Origin: an uncultured Clostridia bacterium
GTDB taxonomy: Bacteria; Bacillota; Clostridia; Christensenellales; Borkfalkiaceae
DNA length: 64,000 nt
Direction: 5' to 3'
Assembly: GCA_947629535.1 (NCBI GenBank)
Contig: CANREC010000001.1
Location: 22,460 to 86,459, forward strand
Below the pieces are notes generated by a model that saw nothing but the letters and a program-made list of their open reading frames with translations, had not been told where the DNA came from and ran no database searches. Of the stretch, positions 1 through 64,000 are shown one piece after another. A program made the translations under genes and the position numbers. Positions within the stretch are counted from its first letter, which is position 1. Each line of letters starts with the position of its first letter.

Positions 1-1
1 T

Positions 2-892
2 CTCAAAAACTATATCGACGCCCACGGCAAGGAGCTCGGTATCCTCAAAGCGATGGGTTATTCAAGGTTTTCGGTCGCCAGACGCTTTTGGATCTTCGGC
101 CTCAGCGTGCTCTCGGGCGCTTTGATCGGTTTTGGTGTGGCTTATCTCTATATGCCGACCTTCTACCGTGTCCAAAATGCGGACGGAATTTTGCCGAAAA
201 TCGCAGTAGGTTTTCACTTCGAACTATTACTTTGTCTTGTCGTATTGCCGACGCTTGTGTTTGCGGGACTTGCGGTTTTATATGCTTTTTATAAGCTGAA
301 AGCTCCCGTGTTAAATTTATTGCGGGAAAGCCAAGAAAATACGATCAAAGCGCGCAGGGAAAAAGAGGGGCCTTTTTTGAAAGGGCTGAGGCTCGCAACA
401 TTGAAAAGTAAAAAATTACTCGTATTTTTGATCGCTTTTTCAGCATTTTGCTTTTCATCGATGGTACAGATGTCCCTCTCAATGCCCGATCTCGCAAGCG
501 AAACGTTTGCGTGGATGATCCTCATGATAGGGTTGATCTTGGCGTTCATGACGCTTTTGATGTCTCTTTCAAGCGTCGTAAAGGGGAACGCAAAGACGAT
601 CGCCATGATGCGTATCTTCGGATATGGATACGGCGTCTGTTCCGATCGGATCCTCGGCGCATACCGCCCGTTTGCCTATGTGGGCTTTGCTGTCGGAACG
701 GTTTATCAATTTATACTTTTGAAACTTATGCTTGGTTTGTTCTTTTCCGACGTCAATGTTCCCGCTTATACGTTCGATTGGAAAGCGCTGCTCATTGCAT
801 TATTTGCTTTTGTTGTCATGTACGAGTTCATTCTATTTTTATATGCGCAAAAAATCAAAAAGCTCTCGCTGAAATCGGTTATGGGGGAATAG
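2..892 (+). CDS. FtsX-like ABC transporter permease, C-terminal part (5' end outside window)
   Basis: Frame is open to the window edge; LKNYIDAHGKELGILKAMGYS motif typical of FtsX/MacB permeases, followed by several TM segments. Confidence 0.75.
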   Translation, partial: LKNYIDAHGKELGILKAMGYSRFSVARRFWIFGLSVLSGALIGFGVAYLYMPTFYRVQNADGILPKIAVGFHFELLLCLVVLPTLVFAGLAVLYAFYKLKAPVLNLLRESQENTIKARREKEGPFLKGLRLATLKSKKLLVFLIAFSAFCFSSMVQMSLSMPDLASETFAWMILMIGLILAFMTLLMSLSSVVKGNAKTIAMMRIFGYGYGVCSDRILGAYRPFAYVGFAVGTVYQFILLKLMLGLFFSDVNVPAYTFDWKALLIALFAFVVMYEFILFLYAQKIKKLSLKSVMGE

Positions 893-927
893 GGACGGGC
901 CGTTCATACATATCATCCAATATAATG

Positions 928-954
928 AAAAAGCGGCAAATTTGCCGCTTTTTT
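928..954. terminator. Bidirectional intrinsic terminator
   Basis: AAAAAGCGGCAAATTTGCCGCTTTTTT between convergent genes. Confidence 0.85.
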
Positions 955-978
955 GCATGAAAGATATGATCGATAGCT

Positions 979-1428
979 TTACATCTTTGATTCTCTGTCC
1001 ATGGCGCGTTTCATGTCGCGTTCCTTGATCGCCTGTTTCTTGTCGTAGGTGTGCTTGCCCTTGCAGAGGGCGATCTCCACCTTGACGAGCGCGTCCCGAA
1101 AGTAGATCTTCAGCGGAACGAGGGTATAGCCTCTCTCATTGACTTTACCGACGATCTTTGAGATCTCTATGCGGTGGAGCAGAAGTTTCCTGTCCTTTCT
1201 CGAATCGCGCGTGGAGAAGGCGCCGCTCTTGTCGTAGAGGGCGATGTGCATGTTTTTCAGAAAGATCTCTCCGCCGCGTATCTCGCAGAAACTTTCCCCG
1301 AGAGAGGCGTGCCCCGCGCGCAGTGACTTTACTTCCGCGCCCTCGAGGACGAGCCCCGCCTCATACTTATCACCGATGAAGTATTCGAACGAGGCGGATT
1401 TGTTGACAGCAATGATTTTCATAGCCAT
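979..1428 (-). CDS. smpB: SsrA-binding protein SmpB
   Basis: KIIAVNKSASFEYFIGDKYEAGLVLEGAEVKSLRAG...; next to rnr and secG. Confidence 0.95.
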   Translation of the reverse strand: MAMKIIAVNKSASFEYFIGDKYEAGLVLEGAEVKSLRAGHASLGESFCEIRGGEIFLKNMHIALYDKSGAFSTRDSRKDRKLLLHRIEISKIVGKVNERGYTLVPLKIYFRDALVKVEIALCKGKHTYDKKQAIKERDMKRAMDRESKM

Positions 1429-1453
1429 ATTTTACCATAGAGAAAGGGGTTTG

Positions 1454-3535
1454 TCAAAGGATTCCCGAGAGGGAGAACAGCACTCTCCTTGCGCCGCGGT
1501 CCACGCCGACGACTTCGACGAGGAGCTTTTTGCCGAGGCAAAAGGAATTTTTGGTCCCGCGCAGGAGCAAACGTTCTTCAATGAACTCGTAGCTGTCATC
1601 GGGGAGCGTTTCAATGGGGATGAGCCCCTCGATAGAGTTTGGAAGCTCCGCAAAGATGCCGAAGGACGTCACGCCCGACACGGTGGCCTCATACCTTTCC
1701 CCGATCTTATCCTGCATATAGGCGGTGACGTAGAGCGCGTCGACGTCCCGTTCGGCCTCCATGGCGTTCCTTTCGCATGCTGAGGAGCGGATAGAAACGC
1801 TCCCGACGCTGTTTTCGAACGTTTCGCGGGCCGAGGAGGCATTCTTCAGCGCCACCTTGATGATCCGATGGATACAGAGGTCGGGATAGCGGCGGATGGG
1901 GGAGGTGAAGTGGCAATAGCAATCGGAGGCGAGCCCGAAGTGCCCGATATTCTCGGGAGAATAGACGGCCTTCATCATCGATCGAAGCATGACGCGGTTG
2001 ACGACCGTCGCGAGGGGAGATGTGCCGAGGTTATCAAGAAGGGTTTGATAGTCCTGCGGCGACACGTTATCGGGATCGAATCGGGCTGCGACGCCGAGGC
2101 CCTTCAGAAAGGCGAGCAGGGATGCGGCCTTGTCCTCGGATGGTTTTTCGTGCACGCGATAGACGAAGGGCATCTGCATTTCCGTCATGATCGTGGCGAC
2201 CGATTCATTGGCGAGGATCATGAATTCTTCGATCATCTCGTGCGAGATCGTCCTGTTATGTTCGGGAATGGTGATCTTGCCGTCCGAATAGAGGATCTTT
2301 TGTTCCCGTAGGTCCATTTCGATCCCGCCGCGGCGCTTTCGGGCAGCTTTTAAGATCTCGGTGAGCTCCACAGCCGTTTTTACAAATTGAATGAGGTCGG
2401 GATACTCTGTGACTGCCGCCGCCTGCCCCTCTGCGATGGCTGTGACGGTGGAGTAAGTCATTCTGTGACGGGAGCATATGACGGAAGGAACGATCTTCTT
2501 TTGTATGACTTCGCCCTTCCTGTTGACCGTCATGAGACAGGAGAGGGTGAGCCGCGGCACGCCTTCGTTCAGCGAGCAGATGCCGTTGGAAAGGGAAGGG
2601 GGGAGCATGGGGAAAACGCGGTCGGGGAAATAGACGCTTGTCCCGCGCTTGAAGGCCTCTGTGTCGAGCAGGCTGTTCCGCTTGACATAATGCGAGACAT
2701 CTGCAATGTGCACGCCCAAGTGATAGAGTCCGCCCTCTTTTTCGACGGAAATCGCGTCGTCGATGTCCCTTGTGTCCTCGCCGTCGATCGTGATGATGAG
2801 GTTTTTCCGAAAATCGCTCCTTCCTTCGAGAGAGAGAAGGGGATCGGATTTGGCCTGCTTTTCGCCTTCGCGAAGAACGTCGTCGGGAAAGGCCTCAAAG
2901 AGGGAGTGGGCGCGGATGATCGCCTGTTCCTCTGTGAAGAAATCTCCGTCTTTTCCCAAGACCTCAACGATCTCGCCGATGGGCTGCCGTCCGCTGTACG
3001 ACTTGATCTCGGCGACGACCTTTTCTCCGCCGCGGCATCCCATAGATTTCCCGCGCGGGATCAAGACGTCCTCGGTGTATCTTGTATCGTCCGATGAGAC
3101 AAACCCGCCTGTCCTTTCGAAACGGAAGGAGCCGACGACTTCGCGGATGCCGTGTTCGATGATGGCAAGGACTTCGCCTTCGTCGCCGTTTCTGCCCCCG
3201 ACGCAGTAGCAGAGCACGTCGTCGCCGTGAAGGGCGTCTTTCATGGCTCTGCGGGGAAGAAAGAGCTTTTGCGATCCGTCATCGGGCAGAAAGAACCCGA
3301 AACCGCGCGCATTTCCGACGATCCTGCCGCGTTTGGCGCCGAATTGTTCGGCTGTCCCGAATCTTCCTTCGCAGTCTGACAAAAGATCTCCGCTGCGGAC
3401 GAGGGAGTAGAGCATGTCTTTCAGGGCGAGCGATCCGGCTCGCCCGAGACGAAGTTTACGCGCGATCTCCTCCGCCGTTCCAAGGGCGAAGGTGCCGTCC
3501 GTGATTTTTGTGAGGAGTATGTGTTTTACGTTCAA
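1454..3535 (-). CDS. rnr: Ribonuclease R; TTG start inferred from AAAGGAG-N5-TTG
   Basis: RNB domain (TIDGEDTRDIDDAISVE, HFTSPIRRYPDLCIHR) and C-terminal S1 domain. Confidence 0.93.
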   Translation of the reverse strand: MNVKHILLTKITDGTFALGTAEEIARKLRLGRAGSLALKDMLYSLVRSGDLLSDCEGRFGTAEQFGAKRGRIVGNARGFGFFLPDDGSQKLFLPRRAMKDALHGDDVLCYCVGGRNGDEGEVLAIIEHGIREVVGSFRFERTGGFVSSDDTRYTEDVLIPRGKSMGCRGGEKVVAEIKSYSGRQPIGEIVEVLGKDGDFFTEEQAIIRAHSLFEAFPDDVLREGEKQAKSDPLLSLEGRSDFRKNLIITIDGEDTRDIDDAISVEKEGGLYHLGVHIADVSHYVKRNSLLDTEAFKRGTSVYFPDRVFPMLPPSLSNGICSLNEGVPRLTLSCLMTVNRKGEVIQKKIVPSVICSRHRMTYSTVTAIAEGQAAAVTEYPDLIQFVKTAVELTEILKAARKRRGGIEMDLREQKILYSDGKITIPEHNRTISHEMIEEFMILANESVATIMTEMQMPFVYRVHEKPSEDKAASLLAFLKGLGVAARFDPDNVSPQDYQTLLDNLGTSPLATVVNRVMLRSMMKAVYSPENIGHFGLASDCYCHFTSPIRRYPDLCIHRIIKVALKNASSARETFENSVGSVSIRSSACERNAMEAERDVDALYVTAYMQDKIGERYEATVSGVTSFGIFAELPNSIEGLIPIETLPDDSYEFIEERLLLRGTKNSFCLGKKLLVEVVGVDRGARRVLFSLSGIL

Positions 3536-3597
3536 GATATCTCCTTTCAGGGCAAAGAAATAGGGCGACCAAAGCCGCCCCAAGGAATTTCCTTTGT

Positions 3598-3921
3598 TCA
3601 AATCGACCAAATGGCATCGATCTGCAAAATAAAGAACACGATCGCAAGAACGCCGAGCACGCCCAGACAGATATATGTCCAGAGCTTGAGCTTTGCTTCC
3701 GTCGATTTTCCTTTGTTCTTACCGTAGAATGTTTCGCTGGAGCCGCCGAGGGCGTCGATACCGTTGGAATTGCCGGGGGTAAGCATGACGAGGATGAGCG
3801 CCGCGACAGCCGCAACGAACATCAGAGCGATGAATACAAAACTGACGACCTGATAGGTATAATACGTCGACCAGTCCGGCGAGGGTTTGAGGAGGCTTGT
3901 GATGAAAGAAACAACATCCAT
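3598..3921 (-). CDS. secG: Preprotein translocase subunit SecG
   Basis: Two TM segments, ILVMLTPGNSNGIDALGG, secG-rnr-smpB gene order. Confidence 0.85.
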   Translation of the reverse strand: MDVVSFITSLLKPSPDWSTYYTYQVVSFVFIALMFVAAVAALILVMLTPGNSNGIDALGGSSETFYGKNKGKSTEAKLKLWTYICLGVLGVLAIVFFILQIDAIWSI

Positions 3922-4167
3922 ATTTCTTTATCCTTCTGAATTTTTACTTGATTCGTTAAAAAGTATACCATAGCAAAAAATAAATTGCAAGTTATTTTCA
4001 TTGAATTTCCGAAATTTCTTGTGAAAAAGAAGGTCTTTCCGACGATGAGATGGGGGAACGTCATGCCATATCGGGCACTTCTTTTTTGGTCTCTTTGCTT
4101 TCGTTTCCGTCCTCGGAAAAAAATGGTAAGGATTTTGTGAAAAATTTCGCAAACGAAAGTCCCGAAG

Positions 4168-4196
4168 TTGACAAATCTTTGCGCATATACTATAAT
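4168..4196 (+). promoter_or_regulatory. Sigma-A promoter, leaderless geometry
   Basis: TTGACA-N17-TATAAT, then 6 nt to the ATG at 4203. Confidence 0.85.
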
Positions 4197-4202
4197 TCAA
4201 AT

Positions 4203-4712
4203 ATGGATAATTTGATTTTGATCGGAATGCCTTCCGCAGGCAAGAGCACAGCGGGCGTTCTCCTCGCAAAGAGGATCGGATACGGTTTCGTGGACTGCGA
4301 TCTCATGATCCAAGGCGAAGAGAGAAGCCTCCTTTGCGACCTCATCGACGCGAAGGGGACGGACGGATATCTTGAGATCGAGAATCGCATTTGCTCGGGG
4401 CTGTTCGTCTCCCGCTGCGTCGTCGCGACGGGCGGTAGCGTCTGCTACTGCGAAGAGGCGATGGAACACCTCAAATCTCTCGGGACGATCATCTATCTCG
4501 AGATCGGCGCAGAAGAGGCCGAACGCCGTCTTACCAATCTGAAAAGACGGGGCGTCGTCATGCACGGCGGGATCAGGACGATCAAGGAACTCCATAAAGA
4601 GAGGGTCCCTCTCTATGAAAAATATGCCGACATTGTCGTAGACTGCAACGGTCTGACCATCGATGAGACCGTTGAGACGCTTGCCGCCGCGGCGGGATTC
4701 CGCCAGTTGTGA
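4203..4712 (+). CDS. aroK: Shikimate kinase
   Basis: LILIGMPSAGKSTAGVLLAKRIGYGFVDCD, VVATGGSVC. Confidence 0.9.
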   Translation: MDNLILIGMPSAGKSTAGVLLAKRIGYGFVDCDLMIQGEERSLLCDLIDAKGTDGYLEIENRICSGLFVSRCVVATGGSVCYCEEAMEHLKSLGTIIYLEIGAEEAERRLTNLKRRGVVMHGGIRTIKELHKERVPLYEKYADIVVDCNGLTIDETVETLAAAAGFRQL

Positions 4713-5677
4713 GGGTCCTTGTCTATGGCGCAGGCGCCATGGGGACGAGCCTCGGCGTCCTTTTGACGCGCGGGGGCGTTCCCTGTGAGCTCGTCACGCG
4801 GAATGCCGCCCACACGGCGGCGATGAGAACGAGCGGCGCAGACCTCATTGAGGGCGGGAAGGAGAGCACGACGGCAGTCTCCGCCTCCCTGCCGCAGGAG
4901 ATGAAGGGGACGTATGACGTCATCTTCCTTGCGACGCGGCAGAAAGAGAACGAAAGGATCGCGCGTTTTCTGTTGCCCTTCCTCGCCGAGGACGGGGCCG
5001 TTGTCACTGTGCAGAACGGTCTGCCCGAAGAGGGACTTGCCGAAGTTTTCGGGCCCGACAGGGTCTACGGCGCAGCGCTCGGCTGGGGCGCAGAGCTCCT
5101 TTCCCCCGCGAAAGTCGTCGTGACGTCCGAGGAGTATGCCCTTGCGCTCGGCGCATTCGGAAAGGGAAATAAAACTTCTGAGATCGCCGCGCTCTTAAAA
5201 AAGGGCGGGATCGGCGTCACGATCGGCGATCTGAAGGAGATCCGCTATTCCAAGCTCGTCGTCAATGCGTCCCTCTCGACGCTGTCGACGATCTCGGGCC
5301 TGACGTTCGGCGTACTCTCCGCGAAATACAAGAAACTCACTTTGGCCCTCATGCGCGAGACCGTCGCGGTCGCGCGGGCGGAAGGGTGTAAACAGCTCGT
5401 GCAGAACGGGCATGACATCGGGAAACTCTTTTCAAGTCCCTTTGCGGGGATCGTTCTTCCGCATGCGATGAAGAAACATCGGAATATCCGCTCGGGCATG
5501 CTCAAGGACATCGGCGCGGGCAGACGGTGCGATGTGGACTTCGTCGCGGGCGCCGTCGTGAAGGCGGGGGAACGGCTGAACGTTGACACTCCGAAACTTC
5601 GTGCGGCGGTCGCGCTCGTCCACGACATCGAAAACGGCCTTGCGGAGCTTTCTCCCGAAACATTAAAATTGATCTGA
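4709..5677 (+). CDS. Ketopantoate reductase family (2-dehydropantoate 2-reductase-like)
   Basis: N-terminal GAGAMGTSLGVLL Rossmann motif; ApbA/PanE-like domain order; GTG start overlapping aroK stop. Confidence 0.8.
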   Translation: MRVLVYGAGAMGTSLGVLLTRGGVPCELVTRNAAHTAAMRTSGADLIEGGKESTTAVSASLPQEMKGTYDVIFLATRQKENERIARFLLPFLAEDGAVVTVQNGLPEEGLAEVFGPDRVYGAALGWGAELLSPAKVVVTSEEYALALGAFGKGNKTSEIAALLKKGGIGVTIGDLKEIRYSKLVVNASLSTLSTISGLTFGVLSAKYKKLTLALMRETVAVARAEGCKQLVQNGHDIGKLFSSPFAGIVLPHAMKKHRNIRSGMLKDIGAGRRCDVDFVAGAVVKAGERLNVDTPKLRAAVALVHDIENGLAELSPETLKLI

Positions 5678-5766
5678 TCGATCCTCCCATTGACGCCGTC
5701 CGACGGTCCTTTTTTTGTGTAAGGGAGTTGCGGCGGATGGGGAGATCGACAGGAAGGAAACAGACT

Positions 5767-7398
5767 ATGGACTATAAAGCACTTGCGGAGCGTTTGCTCC
5801 CCGGGGATTATCCCGCACTCGCATCCTATGAAGAAAAATACCCGCCGCGCAATTTGCCGAAGGGGGCTCAGGTGACCCGACTTGCTCCCTCGCCGACGGG
5901 TTTCATTCATCTCGGCAATCTCTTTGCTGCCATTGCCAACGAACGCATCGCCCATCAGAGCGGCGGCATTCTGTATCTCCGCATCGAGGATACGGACTTA
6001 AAGCGCAAGGTCGACGGGGCCGTCGAGGCCGTCAAAAATGCGCTCCGCTACTTTGACATCAGGTTTGATGAGGGGGCGGAGATCGACGGGGATAACACCT
6101 ATGCGCCGTGGTATCAGCGCCAGAGGGCGGAGATCTACCGTGCCTTCGTGAAACATCTCATCGAGATCGGCAGGGCGTATCCCTGTTTCTGTTCCGAAGA
6201 AGAACTGGAATGTCTCCGCGAGGAACAGACGGCCAAGAAGGAGATCACGGGCTACTACGGGAAGTATGCCCGTTGCCGCAACCTTTCCGAGGAAGAAATT
6301 TACAAAAAGTTGGACGAAGGCAAGCCCTTTGTCATCCGCTTGCGGTCGATGGGAGATCCCGAGAACAAGATCAAGTTCTGCGACGCGATCAAGGGAGAGA
6401 TCACTGTCACAGAAAACGATCAGGACGTTGTCATATTAAAATCGGACGGCATTCCGACCTACCATTTCGCCCATGCCATCGACGACCACTTCATGCGGAC
6501 GACCCTCGTCATCCGCGGAGAAGAGTGGCTGGCGTCATTGCCCATCCATATCGAGCTCTTCGATGCGCTCGGATTCGAACGTCCCCGTTACGGACACAAC
6601 TGCTCATTGATGAAACAGGACGGCGAGACGAGGAGAAAACTCTCCAAGCGCAAAGACCCTGAGCTTTCTCTCGAATTTTACCGCAAGGAGGGGTATTATG
6701 CCCGCGCCGTCAAGGTGTACATGCTGACGCTCCTCAATTCCAATTTCGAGGAATGGTATCTGAAAAATCCCGACAAGCCGCTTGAAGAGTTCAAATTTTC
6801 GGCGGAAAAGATGTCGAAGAGCGGAACGCTGTTCGACATCGACAAGCTCAACGATATTTCCAAGAACGAGCTCTCCAAACTTTCAGCCGAGGAAATGTTC
6901 AGCTTTTTGAAAACATGGGCGGACGAATTCGGCAGCGAGGAGGAGAAACTTCGTTTCAGCGAAAGTGAAAAAATGCTGAAGGTCCTCACGCTTTGCATGG
7001 GTATCGGCGGGAAGAAACGCAGAAAGGACATCACGACCGCCTCGCAGGCCATGGGGCTTTTGGGATATTTCTTTGAACGGCCCGCAGAATTTGAGGCTTA
7101 CCGCGTGGAAGATGTGGACAAAACGGCGATTTTGAAGGGTTTCCTCGCAAAATATGACGCCAAAGATGATTCGCAGACCTGGTTTGCGAAGATCAAGGAG
7201 ATCGCATCCGAAAACGGCTTTGCCGCGGAGATGAAGGACTATAAAGCTGACCCCGAGGCCTATAAGGGCAGCGTCGCAGACGTTGCCGAGGTCCTGCGCA
7301 TCGCGACGACGGGAAAGGCCAATACGCCCGACCTTTGGACCATTCAACAGATCTTGGGCGAAACAGAGACAAGGGCAAGGATCGCGGCCGCCCTTTAA
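5767..7398 (+). CDS. gltX: Glutamyl-tRNA synthetase
   Basis: RLAPSPTGFIHLGNL, LRIEDTD, RRKLSKRKDP (KMSKS-type) motifs. Confidence 0.93.
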   Translation: MDYKALAERLLPGDYPALASYEEKYPPRNLPKGAQVTRLAPSPTGFIHLGNLFAAIANERIAHQSGGILYLRIEDTDLKRKVDGAVEAVKNALRYFDIRFDEGAEIDGDNTYAPWYQRQRAEIYRAFVKHLIEIGRAYPCFCSEEELECLREEQTAKKEITGYYGKYARCRNLSEEEIYKKLDEGKPFVIRLRSMGDPENKIKFCDAIKGEITVTENDQDVVILKSDGIPTYHFAHAIDDHFMRTTLVIRGEEWLASLPIHIELFDALGFERPRYGHNCSLMKQDGETRRKLSKRKDPELSLEFYRKEGYYARAVKVYMLTLLNSNFEEWYLKNPDKPLEEFKFSAEKMSKSGTLFDIDKLNDISKNELSKLSAEEMFSFLKTWADEFGSEEEKLRFSESEKMLKVLTLCMGIGGKKRRKDITTASQAMGLLGYFFERPAEFEAYRVEDVDKTAILKGFLAKYDAKDDSQTWFAKIKEIASENGFAAEMKDYKADPEAYKGSVADVAEVLRIATTGKANTPDLWTIQQILGETETRARIAAAL

Positions 7399-7422
7399 GG
7401 CCGCGGATACAGAGGAGAACCT

Positions 7423-8253
7423 ATGAGCAGGGCAGACCGCATCTTCATCGAAAACTGCAGAGACATTCTCGAAAACGGTGTTTGGGACACCAATGCGGAA
7501 GTTCGTCCCCATTGGGACGACGGCACGCCCGCCCATACGGTCAAGAAGTTCGGCGTCGTCAACCGCTACAATTTGCAGGAAGAATTTCCCATTTTGACCC
7601 TTCGCCGTACGGCCATCAAGAGCTGTATCGACGAAATTCTCTGGATCTGGCAGAAAAAGAGCAACAACATTCACGACCTTCATTCCCACATCTGGGACAG
7701 TTGGGCGGATGAGAGCGGCAGTATCGGCAAGGCCTACGGCTATCAGCTTGCACAGAAGTCGAAGTACGCGGAAGGGGAGTTCGATCAGGTCGACCGTGTG
7801 CTGTTCGATCTGAAACATCACCCCGCGTCGCGCAGGATCTTGACAAATCTGTATAATTTCAGCGATCTGTATGAAATGCACCTGTATCCGTGCGCATATT
7901 CCATGACGTTCAACGTCTCGGGGGATACTCTCAACGGCATTCTGAATCAACGTTCCAACGACGTTTTGACGGCCAACAACTGGAATGTCGTGCAGTACGC
8001 GATCCTCCTCATCATGTTTGCACAGGTGAGCGGTCTCAAGGCAGGGGAGCTCGTGCACGTCATTGCCGACGCCCATATCTACGACCGCCACGTCGATATC
8101 GTCAAGGAGATCATCGAAAGAGAGCCTCTTCCCGCGCCAAAACTCATCGTCGACTCCGATATCAAAAATTTCTACGATTTTACAGTGGATTCCTTCAGGT
8201 TAGAAGGGTATCAATTTCACCCCCTCGATAAGAAAATCCCCGTCGCAATTTGA
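7423..8253 (+). CDS. thyA: Thymidylate synthase
   Basis: PCAYSMTFNVSGDTLNGILNQRSNDVLTANNWNV; RBS AGAGGAG. Confidence 0.93.
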   Translation: MSRADRIFIENCRDILENGVWDTNAEVRPHWDDGTPAHTVKKFGVVNRYNLQEEFPILTLRRTAIKSCIDEILWIWQKKSNNIHDLHSHIWDSWADESGSIGKAYGYQLAQKSKYAEGEFDQVDRVLFDLKHHPASRRILTNLYNFSDLYEMHLYPCAYSMTFNVSGDTLNGILNQRSNDVLTANNWNVVQYAILLIMFAQVSGLKAGELVHVIADAHIYDRHVDIVKEIIEREPLPAPKLIVDSDIKNFYDFTVDSFRLEGYQFHPLDKKIPVAI

Positions 8254-8268
8254 CGTTTTCGACATTTT

Positions 8269-8293
8269 GCATAGTACTATGTCAGACATAATA
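8269..8293 (+). repeat. Dispersed palindromic element, locus 1
   Basis: GCATAGTACTATGTCAGACATAATA between thyA and folA. Confidence 0.9.
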
Positions 8294-8310
8294 AAGGAGA
8301 AAAGCCAAAA

Positions 8311-8805
8311 ATGAAGGCAATTTTCCACTGTGACAAGCATTGGGGCATCGGGAAGAGCAACGATTTGATGTTCTCGCTCCCCAAGGACATGAAGTTCTTC
8401 CGCGAGACCACGACGGGAAAAATTGTCGTCATGGGACGGAACACACTTTTCTCTTTTCCGAACGGAAAACCCTTAAAAAACCGCATCAATATCGTGCTCT
8501 CCCCGAATGACATCGACGGGGTCAGGACAGCCCATGACCTTGACGAACTCTTTGAGGAAATAAAAAAATACCCGCCCGACGACGTCTTTGTCATCGGCGG
8601 CGCAAGCGTTTATCGAACGTTGATCCCATATTGCACGGAAGTTTTGGTGACAAAAGTGGACGCAGACGGCGGGGCGGATGTCTTTGTTCCCGACCTCGAC
8701 CTCGATCCGAACTTTGAATGTTTTTCCGAAAGCGACCCCGTCGAGGACAACGGTTACATTACCCGTTACTGTCTCTATAAAAATCAATTTGTAAAGTCAT
8801 TTTGA
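8311..8805 (+). CDS. folA: Dihydrofolate reductase
   Basis: HWGIGKSNDLMFSLPKDMKFFRETTTGKIVVMGRNT...VIGGASVYRTLIPYC. Confidence 0.93.
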   Translation: MKAIFHCDKHWGIGKSNDLMFSLPKDMKFFRETTTGKIVVMGRNTLFSFPNGKPLKNRINIVLSPNDIDGVRTAHDLDELFEEIKKYPPDDVFVIGGASVYRTLIPYCTEVLVTKVDADGGADVFVPDLDLDPNFECFSESDPVEDNGYITRYCLYKNQFVKSF

Positions 8806-8811
8806 AAGCAG

Positions 8812-8843
8812 AAACCCGTTTGCATGACAGCGAACGGGTTTTT
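8812..8843. terminator. Intrinsic terminator after folA
   Basis: AAACCCGTT...GAACGGGTTTTT. Confidence 0.8.
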
Positions 8844-9183
8844 AGCAAAGTTCGATTTTTATCCCGACGACGCCGTACATTTTCTGCCGTTCGGGCGAGT
8901 AATAAACCTCCATATCCCTGTAAGATGCCGTTTCAAGCGTTTCTTCGGTATATCCGCAGTCAAGAAGAGGCAGGTTTGCATAGAGCTTTTCGAAGGAGGG
9001 GAAGATATTCAAACCGAGGATCTTTGCCTTTAGTTTCTTTCCGTTTTTGGTATTGACGAATTCGATTTTATCGCCGACCTTCATTTTCTGCCGCTTTTCG
9101 TCATAGAGGCGAAGTTCGATCGTCTTTTTCCCGCTTTCGATCATTGCAAACGGGATGGGAGCGAGATCCATTGTGTGTATCAT
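8842..9183 (-). CDS. ASCH domain protein
   Basis: MIHTMDLAPIPFAMIESGKKTIELRLYDEKRQKMKVGDKIEF. Confidence 0.8.
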   Translation of the reverse strand: MIHTMDLAPIPFAMIESGKKTIELRLYDEKRQKMKVGDKIEFVNTKNGKKLKAKILGLNIFPSFEKLYANLPLLDCGYTEETLETASYRDMEVYYSPERQKMYGVVGIKIELC

Positions 9184-9189
9184 AAGAAA

Positions 9190-9218
9190 ATTATAGCATA
9201 ATGTTCTTCCAAAAACAA
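9190..9218 (-). promoter_or_regulatory. Promoter of ASCH gene, leaderless geometry
   Basis: TTGTTT-N17-TATAAT-N6-ATG on minus strand. Confidence 0.75.
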
Positions 9219-9311
9219 GATGTATGGGGAAAATTTCCGATTGGCCCCGTTTTTTTGTTGTTTTTTTTGGGCGGATGTATTATAATCACCTGTGGAATTC
9301 AAGAGGATATT

Positions 9312-11141
<1,830 letters not shown>

Positions 11142-11249
11142 GGCGATTTTCTTGCAGATAAAATTTCAGTACAAGATAAAAAGGACGGGGATTTTTCCCG
11201 TCTTTATCTTTTTCGGCATGAACTGCCCGAGAGATTCATATATTTTACC

Positions 11250-11504
11250 ATGCGTGAAGAAGTCAAAGAAAGCGTTCTCACAGTCGAACAGCAAAAGAAA
11301 ATTACCATGAGCGGCGTTTCGGGCGTCGATTCGTTCTCGGAGACCTGCATCCTGCTGACCGTCAACGGCAAGCGGGTCAAGATCGAAGGGAACAAGCTGA
11401 AAGTGATCTCCTTTTCCGAGGGGAGCGGGAATTTTGCGGCAAGCGGCGAGGTCACGCTCATCAGATACGGCGCTGCGGGGAAACTCTCCCGTCTCTTTAA
11501 GTGA
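11250..11504 (+). CDS. yabP: Sporulation protein YabP
   Basis: YabP-like beta domain (ITMSGVSGVDSFSETCILLTVNGKRVKIEG), followed by yabQ. Confidence 0.8.
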   Translation: MREEVKESVLTVEQQKKITMSGVSGVDSFSETCILLTVNGKRVKIEGNKLKVISFSEGSGNFAASGEVTLIRYGAAGKLSRLFK

Positions 11505-11857
11505 TGCAGCTGCGCATCTTTCTCATATGTCTCTTTATCGGCGTCCTCGGCGGGTTCGTCTATGACGTCTTTTTCCTTTTACGGAATTTTTACAGGAAAC
11601 AATGGTTTCGCGTCCTCTGCGACGTCTGTTTTTGTCTTTGTTTCGGCGTATTCTATTTTTTTCTTTCCGTTTCCCTTGCGCTCCCGCCGCTGAGGGGCTA
11701 TCATCTGCTCGCATGCGTCATCGGATTGACGCTCTATCTGAAAAGTTTCCACAAAATCGTTGCATTTTTCGCAGATATGCTGTATAATAAGCTTATCGGA
11801 AAGCACAAAAGGAATACGAAACATGGACGAAGCAACAAAAGAGCAAAAGCAGGATAA
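11501..11857 (+). CDS. yabQ: Spore cortex biosynthesis protein YabQ-like
   Basis: Small membrane protein (GVLGGFVYDVFFLLRNF) directly after yabP. Confidence 0.7.
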   Translation: MMQLRIFLICLFIGVLGGFVYDVFFLLRNFYRKQWFRVLCDVCFCLCFGVFYFFLSVSLALPPLRGYHLLACVIGLTLYLKSFHKIVAFFADMLYNKLIGKHKRNTKHGRSNKRAKAG

Positions 11858-12098
11858 AAATCGCAGGATCGCAGTCGGAGCGACGGTGGGCGGCGTTCTC
11901 GTTGTCTTTTTCCTTCTCATTGTGCTCATCATTCAATTCGTGCAGATGGGTGTTCTCAATTCGGAGAGCCGCGAGCTCGACAGGAGCATTACGGACTACC
12001 AGCAAAAGATCCAAAACGAAGAGGGGATCCTTGATGAATATCTCTCGGGAGACGCTCTCTATTGGCGTGCCGTCATGCAGGGTTGGAAAAAACAGTGA
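11823..12098 (+). CDS. DivIC/FtsB-like septum formation initiator
   Basis: Single TM plus short coiled coil; position after yabPQ. Confidence 0.65.
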   Translation: MDEATKEQKQDKNRRIAVGATVGGVLVVFFLLIVLIIQFVQMGVLNSESRELDRSITDYQQKIQNEEGILDEYLSGDALYWRAVMQGWKKQ

Positions 12099-12949
12099 AG
12101 TACGCGATCATTGATATCGGTTCCAATTCCGTTCGCCTCATGCTTTGGGCGGACGGAAAAACTTTATATAAAAAGGTCAAAACCACGCGGCTCGGCGAGG
12201 GGCTTGACGGAAACGGACTTCTGTCGGAAACTGCCGTCGAGAGAACGGCCCTTGCCGTTGAGGAATTTGCCGTGGAAGGACAATCGGAACGTGCGGCCGT
12301 CCTCGCCTTTGCGACCGCTGCGGTCCGTTCAGCCGTAAACGGCGGCGCTTTTTGCCAACGGATCAAAAAGTTCTGCGGAATAAAGGTCGACGTTGTCTCG
12401 GGGGAAGATGAGGCCCGTCTCGCCGTGCTCGGCGCTTTGGGAAAACGGGACGGCGGGATCGTTGACATCGGCGGCGCAAGCACGGAAATTTGTCTCGTCG
12501 AGGGCGGAAAGTCTGTCTTTACGCGGAGCATCGGGATCGGCGCCGTACGTTTGCATGATGCTTGCGGCCAAGACACCGAAAAACTTGCAAGGCGCATCGG
12601 AGCGGAAACGGCGGACCTGCCGTCGGCTGCTGGGAAGAAAGTATTCGCTGTAGGCGGAACGGCCTCCACACTCGCGAGCTTGAAGTGCGAACTCTCAAGC
12701 TACGACCCCTCGATCTTACAGGACATGCCCCTTGATCTTTCGTGGGTGAAGAAGGAGACGGATCTGCTCTTTTCTTTGCCCGTAGGCGAGAGGAGAGGGT
12801 TGAAGGGCATGGATCCTGCCCGCGCCGACATTTTGCCGGGCGCATCGCTCCTCCTTCGGACGGTCATGGAAAAAATGGGTCTGAATGTGGTCAGATTTTC
12901 AGATCGGGACAATCTCGAGGGCTATCTTGCCCTCAAAGGACTGGAATGA
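12095..12949 (+). CDS. Ppx/GppA phosphatase family
   Basis: VKYAIIDIGSNSVRLMLW...GIVDIGGASTEICLVEGG; GTG start overlapping upstream stop. Confidence 0.85.
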   Translation: MKYAIIDIGSNSVRLMLWADGKTLYKKVKTTRLGEGLDGNGLLSETAVERTALAVEEFAVEGQSERAAVLAFATAAVRSAVNGGAFCQRIKKFCGIKVDVVSGEDEARLAVLGALGKRDGGIVDIGGASTEICLVEGGKSVFTRSIGIGAVRLHDACGQDTEKLARRIGAETADLPSAAGKKVFAVGGTASTLASLKCELSSYDPSILQDMPLDLSWVKKETDLLFSLPVGERRGLKGMDPARADILPGASLLLRTVMEKMGLNVVRFSDRDNLEGYLALKGLE

Positions 12950-13776
12950 GCGGAAAAACCAAGAGAAACATATATAATATTTTGAGCTTTGTGCTTTGGT
13001 GCGGTTCGATCGCGGGAGTTGTTCTTCTCTTTCTCCTTACGGCTCCCCGCCCCGCGGGAGTTGCGGAGTATTTGGTCTTGAACATGGTCATTCTTGCCGT
13101 GCTTCTTCGCATTCCCGCCGTGTTGCACGAGATCGGCCATCTGCTCTTCGGGTGGCTTGTCGGAATGAAGTTCGTCGGGGCTACGTTCTCATATTTCAGG
13201 ATCTCGGGCGGGAAGATCAGGCTCGTCAACCCGAATTATGCGGGTGAGACGGAGATGTTCCCCAAAAAGAAGGAGAACGTTCGGGCAAAGGCCTTTGTTT
13301 TCGCCTTGGGCGGAGCGATGCTCTGCCTCGTGCTCGGCGGTGTGCTCCTTACGCTTTACCTGTACCTGCCTTACCATGCGGGGCTGATGTTCGGCGCAAT
13401 GATGGGCGTCATGCTCCTCTATGAGGGGGCCATCGCGCTCTATCCCGTGGAACTGCCTGTGGGGAAAACGGACGGCGCTGTGCTTTTGGGTTTTTGCCGC
13501 CATGCGCCCGACGAAGAAGTCATGCTGCGCGTCCTCACGGCGCAGGCGATCCTGTTTCGCGGAACGTATCGGGACGTCGGCCGTGACTTGCTTTTTTCCG
13601 CTCCCGTCGTACGGGAAGACCTGCCCGCCTACCATGCTTTGCTTTTTTTGCAGTTAAATTATCTCAAAGAGATGGGGGAGAGCGAAGAGGCGGAGCGCGT
13701 GTTTGCGCGGCTCCTTTCGCTGAAAGAATACCTCACCGAAGAGGAGAGGGCCGAACTGGAAAAATTTCAGGCATAA
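12946..13776 (+). CDS. M50-like membrane metalloprotease-type protein
   Basis: Multi-TM protein with HEIGH zinc-binding motif. Confidence 0.55.
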   Translation: MSGKTKRNIYNILSFVLWCGSIAGVVLLFLLTAPRPAGVAEYLVLNMVILAVLLRIPAVLHEIGHLLFGWLVGMKFVGATFSYFRISGGKIRLVNPNYAGETEMFPKKKENVRAKAFVFALGGAMLCLVLGGVLLTLYLYLPYHAGLMFGAMMGVMLLYEGAIALYPVELPVGKTDGAVLLGFCRHAPDEEVMLRVLTAQAILFRGTYRDVGRDLLFSAPVVREDLPAYHALLFLQLNYLKEMGESEEAERVFARLLSLKEYLTEEERAELEKFQA

Positions 13777-13815
13777 AAAAATCCGCCTCACGGGGCGGAC
13801 AGTTCGGATTTTTTC
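13775..13815. terminator. Terminator hairpin between convergent genes
   Basis: AAAAAAATCCGCC-TCAC-GGGGCGGA...CGGATTTTTT. Confidence 0.65.
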
Positions 13816-13871
13816 ATGATGAATTTCCGCGTCAGACTACGGCGCCATACAATCTCCAAAAAACGAAAAAA

Positions 13872-14075
13872 TCATTCGGCGAGACCGAGCAAAAAGTCGC
13901 TGCTCACATTGAAGTAGCGCGCGAGCTTGGCAATGTTCGATGCGGTAGGGTCGCTTTTGTTTCTCTCCCAGTAACAAACAATTCCAAGACTGACACTCAA
14001 GTCTCTTGCGACGGTGGCCTGAGAAAGACCACGCTCCCTTCTAAGCTCCAAAAGCCTTTCAGAAAATATTTTCAT
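13872..14075 (-). CDS. XRE-family HTH regulator (67 aa)
   Basis: MKIFSERLLELRRERGLSQATVARDLSVSLGIVCYWERNKSDPTASNIAKLARYFNVSSDFLLGLAE; supplied longer ORF has an implausible N-terminus. Confidence 0.85.
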   Translation of the reverse strand: MKIFSERLLELRRERGLSQATVARDLSVSLGIVCYWERNKSDPTASNIAKLARYFNVSSDFLLGLAE

Positions 14076-14198
14076 GTCTATAGTATAACATGGAAAATTG
14101 TAAATTGCAACACTTTTTAGTAAGAAATTTTCATTTTTCACAAAAATATTGCGTGAAATTTTCAAAATTAACAATTTTTTGAAAATTAAGGACATTTT

Positions 14199-14666
14199 AT
14201 GTACAGAATTTTGTTCGTTTGTCACGGAAATATCTGCAGATCGCCCATGGCGGAGAGCGTCATGGCGGACCTTATCGAAAGGAACGGCTACGGAAATTTT
14301 GTGGCCGTTTCCTCTGCGGCGGCGCATACGGATGAGATCGGCTCCCCGCCGCATCGCGGGACGGTGGAGATCCTGCGGCGGAAAGGGGTCCCGCTCGTTC
14401 CCCACATCGCACGGCTGATGACGGAAAGGGACGGCGAGGATTATGACCTGCTCATCGGGATGGACCGTTGGAACGTAGAGGACATGAAAGAGATCGTCGG
14501 GGAGAAAAACGCGAACAAGGCCCATATGCTGCTCGAGTTTTCCGACCGTCCCCGCTCCATCTCCGACCCGTGGTATACGGGCAACTTTGACGACGCTTAC
14601 AGGGATATCGCCGAGGGCTGTGAGGGGCTCATCGCCTATCTCAGAAGGGAGAAGATCGTTGGCTGA
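14199..14666 (+). CDS. Low-molecular-weight protein-tyrosine phosphatase
   Basis: ILFVCHGNICRSPMAE (CX5R) and DPWYTGNFDDAY. Confidence 0.93.
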   Translation: MYRILFVCHGNICRSPMAESVMADLIERNGYGNFVAVSSAAAHTDEIGSPPHRGTVEILRRKGVPLVPHIARLMTERDGEDYDLLIGMDRWNVEDMKEIVGEKNANKAHMLLEFSDRPRSISDPWYTGNFDDAYRDIAEGCEGLIAYLRREKIVG

Positions 14667-14757
14667 CCTTTTCGTACTTTCAACTTCCCTTTTGAGCTCG
14701 ACTTCCCGATGCGTTTGAATATAGAATGATAGAACACGAAAAGAGTTTGGGGGATCT

Positions 14758-17052
14758 ATGGATCTGAAATTTACAGCGCTGCGCGTGACGTTGAAGGACG
14801 CTTGGTGCGTCAATGCGCTCGACAAAGAGGCCGACTACCTCATCTCCATCGACGAAAACAGGCTGCTTGCAGGTTTCTATGAGAATGCAGGGATCCGAAC
14901 GCCCTTCGTCCGTTACGGCGGATGGGAGAGCGGTCTCATCGGGGGCCACACGCTCGGGCACTTCCTTTCGGCGCTCTCCTACGCGTCCACGAATGCGGGC
15001 ATTGCGGCGGATAAACGGGGCGTGCTCAAGCGAAAACTCGAAAGGTGCGTTTCCGCTCTGTCCGAATGCGCGGAGAAGGGCGGCACGGGCTTTCTCTTCG
15101 GTGCGTCTCCGACGAAGGAGAACTATCCCGAATCGCAGTTCGACAATGTGGAAAAGGGCAGGACAAACATCAAGACAGAGGCTTGGGTCCCTTGGTACAC
15201 AATGCACAAGATCCTTGCGGGCCTGTTGGACGCCTATTCGGTCGGAGGCATCGGCGGGGCGCTCCCCGTTGCCTCGGGATTGGGAGATTGGGTCTATTCA
15301 CGCGTTTCGAAGTGGGACAGCCGTCTCCAAAGGAAAGTTCTTTCGGTGGAATACGGCGGAATGAACGACGCGCTCTATATGCTTTACGCCTTGACGGGGA
15401 AGGAAGAGCATGCGGTCGCTGCCCATCGGTTCGATGAGGAGACCCTCTTCGACGCCATCCTGACGGAGGGGAAGGACGTCCTCAACGATCTCCATGCCAA
15501 TACGACGATCCCCAAGGTCCTCGGCGCCCTGAAACGGTATATCGTCCTTCACGATCGGGTCATATCGGGCAAGCAGGTGGACGCCGAACGCTATCTTCGT
15601 GTGGCGGTGGCTTTTTTCCGTATGGTCACGGAGCGGCATACCTATGTCACGGGCGGGAATTCCGAGTGGGAGAGATTCGGCGCCGACTACGTTCTCGACC
15701 GTGAGCGTACCAACTGCAACTGCGAGACCTGCAATGTTTACAACATGCTCAAGCTCGCGCGTCTCCTCTTTGAGATCACGGGGGAGAAGATCTATACCGA
15801 TTACTACGATAACGCCTTCACCAACACGATTCTTTCTTCGCAAGATCCCGAAACAGGCATGACGACCTATTTTCAGCCCATGGCAAGCGGGTTTTTCAAG
15901 GTCTATTCGACGCCGTTCAACAGTTTCTGGTGCTGTACGGGGAGTGGGATGGAATCCATGTCGAAACTCGGCGACAGCGCATTCTATCGGAAGGATGACT
16001 GCGTTTGCATCGAGCAATATCTCTCCTGCGAGGCCGAGACGGACAGTTTTGCCCTTTCGGTCGAATGTAATTTTCCTATGACGGAGCGCGGGATAATCCG
16101 CGTCAAGCGGGCAAATGGACCGCTCAAGCTCAGATTGCGTATCCCCGACTGGGCGGACGGCGAGATGGCTGTCGGAAAGAACGGGGTGCGGCTCAGTTTC
16201 ACAGAAGAGGACGGTCACGCCGTGCTCGATGCGGCGGAAGGGGACGTCTTTGTCTTTATGATCCCCGTTACGGTCTCATTGAAGGGACTTCCCGATGGCG
16301 GCGCCCTTGCCTTCCGTTACGGGGGAGCCGTTCTTTCGGCCGATCTCGGCACCGAGGACATGCAGGAGACGACGACGGGCGTGGATGTAACCATTCCCGC
16401 AAGAAAACTCGGGGACGACAGAGTATATTTTGAAGATCTTTCCCGCGTATTGGAGTATCCCGCGCGGTATATGAAGAAACATGGGGAAACCTTTACCCTT
16501 GAGGGCGGAGATGTGCCCGTGGATTTTTCTCTCCATTATCGGCGGCATTCTGGACGGTATGCCGTTTACATGCGGCTGATGGAGGGGAAACGCACGGATG
16601 AAAGTACGGAAGAGATCCCTTTCGATACGGTGCAATGCGGCTATGGACAGTATGAATCGGACGGACTTCACGAACTGGCGGAGCAGGATTCCGTCAGCGT
16701 GACGGCGGGCGGCTCGGAGAGAAGGGCAAAACGCGGAGAATGGTTCTCCTATGACCTCAAAGTCGATCCATCGCGGAGAAACTTCCTCGTCTTTTCACTC
16801 AAGGCGTCCGAGAACGGAAAAACGCTGAAAATTTCTGTCGGGGGCAAGACCTTCTTCGAGGAGCGGCTCTCCTATTTCATGGGAGAAAAGTATTATCAGA
16901 AGAAGGCGGAGATCCCTGCAGAGCTCCTGTCGCTCGCCCGCGAGAAAGTCGTGGACGGTAAAAAATATCATGTTCTTCGGATACGGTTTGAAGGGGGGAA
17001 CGGGAGAGCGAGCGCAAGTATTTGCGGCTTTTTATCCATATTTTTGAAATAA
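14758..17052 (+). CDS. GH127-family glycoside hydrolase (beta-L-arabinofuranosidase-like, DUF1680)
   Basis: GGHTLGHFLSALSYA, NCNCETCNVYNMLKLARLLFEITGE, SFWCCTGSGMESMSKLGDS. Confidence 0.85.
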   Translation: MDLKFTALRVTLKDAWCVNALDKEADYLISIDENRLLAGFYENAGIRTPFVRYGGWESGLIGGHTLGHFLSALSYASTNAGIAADKRGVLKRKLERCVSALSECAEKGGTGFLFGASPTKENYPESQFDNVEKGRTNIKTEAWVPWYTMHKILAGLLDAYSVGGIGGALPVASGLGDWVYSRVSKWDSRLQRKVLSVEYGGMNDALYMLYALTGKEEHAVAAHRFDEETLFDAILTEGKDVLNDLHANTTIPKVLGALKRYIVLHDRVISGKQVDAERYLRVAVAFFRMVTERHTYVTGGNSEWERFGADYVLDRERTNCNCETCNVYNMLKLARLLFEITGEKIYTDYYDNAFTNTILSSQDPETGMTTYFQPMASGFFKVYSTPFNSFWCCTGSGMESMSKLGDSAFYRKDDCVCIEQYLSCEAETDSFALSVECNFPMTERGIIRVKRANGPLKLRLRIPDWADGEMAVGKNGVRLSFTEEDGHAVLDAAEGDVFVFMIPVTVSLKGLPDGGALAFRYGGAVLSADLGTEDMQETTTGVDVTIPARKLGDDRVYFEDLSRVLEYPARYMKKHGETFTLEGGDVPVDFSLHYRRHSGRYAVYMRLMEGKRTDESTEEIPFDTVQCGYGQYESDGLHELAEQDSVSVTAGGSERRAKRGEWFSYDLKVDPSRRNFLVFSLKASENGKTLKISVGGKTFFEERLSYFMGEKYYQKKAEIPAELLSLAREKVVDGKKYHVLRIRFEGGNGRASASICGFLSIFLK

Positions 17053-17127
17053 AATGATAAAAATTTTCTTTTTGGCTCTTTACAAATGAAAAATGATATC
17101 GTATAATGAAAAAAATGAGGTGACGAC

Positions 17128-17490
17128 ATGAGAACGCATGAATCACAAGAGATGTATTTGGAGACGATCTTGCTCCTTCGCAAGAAGAGGTCTTCCGTGC
17201 GTTCTGTCGATATCGTGGAAGAGCGCGGATATGCAAAGTCGAGCGTTTCCCGTGCCGTCAATCTGCTCTTGAAGGACGGGCTCGTCAATGTCGATCAAAA
17301 CGGAGAGATCACACTGACTGCCGAGGGCCTGAAAAAGGCTGAGGACGTCTATGAAAAGCACCGTGTGTTCACGGAGGTGTTCATGCACATGGGGGCGGAC
17401 AGGGAACTCGCCGAGGACAATGCTTGCCGTGTGGAGCATGTCATCTCGGACGATCTGTTCGTCATTCTCAAGAAATACCTTGAAAAATAA
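17128..17490 (+). CDS. DtxR/MntR-family metal-dependent regulator
   Basis: HESQEMYLETILLLRKKRSSVRSVDIVEERGYAKSSVSRAVNLL...CRVEHVISDD; RBS GAGGTGA. Confidence 0.85.
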   Translation: MRTHESQEMYLETILLLRKKRSSVRSVDIVEERGYAKSSVSRAVNLLLKDGLVNVDQNGEITLTAEGLKKAEDVYEKHRVFTEVFMHMGADRELAEDNACRVEHVISDDLFVILKKYLEK

Positions 17491-17523
17491 AAAAGAGCCT
17501 CGTCCTTGCGGCGAGGCTCTTTC
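17491..17523. terminator. Terminator between convergent genes
   Basis: GAGCCTCG...CGAGGCTCTTT. Confidence 0.8.
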
Positions 17524-17534
17524 ATACGATTTGG

Positions 17535-18797
17535 TCATTCTGTGAGTGAGCGGACGATCTCGAAGAAATTCGGGAAAGTTTTTGCGCAGCAGGCGGGATC
17601 GTCGATCTCAACGCCGACCTTAAGGCCTGCAAGCGCGAATGCCATTGCGATACGGTGATCTCCGAACGTTCGAATGATGCAAGGATGGGCGGGGGCGGGC
17701 TCGATGAAGATGTCGCCGCCGATCGTGAACGCGCGGATGCCGAGGGCGTTCAGATTTTCAACGATCGCGCTGACCCGATCGCATTCCTGCGAGCGGATGT
17801 GCGAGACCCCTCTTAAAATGGATGGGGATGCGGCAAAGGCGGCGAGGACGGCAAAAGTCATCGTTTGGTCCGAAAAGTCCGTCATTTCCTCGTCGATACC
17901 GTTGTAAAAGGGGATGCGGCTGCCGTCTGCGACGATGCCGTCCGACTCGTCGAGGATGCGGACGCCCTTTTTCCGCAGAAGATCCAAAAAACGGATGTCA
18001 CCCTGCAATGTGGGGCGATGGACGCCATTGACCTTGACGACGGCATTGCAGAGGAGGGAGAGCGCGTAGAAGTAGCAGGCCCCGGAGACGTCGGGCTCCA
18101 CGGAATAACGCTCCGTCGGGGTCGAGACGTGGGTGACAAGGAAACCTTTCCGCCCTTGAAGGGGCTCGCATTTTCCGCCGAAACTTCGGATAAGCGCGGC
18201 AGTCATCATGAGGTAGCTCCCGTCCGTGCGCTCCCCCGAGAGGCCGATCTCGACCTTCTTTCTGCCAAGCGCGGCGGCGAGCATGAGGCCGCTTGCATAC
18301 TGTGTACTGACGTCGGTATCGGCGGTCACTCTGTCGGCGTCGATCCCTTCGGAACGCATCAGAAAGGGGAAATGCCCGTTTTCATGAAAATATTCGATGT
18401 CTGTACCGAGCGAGGAGAGTAGGGAAAGGATCTCCATGGGGCGGGCTGTCATCTGTGACGAGGCATGAAATTCGTATTCGCCGCCCCAAAAAGCGAGGAT
18501 CGCTGTCAAGAAACGTGCAGCGGTGCCCGCACTTCCGACTTCTAGTGTGGCTTTTCGCCTGAAATTTCTCGTTCCGTGGACAAGAAGACCGTCATCCGTC
18601 CTTTCCGTCTGGATACCGAGCGAGGAAAGACAGCCGATGAGGGAGCGGGTATCCTCCCCGAATGTGCCGCAGGATAGACGGGTATCTCCTTCAGTGAATG
18701 CGGAGAGCAGGAGCGCCCGATTCAGAATGCTCTTCGAGGCAGGGACTTCCACCGTAATATTTCTTTGTTTCAAAGGCTTGACTGCAAATCCGTCCAT
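17535..18797 (-). CDS. aroA: 3-phosphoshikimate 1-carboxyvinyltransferase
   Basis: VPASKSILNRALLLSAF, GSAGTAARFLTA, FGDHRIAMAFALAGL. Confidence 0.93.
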   Translation of the reverse strand: MDGFAVKPLKQRNITVEVPASKSILNRALLLSAFTEGDTRLSCGTFGEDTRSLIGCLSSLGIQTERTDDGLLVHGTRNFRRKATLEVGSAGTAARFLTAILAFWGGEYEFHASSQMTARPMEILSLLSSLGTDIEYFHENGHFPFLMRSEGIDADRVTADTDVSTQYASGLMLAAALGRKKVEIGLSGERTDGSYLMMTAALIRSFGGKCEPLQGRKGFLVTHVSTPTERYSVEPDVSGACYFYALSLLCNAVVKVNGVHRPTLQGDIRFLDLLRKKGVRILDESDGIVADGSRIPFYNGIDEEMTDFSDQTMTFAVLAAFAASPSILRGVSHIRSQECDRVSAIVENLNALGIRAFTIGGDIFIEPAPAHPCIIRTFGDHRIAMAFALAGLKVGVEIDDPACCAKTFPNFFEIVRSLTE

Positions 18798-18803
18798 AAA
18801 GAG

Positions 18804-18832
18804 ATAGTATCATATTTTCGGAATGAAGTCAA
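18804..18832 (-). promoter_or_regulatory. Promoter of aroA, leaderless geometry
   Basis: TTGACT-N17-TACTAT-N6-ATG on minus strand. Confidence 0.75.
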
Positions 18833-18837
18833 GAAAG

Positions 18838-18866
18838 TTGCACTTGGCGATGAAAAGTGCTATACT
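18838..18866 (+). promoter_or_regulatory. Promoter of the YgjP-like gene, near-leaderless
   Basis: TTGCAC-N17-TATACT-N9-ATG. Confidence 0.7.
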
Positions 18867-18875
18867 TTTTTTGTC

Positions 18876-19502
18876 ATGGAATATTCTATTGTGAGGAGCG
18901 ACCGAAAAACGGTCTCGCTCTGTGTGCGTGGCGGGAAGGTCTTGGTCCGTGCGCCGTTGCGCCTTTCCGAGGAGAAGATCGCCGAATTTGTCCATAAACA
19001 TGAGCGCTGGATCGCCCGTCGCATTGCGATCCAGACGCGGCCGCTACCCGATTTTTCGGACGGGACGTCGATCGAGCTCAACGGGATAAAAAGAAGGATC
19101 AAGACGGGAAAGACACTTCTGACGGAGAGCATTTTGTATCTTCCCGCGGAGGGGCGGGAGACCGTGCTCAAAGCGCTCATGAAAAAACTCACCTTGGAGC
19201 GTATGGCGGCGCTCACGAGGGAGATCGCCTCAATCTACAAGTTCCGCTATGAGAAGATCGTCATCACATCCGCCCACACGCGGTGGGGATCCTGCAATAC
19301 GAAGGGGACGATCGCCTATACCTTCCGTTCGGCATTTTTGCCTGACAGCCTCGCGGTCTATCTTGCTGTCCATGAGCTCTGCCACACGCGGCATATGAAC
19401 CACGGAAAGGCCTTTTGGGCGCTTGTTCAAAAAATTCTCCCCGATTACAAGGAGAGGAGAAAGGCTCTGAAAGAGTATTCATGGGCTATGAAATGCCTTT
19501 GA
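18876..19502 (+). CDS. YgjP-like (DUF45) metallopeptidase
   Basis: TRWGSCNTKGTIAYTFRSAFLP...HELCHTRHMNHGKAFW. Confidence 0.88.
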   Translation: MEYSIVRSDRKTVSLCVRGGKVLVRAPLRLSEEKIAEFVHKHERWIARRIAIQTRPLPDFSDGTSIELNGIKRRIKTGKTLLTESILYLPAEGRETVLKALMKKLTLERMAALTREIASIYKFRYEKIVITSAHTRWGSCNTKGTIAYTFRSAFLPDSLAVYLAVHELCHTRHMNHGKAFWALVQKILPDYKERRKALKEYSWAMKCL

Positions 19503-19524
19503 AATCTCGTTCTTGACATTTATT

Positions 19525-19550
19525 CATAGTATTGTGTCAGACATAGTATA
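19525..19550 (+). repeat. Dispersed palindromic element, locus 2 (diverged)
   Basis: CATAGTATTGTGTCAGACATAGTATA. Confidence 0.8.
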
Positions 19551-19605
19551 TTCATTATTTTGAAAATGTTATGAAATCGGTTTCAGATGCGCTATAATTG
19601 GCGGG

Positions 19606-19995
19606 ATGAGATCGCAGATTGAGATCGAGACGCGAACTCTCGGAAAGACTTCCCGTTTTCGGGCGATCGGGGATATAGACCGCATAGCGGAGGGTGCGGC
19701 GATCACATATCCGATCGAGGGAGATGTTTCCAAACTTGAGTTTTTTCGGGATCGTATCATTTTGACAAGAAGAGGGCATACCAGTTTCGATGCAGTTTTT
19801 AGTTTAGGACAAATTTCCGCCTTTCGTTTTTCTGACGGAGACAATTTTTCAGAACTTTCCGTCCTTACATCTGTTTGCAAAAGCTTTTTTTCCGGTTCCG
19901 AGCTCCATGCACGGCTCGGTTATGATTTGGGGACCGGCCCTTCACAACATTTTTCTTTAAGGATCAAAATCAAAGTTCTTTCGGAGGATCAATGA
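19606..19995 (+). CDS. DUF1934 family protein (YwiB-like)
   Basis: Small beta-rich protein with DUF1934-like pattern; upstream of MBL hydrolase and rho. Confidence 0.55.
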   Translation: MRSQIEIETRTLGKTSRFRAIGDIDRIAEGAAITYPIEGDVSKLEFFRDRIILTRRGHTSFDAVFSLGQISAFRFSDGDNFSELSVLTSVCKSFFSGSELHARLGYDLGTGPSQHFSLRIKIKVLSEDQ

Positions 19996-20639
19996 AAATA
20001 AACTATATCGGGCACTCTTGTTTTCTCTTGAAAAACGGGAGTACAAGCCTTGTGACCGACCCGTTCGGAGACGTTGGGCTCCCTTTTCCACGCCTTGAAT
20101 GTGACGTCGTCACTGTCAGCCACGGTCACTATGACCATTGCAACGTCCGTGCGCTCGTCGGAGAGCCTGCCGTTTTTTCCCGAGCGGGGAAATTTTCCGT
20201 CGCGGGGACTGAGATCTCTGCCGTAGAAAGTTTTCATGACGATGCAGGCGGAACAAAGCGCGGGAATAATCTGATCTTTTCCTTTTTCATGGACGGCGTC
20301 CGCGTGTGTCACCTCGGGGATCTCGGCCAAAAGATGGATGAAGGGATCCTGCAAAAGATAGGGAAACCCGACGTTCTGCTCATTCCCGTCGGCGGTAATT
20401 ATACGATCGACGGCGATGAGGCGGCAAAGTATGTCAAGGCCATTTCTCCCGCCGTCGTCATTCCCATGCACTACCATGTGAAGGGGCTCAAGGTCGATAT
20501 CGGGGACGAAACGCGATTTTTGAGGGCCATGGGGGGAACTTTTGTACGGCAAAGGGAGATAGAATTGGATAAGGACCATCTCCCGAAGGAAACAAAAATC
20601 ATTGTTATGGAGAGAATCAATGAATACGGAAAACCTTGA
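19992..20639 (+). CDS. MBL-fold metal-dependent hydrolase (UlaG/UPF0173-like)
   Basis: INYIGHSCFLLKNGSTSLVTDPFG, SHGHYDH, IPMHYH. Confidence 0.85.
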   Translation: MKINYIGHSCFLLKNGSTSLVTDPFGDVGLPFPRLECDVVTVSHGHYDHCNVRALVGEPAVFSRAGKFSVAGTEISAVESFHDDAGGTKRGNNLIFSFFMDGVRVCHLGDLGQKMDEGILQKIGKPDVLLIPVGGNYTIDGDEAAKYVKAISPAVVIPMHYHVKGLKVDIGDETRFLRAMGGTFVRQREIELDKDHLPKETKIIVMERINEYGKP

Positions 20640-22059
20640 AAGCGACTACAGGAATTATCTTGAAACCCTTCCGATCGTCTCCTTGCGTGTGCTCGGCAGA
20701 ACGAAGGGCATCGCACAGGTCTGCGTCTCGAACAAGGAAGCTCTCATTGACGGGATCCTCGACATTCTGATGGAACGCGTTCCCCCCGTGATCAGGACGC
20801 GGCGCGGCGCTCCCCCCAAGCAGACCTATCTCGATCCCGAGATCTTGGAGAAACTCGAGAAAATCAAGCGCATGCACATGGGGTCGGGGCTGAGTTATAC
20901 TGTCGCGTCCCCCGATTATGAGGATCGTCCCTTCGTCGGGGATGTTCCCCTTTACAAGGGGATCCTCGAGATCACGTCGTCAGGCTATGGATTCTTGCGC
21001 TCGAAGAACTGTCAGCCCTCCATGGACGGGAGCGATGTCTTTATTCCTGCGCCTTCGATCCACAGTATGAAACTTCGCGTGGGGGACTATGTCACCTGTA
21101 CGGCCTGTCCGCGGCAGAAGAATGATTCTCCCGCCATAGATCTGCTCGGTTCGGTGAACGGAAAGATGGTCGGCTCATACGAAAAACGTCCCTTCTTCGA
21201 CAGTTTCACGGCACAGTATGCAAACGAAAAGATCTGTCTTTCGCAGAACAACGACGAACTTTCCATGCGGCTGTTGGATCTCTTTGTCCCGATCGGAAAG
21301 GGCCAGAGGGGACTTATCATCGCGCCGCCCAAGGCAGGAAAGACGACGCTCCTCAAAAATATCGCCCGTTCCATCAGCGAAAATCATCGGGAGATCGAGT
21401 TGATCGTCCTTCTCATCGACGAACGGCCCGAGGAAGTGACAGACTTTCAGACGAGTGTTCCGAATGCCAAAGTCATTTATTCCACCTTTGACGAGGGGGC
21501 GGAACGTCATGTCCGCGCCGCCTCGCTCACCGTGGAGCATGCGAAACGTCTCGTTGAGATGGGAAAGGACGTCGTCATACTCCTTGATTCGCTCACGAAA
21601 CTGACGCGTGCCTATAACTATCAGACGGAGAGCACGGGAAAAACGCTCTCGGGCGGTCTCGACGCGGGGGCTCTCGGGGAGCCCAAACGGTTCTTCGGCG
21701 CTGCAAGAAATACCGTCGAAGGGGGGAGCTTGACCATCCTCGCAACGGCGCTCGTCGATACGGGCAGCCGCATGGACGACATCATCTACGAGGAGTTCAA
21801 GGGAACGGGCAATGCCGACATCTTCCTCTCGCGGGAACTTGCCGAGCGCAGGATCTTTCCCGCGATCGACATCCGAAGGTCGGGGACGCGGAAGGAGGAG
21901 TTTCTCCTCTCCGAAAATGAACTCAATGCCGTCTATAAGATGCGGGAGAGGGGGCTCACGGACAATGTCGTCGGACTTGTCGATATGCTCAGGCGGACAA
22001 GGGACAACGCGGAGTTTATCAGCCGTCTCCCCGAGTGGATGAAAGTGTACAAAGCATAA
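20620..22059 (+). CDS. rho: Transcription termination factor Rho
   Basis: [51 protein letters not shown]. Confidence 0.95.
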
Positions 22060-22060
22060 G

Positions 22061-22092
22061 AAAGCGCCGTATCGAAGAGATACGGCGCTTTT
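22061..22092. terminator. Intrinsic terminator after rho
   Basis: AAAGCGCCGTATC-GAAGA-GATACGGCGCTTTT. Confidence 0.85.
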
Positions 22093-22105
22093 GCTATCAT
22101 TCAGA

Positions 22106-24214
22106 TCATTTCTTGGGCCTGACTTGAAGGAAGTAGCAGATCCCGAAGATGAGCACTCCCACAAAGTAGATGGCGGGAAGGATGACGAATGTCATGAGTT
22201 CGGAGATGTTCTCGAAATCGATGCGGACAGAGAGAGCGACGATCAGAGAAACGATCACGATGAGCGCATAGACAACGATCGCATTGATGAATGCAATGGA
22301 TGACTTTCGGAGCGTGCCTTCGCCGAAGTGGTTGGCGTAGAGCAGGCCCGTCACGAGCAGTAAGACGAGCCCGATGCACCACATCAGATAGGGGAAGAAA
22401 ACGGGGAGCGTAAGGGTGCTTTCCAGACCCATCGTAATGCCGCCGATGATCACGCACCAGAAGAAAGCGACGATCGCGCTGAGGAAGAGCGCTTTTCCCT
22501 TATGGACGACTGTGTCGCCGCCGTCGGAACTTTCCGTTGCGGCAGGGCTCTCTCCGCCGACTGTTTCGACGCGCAGGCCGTCGCGGGAGGCTCGTTTTTG
22601 GATATCGCGAAAGTCGATCCCGTTCACGGGCGTCGCCGCACTGTCCTCCGAAGAACGGGAAGAGGGGCGAACGGTATTTTCGTAGAGACGGCCGACGACA
22701 TTGCGGTAATCTGCGCCCGATTGCGTCTCCTCGGAAACGGACTGTTGGGCGTACGCGGGCTGTACCTGCTGGTTAGAGGGTTCAACGAGCGAAATGTAGT
22801 TGCGGTGGATGATCTGTTTTTCTCGTTCCGCCATCTCGAGTTCCATCTGCCTGCGCTGTGCGTCGAGTTGATCGGCAAGCGCCTGTTCATAGCGGGCACG
22901 GTCCTCTTTGATCTGTGCCTCGTGACGCTTTGCCTCATCCGTAAGTGCGTCATTGAAACGCATTCTTTCCTCGTTCAACAACTCATTGTAGCGCTTTTGT
23001 TCGTTCTGCAGGCGTGTTTCTTGAAGATCAGCCTCATTCTCGCGGGCGAGACGGACGGCTTCTTCTTTCTCGCGCCGTGCATTATCCTGCATGGTTTCCA
23101 TCTCACGGCGATGCTTTTCGGAAAGCTCCTTCAGTTCGCTTTCGTGGGATTCCTTTTCAGCCTTGAGTGCGGCGTCGCTCGATTCACGCTGCTCTGTGAG
23201 GGCCTGTTCGTTGGCCTCTTCGAGCGCACGGATGGCCCGCGCATGTTCCTCCGATTCCTCGAGATTCTTCTGTTTCTGGAGCTCGAGCTCGTTTTTGAGA
23301 GACTCATCGGCCGCCGCCTGCGCCTCGGCGTTTTCCTGTTTTTCGGCGAGGAGCTGTTCGCGTTCTTCTGCGATCTCACGCTCGAGCTCTTCTCTCCGCG
23401 AGAGAAGAAGGGCCTCTTGCTGCTCTCTGATGAGAGCGAGCTGCCGCAGGTTGGATTCATAGGAATCGTTGAGCGCCTTTTCCCTTGCGAGCATTTCCTC
23501 TTCAAGCCGCGCCTTCTCCGATTCAAAGTCCGCGCGTTCCCTGTCGAGCGACGCAAACTTTTCGGCATACTCGTCCTCAAGCGCCTTGAGTTTCTCGTTA
23601 TACGACGCGTCGAGCTCGTCCTGTTTCCGTTTTGCGTCCTCTTCAAGACGTTCACGCAGGGCAGAATCGTCGAAAGAAGGTTCAAAGTCGAGCTCTTCCT
23701 CGCCTTCCCCGTCCCGCGGGGGGACGCGAGAGGTCGATCTCCTCAGAACGCTCATATCGACGGCGGTGGGGGCGGGACGGTTGAAATCGAAGTCGCGGTC
23801 GGAGATCAGAGAATCGATGATTGTGCGGGAATATTCCCACTCGGCCTGATTCTGTTCGGAGACCGCCTTGCCCTCATCGGTGAGAGAAAAGTACTTTCTC
23901 CTTCCGCCGCCGACGGAGCCGCCCCAATAGGAAGTGATGTAACCGTCCTTCTCGAGACGCTTGAGCGCGGAATAGAGGGAGGGCTGTTTGAGAGAATATT
24001 GCCCCGAGCTTTTCCGCTCGATCTCGGCAATGATCTCATAGCCGTATTTGTCTCCGTCGTACAGAGAACGGAGAATGATCGTATTGATATGACCGCGGAT
24101 GAGATCGGAGCTTACGCCTTTTTCGGCTCTTTCGTCGTCGCCCGCATCCGGTGCAACGTCCGACGAAGCGCTTTCGTCATCCTCAGGCTGCATGGTCAAA
24201 GTTTCTTCGTCCAT
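22106..24214 (-). CDS. PadR-type winged-helix protein with long coiled coil and C-terminal 4-TM domain
   Basis: N-term LIRGHINTIILRSLYDGDKYGYEIIAEIERKSSGQYSLKQPSLYSALKRLEKDGYI; about 280 aa E/R/K-rich coiled coil; four hydrophobic helices at the C-terminus; RBS AAGGAGG-N5-ATG. Confidence 0.8.
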   Translation of the reverse strand: MDEETLTMQPEDDESASSDVAPDAGDDERAEKGVSSDLIRGHINTIILRSLYDGDKYGYEIIAEIERKSSGQYSLKQPSLYSALKRLEKDGYITSYWGGSVGGGRRKYFSLTDEGKAVSEQNQAEWEYSRTIIDSLISDRDFDFNRPAPTAVDMSVLRRSTSRVPPRDGEGEEELDFEPSFDDSALRERLEEDAKRKQDELDASYNEKLKALEDEYAEKFASLDRERADFESEKARLEEEMLAREKALNDSYESNLRQLALIREQQEALLLSRREELEREIAEEREQLLAEKQENAEAQAAADESLKNELELQKQKNLEESEEHARAIRALEEANEQALTEQRESSDAALKAEKESHESELKELSEKHRREMETMQDNARREKEEAVRLARENEADLQETRLQNEQKRYNELLNEERMRFNDALTDEAKRHEAQIKEDRARYEQALADQLDAQRRQMELEMAEREKQIIHRNYISLVEPSNQQVQPAYAQQSVSEETQSGADYRNVVGRLYENTVRPSSRSSEDSAATPVNGIDFRDIQKRASRDGLRVETVGGESPAATESSDGGDTVVHKGKALFLSAIVAFFWCVIIGGITMGLESTLTLPVFFPYLMWCIGLVLLLVTGLLYANHFGEGTLRKSSIAFINAIVVYALIVIVSLIVALSVRIDFENISELMTFVILPAIYFVGVLIFGICYFLQVRPKK

Positions 24215-24238
24215 GATTTCCTCCTTTGCATTTTCCTT

Positions 24239-24267
24239 ATTATAACACAAAACTCAATTTTTGTCAA
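24239..24267 (-). promoter_or_regulatory. Consensus sigma-A promoter of the PadR-TM gene
   Basis: TTGACA-N17-TATAAT on minus strand. Confidence 0.85.
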
Positions 24268-24270
24268 TAG

Positions 24271-24295
24271 GCAGAGTACTATGTCTGACATAATT
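24271..24295 (+). repeat. Dispersed palindromic element, locus 3
   Basis: GCAGAGTACTATGTCTGACATAATT, directly upstream of the PadR-TM -35. Confidence 0.85.
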
Positions 24296-24336
24296 TTTTA
24301 AGAAAATACAAATTTTTTTTCATAAAATACCTCTGC

Positions 24337-25410
24337 GTGACATATTACACTGCTATGGGAGTACTGCGCGGGGCATTTTTCATCGTTGGGGGTACGATCG
24401 GAGCGGGATTTATCACGGGAGCAGAGCTTGTCCGTTTTTTCGGCGCGGACAGGTTTATGCTCCCTTTGGTCTGTTCTTGTGCGCTCTTTTTTGTTCTGAC
24501 ATATCTTTTTTTGAGGCTCGGCAGGAAGTACGGGGGATATGACGGCGTTCTGGAGATCTTCGGCCGCGGCGCCGTGGCGGTGAAGGGAGCGTTTTTGCTC
24601 TGTTCTTTTATCTCGTCGGCGGGCATGCTTGCGGGGCTTGACCTGCTCTGTCCCGAATGGACGCCGCTTTTATCAATGCTCGGCCTTGCGGGCAGTTGTT
24701 TCTTTCTCGAAAAGGGCATGGACGGCATTTCAAAGTTGAATCTCGTGCTCGTGCCGATCCTTCTCGGATCTGTCTTGTTCTATGCCCGCGATCTCTCTTT
24801 CTTCTATCCGCGGACGGGGTCGAAATTTCCTTGGTGGCTCTTCTATGCGGGGATGAACGTTTTCTTCCTCGCCCCCGTATTGATGGATGCGGGGAGAGAT
24901 ATGCGCCGTCCGATCTGTTCTTCCTTTTTCGCCGCGTTCATTGTCTGTATTGCGGCCGTCTGCGTCTTGGGGAGCGTCTATCGGGCGGGGGCGAACGCTC
25001 TGCACGCCGATATGCCTTTTTTGAAGGTCGCAGACGGAAAGGTCTTTTCCGTTGCGGTCGGCCTTGCGATCATGACTTCGCTCGTCTCATCGCTCTATAC
25101 GCCCTACTCCGCATGCAACGTCTTTTCGGGCAAAAAGAAAACAGCCGCAAAGGGGATAACGCTCCTTGCGGCTTTTTGTCTTTCGCGGATCGGCCTCAGC
25201 GGTATCGTCGAATTTCTCTATCCGTTTATCGGCGGTGCGGGCCTGTTCTTTTCAGTTCTTTGCATCCTTTACGATCAGCTTTTCGAGCAGCACGACGAGA
25301 AAGTACATTCCCGCCGCCAGAATGCAGAGGATGCAGGTCGCGCTCATCACCAAATCGAGCTTAAACACCTGTCCGCCGTACACGATGAGGTATCCGAGCC
25401 CCGCCCTTGA
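24337..25410 (+). CDS. YkvI-like multi-TM membrane protein
   Basis: GVLRGAFFIVGGTIGAGFITGAELVRFFG and many TM segments; 3' end overlaps the convergent permease; start could be ATG 24355. Confidence 0.65.
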   Translation: MTYYTAMGVLRGAFFIVGGTIGAGFITGAELVRFFGADRFMLPLVCSCALFFVLTYLFLRLGRKYGGYDGVLEIFGRGAVAVKGAFLLCSFISSAGMLAGLDLLCPEWTPLLSMLGLAGSCFFLEKGMDGISKLNLVLVPILLGSVLFYARDLSFFYPRTGSKFPWWLFYAGMNVFFLAPVLMDAGRDMRRPICSSFFAAFIVCIAAVCVLGSVYRAGANALHADMPFLKVADGKVFSVAVGLAIMTSLVSSLYTPYSACNVFSGKKKTAAKGITLLAAFCLSRIGLSGIVEFLYPFIGGAGLFFSVLCILYDQLFEQHDEKVHSRRQNAEDAGRAHHQIELKHLSAVHDEVSEPRP

Positions 25411-26058
25411 GACGATGTACTCGCCCATGATGGACCCGATCCACGCCATGCCGACGTTCACCTTCAGCATGGAGATAAAGGAGGGCAAAGAGGACGGGAT
25501 GACGAGCTTTGACAGGATCTGGAATTTGCTTGCTCCCATGGAGCGGAGAAGTAAGATCTTGTTGTCGTCGGTCGCCATGAAGGCATTCAGCATGTGGAGC
25601 GTCGCGACGATGATGCCGACGAGCACCGTCATGAACACGATCGCCTCGCTGCCCGTGCCGAACCAGATGATGATGAGGGGTCCGAGGGCGATCTTCGGAA
25701 GGGCGTTGAGCACGACGATGTAGGGCTCGAGCACCTTTTTCAGTGTCTCGCTCCACCACAGAAGAAGGGCGATGATGCAGCCGAGCGCAACGGCGATGAC
25801 GAACCCGATGAGCGTTTCCAGTAAGGTAACGCCGATGTGGTAGAAGAGAGAACCGTCGAGATACAGAGAGGCGATGGTCTTACCGATGCGGGAGGGGGAA
25901 CTTGTCAGAAAGGGGTCCACCCAGCCGAGCGCCGTCACCATCTCCCACAGCCCCAAAAGCAGGACGAGAATGCCGATGCGGCATGCCCATACGACGGCAA
26001 GTTTCCTTTTCTTTTTGGCAAGATACCGTCTGTGTTCTTCGGAAAATTGCTTTTTCAT
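25252..26058 (-). CDS. ABC transporter permease (SsuC/ThiX-type)
   Basis: EAIVFMTVLVGIIVATLHMLNAFMATDDNKILLLRSMGASKFQILSKLVIPSSLP. Confidence 0.88.
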   Translation of the reverse strand: MKKQFSEEHRRYLAKKKRKLAVVWACRIGILVLLLGLWEMVTALGWVDPFLTSSPSRIGKTIASLYLDGSLFYHIGVTLLETLIGFVIAVALGCIIALLLWWSETLKKVLEPYIVVLNALPKIALGPLIIIWFGTGSEAIVFMTVLVGIIVATLHMLNAFMATDDNKILLLRSMGASKFQILSKLVIPSSLPSFISMLKVNVGMAWIGSIMGEYIVSRAGLGYLIVYGGQVFKLDLVMSATCILCILAAGMYFLVVLLEKLIVKDAKN

Positions 26059-26792
26059 GTGTTCAACTCCTTCCATAGTATCTCAAACCATGCGGAAAAC
26101 TGGGGTTTCTCCCGCCGTTTGATGGGACGGTTTTCATCGCCGAAGTCGAGTTCATGCTCAAAGGCCACCCTTGCGGGACGCTTGGTGAGGACGATGATCC
26201 TGTCGGCCAAGGAGACTGCCTCGGAGATGTCGTGCGTGATGAGAATGGCCGTCTTTTCCTCGCTCCGAATGATGGACGAGACGTCTTCGCAGACGTTCAG
26301 ACGGGTCTGGTAGTCGAGGGCGGAGAAGGGCTCGTCGAGGAGAAGGATGTCAGGCTCCGTCGCAAGCGTCCGTATGAGCGCCGCTCTCTGTCGCATTCCG
26401 CCCGAGAGCTGAGGGGGATAGCTGAGCAGGAAATCCCCGAGCCCGTATTTCTTGGCCAAGCCGATCGCACGTTCCCGCCGCTCCGCGGTGTTCTGCCGCT
26501 TGATCTCAAGGGGCAGGAAAATGTTCTTTTCGATGGTGCGCCACGGGAAAAGTTCATCCTTCTGCAGCATGTAGCCGCAGCTGCCGCGGCGTGTCACTTC
26601 ACCCGAAGAGGGGGTCAGAAGTCCCGCCGCGAGGGAAAGAACGGTGGTTTTCCCGCAGCCCGAGGGACCGATGACGGCGACAAATTCGCCCTCTCTGACG
26701 GAGAAGGTGAGCGCGTCCGTTGCGGTCGTTTCCCCGCGTTTTGTGTGATAGGTCAGCGTTACGTTCTCAAAGCGCAGAATTTCGTTTTTCAT
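26055..26792 (-). CDS. ABC transporter ATP-binding protein (nitrate/taurine/HMP-type)
   Basis: GPSGCGKTTVLSLAAGLL, LSGGMRQRAALIRTLATEPDILLLDEPFSALD. Confidence 0.93.
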   Translation of the reverse strand: MKNEILRFENVTLTYHTKRGETTATDALTFSVREGEFVAVIGPSGCGKTTVLSLAAGLLTPSSGEVTRRGSCGYMLQKDELFPWRTIEKNIFLPLEIKRQNTAERRERAIGLAKKYGLGDFLLSYPPQLSGGMRQRAALIRTLATEPDILLLDEPFSALDYQTRLNVCEDVSSIIRSEEKTAILITHDISEAVSLADRIIVLTKRPARVAFEHELDFGDENRPIKRREKPQFSAWFEILWKELNT

Positions 26793-26814
26793 AGGCGTGC
26801 CTTCCGTTCAGCCG

Positions 26815-27810
26815 TTAAAAGAGCTCTTCGTATACTTCCTTGACGAGGGTATTGTCTGCGATCGTCGTAAAGGGGATCCGCTCGGTGAGTTCGCCCGCCT
26901 CTTCGATGATGTCGAGAAGGCGTTTGTAACTTGCCTCGGTGATCTGCATGTTTTCCGCCCACGCGTCGATCCCCTGATAGCTGCGGATACTCGTTGCAAG
27001 AGATGCTTCGGTCGTATCGGGGAACGCTCCCGTGAGGCCCTTCGCGATGGTCTCGGGGGATTCTTCCATGGCGTATTTCACTGCCTTGAGCATCGCGCGG
27101 AGAAATCCCTTCACCGTATCTTTATTGGAATCGATCCAAGATTTCTTGGCGATGTAGCTTGTGTAGGGGACTTCGCCGCTCGCCGCGCCGACTGCCGCGA
27201 CGATGTAACCGTTCCCTGCAGCCTGCACCTCGGAGGCGACGGGTTCGAACATCGTACAGTAGTCGGCCGTGCCCTCGATGAAGGCAGCGGTCATGTTGTT
27301 GAAAGCCACGTCGAAATTCAATGTATAGTCTTTTACGTTATGTTCTTTCAGGATGTATTCAAAGGTCATTGCGGGAACGCCGCCCTTTCTTCCCGCCAGT
27401 ATCTGTTTTCCCGACAAATTTTCCCATTTGAAATCGGGCTCCTCATGCCTTCCGACAAGGAAAGAGCCGTCGCGCATGGTGAGCTGAGCAAAGACGGTGG
27501 GAGTATCGCTCGTGCCGCCTGTTGCGACATAAAAGGCCGCCTCGGGGCCGCAGAATCCGATGTCGGCATCCCCCGAAAGGACGGCCGTCATGACCTTGTC
27601 TGCACCGCCGCCGTTGACAAGCTCTATCTCGATGCCCTCATCCTCAAAATAGCCGAGAGAATCGGCGAGGTACATGGGTGCATAGAACACCGAATGGGTC
27701 ACTTCGTTGAGGCGGACTTTTTTGAGCCCGCCGTCCGTTTCCCCGCCGCAGGCGGAGAGAGAAAGGAGCGCAAAGAGCGCCGCTCCCAGGGTTGCAAAAA
27801 TTTTTTTCAT
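26815..27810 (-). CDS. ABC transporter substrate-binding lipoprotein, NMT1/THI5-like
   Basis: Lipobox LSLSACGG; NEVTHSVFYAPMYLADSLGYFEDEGIEIELVNGGG. Confidence 0.88.
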   Translation of the reverse strand: MKKIFATLGAALFALLSLSACGGETDGGLKKVRLNEVTHSVFYAPMYLADSLGYFEDEGIEIELVNGGGADKVMTAVLSGDADIGFCGPEAAFYVATGGTSDTPTVFAQLTMRDGSFLVGRHEEPDFKWENLSGKQILAGRKGGVPAMTFEYILKEHNVKDYTLNFDVAFNNMTAAFIEGTADYCTMFEPVASEVQAAGNGYIVAAVGAASGEVPYTSYIAKKSWIDSNKDTVKGFLRAMLKAVKYAMEESPETIAKGLTGAFPDTTEASLATSIRSYQGIDAWAENMQITEASYKRLLDIIEEAGELTERIPFTTIADNTLVKEVYEELF

Positions 27811-27839
27811 AATTCACTCCGTAAAAATAAGGATAATAC

Positions 27840-27891
27840 ATTGTATGCCATGCCGACTTTTGTTGACAACGACGAAAAAAAAGGGTATAAT
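27840..27891. promoter_or_regulatory. Divergent promoters with overlapping -35 hexamers (valS / ABC operon)
   Basis: Plus: TTGACA 27863-27868, N17, TATAAT 27886-27891. Minus: TTGTCA 27864-27869, N18, TACAAT 27840-27845. Confidence 0.7.
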
Positions 27892-27933
27892 GACGGATGT
27901 TCACATTTGTGAAACGAAAGAGACGGGTGTCAT

Positions 27934-30558
27934 ATGAAAGAAATGCAGACAACATACGATCCGAAGGACTTTGAGGACAGGATCTATGAAAAGTGGATGC
28001 GGGAGAACTGTTTCCGCGCCGAGATCGATCCTTCGAAGGTCCCTTTCACCGTCATGATGCCGCCCCCCAATATCACGGGGAAACTCCACATGGGGCACGC
28101 CATGGATGAGACGATGCAGGACATCGTCGTCCGTTTCAAGCGCATGCAGGGCTATTCCGCCCTCTGGCTTCCCGGGACCGATCATGCCTCCCTTGCAACG
28201 GAGCACAAGATCGTCGAAAAGCTCCATGAGGAGGGAACTTCCAAGGAAGAGCTCGGCAGGGAAGAGTTTTTGCGCCGTGCGTGGGCATGGAAAGAACAGT
28301 ACGGCGACGCCATCGTTGGGCAGCTCAAGAAACTCGGTTCCTCCTGCGACTGGTCGAGGCTCACCTTCACGATGGATGAAAAGTGCTCCAAGGCCGTGCG
28401 TGAGGCCTTCTGCCGTCTCTATGAAAAGGGGCTCATCTACCGCGGCAGCCGCATCATCAACTGGTGCCCCGATTGCAGGACGGCGCTCTCCGACGAAGAA
28501 GTAGAACACACCGAGGACGCGGGGTATTTCTGGCATTTCGCTTATCCCGTCGAGGGCTCGGACGAGAGGATCGTCATCGCGACGACCCGTCCCGAGACCA
28601 TGCTCGGCGATACCGCCGTGGCCGTCAACCCGAGTGACGAAAGATACAAAAACTTTGTCGGTAAGACGCTCCTTCTGCCGTTGACTGGCAGAAAGATCCC
28701 CGTCGTCGCCGATGAATATGTCGATCCCGAATTCGGGACGGGCGCCGTCAAGATCACGCCCGCCCACGATCCGAACGACTTTGAGGTCGGTCTCCGCCAC
28801 AGCCTTCCCTCGATCCGCGTGATGGGGGACGACGGCTCGATGAACGAACTCTGCGGCGAATTCGCGGGTCTCGACAGATATGAGGCGAGAAAACGCATCG
28901 TGGAGAAGATGAAGGAGCTCGGCCTTCTCGTAAAGATCGAGCCGCACTCTCACAATGTCGGTCATTGCCACAGATGCCATGCCACGGTGGAGCCCATCGT
29001 CTCCAAGCAGTGGTTCGTCAAGATGGCTCCGCTCGCAAAACCCGCTATCGATGCGGTCGTCAAAAACAAGACAAAGTTCGTGCCAGACCGTTTCGCCAAG
29101 ATCTACTTCAATTGGCTCGAAAATATCCGCGACTGGTGCATTTCCCGTCAGCTCTGGTGGGGGCACCGCATTCCCGTTTGGTACTGCGAGTGCGGCGAGG
29201 TCATTTGCTCGAGAGAGGACCCGACCGTCTGCCCCGTATGCGGAAGCACCCATCTCAAACAGGAAGAGGACTGCCTCGACACATGGTTTTCCTCAGCGCT
29301 CTGGCCGTTCTCGACGCTTGGCTGGCCCGACAAGACGCCTGATTTCAACTATTTCTATCCCACAGACGTCCTCGTCACGGGCTATGACATCATTCCGTTT
29401 TGGGTCATGCGCATGATGTTCTCGGGGATCGAATATACCGAAAAGGTCCCGTTCCATGACGTCCTCATCCACGGGCTCGTGCGCGATGAGCTGGGGAGAA
29501 AAATGTCGAAGTCTCTCGGGAACGGCGTGGATCCCTTGGAAGTTATCGCAAAGTACGGCGCCGATTCGCTTAGGCTCTCCCTCGTGACGGGGGTCGCGCC
29601 CGGGAACGATACCCGTTTCACCGAGGGAAAGGTCGAGGCCGCCCGCAACTTTATCAATAAGATATGGAACGCCTCGCGTTTCGTGCTCATGAATGTCGAC
29701 TGCGACGTTCCCGCCTTCGGGAACATCCGCCTTCAGCCCGCCGACCGATGGATCATTTCACGCCTCATGGCGACCATCCGTGAAGTCACGGTCTCCCTGC
29801 AAAAATATGACTTGGGCATCGCAGCGGACAAGCTTACCGACTTTACCTGGAATGATTTCTGCGATTGGTATATCGAGCTTGTCAAACCCTCGCTCTACGG
29901 CGGCGATCCCGAAAAGAAGAGATCCGCGCTCGGCGTTCTCATCTTTGTGCTTGAAAACATCTTAAAACTCCTGCATCCCTTCATTCCCTTCGTTACGGAG
30001 GAAATTTGGAGTTTCCTTCCCGGGGAGAGGGGGAACATCATCTCGGAAGAGTATCCGCGCTACAATACCAAGCTATCGTATAAGAAAGAGGCAAAGACCT
30101 TCGAAGGGATCATCGACCTCATCAAGACTGTCCGCGCGATGAAGGTGGACGTCAATTGCCCGCCCTCGAGGAAGGTCCATCTTTTCCTCATCGCCGAGCA
30201 GAGGCGGCTCGTCTCCGTCAACAAGCAGTCCATTCTGCGCCTTGCGGGGGCAAGCGAGATCGAATTTATCGAAAAGGGCGAGCAGGCAGGGGAGAAAACG
30301 CTCTCGCACGTCTGTGAGATCGGGCATCTGTTCGTTCCGCTCGGAGACCTTGTCGATATCGAAAAGGAGAAGGAACGCCTCAAAAAGGAACTCGAACGGG
30401 TCACGGGTGAGATCGCGCGTGCGGACGGCAAGCTCATGAACAAGAACTTTGTCGCAAAGGCGCCAAAGAAACTTGTCGACGATGAGAGGGCAAAGAAAGA
30501 GAAATATCTCGACATGAAACAAAAGATCGAAGAACAGCTCCGCCTGCTCGACGACTGA
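27934..30558 (+). CDS. valS: Valyl-tRNA synthetase
   Basis: MMPPPNITGKLHMGHAMDETMQDI, WLPGTDHAS, GRKMSKSLGN. Confidence 0.95.
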   Translation: MKEMQTTYDPKDFEDRIYEKWMRENCFRAEIDPSKVPFTVMMPPPNITGKLHMGHAMDETMQDIVVRFKRMQGYSALWLPGTDHASLATEHKIVEKLHEEGTSKEELGREEFLRRAWAWKEQYGDAIVGQLKKLGSSCDWSRLTFTMDEKCSKAVREAFCRLYEKGLIYRGSRIINWCPDCRTALSDEEVEHTEDAGYFWHFAYPVEGSDERIVIATTRPETMLGDTAVAVNPSDERYKNFVGKTLLLPLTGRKIPVVADEYVDPEFGTGAVKITPAHDPNDFEVGLRHSLPSIRVMGDDGSMNELCGEFAGLDRYEARKRIVEKMKELGLLVKIEPHSHNVGHCHRCHATVEPIVSKQWFVKMAPLAKPAIDAVVKNKTKFVPDRFAKIYFNWLENIRDWCISRQLWWGHRIPVWYCECGEVICSREDPTVCPVCGSTHLKQEEDCLDTWFSSALWPFSTLGWPDKTPDFNYFYPTDVLVTGYDIIPFWVMRMMFSGIEYTEKVPFHDVLIHGLVRDELGRKMSKSLGNGVDPLEVIAKYGADSLRLSLVTGVAPGNDTRFTEGKVEAARNFINKIWNASRFVLMNVDCDVPAFGNIRLQPADRWIISRLMATIREVTVSLQKYDLGIAADKLTDFTWNDFCDWYIELVKPSLYGGDPEKKRSALGVLIFVLENILKLLHPFIPFVTEEIWSFLPGERGNIISEEYPRYNTKLSYKKEAKTFEGIIDLIKTVRAMKVDVNCPPSRKVHLFLIAEQRRLVSVNKQSILRLAGASEIEFIEKGEQAGEKTLSHVCEIGHLFVPLGDLVDIEKEKERLKKELERVTGEIARADGKLMNKNFVAKAPKKLVDDERAKKEKYLDMKQKIEEQLRLLDD

Positions 30559-30583
30559 TCCTTATTTAGATCCCAAAAACGGC

Positions 30584-30622
30584 ATGCACCCCGAAAGTCA
30601 GACGCTTTCGGAGGTGCATATT
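30584..30622 (+). terminator. Stem-loop downstream of valS
   Basis: ATGCACC-CCGAAAG-loop-CTTTCGG-A-GGTGCAT. Confidence 0.55.
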
Positions 30623-30835
30623 TCTTATGCAGGGCCTCTGTGTCCGCGCCCCTGCGTCATCCCGAATGTATGTGAGGGATGACGAAGAACGAAGTCCATA
30701 ATTCCAAAAGAAAGAAGGGGAGAGTGATGTGGAGCAAACTTGCGAAAGAGACTTGAAAAATGATGTGTGGATATTGACTTTTTCGGGAATATTTGGTAAG
30801 ATAAAAGTAAGCATATGTATAAGGTCGGAGGCAGT

Positions 30836-33457
30836 ATGAAGGATTTTATTGTAAATGACGAAGATTCATTGAAAAAACTCCTCACGAGGGTACGCGCCGC
30901 ACAGGACATCTATGCGACATACTCGCAGGAGCAGGTCGATAAAATTTTCTTTGAGGCCGCAATGGCCGCCAACAAAGCCCGCATCCCGCTCGCAAAACTG
31001 GCGGTCGAGGAGACGGGCATGGGCGTCGTGGAGGATAAGGTCATCAAGAACCATTATGCCTCAGAATATATCTACAACGCCTACAAGGACGCCAAGACCT
31101 GCGGCGTCATCGAACACGACGAGGGATTCGGCATCACAAGGATCGCAGAGCCCATCGGTGTGCTCGCGGCCGTCATTCCGACGACGAATCCGACGTCGAC
31201 AGCCATTTTTAAGTGTCTCATCTCCTTAAAGACAAGGAACGGGCTCATCATTTCGCCGCATCCCCGCGCAAAGCGGTCAACGATCGAGGCGGCGAAGATC
31301 GTGCTCGAGGCGGCCGTGAAGGCAGGCGCTCCCGAGGACATAATCGGATGGATCGACCAGCCCAACGTTCCGCTTTCGGGGATCATCATGCACGAGGCAG
31401 ATATGATCTTGGCGACGGGGGGACCCGGCATGGTGAAGGCGGCCTATTCTTCGGGGAAACCCGCCATCGGTGTCGGCGCGGGAAACACGCCCGCCGTGAT
31501 CGATTCGACGGCAGACATCAAGCTTGCGGCGTCGTCTATTCTGCACTCCAAGACCTTCGATAACGGCATGATCTGCGCATCCGAGCAGTCGGTCATCGTG
31601 TTGAAGGACGTTTACGACGCGTTTAAGGCCGAAATGCAAAAACGGGGGGCCTATTTCCTCACTCCCGAGGAGACCGAACGCGTCAGAGAGACGATGTTCA
31701 TCAACGGTGCGCTGAACTCGCGGATCGTGGGCCAATCTGCCGCGGCGATCGCAAAACTCTCGGGATTCGAGGCGCCTGCGGGTACAAGAGTTCTCGTCGG
31801 CGAGGTCGAGAGCGTAGAGCTCTCCGAACCGTTCGCGCACGAAAAGCTATCTCCCGTGCTTGCGATGTACAGGGCCGAGGACTTTGACGACGCAGTTGCA
31901 AAGGCGGACAGGCTCATCCGCGACGGCGGGCTCGGCCACACTTCTTCTATCTATCTCGATGTGCGGAAGGGGAAGGAAAAGCTCGAAAAATTCGAAAACG
32001 TCATGCGGACATGCCGCATCGTCGTCAACACGCCTTCCTCGCATGGCGGCATAGGAGACTTGTATAACTTCAAGTTTGCGCCTTCGCTCACCCTCGGCTG
32101 TGGATCGTGGGGCGGGAATTCCGTTTCGGAGAATGTCGGCGTCAAGCATCTCATTCAAATCAAGACGGTTGCAGAAAGGAGAGAAAACATGCTTTGGTTC
32201 AGAGCGCCCGAAAAGGTCTATTTCAAGCGCGGCTGTCTCGGCGTAGCCCTCAAAGAGCTCGGCGAGCAGGTCTATCACAAGAAACGCGCATTCATCGTCA
32301 CTGATAAATTCTTATATGAAAGCGGCTTTACCGCTCACATCAACGAGATCCTTCACGAGGAAGGCATCGAACATGAGACTTTCTTCGATGTAACGCCCGA
32401 CCCGACACTCGCATGCGCCAAGAAGGGGCTCGAGATGATGCGGAGCTTTGCGCCTGACGTGATCATTGCTGTCGGCGGAGGTTCTCCCATGGACGCCGCG
32501 AAGATCATGTGGGTCATGTATGAGCATCCCGACGTTGACTTTGAAGGGATGGCGATGCGCTTTTCCGACATACGGAAACGCGTCTATCAGTTCCCGCACA
32601 TGGGCGACAAGGCCCTCTTTGTCGCTATTCCGACAACGGCAGGCACGGGGAGCGAGGTCACGCCCTTTGCCGTCATCACCGACGAGACGACGGGCACGAA
32701 GTATCCGCTTGCCGACTATGAGCTCATGCCAGATATGGCGATCGTCGACGCCGACCTCATGATGAATATCCCGAAGGGGTTGACGTCCTGCTCGGGCATC
32801 GACGCTGTCAGTCATGCGCTTGAAGCCATCGCCTCGGTCATGGCGACCGATTTCACGAACGGACTTGCAAAAGAGGCGCTGCGACTGCTCTTTACCTATC
32901 TTCCTTCGGCCTATCAAAACGGCGCGGCCGACCCCGAGGCGAGAGAGAAGGTCGCAAATGCGGCCACAATGGCAGGCATGGCCTTTGCGAACGCTTTTCT
33001 CGGCGTGTGCCACTCTATGGCGCACAAGCTCGGGTCCTACTTCCACATCGCGCACGGCATGGCCAATTCTCTCATGCTCGAAGAGGTCATCCGTTTCAAC
33101 AGCGCCGAGGCGCCCACGAAGATGGGGACCTTCCCGCAATACGCCTATCCGCAGTGCATGGCGCGTTACGCGGACGTTGCACGGTATCTCGGCTGTTCGG
33201 GGAAAACGGACGAGGCGACTGTGGAGGCGCTCATCAAAAAGCTCCGCGCTCTTCAGGATGAGATCGGCCAGCCGCGGACCATCAAGGAGGCCCTCGAGGG
33301 GAAATTCACCGAAGAGGAATTCCTCTCAAAGCTCGACAAGATGACAGAGGATGCCTTTGATGACCAATGCACGGGCGCCGATCCCCGCTATCCGCTCATG
33401 TCCGAGATCAAGCAAATGTATCTGAACGCCTATTATGGAAAGAGGGAAAAGGTCTGA
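30836..33457 (+). CDS. adhE: Bifunctional acetaldehyde-CoA/alcohol dehydrogenase
   Basis: ALDH domain (TGGPGMVKAAYSSGKPAIGVGAGNTP) fused to Fe-ADH (VGGGSPMDAAKIMW, TTAGTGSEVTPFAVITDE); RBS GGAGG. Confidence 0.95.
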   Translation: MKDFIVNDEDSLKKLLTRVRAAQDIYATYSQEQVDKIFFEAAMAANKARIPLAKLAVEETGMGVVEDKVIKNHYASEYIYNAYKDAKTCGVIEHDEGFGITRIAEPIGVLAAVIPTTNPTSTAIFKCLISLKTRNGLIISPHPRAKRSTIEAAKIVLEAAVKAGAPEDIIGWIDQPNVPLSGIIMHEADMILATGGPGMVKAAYSSGKPAIGVGAGNTPAVIDSTADIKLAASSILHSKTFDNGMICASEQSVIVLKDVYDAFKAEMQKRGAYFLTPEETERVRETMFINGALNSRIVGQSAAAIAKLSGFEAPAGTRVLVGEVESVELSEPFAHEKLSPVLAMYRAEDFDDAVAKADRLIRDGGLGHTSSIYLDVRKGKEKLEKFENVMRTCRIVVNTPSSHGGIGDLYNFKFAPSLTLGCGSWGGNSVSENVGVKHLIQIKTVAERRENMLWFRAPEKVYFKRGCLGVALKELGEQVYHKKRAFIVTDKFLYESGFTAHINEILHEEGIEHETFFDVTPDPTLACAKKGLEMMRSFAPDVIIAVGGGSPMDAAKIMWVMYEHPDVDFEGMAMRFSDIRKRVYQFPHMGDKALFVAIPTTAGTGSEVTPFAVITDETTGTKYPLADYELMPDMAIVDADLMMNIPKGLTSCSGIDAVSHALEAIASVMATDFTNGLAKEALRLLFTYLPSAYQNGAADPEAREKVANAATMAGMAFANAFLGVCHSMAHKLGSYFHIAHGMANSLMLEEVIRFNSAEAPTKMGTFPQYAYPQCMARYADVARYLGCSGKTDEATVEALIKKLRALQDEIGQPRTIKEALEGKFTEEEFLSKLDKMTEDAFDDQCTGADPRYPLMSEIKQMYLNAYYGKREKV

Positions 33458-33476
33458 ATTTGAAAAAAGATATTTT

Positions 33477-33502
33477 GCATAGTATTATGTCAGGCATAAT
33501 AC
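33477..33502 (+). repeat. Dispersed palindromic element, locus 4
   Basis: GCATAGTATTATGTCAGGCATAATAC between convergent adhE and rplI. Confidence 0.82.
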
Positions 33503-33519
33503 GGATTATTTCATGAGAA

Positions 33520-33546
33520 AAGGGCGTCCCGCAGGGGACGCCCTTG
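33520..33546. terminator. Terminator between adhE and rplI
   Basis: AGGGCGTCCC-GCA-GGGGACGCCCTT. Confidence 0.8.
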
Positions 33547-33560
33547 TGTATTTTGTTATT

Positions 33561-34004
33561 TTACTGTGCGACGACGTTTACCTTGATCGTTGAGATCACG
33601 CCTTCCATGAGACGGACATCGACGTCATAGGTACCGACGTTCTTGATGGGATCCTTGAGGAGCACTTTCTTTTTATCAACGTCAAAACCTAGTTCGGAAA
33701 GGGCAGAGGCGATGTGCTGTGACGTCACGGAGCCGAACGTTTTTCCGTTTTCGCCCGCGCGGATGACGAGATCGATCCCCGTGCCCGTGAGCTTTTCGGC
33801 CAACTCCTTTAAGGCCTTGACGTTTTCGGCCTTGTGGAACTCTTCGGCCTTCTTTTTCTGTTTCATTTCGTTGACTGCATTCGCCGTCGCCGCTTCGGCG
33901 AGGCCCTTTTTGATGAGGAAGTTCCTCGCGTAGCCGTCCGAAACTTCTATGATGTCGCCGCGCTTTCCGCTGCCTTTGACATCTTCTTTCAGGATCACTT
34001 TCAT
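33561..34004 (-). CDS. rplI: 50S ribosomal protein L9
   Basis: [36 protein letters not shown]. Confidence 0.95.
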
Positions 34005-34111
34005 ATTTTTCTTCTCCTTTTTCTCTATTTTACAATTTTTCCCGATTTTTGTCAATATCAAATGCCGATAATTTTTGTGCAATGCGATATACTGACGATA
34101 AGGAGGAGCAT

Positions 34112-34270
34112 ATGGAACACAATATCAACTGCGGCGTTTCGTGCGGGGTCACGGAATGCAAGTATAATCGCGACGGTATGGCGTGCGAACTCGCAAAGAT
34201 CCATGTAGGTAACACCTGCGACTGCGAACATTGCACCTGTTGCGACAGTTTCGAGAACCGCAAGGGCTGA
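34112..34270 (+). CDS. DUF1540-like cysteine-rich small protein
   Basis: [51 protein letters not shown]. Confidence 0.75.
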
Positions 34271-34280
34271 TTGCATAATC

Positions 34281-34396
34281 GCGTGTTTGTGACACAATCT
34301 ATCATTAAGCGGTGATCGCTTTGATATAGAGCCTCTGCCGTAAACACGCATGCGCGGCAGAGGCGCGGAGGGGACGCTACGGCGTCCCTTCTTGCA
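34281..34396 (+). ncRNA. Candidate structured RNA with predicted pseudoknot and UNCG-capped 3' hairpin
   Basis: 10-bp perfect stem 34331-34340/34355-34364; its 14-nt loop holds AAACACGC complementary to GCGTGTTT 34281-34288; hairpin AAGCG-GTGAT-CGCTT; hairpin GGGACGC-TACG-GCGTCCC. Confidence 0.5.
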
Positions 34397-34429
34397 TGCC
34401 GGGGGGATTTTTCTAATACAATAATTTAT

Positions 34430-35320
34430 ATGAAAGTCCTCTCAAAGATATTGCCCTTTGCACTCATTGCTGTGCTCCTTGTCCTTCTTTTGTGCCTGCC
34501 GCGCGGCGATGACGGCGTTTCGGCGTCCGAAAAGACCGTGGTAGAGATCTGGAACGTGGATACCTTCGAGGGCGGAAAGGGGTCCCGAACGGCCTTTTTG
34601 AATCGGACCGCGGCATTGGTAGAAGAAGAAAATGTCTATTTCTACGTTCTCAGCTATACTGCCGAAGGGGTAAAGGACGCCTTTTCGCGCGGGATCTATC
34701 CCGATATGATCTCTTTTGGGCTCGGGCTCGACGGGATCGCGGAAAAGGCTATTCCGCTGCCGTATTCGGACGCAGGCGGTGACGCGGGCGGAAAGTGCCT
34801 CGCGGTCCCGTGGGCTGCGGGAGAATATTTTCTCTTTTCGCTTGATGATGACCTTTCGGAAGAGGAGAGCACGGCAATTTCATGCGGCGGAAATAATCTT
34901 CCGTCCGTCGCAGCAAAGTTCCACGGGACCGTCGGGGAGGAATTGCCATCGGGGGAGGCCTATGTACGGTTTCTGGGCGGAGAATACCGCCATCTCTTGG
35001 GAACACAGCGGGACGTTTGCCGCTTTCAGGCGAAGGGCGTGAACGTCTACCGCAAAGAGCTCACAAAGTATTGCGATTTATTTCAATATATTTCAGTATT
35101 TTCAAGAGAAAAGAGGGGAATCTGCCTGAAATTTCTCGAAGAACTGCTCTCCGAGAGGACGCAAAGCGACTTATCCCGCATCGGAATGTATCCGATAAGG
35201 GAGCGGAAGGACGAATTCACCCCGAGCGTCTTTACCTCGGCAGAGGGGCTGAAGGAGATCGCGGATGCGGCGGGACGGGACGATCTAAAATTTCTCGAAA
35301 AATATCTGAAATCCCGTTGA
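34430..35320 (+). CDS. Membrane-anchored/secreted solute-binding-like protein of unknown function
   Basis: N-terminal hydrophobic signal; VVEIWNVDTFEGGKGSRTAFLNRTA resembles SBP family 1 N-termini. Confidence 0.45.
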   Translation: MKVLSKILPFALIAVLLVLLLCLPRGDDGVSASEKTVVEIWNVDTFEGGKGSRTAFLNRTAALVEEENVYFYVLSYTAEGVKDAFSRGIYPDMISFGLGLDGIAEKAIPLPYSDAGGDAGGKCLAVPWAAGEYFLFSLDDDLSEEESTAISCGGNNLPSVAAKFHGTVGEELPSGEAYVRFLGGEYRHLLGTQRDVCRFQAKGVNVYRKELTKYCDLFQYISVFSREKRGICLKFLEELLSERTQSDLSRIGMYPIRERKDEFTPSVFTSAEGLKEIADAAGRDDLKFLEKYLKSR

Positions 35321-35360
35321 AATGTGGAAAAGAATATGTTAAAATAGAAGGAGATAAAAA

Positions 35361-36254
35361 TTGGGTGTTTGTGCGCTTTTGAGGGATAAATTCCCTGCGA
35401 TCGGGATGGAAAGAAATTTTTCTCTTTCCCATCACACGACCATCGGTTGTGGAGGGAGCGTTGCATGCTCGGTTTCTCCTTCCGACGCGGAAGAGGCCGC
35501 CGCGCTCTGCGCCTTCCTCGGAAAGCGACGTATTTCGCACGCTTTTTTGGGCGTTGGCGCGAATACTCTTCCCCAAGACGGGGAGATGGACGCCGTTCTG
35601 GTCCGTTCCGACCTGCTGAAAGGGCTTGTCTTTGACGGAAACGCTCTCTTTGCGGGCGCGGGCGTCACGGGCGGCGCACTTCTGAAGTTTGCCGCCGACC
35701 ATGGGCTCGGGGGATTCGAACCCTTTGCGGGCATACCGATGTCCGTCGGCGGGGCTTGCGTGATGAATGCGGGCGTGAGGGAAAGGCACATCTCTGATGT
35801 CGTCTTGCGGGTTTTGGCCGTGAGCGGCGGAAGGATCATGAGTTTTTCGCCCGCTAGCTGTCGTTTCGGGGAAAAGATGAGCGTCTTTCAGGAGGGGATC
35901 TTCGTCGTCGGAGCGCTTTTCCGCGCCGAGCATTCCCCAAAAGAAAAGATTTTAGGCAGAACCGCCGATTTTCTCGCCCGCAGGGCTGCTCTTCCCAAGG
36001 GAAGGAGCATGGGCTGTACGTTCGTCAATCCCGAAGGGGAAAGCGCGGGGGAGATCATCGACCGATGCGGGCTCAAGGGACTTTCCGTCGGCGGGGCCCA
36101 CGTCTCAAGGATCCACGCAAATTTTATCATCAACGAGGGCGGGACTTCCGCGGACGTCTCGCGGCTCATCGAAATTGTCAAAGAAGAGGTCCTTTCAAAG
36201 ACGGGGATCCTGTTGAGAGAGGAAATCAGAAGATTGACTCTTCAGGGTACATAG
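35361..36254 (+). CDS. murB: UDP-N-acetylenolpyruvoylglucosamine reductase
   Basis: HHTTIGCGG, GFEPFAGIPMSVGGACVMNAG, SAGEIIDRCGLKG; TTG start with AAGGAG. Confidence 0.9.
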   Translation: MGVCALLRDKFPAIGMERNFSLSHHTTIGCGGSVACSVSPSDAEEAAALCAFLGKRRISHAFLGVGANTLPQDGEMDAVLVRSDLLKGLVFDGNALFAGAGVTGGALLKFAADHGLGGFEPFAGIPMSVGGACVMNAGVRERHISDVVLRVLAVSGGRIMSFSPASCRFGEKMSVFQEGIFVVGALFRAEHSPKEKILGRTADFLARRAALPKGRSMGCTFVNPEGESAGEIIDRCGLKGLSVGGAHVSRIHANFIINEGGTSADVSRLIEIVKEEVLSKTGILLREEIRRLTLQGT

Positions 36255-36275
36255 CAAGCTATTTACGGAGCGGTC

Positions 36276-37046
36276 ATGAAACTTACTGCAGACTATCATA
36301 CGCATACACCGTATTCCCATGGGAAAAATACGGTCTTGGAGAATGCGAAACGGGCGGAAGAGCTCGGTCTTTCTGCCGTTGCGATCACCGACCACGGCTT
36401 TTCCCATGTCATGTTCGGCGTCAAACACAAGGACGTCCCGAAGATGGTCGAGGAATGCCGCGCCGCCGAGAAGGAGACGGGTATCCGCGTTCTCGCAGGA
36501 ATGGAATGTAATATCCGCGGCGTTTCGGGCTTGACATGTTTCCGTGAAGAGGATCTTCCCGTGTTCGATATCTTCCTCGCAGGCATCCATGTCATGGCAA
36601 GTTACGAAACATGGCCCGATTACAAGCTCGGATGGCAGAGCTGGTGGAAAACGCTCCTCCACGGCAAGCCCTCGCAGAGGCTCGTCAAGGATACGACAGA
36701 GGCCTATATCAACACCGTCAAGCGCAATCCCGTCGACATCATCACGCATCTGAATTTCCAATGTTTTGCGGACGCCGTGGAAGTCGCCAAATGCTGCCGC
36801 GACTATGGGACCTATCTCGAGATCAGCTCCAAAAAACAGCATCTCACCGATGAAGAGCTCGACAAAGTCGTGCAGACGGGCGTCCGTTTCGTCATCAATT
36901 CGGACGCACACAGCATCGACCGTATCGGAGATACGCTCCTTGCCGAAGAACAGATCAAGCGCGTCAGTGTTCCGCTGGACCGCATCGACAACATCGACGG
37001 AAGGCAACCGACGTTCCGTTTTGAGGAATTCAAAAAGCATCTTTGA
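36276..37046 (+). CDS. PHP-domain phosphoesterase
   Basis: DYHTHTPYSHGKNTVLENAKRAEELGLSAVAITDHG; NSDAHSIDRIG. Confidence 0.88.
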   Translation: MKLTADYHTHTPYSHGKNTVLENAKRAEELGLSAVAITDHGFSHVMFGVKHKDVPKMVEECRAAEKETGIRVLAGMECNIRGVSGLTCFREEDLPVFDIFLAGIHVMASYETWPDYKLGWQSWWKTLLHGKPSQRLVKDTTEAYINTVKRNPVDIITHLNFQCFADAVEVAKCCRDYGTYLEISSKKQHLTDEELDKVVQTGVRFVINSDAHSIDRIGDTLLAEEQIKRVSVPLDRIDNIDGRQPTFRFEEFKKHL

Positions 37047-37049
37047 GAT

Positions 37050-37919
37050 ATGAGTTTTACGACCGAGATCAAGAGAGAACTCGTACGCACCGTGCCCGAG
37101 GATGTGCGGGGCCGACTTGCACTGCTGCGGGCGGTCGTCGTCACGAGCGGAACGCGTACATCGGACGGATTTTCCTTCGTCAGCGAAAATGAATCCGTCG
37201 CGGCCTACGTCATCGGCGTCGCCGAGACGCTCGGCTTGCGCATGACCCTCACCGAGGCCGTCCGCGACCCCAAGCACGGGCGGGACAAGCTCACTTTCTC
37301 CTGTTTCGGGGCAGAGAGGGGGGCGGAAGAGATCTTTTCGGTGCCCGTCGATTCGGACGAAAAGGCCCTCGCCTTTCTGAAAGGCGCCTTTCTCGGCGGC
37401 GGGAGCTGTATTTTGCCCCGCGGAGAGAAAAGGACGGGCTATCATCTCGAATTTGTCTTTCAGAATATGGCCGACGCAGATCTCTTCATGGAAGCCTCGG
37501 ACAGGTTCCATCTCCTCGGCGGGCTCGTTCCCCGCGGCGAAAAGTATGTTCTATATTGTAAGAGCCGCGAGGGCATCTGTGACTTCTTGTCCGTGTTGGG
37601 CGCGGATAATTCCGTGCGGACTCTCGAAAAGACGGCCGCCGCCCGCGATGAAAACAACAACCGCAACCGCCTCGAAAACTGCATGGCGGGCAATGTGGAC
37701 AGGTCCGTTACGGCGAGCGCCTGCCAGATCAAATTCTTGACGTCGCTCACCGAGACGAGCCTCAATGCTCTTCCCGTTTCCCTCAGAGAGACGGCCGAGG
37801 CGAGGATCCAAAACCCGACGCTGACATATTCCGAACTTGCAAAACAGCTCGGCATCTCGAGAGGGTGCCTGCAATACCGTCTGAAAAAACTTATGTCGCT
37901 CCAAGGAGAACAGCCGTGA
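37050..37919 (+). CDS. whiA: WhiA-family DNA-binding protein
   Basis: MSFTTEIKREL..., GAFLGGGS, ENCMAGNVDRSVTASACQIKFL, C-terminal HTH. Confidence 0.93.
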   Translation: MSFTTEIKRELVRTVPEDVRGRLALLRAVVVTSGTRTSDGFSFVSENESVAAYVIGVAETLGLRMTLTEAVRDPKHGRDKLTFSCFGAERGAEEIFSVPVDSDEKALAFLKGAFLGGGSCILPRGEKRTGYHLEFVFQNMADADLFMEASDRFHLLGGLVPRGEKYVLYCKSREGICDFLSVLGADNSVRTLEKTAAARDENNNRNRLENCMAGNVDRSVTASACQIKFLTSLTETSLNALPVSLRETAEARIQNPTLTYSELAKQLGISRGCLQYRLKKLMSLQGEQP

Positions 37920-40900
37920 CAGATTTCGTACACCTTCATCTTCATACCGAATACAGCCTGCTCGACGGGGCAGTGAAGGTGGACGATCTTGTCCGCCACT
38001 GCAAGGAGAACAACATCGACACCGTCGCGGTGACCGACCACGGCAACATGTATTGCTCCTTGAAGTTCGCCGAAAAATGCAAGAAAAATCACATCAAAGC
38101 CATCATCGGCTGCGAATTTTATGTCGTCGAAGATCATCGTGACCACATCGACCAAAAGGCGGACCACCTCATCCTTCTCGCCAAAAACAAGGCGGGTTAT
38201 ATCAATCTTGTTCAGCTCGATTCTCTTGCCTTCGTGGACGGCTATTATTATCGTCCGCGCATCGACTATAAAGTATTAAAAGAGCACACGGACGGCGTCA
38301 TCTGCCTTTCCGCATGCCTTGCGGGGCGCATTCCGCGCCTTCTCCTTGCAGGGGAATATGAGAAGGCAAAGGAATTTGCCCGATACCTTCAGAGCCTCTT
38401 CGGAGAGGATTTTTATATCGAGATCCAAGACCACGGTATTCCCGAGCAGAAACAGATCCTCCCCGGGCTCATCCGCATCGCGCGGGAGATCGGCGCACAG
38501 CTCGTTGCGACCAACGACGTGCACTATCTCAAAAAAGAGGATTGGGAGATGCAGGACGTTCTCATGTGCATCCAGACCAAGCGGACGCTTGACGACCCGA
38601 CGCGCATGAAGATGCAGACGCACGAATTCTACATGAAAACGGGCGATGAGATGGCCGCCATCTTTCCCGATCTGCCGGAGGCTATCTCCAATACCCGCGT
38701 CATTGCCGATAAGGTCTCCGACACCGATACGCCCTTCAACCTGAAAGAGGACGGCTCGCCCGTTTACGATAAATCGCTCATTCCGCTCTATACGGCGGAC
38801 GACGGGACGCCTTCGCCAGAATATCTGACGAGACTGACGTGGGAGGGGTTGCCCAAACGGTATCCCGACCTCACGGAAGAAATCAAAAAGAGGGCGGAGT
38901 ACGAACTTTCCGTCATCATCAAGATGGGCTTTGCCGACTATTTCCTCATCGTCTGGGATTACATCAATTGGTCGAAGTCCCACGATATCCCCGTCGGTCC
39001 CGGCCGCGGATCGGGCGTCGGAAGCATCGTCGCCTATGCCATCGGTATCACCAATGTCGATCCGCTCCGCTACGATCTCCTTTTCGAACGTTTTCTGAAC
39101 CCCGACCGCGTCAGCATGCCCGACTTCGACGTCGATTTCTGCACGGAACGGAGAGGGGAGACCATCGAGTATGTGCGGAAACGCTATCATCCCGAAAATG
39201 TCGCCCAGATCGTCACCTTCGGTACGCTTGCCTCCCGCGCCGTCATCAAGGACGTCGGGCGGGTCATGCGCGTGCCCTATTCGGACACCGACCGCGTCAC
39301 CAAGCTCATGGACGGTAAGTCTACCATCCGAGAGCTCCTCGGTCTCGACATCGAAAGCCGTCGCACGAAGGTCGTTGATGCCGAACGGGCTGTCGCGGCG
39401 ATGCATGCGGGGACGGTCACGACCGACGAGGACAAGATGAAACTTGCCGATCTAGAGGGGAAACTCGACGAGGCAAAAAAGAAACTTGCCGACCAAGAGA
39501 GCAAGCGCAACGGGGAATTCATCGAGATCTACGAATCAGACGAGACCTTGAAGCGGGTCATCGACATGGGCCTCAAGCTTGAGGGCATGCCGCGCAACAC
39601 CTCGATGCATGCGGCGGGCGTCGTCATCTGCAGGAAAAAGATCGCCGACAACGTCCCACTCTCCCGCAACGGCCCCGACGTCACGACGCAGTTCGACATG
39701 AAAGAAGTCGAGTCCATCGGCATGCTGAAAATGGACTTCCTCGCGCTCACCACCCTCACGGATATCAAAAAGACCCTTGACTACATCTATGAGGACTATG
39801 GCGTACACATCGAGTTCGGACAGGCCTGCGACGATCAGGGAGCCTACGATCTCATCGCCGAGGGCGATACGGACGCCGTGTTCCAGCTTGAGCAAGGGGG
39901 GATGAAACGGTTCATGAAACAGCTTCGTCCCACCTGCCTCGAGGACTTGATCGCGGGTATTTCACTCTATCGCCCGGGGCCCATGGATTTCATCCCGTCC
40001 TATCTGAAAAACAGGGCCGAACCCGACAAGATCCAATATCTCACGCCCCTTTTAAGGCCCATTCTTGAAAAGACATACGGCGTCATCATCTATCAGGAGC
40101 AGGTCATGCAGATCTTCCAGAACCTTGCTGGGTACTCTTTGGGGCAGGCAGACCTTGTCCGCCGCGCGATGGCGAAGAAACATCTCAACGAGCTGATGGC
40201 GCAAAAGGACAAATTCATCTACGGCGACGTCGATAAAGTCGTCGGGCATGACAAGGACGGCAAGCCCGTCTACGGCAACATCACGGGCTGTCAGGCGCAC
40301 GGCGTACCGCCCGAGGTCGCGGCGGAACTCTTCGCGCAGATGGAGAGTTTTGCGTCCTACGCCTTCAACAAGTCCCATGCGGCGGCATACGCTGTCGTCA
40401 CCTATGAGACGGCCTTCCTGAAAAAATATTACCCGAAGGAATTCCTTGCGGGCGTTCTCAACAACCGCATCACCAAGATCGACGAGATCGCAAAGTACAT
40501 CGTCTACATGAAGGAGAAGAACATCAGGATCCTTCCTCCTGATGTCAACCGCTCCAAGGCATATTTCTCTGTGGAAGGGGACGGTATCCGCATCGGGCTC
40601 TGCGCCCTGCGCGGCGTCGGGATCGCGGCGATGGAGAGCGTCGTAGAAGAGCGGCAGAAGAACGGTCAATTTGCGGACTTTTCCGATTTCTTGATGCGCT
40701 GTATCTCCTTCATCAACAAGAAGATGGTCGAGGCGCTCATTTTGGGCGGCGCATTCGACAGTATGGGGCACTACCGTTCGCAGTATGCGGCCGTATACGA
40801 GGACCTCATGCGGCGCATGCAGAGCCTCGAAAAGCAGAAAAACAGCATGCAGATCTCTCTCTTCGGCGACTTTATCCATGAGGACGCCCCGAAGGCAGAA

Positions 40901-41587
40901 TATCCGCCTATCCGCGAATGGGAGAAAGAGGATCTGCTCTCGAAGGAGAAGTCCATTCTCGGCGTGTACGTCAGCGGCCATCCCTTTGAAAAGTATTCCC
41001 ACAGATTCAGCGATTGCACGTTCAACACGGGAATGCTCACCGACTTCGAAGAGGACGAGGAGACGCACGACAGGACGTACAATCTCGTGAAGGCAGGGGA
41101 TCCCGTCATGATGGGGGGCATCATTTCGGCTGTAAAGAAGATCAGCACCAAATCGGGCGGTTTCATGGCGTTCATCACAGTAGAGGACTTGTATGGGAGC
41201 GTCGAATGCCTCGCGTTCCCCAAGATCTATGAAAGGACGCGTTCGGTCATCAAACAGGATGCTGTCGTCCGCATCAAGGGAAAGATCGACATTCCCGCCG
41301 AAAAGGCGCCCGTTGTCATCATCGATACGCTTGAAGCGCTGCAGCCCGACGACGCCCCGACCCCTTCTGTGCCCGAATCTACCGAGGAAGTCCTTTGGCT
41401 CGACGCACGCAAGCTCACCGAGGAGGATTTCAACGACCTCATCGACATGCTCGGCGACTATCAGGGCGGCACGAAGGCAAAGATCCTGTTCGGGGGAAAA
41501 CGCTTTGAATACAGCGTCAGGCTGTCGCGGGCGCTCATTGCGGAGGTCAGGATGTTCCTTCCCGATCCCTGTATTAAAATTGTTTGA
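37916..41587 (+). CDS. dnaE: DNA polymerase III subunit alpha
   Basis: VTDFVHLHLHTEYSLLDGAVK PHP domain; GPGRGSGVGSIVAYAIGIT; C-terminal OB region; GTG start overlapping whiA stop. Confidence 0.95.
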   Translation: MTDFVHLHLHTEYSLLDGAVKVDDLVRHCKENNIDTVAVTDHGNMYCSLKFAEKCKKNHIKAIIGCEFYVVEDHRDHIDQKADHLILLAKNKAGYINLVQLDSLAFVDGYYYRPRIDYKVLKEHTDGVICLSACLAGRIPRLLLAGEYEKAKEFARYLQSLFGEDFYIEIQDHGIPEQKQILPGLIRIAREIGAQLVATNDVHYLKKEDWEMQDVLMCIQTKRTLDDPTRMKMQTHEFYMKTGDEMAAIFPDLPEAISNTRVIADKVSDTDTPFNLKEDGSPVYDKSLIPLYTADDGTPSPEYLTRLTWEGLPKRYPDLTEEIKKRAEYELSVIIKMGFADYFLIVWDYINWSKSHDIPVGPGRGSGVGSIVAYAIGITNVDPLRYDLLFERFLNPDRVSMPDFDVDFCTERRGETIEYVRKRYHPENVAQIVTFGTLASRAVIKDVGRVMRVPYSDTDRVTKLMDGKSTIRELLGLDIESRRTKVVDAERAVAAMHAGTVTTDEDKMKLADLEGKLDEAKKKLADQESKRNGEFIEIYESDETLKRVIDMGLKLEGMPRNTSMHAAGVVICRKKIADNVPLSRNGPDVTTQFDMKEVESIGMLKMDFLALTTLTDIKKTLDYIYEDYGVHIEFGQACDDQGAYDLIAEGDTDAVFQLEQGGMKRFMKQLRPTCLEDLIAGISLYRPGPMDFIPSYLKNRAEPDKIQYLTPLLRPILEKTYGVIIYQEQVMQIFQNLAGYSLGQADLVRRAMAKKHLNELMAQKDKFIYGDVDKVVGHDKDGKPVYGNITGCQAHGVPPEVAAELFAQMESFASYAFNKSHAAAYAVVTYETAFLKKYYPKEFLAGVLNNRITKIDEIAKYIVYMKEKNIRILPPDVNRSKAYFSVEGDGIRIGLCALRGVGIAAMESVVEERQKNGQFADFSDFLMRCISFINKKMVEALILGGAFDSMGHYRSQYAAVYEDLMRRMQSLEKQKNSMQISLFGDFIHEDAPKAEYPPIREWEKEDLLSKEKSILGVYVSGHPFEKYSHRFSDCTFNTGMLTDFEEDEETHDRTYNLVKAGDPVMMGGIISAVKKISTKSGGFMAFITVEDLYGSVECLAFPKIYERTRSVIKQDAVVRIKGKIDIPAEKAPVVIIDTLEALQPDDAPTPSVPESTEEVLWLDARKLTEEDFNDLIDMLGDYQGGTKAKILFGGKRFEYSVRLSRALIAEVRMFLPDPCIKIV

Positions 41588-41669
41588 GAATTCCCCGAAA
41601 AGAATTTCCCAAACCTCTTTCCTTTTTGAAAAGTATGTGGTATAATATGGTAGAAATACGGAGGTTGAT

Positions 41670-42632
41670 ATGAAGAGAATCGGTTTACTCACCAGTGGCG
41701 GCGATGCACCCGGTATGAACGCAGCGATCCGCGCGGTCGTCCGTACGGCCATCTACTTCGGCATGGAAGTTTACGGGATCGAACGCGGCTACGCGGGTCT
41801 CATTGAGGACAGCATGCGCCAGATGGAGATGCGTTCCGTCTCGGACATCGTGCAGAGAGGGGGGACCATCCTCCGCACCGCAAGGTGCCTTGAGATGCTG
41901 ACCGTCGAGGGCCAGAAACAAGCTGTCGCCACGCTCGAAAAGCACGGGATCGAAGGGCTCGTCGTCATCGGCGGTGACGGAAGTTTCCGCGGGGCAAAGT
42001 GCCTCACCGAGGACTACGGCATCCCCACGATCGGCATTCCGGGTACGATCGACAACGATCTTCAGTACACCGATTATACGCTCGGATTCGATACGGCAGT
42101 CAATACCTGCCTTGAGATCATCAACAAACTTCGCGACACGATGAATTCCCACGAACGCATCTCCGTCGTCGAGGTCATGGGCCGCCACTGCGGCGACATC
42201 GCCCTGTATGCGGGCATCACGTCGGGTGCCGAGATCATTGTCGTCCCTGAGATCGCATATGACCTTGAGGACATCGTCATGCGCATCAACCGTTCCCGTG
42301 CCAACGGGAAACGCTCCAATATCATCGTCGTTGCGGAAGGCGCCGTGACGGCCGACGCTTTCGCCAAGAAATTGCAGGAAGTGACGACCTATTCCGTCCG
42401 TGCCACGACGATTGGGCACATCCAGCGCGGCGGTTCGCCCTCCATGGCGGACAGAATGCTCGCTGCCCAGTTCGGCAACAAGGCGGTGCGTCTCCTGAAG
42501 GACGGCATCGGCAACCGTGTCGTCGGCATTCACAAGAACGAGATCATCGATATGGATATCATTGAAGCCGTCTCCATGAAGAAGAAGTTCAATTATGAAC
42601 TCTATGAGACCCTTCAGATGATCTCCATGTGA
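41670..42632 (+). CDS. pfkA: 6-phosphofructokinase
   Basis: KRIGLLTSGGDAPGMNAAIRAVVRTA, GIPGTIDNDL, HIQRGGSPSMADR. Confidence 0.95.
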   Translation: MKRIGLLTSGGDAPGMNAAIRAVVRTAIYFGMEVYGIERGYAGLIEDSMRQMEMRSVSDIVQRGGTILRTARCLEMLTVEGQKQAVATLEKHGIEGLVVIGGDGSFRGAKCLTEDYGIPTIGIPGTIDNDLQYTDYTLGFDTAVNTCLEIINKLRDTMNSHERISVVEVMGRHCGDIALYAGITSGAEIIVVPEIAYDLEDIVMRINRSRANGKRSNIIVVAEGAVTADAFAKKLQEVTTYSVRATTIGHIQRGGSPSMADRMLAAQFGNKAVRLLKDGIGNRVVGIHKNEIIDMDIIEAVSMKKKFNYELYETLQMISM

Positions 42633-42693
42633 CCGATCGAGAATTTTCGCGGCTGTTTCAAAGGGGGGATGGCCCGCGGAGGGGGAATAAGAA

Positions 42694-43617
42694 ATGATTT
42701 TAACTGTCTGCATGAGCCCGAGCGTAGATGTCACCATCGAGCTTGATTCACTGAACGTCGGCAAAGTCAATGTCGTCAAGTCCAAAACGCTCTCCTTTAC
42801 GGGGAAGGCGCTGAACGTCGCCATCGGCATCGCAAGACTGGGCGGGGAATCGCTCGCTACGGGTTTCATGTATAACGAGAACGGCCAGATGTTCATCGAC
42901 GCGCTCGACCGTGAAGGGGTACGGTTCTCTTTCGTCTGGAACAGCGGCCGCGTACGCGAAAACTACAAATGTATCGACAAACGCTCGATGCTCACCGAGA
43001 TCAACGACGTCGGCGGCAGAGTGGAGAGCGAGAAACTCATCGAACTTCTGCACATGATCCAATCGTCCTCGTCCTCGGCGGATGTCACTGTCATATCGGG
43101 CAGCCTTCCGCGCGGCGTGGACGACGGGTATTATCGGGAACTCTTCCGCTCGGTCGATCCGAAGTCGCTCCGCATCGTCGATACGGAAGGGGACAGATTG
43201 TTTGCCGCACTTGAGGCGGGGGTCGATCTCGTGAAACCCAATCTCGAGGAGCTCGAGAACACCTTGGGACGCAAACTCAAAACGAGGACGGAGATGCTTT
43301 CGGGCTGTCATGAACTTCTTGACCGCGGCGCGAAGAGCGTTCTTCTCTCCCTCGGCGGGAACGGTGCGATCCTGACGAACGGCACCAAGAACTATTATTG
43401 CAAGAGCATCAACGTGGCGGTCAATTCCACCGTCGGCGCGGGAGATGCGATGGTCGCGGCGGCCGCGAACATGATGCGGCAGGGCGCCGATCTGCCCGAG
43501 ATCCTGCGTGCGGGCGTCGCTGCGGGGACCGCGGCGGTGACGACGTTCGGGACGATCTCCTTCACAAAGGAAAAATATGAGGAGATCCTGAGCAATCTCC
43601 GCGTCTCCGAATTCTGA
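42694..43617 (+). CDS. 1-phosphofructokinase / PfkB-family sugar kinase
   Basis: SPSVDVTIELDSLNVGKVN...GKALNVAIGIARLGG, VNSTVGAGDAMVAA. Confidence 0.88.
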   Translation: MILTVCMSPSVDVTIELDSLNVGKVNVVKSKTLSFTGKALNVAIGIARLGGESLATGFMYNENGQMFIDALDREGVRFSFVWNSGRVRENYKCIDKRSMLTEINDVGGRVESEKLIELLHMIQSSSSSADVTVISGSLPRGVDDGYYRELFRSVDPKSLRIVDTEGDRLFAALEAGVDLVKPNLEELENTLGRKLKTRTEMLSGCHELLDRGAKSVLLSLGGNGAILTNGTKNYYCKSINVAVNSTVGAGDAMVAAAANMMRQGADLPEILRAGVAAGTAAVTTFGTISFTKEKYEEILSNLRVSEF

Positions 43618-43713
43618 GCGAGGACGGCACACACTATTTTGAAAATGAATGCGTTTTCCGTGTAACAAATGCGCCGTCTGTTTCATGCGCATAATTCGCC
43701 ATAATTCGGCACA

Positions 43714-43760
43714 ACCACAATATATAGTGGTCGACGAAAAAATTTTTATCAAAATGTTGT
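43714..43760 (+). promoter_or_regulatory. Candidate NrdR box pair upstream of nrdD
   Basis: ACCACAATATATAGTGGT (centre 43722.5) and weaker CAAAATGTTG (centre 43754.5), 32 bp centre-to-centre. Confidence 0.65.
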
Positions 43761-43769
43761 GCCAAACAC

Positions 43770-43798
43770 TTGACTTCTATTCGAATATGTTGTATGAT
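43770..43798 (+). promoter_or_regulatory. Promoter of nrdD
   Basis: TTGACT-N17-TATGAT. Confidence 0.75.
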
Positions 43799-43802
43799 AA
43801 GA

Positions 43803-43827
43803 GCGTTCCCTTCGGGGAACGCTTTTT
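43803..43827 (+). terminator. UUCG-capped hairpin followed by T5 at the very start of the nrdD leader
   Basis: GCGTTCCC-TTCG-GGGAACGC-TTTTT. Confidence 0.6.
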
Positions 43828-43871
43828 CGCCCTTTCGGGGGAAAGTACGGGAACAGAGCAAGGAGATTTTT

Positions 43872-46040
43872 ATGAAGATCATCAAAAGAAACGGGGCAGA
43901 AGTCAGTTTCGATATTCAAAAGATCGTCAGTGCGATCCGCAAGGCAAACAACGAAGTCAGTGCCGACAACCGTCTCAGCGAGGGGCAGATCCGCTCGATC
44001 GCGGAGAAGGTCTCTGCGCTTGCGGGAGATCTCAACCGCGCGGTCAACGTGGAGGAGATACAGGACTTTGTCGAGAACCAGATCATGGATCAGAAGGCGT
44101 TTGCCGTGGCGCGCAAATATATCACCTACCGCTATTCCCGTGCGCTCATCAGGAAGGCCAATACCACCGATGAGAGGATCCTGACGCTCATCGAATGCAA
44201 CAACGAGGACGTCAAGCAGGAAAATTCCAATAAAAATCCCACCGTCAATTCCGTCCAGCGCGACTATATGGCGGGTGAAGTCAGTAAGGACCTCACCAAG
44301 CGCCTTCTTTTGCCCCGCGAGATCGTCGAGGCACACGAGGAGGGGCTCATCCACTTCCACGACGCCGACTATTATGCACAACACATGCACAACTGTGACC
44401 TCGTCAATCTTGAGGACATGCTCCAGAACGGTACGGTCATCTCGGGGACGTTCATCGAGAAACCGCATTCCTTCTCCACGGCATGCAATATCGCGACGCA
44501 GATCATCGCACAGGTCGCTTCCAACCAATACGGCGGGCAATCCATTTCTCTTACGCACCTTGCGCCCTTCGTCGATATCAGCCGCCAGAAGATCCGTGCT
44601 GAAGTCGCCGAAGAGCTCTCCGATGTCGCCGTCATGGAGGATACGATCAACCGCATCGCCGAGAAGAGACTGCGCGAGGAGATCAAAAAGGGCATTCAGA
44701 CCATTCAATATCAAGTCGTGACCCTTCTCACGACGAACGGGCAGGCGCCCTTCGTCACCGTCTTTATGTACCTCGGCGAGGCAAGGAACGAGCGGGAGAG
44801 GGAGGACCTCGCCATGATCATCGAGGAGACGCTCAACCAGCGCATTCAGGGCGTCAAGAACGAATCGGGCGTCTGGGTAACGCCTGCCTTCCCCAAGCTC
44901 ATCTATGTGCTCGAAGAGGACAACGTCCGCGAGGGGAGCAAATACTTTTATCTCACCGAACTTGCGGCCCGTTGCACGGCAAAACGTATGGTCCCCGATT
45001 ACATTTCCGAGAAGAAGATGCTTGAATACAAGGTCGACCGCAACGGGGAAGGGCACTGCTATACCTGCATGGGCTGCCGCAGTTTCCTGACGCCCTATGT
45101 GGACGAGAACGGCAAGCCCAAGTATTACGGAAGATTCAACCAAGGCGTCGTGACGATCAATCTCGTCGATGTAGCGCTCTCTTCGGGCGGGGATATCGAT
45201 AAGTTCTGGAAGATTTTCGATGCGCGGCTCGATCTCTGCTACAGGGCTTTGATGTGCCGTCATGAAAGATTGAAGGGGACGCTCTCCGACGCTGCGCCCA
45301 TTCTCTGGCAGTACGGTGCGCTTGCAAGGCTCAAAAAGGGAGAAAAAATCGACAAATTGCTCTATGGCGGGTATTCGACGATCTCCCTCGGCTATGCGGG
45401 CCTCTATGAATGCACGAAATTCATGACGGGAAAATCTCATACCGATCCCGAGGCGAAACCCTTTGCGCTCTCCGTCATGCAGCACATGAACGATAAATGC
45501 AAGGAATGGAAACAGAAACACAATATCGATTTCTCGCTCTACGGTACGCCGCTTGAGAGCACGACCTATAAATTCGCCAAGTGCCTGCAGCAGCGGTTCG
45601 GCATCATCCCTGGCGTTACAGACAAGAATTACATCACGAACAGCTATCACGTCCACGTCACAGAAAAGATCGACGCCTTCACAAAGCTCAAGTTTGAGAG
45701 CGAGTTTCAGCAGCTCTCCCCCGGCGGCGCGATCTCATATGTGGAAGTCCCCAACATGCAGGACAATATTCCCGCCGTCATCTCGGTCATGCAGTTCATC
45801 TATGACAATATCATGTACGCTGAACTCAACACCAAGAGCGACTACTGTCAGGTATGCGGCTATGACGGGGAGATCGTGACGGTGGAAGAGGACGGAAAGT
45901 ATATCTGGGAATGCCCGCATTGCCACAACCGTGACCAAAGCAAGATGAATGTCGCCCGCCGTACCTGCGGCTACATCGGTACGCAGTACTGGAATCAAGG
46001 CAGGACGCAGGAGATCCGCGAAAGGGTATTACATCTCTGA
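43872..46040 (+). CDS. nrdD: Anaerobic ribonucleoside-triphosphate reductase
   Basis: ATP-cone N-terminus (MKIIKRNGAEVSFDIQKIVSAIRKAN) and glycyl-radical motif RRTCGYIGTQYWNQGR. Confidence 0.95.
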   Translation: MKIIKRNGAEVSFDIQKIVSAIRKANNEVSADNRLSEGQIRSIAEKVSALAGDLNRAVNVEEIQDFVENQIMDQKAFAVARKYITYRYSRALIRKANTTDERILTLIECNNEDVKQENSNKNPTVNSVQRDYMAGEVSKDLTKRLLLPREIVEAHEEGLIHFHDADYYAQHMHNCDLVNLEDMLQNGTVISGTFIEKPHSFSTACNIATQIIAQVASNQYGGQSISLTHLAPFVDISRQKIRAEVAEELSDVAVMEDTINRIAEKRLREEIKKGIQTIQYQVVTLLTTNGQAPFVTVFMYLGEARNEREREDLAMIIEETLNQRIQGVKNESGVWVTPAFPKLIYVLEEDNVREGSKYFYLTELAARCTAKRMVPDYISEKKMLEYKVDRNGEGHCYTCMGCRSFLTPYVDENGKPKYYGRFNQGVVTINLVDVALSSGGDIDKFWKIFDARLDLCYRALMCRHERLKGTLSDAAPILWQYGALARLKKGEKIDKLLYGGYSTISLGYAGLYECTKFMTGKSHTDPEAKPFALSVMQHMNDKCKEWKQKHNIDFSLYGTPLESTTYKFAKCLQQRFGIIPGVTDKNYITNSYHVHVTEKIDAFTKLKFESEFQQLSPGGAISYVEVPNMQDNIPAVISVMQFIYDNIMYAELNTKSDYCQVCGYDGEIVTVEEDGKYIWECPHCHNRDQSKMNVARRTCGYIGTQYWNQGRTQEIRERVLHL

Positions 46041-46065
46041 GTTTACGGCAGTCCCGAAAGGGGGA

Positions 46066-46599
46066 ATGAGAAAATTTTACGCCATGAACTACGCCGAAAT
46101 CAAAAAATATGATATTGCAAACGGAGAGGGAGTCAGAGTCTCCCTCTTTGTTTCGGGTTGCAGGCGGCACTGCAAGGGTTGTTTCAATTCTGTCGCGTGG
46201 GATTTTTCTTACGGAAAACCCTTTACCGCCGACACAGAAGAGGAGATCTTTGAGGCACTTTCGCCCGATTATATTGCGGGGCTGTCTCTTCTCGGCGGAG
46301 ATCCATTTGAACCGGAGAATCGGGCCGCTCTTCTTCCTTTCCTCCAAAGAATGCGGCAAAAGTTCCCGCAAAAAGATGTCTGGTGCTATACGGGCTATAC
46401 ATACGAAAACGGTTCCTTGAAGGAGATGAACGGAGATGGGATAGGGGAGATGCTCTCCTGCATCGACATTCTCGTGGACGGACCCTTCATCGAGGCGCTG
46501 AAGGACATCCGACTGAAATTCCGAGGCTCATCCAACCAACGGGTACTCGATTTGAAACGCACAATTAAGGAGAATAGCATAGTACTATATCTGACATAG
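46066..46599 (+). CDS. nrdG: Anaerobic RNR activating protein (radical SAM)
   Basis: SLFVSGCRRHCKGCFNSVAWDF; next to nrdD; last codons lie in the palindromic element. Confidence 0.93.
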   Translation: MRKFYAMNYAEIKKYDIANGEGVRVSLFVSGCRRHCKGCFNSVAWDFSYGKPFTADTEEEIFEALSPDYIAGLSLLGGDPFEPENRAALLPFLQRMRQKFPQKDVWCYTGYTYENGSLKEMNGDGIGEMLSCIDILVDGPFIEALKDIRLKFRGSSNQRVLDLKRTIKENSIVLYLT

Positions 46600-46607
46600 T
46601 ACTATGC
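46577..46607. repeat. Dispersed palindromic element, locus 5 (31-bp symmetric form)
   Basis: GCATAGTACTATATC-T-GACATAGTACTATGC, 15-bp arms with one mismatch. Confidence 0.92.
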
Positions 46608-46732
46608 AAAATGGCGAAAATTTGAGATTTCGATATCAATTTTTCGCTTTTTTCGTTATGCGGTTGACTTTGGAAAAAAATGGGTTATAATAATAGGGTA
46701 ACATTTAACATTTTAATAAAGGAGAAAAGGCA

Positions 46733-47962
46733 GTGAACAAGTTACAGCTCAGAAGATATGCGAAACTTCTCGCAAAAACGGGCATCAACGTCAAAAAAGG
46801 GCAATGGGTCGTCGTACAGGCGGAGCTCGATCAGCCCGAATTCGTGGAAATGGTCGTAGAGGAACTCTACCGCGCGGGGGCGGGGAAAGTCACCGTCGAC
46901 TGGTCGCACCAGCCGCTCGTTTCCACACATTACAAGTATCAAAAGCAAGATCTGCTCGAATCTTTCGCAAAATGGGAGATCGAGAAACTCGAATACAGAA
47001 AGGAACAGCTTCCCGCGATGCTCTATCTTGAATCGGCCGATCCCGATGGGCTCAAGGGGCTTGACCAAGAGAAGTTTACGGCCGTGAGAATGGCCCGCTC
47101 GAAGGTCATCAAGCCCATCCGTGACGAGATGGAAAACAAATACCAGTGGTGTATCGCCGCCGTTCCTTCCAAGGCGTGGGCGAAGAAGGTATTTCCCGAC
47201 GCTCCGACTTCGAGCAGCGCCGTCGAGAGACTTTGGGACGCCATTTTGACGGCCTCCCGCGCGGACGGCCCCGATCCCGTGAAGGATTGGCATCGTCACA
47301 ACGATGAACTTGCCGAAAAATGCGACTATCTCGACAGACTGAAACTTGTCTCTCTCGAGTATAAAGCCAAAAACGGCACGGATCTGAAGGTCGGCCTCAT
47401 CGACGGCAGCAGATTCTGCGGCGGTGGCGAAGAGACGCTTTCGGGCGCATATTTCAATCCCAATATCCCGAGCGAGGAGATCTTCATCTCCCCCAAGGCA
47501 GGGCAGGCAGAGGGCATCGTCTATTCCACCAAACCGCTCTCCTATCAGGGCGAGCTCATCGAGGACTTTTCCGTCCGTTTCGAGGGCGGCAAGGTCGTCG
47601 AGGTCAAGGCGAAAAAGAACCAAGAACTGCTCGAAAAGATGATCTCGATGGACGAGGGCTCCAAGATGCTCGGCGAATGCGCACTCATTGCCTATGATTC
47701 TCCCATCAACAATACGGGACTTCTCTTCTACAACACGCTCTTTGACGAGAACGCAAGCTGCCATTTGGCCCTCGGGAGAGGATTCAACGAGTGCGTCAAG
47801 GGCTTTGAGGACATGACGAAGGAACAGCTCAAGGAGAAGGGGATCAACGACAGCATGATCCATGTCGATTTCATGATCGGGAGCGAGGACCTCGATATCG
47901 TCGGCGTCACGAAGAGCGGCGAGCGGGTGCAGATCTTCAAAAACGGCAGTTGGGCATTCTGA
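46733..47962 (+). CDS. M29-family aminopeptidase
   Basis: MNKLQLRRYAKLLAKTGINVKKGQWVVVQAELDQPEFVEMVVEELYRAGAGKV; GSEDLDIVGVTKSGE. Confidence 0.88.
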   Translation: MNKLQLRRYAKLLAKTGINVKKGQWVVVQAELDQPEFVEMVVEELYRAGAGKVTVDWSHQPLVSTHYKYQKQDLLESFAKWEIEKLEYRKEQLPAMLYLESADPDGLKGLDQEKFTAVRMARSKVIKPIRDEMENKYQWCIAAVPSKAWAKKVFPDAPTSSSAVERLWDAILTASRADGPDPVKDWHRHNDELAEKCDYLDRLKLVSLEYKAKNGTDLKVGLIDGSRFCGGGEETLSGAYFNPNIPSEEIFISPKAGQAEGIVYSTKPLSYQGELIEDFSVRFEGGKVVEVKAKKNQELLEKMISMDEGSKMLGECALIAYDSPINNTGLLFYNTLFDENASCHLALGRGFNECVKGFEDMTKEQLKEKGINDSMIHVDFMIGSEDLDIVGVTKSGERVQIFKNGSWAF

Positions 47963-47999
47963 TGTCAAAGAGGCAATTTCATAGAAAGAAGGCATTAAA

Positions 48000-49064
48000 A
48001 TGATAAAAATCGATATTTTTTCGGGTTTTTTGGGCGCTGGAAAGACGACGCTCATCAAAAAACTTATCAAAGAGGCCTATTGTGGAGAAAAGGTCGTTCT
48101 CATCGAGAATGAGTTCGGCGAGATCGGCGTCGACGGAGGATTCCTTAAGGAAGCGGGCATTGAGATCACTGAAATGAACTCCGGGTGTATCTGCTGTTCG
48201 CTCGTCGGAGACTTCGCCGAGGCGCTCAAAAAAGTCGCCGCCGAATTTTCTCCCGACCGCATCCTCATCGAGCCTTCGGGCGTCGGCAAGCTCTCCGACG
48301 TCATCAAGGCCGTACAGAGGGCAAACGTGCCCGACAGCGTTCTCAACGCTTTCTGCACCGTCGTTGACGCGAAGAAGTGCAAAGTCTACCTGCGCAATTT
48401 CGGTGAATTTTTCCTCGATCAAGTCGAGAATGCAAGCTGTATCGTGCTCTCGCATACGTCCGATCCCGAAAAGACGGTGGAAGCGGTCTCTCTGTTGAAG
48501 GAACACACGCAGGCCACGGTCATCACGACGGACTGGAACGAGCTCGACGGCGGGGAGATCCTTCTCGCCATGCAGCAGACGGACAGCCTCAAGGCCGAGC
48601 TCGACAAACTCGCCGCCGAGGCCCACGAGGAAGATGACGACGATGATGACGAATGCGGATGCCATCATCACCATCACGACCATGACCATGATCATGAAGA
48701 TGACGACGATGATGACGATGACGAATGTGAATGTCATCATCACCACGACGGGGAAGAGCATGAGCATCATCACCATCACCACCATCATCACGCGGACGAA
48801 GTGTTCACCAGTTGGGGCGTGGAGACGGCAAAGATATTCTCTGTGGAGAAACTTGAAAAGGCGCTTGACGCGCTCTCATCGGGTGAGTTCGGGCAGGTGC
48901 TCCGCGCCAAGGGTTATGTGAACGGCGGAGAACAGTGGATCTATTTCGATTACGTTCCCGGGGAGCCCGATATCCGAACAGGTTCGCCCGCCGTCACGGG
49001 CAGGCTCTGCGTCATCGGCTGCAAACTCGACGAAGAAAAGCTGAAAGCGCTGTTTTTGGGGTAA
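48000..49064 (+). CDS. COG0523/CobW-type G3E GTPase with Asp/His/Cys-rich metal-binding segment
   Basis: SGFLGAGKTTLIKKLI, GCICCS; DDDDDDECGCHHHHHDHDHDHEDDDDDDDDECECHHHH...HHHHHHHHH. Confidence 0.9.
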   Translation: MIKIDIFSGFLGAGKTTLIKKLIKEAYCGEKVVLIENEFGEIGVDGGFLKEAGIEITEMNSGCICCSLVGDFAEALKKVAAEFSPDRILIEPSGVGKLSDVIKAVQRANVPDSVLNAFCTVVDAKKCKVYLRNFGEFFLDQVENASCIVLSHTSDPEKTVEAVSLLKEHTQATVITTDWNELDGGEILLAMQQTDSLKAELDKLAAEAHEEDDDDDDECGCHHHHHDHDHDHEDDDDDDDDECECHHHHDGEEHEHHHHHHHHHADEVFTSWGVETAKIFSVEKLEKALDALSSGEFGQVLRAKGYVNGGEQWIYFDYVPGEPDIRTGSPAVTGRLCVIGCKLDEEKLKALFLG

Positions 49065-49067
49065 AAT

Positions 49068-50018
49068 ATGCCGAAGGAAGTTCCCGTCTACCTGTTTTTG
49101 GGCTTTCTCGATGCAGGAAAGACGAAGTTTATCCAAGAGACCTTCGAGGACGAGCGGTTCGATTCGGGCGAAAAGACGCTCCTCCTCGTCTGTGAAGAGG
49201 GCGAAGAGGAATACACGCCTTCTCGCTTTGCCGTGAACAAATATGCCGTCGTCAAGGTGGAGGAAAGCGGCCTCAATATGGCCAACCTTACCAAGATCGC
49301 ACGGGAGAACGGCGCCGAGCGCGTCGTCGTGGAGTGGAACGGCATGATGCTCCTTGATAAATTCTTCGAGGCGATGCCCGATGGCTGGCTCATTGCACAG
49401 GTGATGACCTTCTTTGACGCGAACACTTTTTTGAGCTATAACACGAACATGCGGCAGTTGGTTTTTGACAAGATCACCTATGCCGATATGATCGTTTTCA
49501 ACCGTTTCAACGAGGGGCTCAAGAAGGAAGAATTCCACAAGATCGTCCGTGCGGCCTCCCGCCGTCCCGATATCGTCTATGAATATGTTGGCGGAAGAGC
49601 CGAATATGATGACATCGAGGACCCGTTGCCCTATGACATCAATGCGTCCGTGATCAACGTCGAGGACAGGGACTTTGCCTATTTCTATCGCGACATCCGC
49701 GAGGAGACCGAGAAATACGACGGGAAAACGGTGCATTTCAAGGGCATCGCCGCGGTCGACAGGAAGATGAAGGGGGGGACGTTCGGCATCGGCCGTCTCG
49801 TCATGACCTGCTGTGCCGCCGACATCGCCTATCACGGCCTTGTCTGCATCGGGGACGAAAGTTTCCATGTCAGAACAAACGACTGGCTCACCGTCACGGC
49901 TCGAGTCGATATCGAATATCACAAACTTTACGGAACGAAGGGTCCCGTTCTCAAGATCTTTTCCGCCGAACACACTCTGCCCCTTCCCGAGGGAGAAGAG
50001 GTCGCAACATTCTATTGA
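49068..50018 (+). CDS. G3E GTPase-like domain fused to DUF1980/YcgQ-like C-terminal domain
   Basis: LFLGFLDAGKTKFIQETF N-terminus; C-terminal RLVMTCCAADIAYHGLVCIGDESFHVRTNDWLTVTARVDIEY. Confidence 0.7.
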   Translation: MPKEVPVYLFLGFLDAGKTKFIQETFEDERFDSGEKTLLLVCEEGEEEYTPSRFAVNKYAVVKVEESGLNMANLTKIARENGAERVVVEWNGMMLLDKFFEAMPDGWLIAQVMTFFDANTFLSYNTNMRQLVFDKITYADMIVFNRFNEGLKKEEFHKIVRAASRRPDIVYEYVGGRAEYDDIEDPLPYDINASVINVEDRDFAYFYRDIREETEKYDGKTVHFKGIAAVDRKMKGGTFGIGRLVMTCCAADIAYHGLVCIGDESFHVRTNDWLTVTARVDIEYHKLYGTKGPVLKIFSAEHTLPLPEGEEVATFY

Positions 50019-50030
50019 TCGGAGCTGCAC

Positions 50031-50504
50031 ATGAAAAAACTTTTGGTTTACTATTCCTTCGGAGGAAACACGCGCACCGTCGCGCGGCGCATCGCCAAAC
50101 AGGTCGGCGCCGACCTTGCCGAGATCCGCACAGTGAAAAATTATCCCGATGACTACGACGTCCTCGTAAGTCTTGGAAAGAAGGAAGTGGAGAGCGGATA
50201 TGTTCCGCAACTCTATCCTCTTCCCGTGAACGCGCAGGAGTACGATACTGTCATCATCGGTACGCCTGTCTGGTGGTACACCTTTGCGCCCGCCGTCAAG
50301 TCCTTTCTGAAAACGGTCGACTGGAAGGGAAAGTCTGTCTATCCTTTTGCGACGAACGGGGGATGGCTCGGCCATACGCCGAGCGACTTCCGTAAGGCGC
50401 TCAAGGGGGCCAAGGTCGGGGACGTATTGAGCATCAAATTCGATGAAAAGACGATGCTGACACCCGCAGGCGCCATTGACGCATGGGCGGAGACCATCAA
50501 GTGA
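50031..50504 (+). CDS. Flavodoxin
   Basis: KLLVYYSFGGNTRTVARRIAKQVGADLAEI; IIGTPVWWYTFAPAVKSFL. Confidence 0.88.
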   Translation: MKKLLVYYSFGGNTRTVARRIAKQVGADLAEIRTVKNYPDDYDVLVSLGKKEVESGYVPQLYPLPVNAQEYDTVIIGTPVWWYTFAPAVKSFLKTVDWKGKSVYPFATNGGWLGHTPSDFRKALKGAKVGDVLSIKFDEKTMLTPAGAIDAWAETIK

Positions 50505-51373
50505 ACGGATTGGAGGAGCTCCTTGCGGCGGACTATGGAAAGGAGATCGCTGAGAAGATCGCCGCAGGCTATAGATACGAGCGTCCCGTTACGCTCCGTA
50601 TCAACACGCTGAAAATACCTCTCCAAGAGGGAAAAACCGCCCTTTTCGAGGCGGGTTTTTCGTTTGAAGAGGTCAAATGGTTCGGGAGCGCGCTCATCGT
50701 CAGAGACCGCAGCGAAAGGGATCTTTGGCGCACGCCGCTTTTCGAAGAGGGGAAGATCTATCTTCAAAGTCTTTCGTCCATGCTCCCGCCGCTCTATCTC
50801 GACCCGAAGGAGCGGGAGAGCATTCTCGACATGACGGCCGCCCCCGGCGGAAAGACGACAGAGCTTTTGGCACTCTCGCAGGGAAAGGCGCTCATCACTG
50901 CCTGTGAACGGGACAAAAACCGTTTTCAGCGCCTCATGTTCAACCTTGCGCGGCAAGGTGCGGAACGGGTCGCAGCGCTGTGCCGCGACGCGCTGACGCT
51001 CGACGACAGGCTTTCCTATGACAAGATCCTTCTCGACGCCCCTTGCAGCGGGAGCGGGACGGTGTCTTTTTCGAAACCTGCCCGTATCGACGCCGCATAT
51101 GTGGAAAAATGTGCGAATTTGCAGGAAAAACTTCTCTCAAAGGCTCTAAAACTTTTGAAAAGGGGCGGAGAGATGGTCTATTCGACATGTTCTGTCCTCA
51201 AACGGGAGAACGAAGAGGTCATAAAGCGTACGCTGAAAAAGGGCGGCGCGCATATTCTTCCCGTTGAGGCATTCGAGGGCGTTCCGACGCTCCCGAGCGC
51301 AGAGGGGACGCTCTGCATCCCGCCGACGGAGCTGTACGAGGGATTCTTCCTCGCAAAGATCGTAAAGGAATAA
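50501..51373 (+). CDS. RsmB/NOP2-family RNA cytosine-5 methyltransferase
   Basis: ILDMTAAPGGKTTELLAL, LLDAPCSGSGTVSF, MVYSTCSVLKRENEEVI. Confidence 0.9.
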   Translation: MNGLEELLAADYGKEIAEKIAAGYRYERPVTLRINTLKIPLQEGKTALFEAGFSFEEVKWFGSALIVRDRSERDLWRTPLFEEGKIYLQSLSSMLPPLYLDPKERESILDMTAAPGGKTTELLALSQGKALITACERDKNRFQRLMFNLARQGAERVAALCRDALTLDDRLSYDKILLDAPCSGSGTVSFSKPARIDAAYVEKCANLQEKLLSKALKLLKRGGEMVYSTCSVLKRENEEVIKRTLKKGGAHILPVEAFEGVPTLPSAEGTLCIPPTELYEGFFLAKIVKE

Positions 51374-51398
51374 ATAGGGAATGGCCCGTTTCGGCCGT

Positions 51399-51433
51399 AA
51401 AAAAAGAGGGGAACGATGTTCTCCTCTTTTTTT
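51399..51433. terminator. Bidirectional terminator
   Basis: AAAAAAAGAGGGGAAC-GAT-GTTCTCCTCTTTTTTT. Confidence 0.9.
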
Positions 51434-51435
51434 GA

Positions 51436-51723
51436 TCAATCATCCGAACCGTCTTCGGTGGGCCGCTCGAGAAATGCTTTGTAGCTTTCCAAAATCGTGT
51501 TCTGGATGTATTCCCGAGTTTCGGTATTCAGCGGGTGCGCAATATCCTTGTAGGTGCCGTCGGACGCTTTGCGGCTCGGCATTGCTACGAAACACTCGCC
51601 GTCCCGCTCGAAGATCCTGATGTCGTGCACGACAAAACAATCGTCGATCGTGATCGATGCGACCGCGCGCAGTTTCCCGTCGGTGTGACGCACTTGGCGA
51701 ATCCTGACATCTCCGATTTTCAT
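51436..51723 (-). CDS. spoVG: Septation/sporulation regulator SpoVG
   Basis: MKIGDVRIRQVRHTDGKLRAVASITIDDCFVVHDIRIFERDGECFVAMPSRK. Confidence 0.93.
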   Translation of the reverse strand: MKIGDVRIRQVRHTDGKLRAVASITIDDCFVVHDIRIFERDGECFVAMPSRKASDGTYKDIAHPLNTETREYIQNTILESYKAFLERPTEDGSDD

Positions 51724-51800
51724 TGGTTGATCCTCCCCTATGTCTTTCTGTTCATAATGTTACCACATTTTCATCAAAACATCAAGAGTTATCGAAAAAA

Positions 51801-51820
51801 TTTAGTTAATTTTAACTAAA
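51801..51820. promoter_or_regulatory. Perfect inverted repeat in the spoVG-murC divergent region
   Basis: TTTAGTTAA-TT-TTAACTAAA. Confidence 0.6.
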
Positions 51821-51856
51821 ATTCACATAAATTTTTTTCTTTACATACGATGCGGT

Positions 51857-53185
51857 ATGGATTTTGCCGAAATTTCCGCCGTTTCAGGCGTTTATTTCAT
51901 CGGGATCGGCGGGGTGAGCATGAGCGCTCTGGCCATGTGCCTCTATGATAAGGGGCTTAAGGTGCGCGGTAGCGACGCGCAGGAGAGCGCTTTTACCCAT
52001 AAACTCCGCGGCTACGGGATCCCTGTATCCATCGGAGAGGATGAGCCAATTTGGGAGGAACTCGTCGTTGTAACGGGCGCCATCCTCCCCGAACACAGGC
52101 AACTTCGGAAAGCGCTCGGGGAGAATAAGAAGATCCTGTCGCGGGCCGAACTTCTCGGAGCGGTAGCGGGAGAGTTCCCGCATACGGTCTCCGTCGCGGG
52201 CTGTCACGGGAAAACGACGACGTGCTGTATGCTTGCGCATATCCTCAAGGAGAACGGAAAGCCCTTTACCTGCCACATCGGCGGGGAGGATCTGGAGCTC
52301 GGGAACTATCACAGCGAGGGGGACGGCTACTTTGTCACCGAGGCATGTGAATTCAAACGCAGTTTCCTGGAGCTGAAGAGCGAGATCGGCGTCGTGCTGA
52401 ACTGCGACAGAGACCATACCGATTGCTACAAGACGAAGGCGGAGCTGCTTGCGGCCTATCGGGAATTCGCCGCGAAGTCGGAAAAGGCCGTCGTCAACGC
52501 CGACGACGTGAATGCCCGCTCCATTCCGCATGTGCTTTCCTTCGGCATGCACAATGGGGACATCCGCGCGACTTCTCTCCGCTGCGACAGAGAGATATAC
52601 ACATTCACCGTCGAGGAGAAGGGGATCCCCGTCGTTCGGATACGCCTCAACGTCGTCGGGATCTTTAACGTGATGAATGCGCTTGCATCCTATGCCTGTG
52701 CGAGATTGCTCGGCCTCTCCGCGGAAGAGATCAAGAGGGGGATCGAGAATTTCCATGGCGTCAAGCGGCGGTTTGAACGGGTCGGGACCTTTTGCGGAGT
52801 GCCGCTCATCTGCGACTACGCGCACCACCCGCGGGAGATCGCCGCGACGCTCTATACGGCACAGCGCATCACCGAGGGAAAGGTACGCCTCGTCTTTCAG
52901 CCGCATACCTATACGAGGACGCGAGACCTCATGGATGAGTTTATCGGAGCGCTGTCAAAGGCTGACGCACCCGTCATCTACAGCACCTATGCGGCGCGGG
53001 AAGGATACGACTTTGAGGGGAGCGCGGTACGCCTCACGGGAATGATCCCGTCCGCCGTCTATATCTCTTCCCCCAAACGGCTTTCCGATTATCTGAAGAG
53101 GAAAGTACAGCCGCGGGATCTGATCTTGGTCCTCGGCGCGGGGAACATCTATGAGATCGCAAGATCCATCGTCGATAAAAAGTAA
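51857..53185 (+). CDS. murC: UDP-N-acetylmuramate--L-alanine ligase
   Basis: VYFIGIGGVSMSALAMCLYDKGLKVRGSD, AGCHGKTTTCCMLAHIL, DYAHHPREIAATL. Confidence 0.9.
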   Translation: MDFAEISAVSGVYFIGIGGVSMSALAMCLYDKGLKVRGSDAQESAFTHKLRGYGIPVSIGEDEPIWEELVVVTGAILPEHRQLRKALGENKKILSRAELLGAVAGEFPHTVSVAGCHGKTTTCCMLAHILKENGKPFTCHIGGEDLELGNYHSEGDGYFVTEACEFKRSFLELKSEIGVVLNCDRDHTDCYKTKAELLAAYREFAAKSEKAVVNADDVNARSIPHVLSFGMHNGDIRATSLRCDREIYTFTVEEKGIPVVRIRLNVVGIFNVMNALASYACARLLGLSAEEIKRGIENFHGVKRRFERVGTFCGVPLICDYAHHPREIAATLYTAQRITEGKVRLVFQPHTYTRTRDLMDEFIGALSKADAPVIYSTYAAREGYDFEGSAVRLTGMIPSAVYISSPKRLSDYLKRKVQPRDLILVLGAGNIYEIARSIVDKK

Positions 53186-53347
53186 CATCTCGGCAAATCT
53201 CGGCCGAGATTTTTCTTTTGAAAAAAGAGGGCAAAAATTTGTATTTTGGTATTGAAAGTACGCGCAAAATATAGTATAATAAGATAGGTCCGAGCGGGAA
53301 AGCATCGCGTCAAATGATTTTCCGATGGATGACTTTGGGAGAAAAAT

Positions 53348-55276
53348 ATGGACAAGACGATGAAAGAGACGGATTTCCCGCTCTATCTGTACCATCACGG
53401 CAAAAACGATCGCATTTATGAGATCTTCGGCGCACACAAGACAGTCAAGGACGGCGCGGAAGGGTACATGTTCCGCGTATGGGCGCCGCATGCCAAGAGC
53501 GTTTCCGTTGTGGGGGATTTCAACGGTTGGGATCCCTCGCGGAACGTTATGGAACGGATGATCGACAATGAGTCCTTCGAACTCTTTCTCCCCGGGCTCA
53601 AACAGTACGATATATATAAATATTGTATTACGGCAGCCGACGGCAGGCAGCTCTACAAGGCAGACCCCGTGGGATTCCATACGGAGACGCCGCCTGAGAC
53701 TGCCTCCAAGCTCTATGATCTCGAGGGATATGAATGGGGGGACAAGGAGTATTTCGATGGCATTCAGAGCCGCAACATCTATTCTTCGCCCATCAATATC
53801 TATGAAGTCAATCTCCTCTCGTGGAAGAAATACGAGGACGGGAACTATCTCTCCTACCGAGATCTCGCGCGGGAGCTCGTCGCCTATGTCAAGGAGATGG
53901 GCTATACGCACGTCGAATTCATGCCTGTGACCGAATATCCCTTCGACGGGTCGTGGGGATATCAGGTGACAGGGTATTTTGCTGTCACGTCCCGTCTCGG
54001 GACGCCGCAGGACTTTATGTACCTCGTCGACTGTTTCCACAGGGCAGGCATCGGCGTCATTGTCGACTGGGTCCCCGCACATTTTCCCAAGGACGCGCAC
54101 GGGCTCTATGAATTTGACGGACAGCCTCTCTATGAGAGCAGCCAGTGGGACAGGATGGAACACAAGAGCTGGGGCACCCGCCGCTTTGACTACGGAAGGG
54201 AAGAGGTCCTGTCCTTCCTCATCTCGGGCGCATGTTTCTTCTTCGATAAATTTCATGTGGACGGGCTGAGGGTCGATGCCGTCGCGTCCATGCTCTATCT
54301 CGACTACGATAAGCGCCCGGGGGAATGGGTCCCCAACATCTACGGCGAGAACAAGAATCTCGAGGCGATCGCCTTTTTGCGCCGTCTCAACGAGGCAGTT
54401 TTCCTGCGTTTCCCGTATGCGATGATGATCGCAGAGGAGAGCACGGCGTGGGGCCTCGTCACCAAGCCCGGTTCGGTGGGAGGGCTCGGTTTCAATTTCA
54501 AGTGGAATATGGGATGGATGAACGACATGCTCTCCTATCTCTGCCTGAATCCCTATTTCCGCATGAACAACCACAATAAACTCACCTTCTCGATGATGTA
54601 TGCCTTCTCGGAGAACTATGTTCTTCCCATCTCGCACGACGAAGTCGTCCACGGGAAGTGCTCTCTGATCAACAAGATGCCGGGGACCTATGAGGAAAAG
54701 TTTGCGGGCGTCCGTGCCTTCCTCGGCTATATGGCCGCGCATCCCGGGAAGAAACTCAATTTCATGGGCTACGAGTTCGGACAGTTCAAGGAATGGAACT
54801 ATAAGGAAGGGCTCGAATTTTTCCTCCGCGACAATTATGAACTGCACGGGAAACTCTCCGTGTACGTCAAGGCGCTCAACAAGTTCTACACGGATACGCC
54901 CGCGTTCTATGAGATCGAGGACAGTTGGGACGGATTCGAATGGCTTGCACCCGACGACGCAGACAGGAACATCGTCGCATTTATCCGCAGGGACCGCGCG
55001 GGAAATGAGATCATCTCGGTAACGTCGTACTCGGGCGTCGACGCCGACGGGTATCTTCTTGGCGTCAACAAGAAGGGAAAATATAAAATTATTTTCAATT
55101 CGGACGAGAAAAAATACGGCGGAGAGGGGAAACTGACAAAGAGGACCTTCTCTGCGGTGAAAAAACCCAGTCATGGGAAACAGTATTCTCTCCAGATCTC
55201 GGTGCCGAAATTGACGACGCTTTATCTCGTCTATGAGCCGTCCGCAACCAAGAGCGGAACGCAAACAAAGAAGTAA
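53348..55276 (+). CDS. glgB: 1,4-alpha-glucan branching enzyme
   Basis: DFNGWDPSRNVM, GYTHVEFMPVTEYPFDGSWGYQVTGYFAVTSRLGTP, LPISHDEVVHGKCSL. Confidence 0.95.
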   Translation: MDKTMKETDFPLYLYHHGKNDRIYEIFGAHKTVKDGAEGYMFRVWAPHAKSVSVVGDFNGWDPSRNVMERMIDNESFELFLPGLKQYDIYKYCITAADGRQLYKADPVGFHTETPPETASKLYDLEGYEWGDKEYFDGIQSRNIYSSPINIYEVNLLSWKKYEDGNYLSYRDLARELVAYVKEMGYTHVEFMPVTEYPFDGSWGYQVTGYFAVTSRLGTPQDFMYLVDCFHRAGIGVIVDWVPAHFPKDAHGLYEFDGQPLYESSQWDRMEHKSWGTRRFDYGREEVLSFLISGACFFFDKFHVDGLRVDAVASMLYLDYDKRPGEWVPNIYGENKNLEAIAFLRRLNEAVFLRFPYAMMIAEESTAWGLVTKPGSVGGLGFNFKWNMGWMNDMLSYLCLNPYFRMNNHNKLTFSMMYAFSENYVLPISHDEVVHGKCSLINKMPGTYEEKFAGVRAFLGYMAAHPGKKLNFMGYEFGQFKEWNYKEGLEFFLRDNYELHGKLSVYVKALNKFYTDTPAFYEIEDSWDGFEWLAPDDADRNIVAFIRRDRAGNEIISVTSYSGVDADGYLLGVNKKGKYKIIFNSDEKKYGGEGKLTKRTFSAVKKPSHGKQYSLQISVPKLTTLYLVYEPSATKSGTQTKK

Positions 55277-55297
55277 TAACCATGGGGGTTAAGTGAT

Positions 55298-56488
55298 ATG
55301 TTGAGAAAAAAGGAATGTGTGGCAATGCTCCTCGCGGGCGGGCAGGGCTCTCGGCTCTACGCGCTCACGAATAACATTGCAAAGCCCGCAGTTGCTTTCG
55401 GCGCAAAGTATCGGATCATCGACTTTCCGCTCTCCAACTGCATCAATTCGGGGATCGATACGGTCGGCGTGCTCACGCAGTACGAACCGCTTGAGCTCAA
55501 CGAATACATCGGGAACGGACAGCCGTGGGACCTTGACCGTGCGTTCGGCGGCGTGCATATTCTCTCGCCCTATCAGGCGAAGAAGAAACAGTCGTGGTTC
55601 GAAGGGACGGCCAATGCCATCTACCAGAACATTTCCTTCATGAAAAAATACAATCCCGATTATGTGCTCATCCTGTCGGGCGACCATATCTACAAGATGA
55701 ACTATGCCGAGATGCTCCGCGCACACAAGGCGACGGGGGCCGATTGCACGATCGCGGCCATCGAGGTCCCGATGAAGGAGGCTTCCCGTTTCGGCATTCT
55801 CAACACGCGTGAGGACGGTTCCATCTACGAGTTTGAGGAAAAACCCAAACAGCCCAAGAGCAACCTCGCGTCCATGGGCATCTATATCTTCAATGCCGAG
55901 AAACTCTTCAAATATCTCGAGGCGGACGACGCCGATCCCAACTCGGAGAAGGACTTCGGCAAGAACGTCCTGCCCGCCATGCTGAATGCGGGCGAAAAGA
56001 TGTTTTCCTACCGTTTCAAGGGCTACTGGAAGGACGTCGGCACAATCTCTTCTCTTTGGGAATCCAACATGGACCTTCTCGAGGACGATCCCGCCTTTGA
56101 CGTGAGCGATCCCGACTGGAAGATACATTCGAGGAACCCGCTCGCACCGCCCGAACACATCGGGGATGAGGCCGTCGTGAGCAATTCGCTCATCGCGCTC
56201 GGGTGTGAGGTCGACGGGTATGTCAAGAACTCCGTCCTTGCATCCAACGTCGTCGTCGAAGAGGGGGCGACCGTCATCGACAGCGTCCTCATGGCAGGCA
56301 CCGTCGTCAGAAAGGGGGCAAAGGTGCTCTACTCCATCATCGACGAAAACGTCACGGTCGAAGAGGGGGCTGAAGTCGGCGAATCCAAGGAGAGCGGCAA
56401 AGGCATCGCCGTTCTCGGCAGAAACATTTCCGTCGCGGGCAAGATCGCGGGCGGAGAGATCATCGATAAGGATCACAAGGGGGAATAA
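55298..56488 (+). CDS. glgC: Glucose-1-phosphate adenylyltransferase
   Basis: [48 protein letters not shown]. Confidence 0.95.
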
Positions 56489-56492
56489 AGAC

Positions 56493-57608
56493 ATGGCACA
56501 TTCTGCAGTCGGCGTCATTTTTTCAAATATTCACGATGAAAACATTCCCGAACTTTCCCGCCACAGAACGATGGCGTCCATTCCCTACGGCGGGAGATAC
56601 CGTCTCATCGACTTTACCCTTTCCAATATGGTAAATTCGGGCATTACGACGGTCGGGATCGTCACAAAGAACAACTACCAGTCGCTCATCGACCATCTCG
56701 GGAGCGGCAAAGATTGGGACCTTGCGAGAAAGGACGGCGGTATCATCCTTCTTCCGCCTTACTCTGATGAGACGGACGCGCCCTATACGACCCGTCTTGA
56801 GGCACTCATGGGCATCACGGGATTCTTGACGCACCGCAACGAGGACTATGTCGTCATCACGGACTGCGACGGGATCGCGCGGGTCGACCTGCAGGAGATC
56901 CTGCATTTCCATGAGGAAAAGGGAGCCGATATCACCATGGTCTACCATGAGGAAACCGAACCCGCCCAGTCCTCCTACTATATCACCCTTCAGCCCGATG
57001 AAACGGGAAGGGTGAAGGGGCTCAAGATCAATCCGAAACTCAAGAATAGTAAATATGACCTCTACGTCAACGTCATGGTGATGAGCAGGGAATTTCTCGT
57101 CAATACCATACAGGACGCCGTCACGCGCGGCCTTTCGAGTTTCGGCAGGGACATCCTCACCAAGAACGTCGATACGCTCCGCATCTTCGGTTACAAATTC
57201 GGCGGCTACTATGCGACGATCAGCTCGCTGCAAAATTATTACAGCCACAGCATGGAACTTCTTCAAAAGGAAGTCCGTGACGAGCTCTTCGGTGCCCGCG
57301 ACGTCTATACGAAGGTCCGCGATTCCGCGCCGAGCAAGTATATCGAAGGAGCTGTCGTCAAGAATTCCTTGATCTCTGACGGCTGCGTCATCGAGGGCAC
57401 GGTCGAAAATTGCATTCTCTTCCGCGGCGTGAAGGTCGGAAAGGGGAGCGTCATCAAGAATTCCATCATCATGCAGGACACCGTCATCGGCACGAATGTG
57501 AGCCTCGACGCCGTCATCACCGACAAGAACGTCGTCATCCGTGACAGGAGACATCTTGCGGGCTGCGAATCGTTGCCTTATTTCATCGCAAAGGGCAGAA
57601 TGCTCTGA
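56493..57608 (+). CDS. glgD: GlgD-type glucose-1-phosphate adenylyltransferase paralogue
   Basis: GVIFSNIHDENIPELSRHRTMASIPYGGRYRLIDFTLSNMVNSGI. Confidence 0.93.
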   Translation: MAHSAVGVIFSNIHDENIPELSRHRTMASIPYGGRYRLIDFTLSNMVNSGITTVGIVTKNNYQSLIDHLGSGKDWDLARKDGGIILLPPYSDETDAPYTTRLEALMGITGFLTHRNEDYVVITDCDGIARVDLQEILHFHEEKGADITMVYHEETEPAQSSYYITLQPDETGRVKGLKINPKLKNSKYDLYVNVMVMSREFLVNTIQDAVTRGLSSFGRDILTKNVDTLRIFGYKFGGYYATISSLQNYYSHSMELLQKEVRDELFGARDVYTKVRDSAPSKYIEGAVVKNSLISDGCVIEGTVENCILFRGVKVGKGSVIKNSIIMQDTVIGTNVSLDAVITDKNVVIRDRRHLAGCESLPYFIAKGRML

Positions 57609-57646
57609 AATCATAGAATTGCGAACGCATCACAGGGGGAATCATC

Positions 57647-59194
57647 ATGAGCGAAACAACGAAAAAAAGGGAAACCAAGAAACAAGTATCTCCGCAAACT
57701 CCCGCCGTGGAGGTCGTGGAGCAGGCCGAACAGCCAGTTCTCCCCGAGCAGCCGAAGGTCGTGGCGGAGGCGAAGAAGAAGATCCTGTTCGTCGCGTCCG
57801 AGGCGGCGCCCTTCATTGCGACAGGCGGGCTTGCGGAAGTCATCGGCTCGCTTTCCAAGGCATTGGCGCGGGATGACCGCTATGACGTGCGTGTCATGAT
57901 CCCGCTCTACCAAGACATCAAAAAGGAGTACAGAAAGGACTTCAAATTCCTTGGGAACACTTACGTTGCCCTGTCGTGGAGAAATCAATATTGCGGCGTC
58001 TTTGAATACAAGCAGGACAATGTGACCTACTATTTCCTCGACAATGAGTACTATTTCAAGCGCCCCGGGTGCTACGGGTACTACGATGACGGCGAACGGT
58101 TCGCTTTCTTCTGCCGCGGCGTCATGGAGACGATGAACTTCATCGGTTTCTATCCCGACGTCATGCACTGCCACGATTGGCAGGCGGCGCTTGCGGCGCT
58201 CTATCTCAAGACCATCTACTGTTTCCGTCCCGAATACCAGTTTATTCGCGCATGTTTTACCATCCACAACATCGAATATCAAGGGAAATACTCCCTTGAC
58301 ATCCTCGAGGACCTCTTCGGGATCTCTTATCATTACCAATATCTTGTGGAATACGACCGCTGCATCAATCTGATGAAAGGGGCGATCGAATGCTGCGAGT
58401 GTTTCTCGACGGTTTCTCCTACCTACGCGCAGGAGATCAAGGATCCCTACTATTCGCACGGTCTCGATCCCATCATCCGCCGCAACGAGTTCAAACTCCG
58501 CGGCATTCTGAACGGCATCGACCCCGATTATTACGACCCAGCGACAGACATCGCGCTCTTCCAAAATTACAGCGCCGACGACATGGCGGGCAAGGCCGTC
58601 TGCAAAGAGGAGTTGCAGCGCATGCTCAATCTCCCCGTGAAACCTGACACACCCGTCGTCGCGATGATCACGCGGCTTGTCACGCACAAAGGGCTCGATC
58701 TCGTCAAGGAAGTCATCGAACAGGCCCTTCGGCAGGATATGCAGTTTATTCTGCTCGGCACGGGGGATTCCTCCTATGAGACCTATTTCTCCGACCTCGC
58801 AAGAAGATATCCGGGGAAGGTCGTCTCCATCATTTCCTTCAATTCCGATCTCTCACGCAAGATCTATTCGGGCGCAGATCTCTTCCTGATGCCCTCGAAG
58901 AGCGAACCCTGCGGCCTTTCGCAGATGATCGCCTCGCGGTACGGCACCGTCGCGATCGTGCGTGAGACGGGGGGGCTGCGCGACAGCATCACACCCTTCG
59001 GTGCGGGCGGAAACGGATTCACCTTCCACGACTACAATGCGTATGACATGCTCTATGTCATCAACGAGGCGATCGGCGTCTATCATAACCGTGAGGTCTG
59101 GAATGCACTCGTCCACAAGGCGATGACGACCGATTTCACATGGGCCTCCTCTGCCCGTTCCTATGAGGAAATGTATCTCAGCCTTCTTAAGTAA
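57647..59194 (+). CDS. glgA: Glycogen synthase with about 45-aa charged/Pro-rich N-terminal extension
   Basis: KKILFVASEAAPFIATGGLAEVIGSLSKAL; MPSKSEPCGLSQMIASRYGTV. Confidence 0.95.
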   Translation: MSETTKKRETKKQVSPQTPAVEVVEQAEQPVLPEQPKVVAEAKKKILFVASEAAPFIATGGLAEVIGSLSKALARDDRYDVRVMIPLYQDIKKEYRKDFKFLGNTYVALSWRNQYCGVFEYKQDNVTYYFLDNEYYFKRPGCYGYYDDGERFAFFCRGVMETMNFIGFYPDVMHCHDWQAALAALYLKTIYCFRPEYQFIRACFTIHNIEYQGKYSLDILEDLFGISYHYQYLVEYDRCINLMKGAIECCECFSTVSPTYAQEIKDPYYSHGLDPIIRRNEFKLRGILNGIDPDYYDPATDIALFQNYSADDMAGKAVCKEELQRMLNLPVKPDTPVVAMITRLVTHKGLDLVKEVIEQALRQDMQFILLGTGDSSYETYFSDLARRYPGKVVSIISFNSDLSRKIYSGADLFLMPSKSEPCGLSQMIASRYGTVAIVRETGGLRDSITPFGAGGNGFTFHDYNAYDMLYVINEAIGVYHNREVWNALVHKAMTTDFTWASSARSYEEMYLSLLK

Positions 59195-59221
59195 ACTTTT
59201 TTTCAGGAGATAAATCGATCC

Positions 59222-61648
59222 ATGGCAAAATTGACAGAGCAGGAAGCAGAACGTCTGATCGCGGGAAAACTGACGCGCTATTTCGGCGTCAGCGCGCAAG
59301 AGGCGTCAAGAGAGCAGATCTATAAGGCCGTTGTCATGAGTGTGAGGGACATCATGCTCGAGAAACGGCAGAAGTTCCATTTGAAGATCAAGGCCGCAAA
59401 GGCAAAGCGCGTCTATTATCTCTGCATGGAATTCTTGATGGGAAGATCGCTCAAGAACAGTATCTATAACCTCGGCATCGAAAAGCCGATCGCGGGAGCA
59501 TTGAAGTCGCTCAATATAAGTCTCGACGACCTCTATGAAGAAGAACCCGACGCCGGGCTCGGGAATGGGGGACTTGGCCGCCTTGCAGCATGCTTTTTGG
59601 ACGGCCTCGCAACACAGAATTACCCCGCGATGGGTTTCTCCATCTGTTACCAGTACGGTCTTTTCAAACAGAAGATCGTGGACGGCTGGCAGATGGAATT
59701 GCCCGACGTTTGGCTTCCCGGCGGTGAAGCGTGGCTCACGCAGCGGTCCGACAAGCAATTTATCGTCCGTTTTGACGGCGAACTCGAAGAAAAATGGACC
59801 GACCACGGCATGGAGACCGTCTACCACAACGCAAAGGAAGTCGAGGCGATCGCCTGCGATATGATGGTTTCGGGTGCGGATTCAGAGGCGGTCAGCGTGC
59901 TCCGTCTGTGGCGCTCGCGGGCCGTGCAGAAATTCGACATGCAGCTCTTTTCGCAGGGGAATTATGAGGCCGTCATGCGCGACGACAGCGACGCACAGCT
60001 CATTTCCAAGGTCCTTTATCCTTCCGACAATCACTATGAGGGGAAATCACTCAGGCTCAAACAGCAATATTTCCTCGTTTCCGCGTCGCTGCAATGTATC
60101 GTTGCCGACCACAAGCGTCGCTACGGTTCACTGAATCTCCTGCCGCAGATGGCCGCGATCCATATCAACGACACGCATCCCGCGCTCGCCATCCCCGAGC
60201 TCATGCGCATTCTCGTCGACGAGAACTACTACGGTTGGGAAGTCGCATGGAACATCACGACGGCGACCTGTGCCTACACGAACCATACCGTCATGGCGGA
60301 AGCGCTCGAGACGTGGGCGGAGGACCTCATCGCGCGCAGACTTCCCCGCATTTACGGTATTCTGAAGGAGATCAACCGCCGTTTCTGCGACGATCTCTGG
60401 CACAGATTCCCCGGGGACTGGAACAGGATCTCCCGCATGGCGATCCTTTCGCACAACACCGTCCGCATGGCCAATCTCTGCGTCATGGGGTCGCACAGTG
60501 TCAACGGTGTCTCCGCTCTGCACAGCGACATCATCAAGGACAGCATCTTCCATGACTTCTATGAGTATACGCCCGAGAAGTTCTGCAACGTCACCAACGG
60601 TATCGCGCACAGACGTTGGCTCAACCAATCCAACCCCGAGCTCTGCGCTCTTCTGAATGAATGTATCGGCACGGGATATGCCAAAAATGCCGAAAAACTC
60701 GCCGATTTCAAGAAATTTGAAAACGACGAGAGCGTGCTGAAACGGCTCGGCGAGATCAAACAGATCAAAAAGGAACAGTTCGCCGCCTATGCCCAAAAAT
60801 ATCAGGGGGCGCTCGTCGATCCGAACACGCTCTTTGATGTGCAGGCAAAGCGCATGCACGAGTATAAACGTCAGCTTTTGAATGTTCTCCACATCATCGG
60901 GGAGTACAATGCCTTGAAAGAGGACCCGAATCTCGACGTTCAGCCCAAGACATACATCTTCGGCGCAAAGGCTGCCGCTGGGTACGATATGGCCAAGCAG
61001 ACGATCAAACTCATCTGCTATCTTGCCGAGGACATCCGCAAAAATTCGAAGATCAACGAAAAGCTCAACGTCATCTACATGGAAAACTACAACGTGACCA
61101 TGTCCGAAAAACTGATGCCCGCATCCGAAATTTCCGAACAGATCTCCCTCGCGGGGAAAGAGGCGAGCGGTACGGGCAACATGAAGTTCATGATCAACGG
61201 TGCGCTCACGATCGGAACGCTCGACGGCGCAAATGTGGAAATGGCAGAGCGCGTTGGCCCCGAGAACATCTTTATTTTCGGGCTCAAGGCCGATGAGGTC
61301 AAACAGCTCTGGAGCGGCGGCTATAATTCGAGCGCTTACTACAACCAAAATTATCCGATGCGGCAGATCATTGAATCGCTCATCGTCGGTTTCAACGGCT
61401 GTTCCTTCGCGGATATCGCAAATTATCTCCTGCGGAATGCGCCCGTCGCCGATCCCTACATGTGTCTTGCCGACTTTGATTCCTATGTCAAGACGCAGAC
61501 GGCGATGACCGACCTGTATCGCAACGACAAGCTCGCATGGAACAAAAAGTCGCTCAACAATATTGCCGCGGCAGGATATTTCTCCGCAGACAGAAGTGTC
61601 CGCGACTATGCAAATCACATCTGGAATCTGAAACCTCTCAATAAGTAA
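59222..61648 (+). CDS. glgP: Glycogen/starch phosphorylase
   Basis: VYYLCMEFLMGRSLKNSIYNL, EEPDAGLGNGGLGRLAACFLD, EASGTGNMKFMINGALTIGTLDGANVEM. Confidence 0.96.
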   Translation: MAKLTEQEAERLIAGKLTRYFGVSAQEASREQIYKAVVMSVRDIMLEKRQKFHLKIKAAKAKRVYYLCMEFLMGRSLKNSIYNLGIEKPIAGALKSLNISLDDLYEEEPDAGLGNGGLGRLAACFLDGLATQNYPAMGFSICYQYGLFKQKIVDGWQMELPDVWLPGGEAWLTQRSDKQFIVRFDGELEEKWTDHGMETVYHNAKEVEAIACDMMVSGADSEAVSVLRLWRSRAVQKFDMQLFSQGNYEAVMRDDSDAQLISKVLYPSDNHYEGKSLRLKQQYFLVSASLQCIVADHKRRYGSLNLLPQMAAIHINDTHPALAIPELMRILVDENYYGWEVAWNITTATCAYTNHTVMAEALETWAEDLIARRLPRIYGILKEINRRFCDDLWHRFPGDWNRISRMAILSHNTVRMANLCVMGSHSVNGVSALHSDIIKDSIFHDFYEYTPEKFCNVTNGIAHRRWLNQSNPELCALLNECIGTGYAKNAEKLADFKKFENDESVLKRLGEIKQIKKEQFAAYAQKYQGALVDPNTLFDVQAKRMHEYKRQLLNVLHIIGEYNALKEDPNLDVQPKTYIFGAKAAAGYDMAKQTIKLICYLAEDIRKNSKINEKLNVIYMENYNVTMSEKLMPASEISEQISLAGKEASGTGNMKFMINGALTIGTLDGANVEMAERVGPENIFIFGLKADEVKQLWSGGYNSSAYYNQNYPMRQIIESLIVGFNGCSFADIANYLLRNAPVADPYMCLADFDSYVKTQTAMTDLYRNDKLAWNKKSLNNIAAAGYFSADRSVRDYANHIWNLKPLNK

Positions 61649-61654
61649 CGGCCC

Positions 61655-63490
61655 ATGAGTTTCTACTACGACCCCCTTGACAGCGCATGCAAGAGCGTTC
61701 GCGGAGCCATCCCTTGCGACAGTGTCTTGACGCTCCATCTCTATGATAAAAATGAAAGCGGAGAATGTACATTCTCCGCTCAAACTTGTACCTTGATTTT
61801 GTGGAAAAATGGGGAAGAGGCAAAATTCTTCCCGATGAAACGGGAGACGGACGGCTTTTCGCTCAGTCTCTGTTTTCATGAGGTCGGACTGTATTTCTAT
61901 CACTTTGAGATCGACGGTGCCAAATTCAAGCGCGGCGTACTGCGGCGAGGCGTGTTCGACGGCTGTGCCTGCGATTGGCAGATCACCGTCTTTGACGAGG
62001 ATTACACGACGCCTGCATGGTTCAAGGGCGGCGTCATGTACCAGATTTTTCCCGACCGTTTTTATCGGGCCGATGGGCAGTATCCGATCAAAGAGGGAAA
62101 ATATCTGCGCAACGACTGGGGAGGACTGCCTTCGTTCCGCCCCGACAGCAACGGAAAGATCAAAAACAACGACTTTTTCGGGGGGAATCTGAACGGCGTC
62201 CGTGAAAAGCTCGGGTATCTGAAAGATCTCGGCGTGACGGTGATTTATTTCAACCCCATCTTCGAAGCATTCTCCAACCATCGCTACGACACGGGCGACT
62301 ACATGAAGATCGACTGCCTTCTCGGGACGGAGGAAGATTTCGACGCCTTGGTGCAGGAGGCCGAGCGTTTCGGTATTCGCATCATTTTGGACGGAGTTTT
62401 CAATCACACGGGCGACAACAGCCGCTATTTCAATAAATTTGGGGAATACGATAGCGTCGGAGCCTATCAATCCGTGGATTCGCCCTACGCCGATTGGTAC
62501 AAATTCAAGGAATTCCCCGATCTCTATGAATGTTGGTGGGGGATAAAGATCTTACCTGAGATCAACGAGCAGTCAGCCTCTTATCAAGAATTTATCATGG
62601 GCGAAAACGGCGTTCTCAAGAAATGGCTGCGGCACGGGATCGGCGGATATCGGCTCGACGTTGCTGACGAACTCCCCGATTTCTTCCTCAAAAAACTGCG
62701 TAAAACGGTGAAAGAGACCAAACCGGACGCCGTCATCATCGGTGAAGTCTGGGAGGACGCGTCCAACAAGATTTCCTATGATGTCCGCCGTGAATACCTG
62801 CAGGGCTATGAGCTCGACAGCGTGATGAATTATCCGCTCAAGGACGGGATCATCAATTTTATTCGGACGGGCATGACGTACATGTTGCGGGAAACGATCG
62901 CGATGCTCCTCGACAATTACCCGAAACAGACGCTCGACAGCCTGATGAACATTCTCGGCTCGCACGATACGCCGCGGATCCTGACCGTTTTCGGCGGCGA
63001 GGAATGCCACGACAAGGAAGAGATGGCTGTACGGTTCTTGAGCAACGAAGAGCGGCGGAAGGCCAAGGATCTTCTGAAAATGGCCGCAGTTCTCCAGTTT
63101 ACGCTCCCCGGGGTTGCATGTATCTATTACGGGGATGAGGCGGGAATGGAAGGATATCAGGATCCGTTTTGCCGCAGATGTTTTCCGTGGGACAACATCG
63201 ATACCGAACTCCACGATTTCTATAAAAAGCTCGGCAACATCCGTGCGGGAGAGTTTCGTGAGATCTTTGCGGAAGGGACATACGGAGAAGTATTTGCGGA
63301 TACGGGCTGCATCGTCTTTTACCGTCAATACGCCGAAAAAAGCATCGTTGTATTCGTGAACCGCGGGTCCTGTAAATACAGCCTGCATTTTGACGGAACA
63401 TGGAAAGAATTGCTCTCGGAAGAGGTTTTTGAGGGAAAATATACGGTCGATTCCAATTCATTCGGCATTTTGACCAAATACTATGTCTGA
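61655..63490 (+). CDS. GH13 alpha-amylase family enzyme (neopullulanase/maltodextrin glucosidase-like)
   Basis: VMYQIFPDRFY, GVTVIYFNPIFEAFSNHRYDTGDY, GYRLDVADELPDFFL, NILGSHDTPRIL; stop codon lies in the palindromic element. Confidence 0.9.
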   Translation: MSFYYDPLDSACKSVRGAIPCDSVLTLHLYDKNESGECTFSAQTCTLILWKNGEEAKFFPMKRETDGFSLSLCFHEVGLYFYHFEIDGAKFKRGVLRRGVFDGCACDWQITVFDEDYTTPAWFKGGVMYQIFPDRFYRADGQYPIKEGKYLRNDWGGLPSFRPDSNGKIKNNDFFGGNLNGVREKLGYLKDLGVTVIYFNPIFEAFSNHRYDTGDYMKIDCLLGTEEDFDALVQEAERFGIRIILDGVFNHTGDNSRYFNKFGEYDSVGAYQSVDSPYADWYKFKEFPDLYECWWGIKILPEINEQSASYQEFIMGENGVLKKWLRHGIGGYRLDVADELPDFFLKKLRKTVKETKPDAVIIGEVWEDASNKISYDVRREYLQGYELDSVMNYPLKDGIINFIRTGMTYMLRETIAMLLDNYPKQTLDSLMNILGSHDTPRILTVFGGEECHDKEEMAVRFLSNEERRKAKDLLKMAAVLQFTLPGVACIYYGDEAGMEGYQDPFCRRCFPWDNIDTELHDFYKKLGNIRAGEFREIFAEGTYGEVFADTGCIVFYRQYAEKSIVVFVNRGSCKYSLHFDGTWKELLSEEVFEGKYTVDSNSFGILTKYYV

Positions 63491-63515
63491 CATAATTACT
63501 ATGTCAGACATAATA
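63479..63515 (+). repeat. Dispersed palindromic element, locus 6 (tandem 18-bp dimer)
   Basis: TACTATGTCTGACATAAT followed by TACTATGTCAGACATAAT. Confidence 0.92.
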
Positions 63516-63786
63516 ATTTCAAGCGGTTTTAGGCGCAAAACAGGGAAAAGTTACGGGAAACTATCCGAAAAAATCCCCAAAAAATAATTTTACGTCGTAG
63601 AAACGTTCCCGAAAATCATGCGGGGAAACGTTTAGCGAACATGTAAAAATCGCCGACGAAAGAATTTCAGCGAAAATGTTCGCTGTCCGAAAAATCGGAA
63701 GATTCCAAAATTCGACTCGAAAAAATTGTCGAAACATTCTACGAGAAAATATTTCAGATCTCCGAAAATGGTCTTATAATAATGTT

Positions 63787-63900
63787 TTTCCCGCAAAAAT
63801 ACCCTATTTTCAGCCTTAACTATTCGTAAAAGCGTGATTTTGCGAATAGTTCTGTATGTATGTCCGTGTTGTTTCCCTATGCCCCATTGAGGGGTTTTTG
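63787..63900 (+). ncRNA. Candidate small RNA (about 110 nt)
   Basis: TATAAT 63775-63780 upstream; 14-bp hairpin 63818-63851; CCCC-ATTGA-GGGG-TTTTT terminator-like end. Confidence 0.35.
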
Positions 63901-63929
63901 AAAATTTTTCTCTTTAACTATTTGTAAAA

Positions 63930-63958
63930 TTGACACATCCCCCATTTTCGTGTATAAT
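63930..63958 (+). promoter_or_regulatory. Consensus promoter, leaderless geometry
   Basis: TTGACA-N17-TATAAT, 6 nt, then ATG 63965. Confidence 0.8.
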
Positions 63959-63964
63959 GTTTTT

Positions 63965-64000
63965 ATGGTAAAAAAGAGTATCAACTACTATCAGGAACGG
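63965..64000 (+). CDS. Start of an unidentified CDS, truncated by window end
   Basis: MVKKSINYYQER directly after a consensus promoter. Confidence 0.45.
   Translation, partial: MVKKSINYYQER

Follow-up and report, generated by a model that had tools for sequence, protein, structure and literature searches.

Polar sites pointing to dif, with a membrane-anchored PadR protein as candidate reader, suggest an undescribed way of marking the replication terminus in uncultured Clostridia

The window analysed here, a stretch of DNA of 64,000 nucleotides, carries the sequence GCATAGTACTATATCTGACATAGTACTATGC at positions 46577-46607, over the 3′ end of the anaerobic ribonucleotide reductase activase gene nrdG (Table 1). 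Self-complementarity extends to 28 of its 31 positions, in two 15-bp arms with one mismatched pair and an unpaired central base, and the nrdG frame across it reads ...N-S-I-V-L-Y-L-T-TAG. An earlier note on this DNA had described a near-perfect palindrome with such arms that coincides with the C-terminus and stop codon of nrdG, and had seen in its symmetry two left half-sites placed face to face; all of this is confirmed. Scored with a site matrix built from 101 sites, the palindrome reaches 38.0 on the + strand and 44.1 on the – strand; most sites, by contrast, favour one strand by a wide margin. The best matrix score in 100 simulated 64-kb windows was –1.5, far below the +38 and +44 that the nrdG copy reaches in its two orientations, and an Rfam search gave no match. 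Among the other genes of the window, two adjacent ones (48000-49064 and 49068-50018) both code for CobW-type GTPase-like proteins, the second of which matches the Pfam CobW profile, while the first ends in an Asp/His-rich C-terminal repeat encoded by the DNA repeats at 48627-48788.

Table 1. Coordinates of the terminus-site copies and associated features within the 64,000-nucleotide window
Feature	Position	Strand	Remarks
Polar terminus site	8265..8293	+	Between thyA-like gene and folA; matrix 52.5 on + vs 20.3 on –
Polar terminus site	19520..19548	+	Intergenic, 3′ of YgjP-like gene; matrix 32.8 on + vs 21.2 on –
Candidate receptor gene (702 aa)	22106..24214	–	N-terminal LmrR-like PadR winged helix, long acidic coiled coil, four predicted C-terminal transmembrane helices
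Putative promoter of PadR/transmembrane gene	24239..24267	–	TTGACA, 17 nt, TATAAT; adjoins site; similar layout in orthologues
Polar terminus site	24267..24295	+	Abuts –35 of PadR/transmembrane gene; matrix 35.9 on + vs 17.9 on –; likely autoregulatory; same place upstream of orthologues
Polar terminus site	33473..33501	+	Intergenic; matrix 42.3 on + vs 20.6 on –
nrdG (anaerobic ribonucleotide reductase activase)	46084..46599	+	3′ end holds site; ATG at 46084 is the assumed start codon
Two-way (symmetric) terminus site	46577..46607	no single strand	Over last six codons and stop of nrdG; core 46583-46601
Tandem terminus-site pair	63469..63515	+	Cores 63479-63497 and 63497-63515; matrix 24.5 and 14.0 on +; about 305 bp left of dif
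Putative dif	63820..63849	+	CTATTCGTAAAA GCGTGA TTTTGCGAATAG; single copy in window; near-palindrome; single-recombinase adjacent-dif arrangement
xer recombinase gene start	63965..64000	+	Cut by window end; MVKKSINYYQER resembles N-terminal region of xer in L116

Comparison of 30 nrdG orthologues from the genus, at the DNA level, placed the site at the nrdG end in 18 of them. The gene has equal length with and without the site, and all orthologues stop equally far from a conserved K-[RKQ]-[TS] region. Because the site-less orthologues end at this same distance, most of them with a tail V-[LI]-[YH]-[LI]-x-stop, the VLYL tail of nrdG is, on the evidence of this alignment, native. What goes with the site, by the same comparison, is the terminal Thr and the stop: 18 of the 20 Thr-ending orthologues have the site (matrix score ≥20) against 0 of the 10 others, and the two Thr-ending, site-less orthologues encode their Thr by ACC. 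Site-bearing ends typically use the codons ATA/GTA GTA CTA TAT CTG ACA TAR, whereas site-less genes encode the same residues via different codons and finish on E, K, Q, P, N or A (or T by ACC). Judged from these orthologues, the site is laid over a native nrdG end by substitution, and the earlier proposal of an insertion or expansion at the 3′ end of the gene was not borne out, as site-less orthologues end at the same distance. The companion proposal, that the element supplies the final residues and the stop of nrdG, holds for the terminal Thr and stop and fails for VLYL; likewise, when the SIVLYLT tail is sought in site-less orthologues, VLYL is kept without the element, while the final Thr and the codon series given above follow it. 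In most congeners the nrdG site is one-directional, with its left arm inside nrdG. The two-way palindrome belongs to the window genome and to close relatives of it (L003-L005), where the downstream half is also turned into a left arm.

These results bear directly on the possibility that the element is a mobile palindromic insertion or, at gene ends, a hairpin acting as an RNA terminator, a reading that is already largely refuted and that we consider extremely improbable. The region of the symmetric copy does fold into a strong predicted RNA hairpin (z=–6.2), and sites stand at several gene ends, but the constant length of nrdG argues against an insertion, sites occur within conserved coding regions, and their orientation tracks the replication arm (both described below). 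A role of the palindrome as an RNA terminator was rejected in particular: it folds well, yet nrdG is followed by a hairpin of its own with a T-run, at about 46613-46653 on the + strand.

The nrdG palindrome is one copy, in two-way form, of a dispersed polar site, TTTTGCATAGTAYTATGTCWGACATAATA. The pattern CATAGTACTATG (≤2 mismatches) occurs six times in the window against 0.44 expected, and the further copies, with core positions 8275, 19530, 24277, 33483, 63479 and 63497, belong with it to one repeat family. In the matrix, a strongly conserved 19-bp palindrome with the core TATGT-CWG-ACATA is joined to a weaker left arm (TTTTGCATAG); palindrome and left arm together amount to a pair of overlapping inverted repeats, one better conserved than the other, and make the site polar. 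At 63465-63490, the TGA stop of an alpha-amylase-like ORF (61655-63490) lies inside the first tandem site, the second site of the window to share a gene stop.

Beyond the window, TAYTATGTCWGACATARTA (≤2 mismatches) was found in all 103 congener genomes at 4-42 sites each, while a reversed-pattern control gave 0-2. Within the family, many further genera also have the site pattern, and so do some of the order's other families; outside the order, a related pattern gave single matches in just 4 of about 350 genomes of the class. In these searches the site is restricted to its clade and found essentially nowhere else in the class. In genome G385, which belongs to another family (f19), the motif is shifted to TACTATGTCACAAATAGTA and its orientation is still coherent along contigs. 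Searches of the literature turned up neither the motif nor a PadR protein of the kind presented below.

About half of the mapped sites lie within reading frames; many sites are found at gene 3′ ends, and some stand immediately 5′ of genes, folA and thrS among them. Sites in reading frames include, by eye from the translations, those of miaA, dxs and spoIIIAE. At coding-region sites (L036, L040, L095 and L099; positions 66626 and 72645 of contig C1 of G007), by eye in miaA, spoIIIAE and dxs, the peptide LQSTMSDII or a similar one is imposed, with the length at the miaA site apparently constant. A constraint at the DNA level thus appears to alter conserved proteins where the site falls in coding regions.

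The terminus was located through a putative dif, found beside xer on contigs of three genomes as well as in the window. A single-copy near-palindrome, TTCGTAAAA-N6-TTTTRCGAA, lies beside xer at 592,343 in G186 (same family, 824-kb contig) and at 109,187 in G007 (same genus, 388-kb contig) and is taken as dif there. Cumulative GC skew peaks at 592,039 in G186 and at 119,166 in G007, the latter 10 kb from dif. All genomes are fragmented draft assemblies, and the maps described here are per contig, not whole-chromosome. In G186, all six matches with ≤2 mismatches fall at 549-743 kb of the 824-kb contig, a stretch that includes both the skew maximum and dif, with none on the other contigs. Left of dif, 7/7 sites in G007 and 6/6 in G186 are on the + strand; right of it, 11/13 and 6/7 are on the – strand (pooled P=1e-6; two sites were of ambiguous orientation in this mapping). 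In the window, where dif lies at the right end, every polar site to its left is on +, as are three more sites upstream on the same contig and the four sites left of dif in G064 (contig C1). For the four genomes together (G007, G186, G064 and the window genome), 25 of 26 sites left of dif are on + and 17 of 20 on the right are on – (P=1e-8), with the two-way nrdG site scored as discordant since its – score is 6 bits above its + score. Across 8-kb loci of a species-level collection, orientation matches GC skew in 73 of 86 cases (P=3e-11), and where gene strand and replication arm conflict, the sites side with the arm in five of six. In several genomes, dif has at least one site no more than a few hundred bp away. 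These contig maps show sites that cluster round the putative dif, point to it from both arms and reverse at it.

Could the nrdG-type site be the dif/Xer site itself? This was rejected, given 4-42 copies per genome and the existence of a separate, single-copy dif. It also seems improbable that the sites are guide or loading sites for an FtsK/SpoIIIE translocase, steering it to dif in the manner of KOPS or SRS, an idea for which their polarity toward dif and the presence of at least one of them a few hundred bp from dif in several genomes can be cited. KOPS-type sites are about 8 bp long and dense, whereas the sites described here measure about 30 bp and number 20-40 per genome; moreover, they co-occur with a separate DNA-binding protein and occupy its promoter.

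This protein, the best candidate reader of the sites by promoter position and co-occurrence, surfaced only through a Pfam scan of the window ORFs, after other searches had failed. The scan found a PadR domain (PF03551, E=2.9e-19) in ORF 22106-24214, PDB matches to PadR/LmrR structures reach E-values down to 2.8e-25, and no NCBIfam model scored above cut-off with it. Hydropathy points to four hydrophobic C-terminal segments, and a single-sequence structure model, used for secondary structure only at its mean pLDDT of 61, contains four C-terminal helices and some 290 residues of helix besides the winged helix. Neither a scan for small basic proteins nor one for promoter-proximal ORFs had yielded a receptor candidate, because the receptor is long and acidic. 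The acidic linker contains tandem repeats, e.g. PETPTVEFEDEPEEE (G007 C1 233342-236053; L166), and differs widely in length among species. LexA, encoded beside xer, was rejected as the binder: no site is present at its own promoter, which has an inverted repeat of the AAAC/GTTTG type.

At all six independent loci inspected (window, G007, G064, G186, G209 and L166) the PadR gene has a site immediately 5′ of its promoter, beside the –35 element or a few tens of bases from it. By coordinates alone, a promoter site is also present in G015, G018, G029, G061, G082 and, in the other family, G385, where one copy of the shifted motif lies about 80 bp upstream of the PadR/transmembrane gene; this brings the total to 12 genomes in two families. 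The PadR/transmembrane protein is encoded in 100 of the 103 congeners and in 59 of the 60 good-quality ones. Among 80 chosen genomes, sites were found in 24 of 29 with a close protein (≥60% identity) against 7 of 51 without (P=1e-9), in a test that was built after the candidate had been found and was not blind, with genomes picked by site count and with a P value that overstates independence, the genomes being related. The remaining site-positive genomes belong mostly to f19, f20 and f30, at least one of them (G385) with the shifted motif. G132 has neither sites nor the protein. No long PadR orthologue turned up in G136, which has 18 sites; a close orthologue without detectable sites occurs in G038, G142, G183 and G256, and G217 has a close orthologue with weak sites only. 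Genera with a diverged PadR domain (42-54% identity) had no detectable sites, also when searched with a relaxed pattern. Long PadR proteins (42-61% identity) without clear motif copies occur in G038, G041 and G045 (f3, f6, f10), in f1 g26/g37/g40 and in f32 g117, and genomes with such a diverged protein may use a different site.

With one site clearly on the promoter of the PadR gene and others just 5′ of folA and thrS, the sites might be seen as ordinary operators of a PadR regulon, their terminus clustering a by-product. We find this hard to credit, as so many sites lie in reading frames or at gene 3′ ends, no regulator-type target was seen beyond the PadR gene itself, and a flip of orientation at dif is not predicted by it.

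The best reading, to which we give about an even chance, is that of a membrane-anchored terminus-marking system in which the element would mark the replication terminus as a directional site for protein binding. Most probably, to go by its promoter site and distribution, the PadR protein binds all of the sites and represses its own gene. Because the protein is predicted to be membrane-anchored, it would tether the terminus domain, dif included, to the membrane, probably at the division site, which is comparable to what MatP or ZapT achieve by other means in connecting the terminus to the divisome. As the sites are oriented toward dif, the complex would treat traffic moving toward dif (replication forks, FtsK) unlike traffic leaving it, and the nrdG site, being symmetric, would be readable from both sides. 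A counterpoint to the membrane tether is that a non-polar tether such as MatP/matS would need no oriented sites. If the marking system arrested forks, it would be a third fork trap; without fork arrest, it would be a directional relative of MatP/matS in function.

The main rival is indeed a third, independent fork trap, in which the PadR protein would act like RTP, with forks nearing dif allowed to pass and forks past dif arrested. We regard this as a serious possibility, though an unlikely one. Known terminator proteins are soluble, whereas the candidate is predicted to sit in the membrane, and 20-40 sites about 10 kb apart exceed those of known fork traps and resemble matS more. No Tus or RTP homologue was found in 14 site-bearing genomes, none of which scored over cut-off with the Tus (PF05472) or RTP (PF02334) profile, while the E. 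coli and B. subtilis controls were positive. On the other side of the balance, sites that face dif on both arms and flip at dif have the layout described for Tus and RTP ter sites (PMC6549158), and the winged-helix candidate is encoded in the terminus region with a site at its own promoter, as are tus and rtp (PMC10331603). The site itself consists of two overlapping, unequally conserved inverted repeats, the strong 19-bp palindrome on the dif side and the weaker left arm on the origin side, like the B and A half-sites of RTP (PMC10331603). To date just two fork-trap systems are described, and surveys limit their occurrence to four clades (PMC6549158). An evolutionarily independent third one with an integral membrane PadR terminator is a more speculative version that we would put forward as doubtful; here, forks leaving the terminus would be halted at membrane-held one-way sites around dif, and one protein would couple termination, dif positioning and the choice of division site.

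In all, sequence comparison suggests an undescribed bacterial way to mark or hold the replication terminus. With a dif-centred array of polar sites and a membrane-anchored PadR candidate, these uncultured Clostridia would have a separate way of their own to mark or close the terminus. The system offers a protein that can be tested, a sharply defined motif and, among related genera, a natural contrast between presence and absence. It also presents a case in which the ends of proteins (nrdG) and codons inside genes (apparently miaA and dxs) are adjusted to keep a site of chromosome architecture. Terminus-organising proteins are known mainly from Proteobacteria, and MatP would not be expected in this class.

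Among known systems, RTP-Ter of Bacillus subtilis shares with the present one a winged-helix protein, polar sites made of two overlapping inverted repeats, opposite site orientations on the two arms around dif, and a gene of its own near the terminus whose promoter has a site. It differs in that the sites here have another sequence, are more numerous and lie closer together, and in that the protein here is of the PadR/LmrR family, is no RTP homologue and has a predicted membrane anchor and a long coiled coil. Tus-Ter of Enterobacterales likewise has polar sites toward dif and a site at the promoter of the gene corresponding to our candidate; however, Tus is a soluble monomer, whereas a presumably dimeric winged helix, palindromic core sites and no Tus homologue are found here. 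The matS sites are non-polar and the sites here polar, and MatP is a ribbon-helix-helix protein that can touch the membrane and binds ZapB, in contrast to a PadR protein with four predicted transmembrane helices. The MatP-matS Ter macrodomain is nonetheless alike in its palindromic core and in a few tens of repeats round the terminus, within and between genes, matS being a short palindrome with 23 repeats within the Ter macrodomain (PMC6538776). ZapT of Caulobacter crescentus is another member of a regulator family that serves at the terminus (PMC7188993), with binding positions mostly in reading frames; it belongs to the MerR family and no consensus motif was found for it, unlike the sharp polar motif and predicted transmembrane part described here. 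PadR-s2 and LmrR, finally, share the PadR winged helix, for which PDB matches have E-values of about 1e-25 to 1e-20, and apparent autoregulation. The candidate described here adds a coiled coil and a transmembrane C-terminus to this fold, the core of its sites is ATGT-N3-ACAT as against the published operator ATGT-N8-ACAT, and in place of one regulated operon there are dozens of sites around dif.
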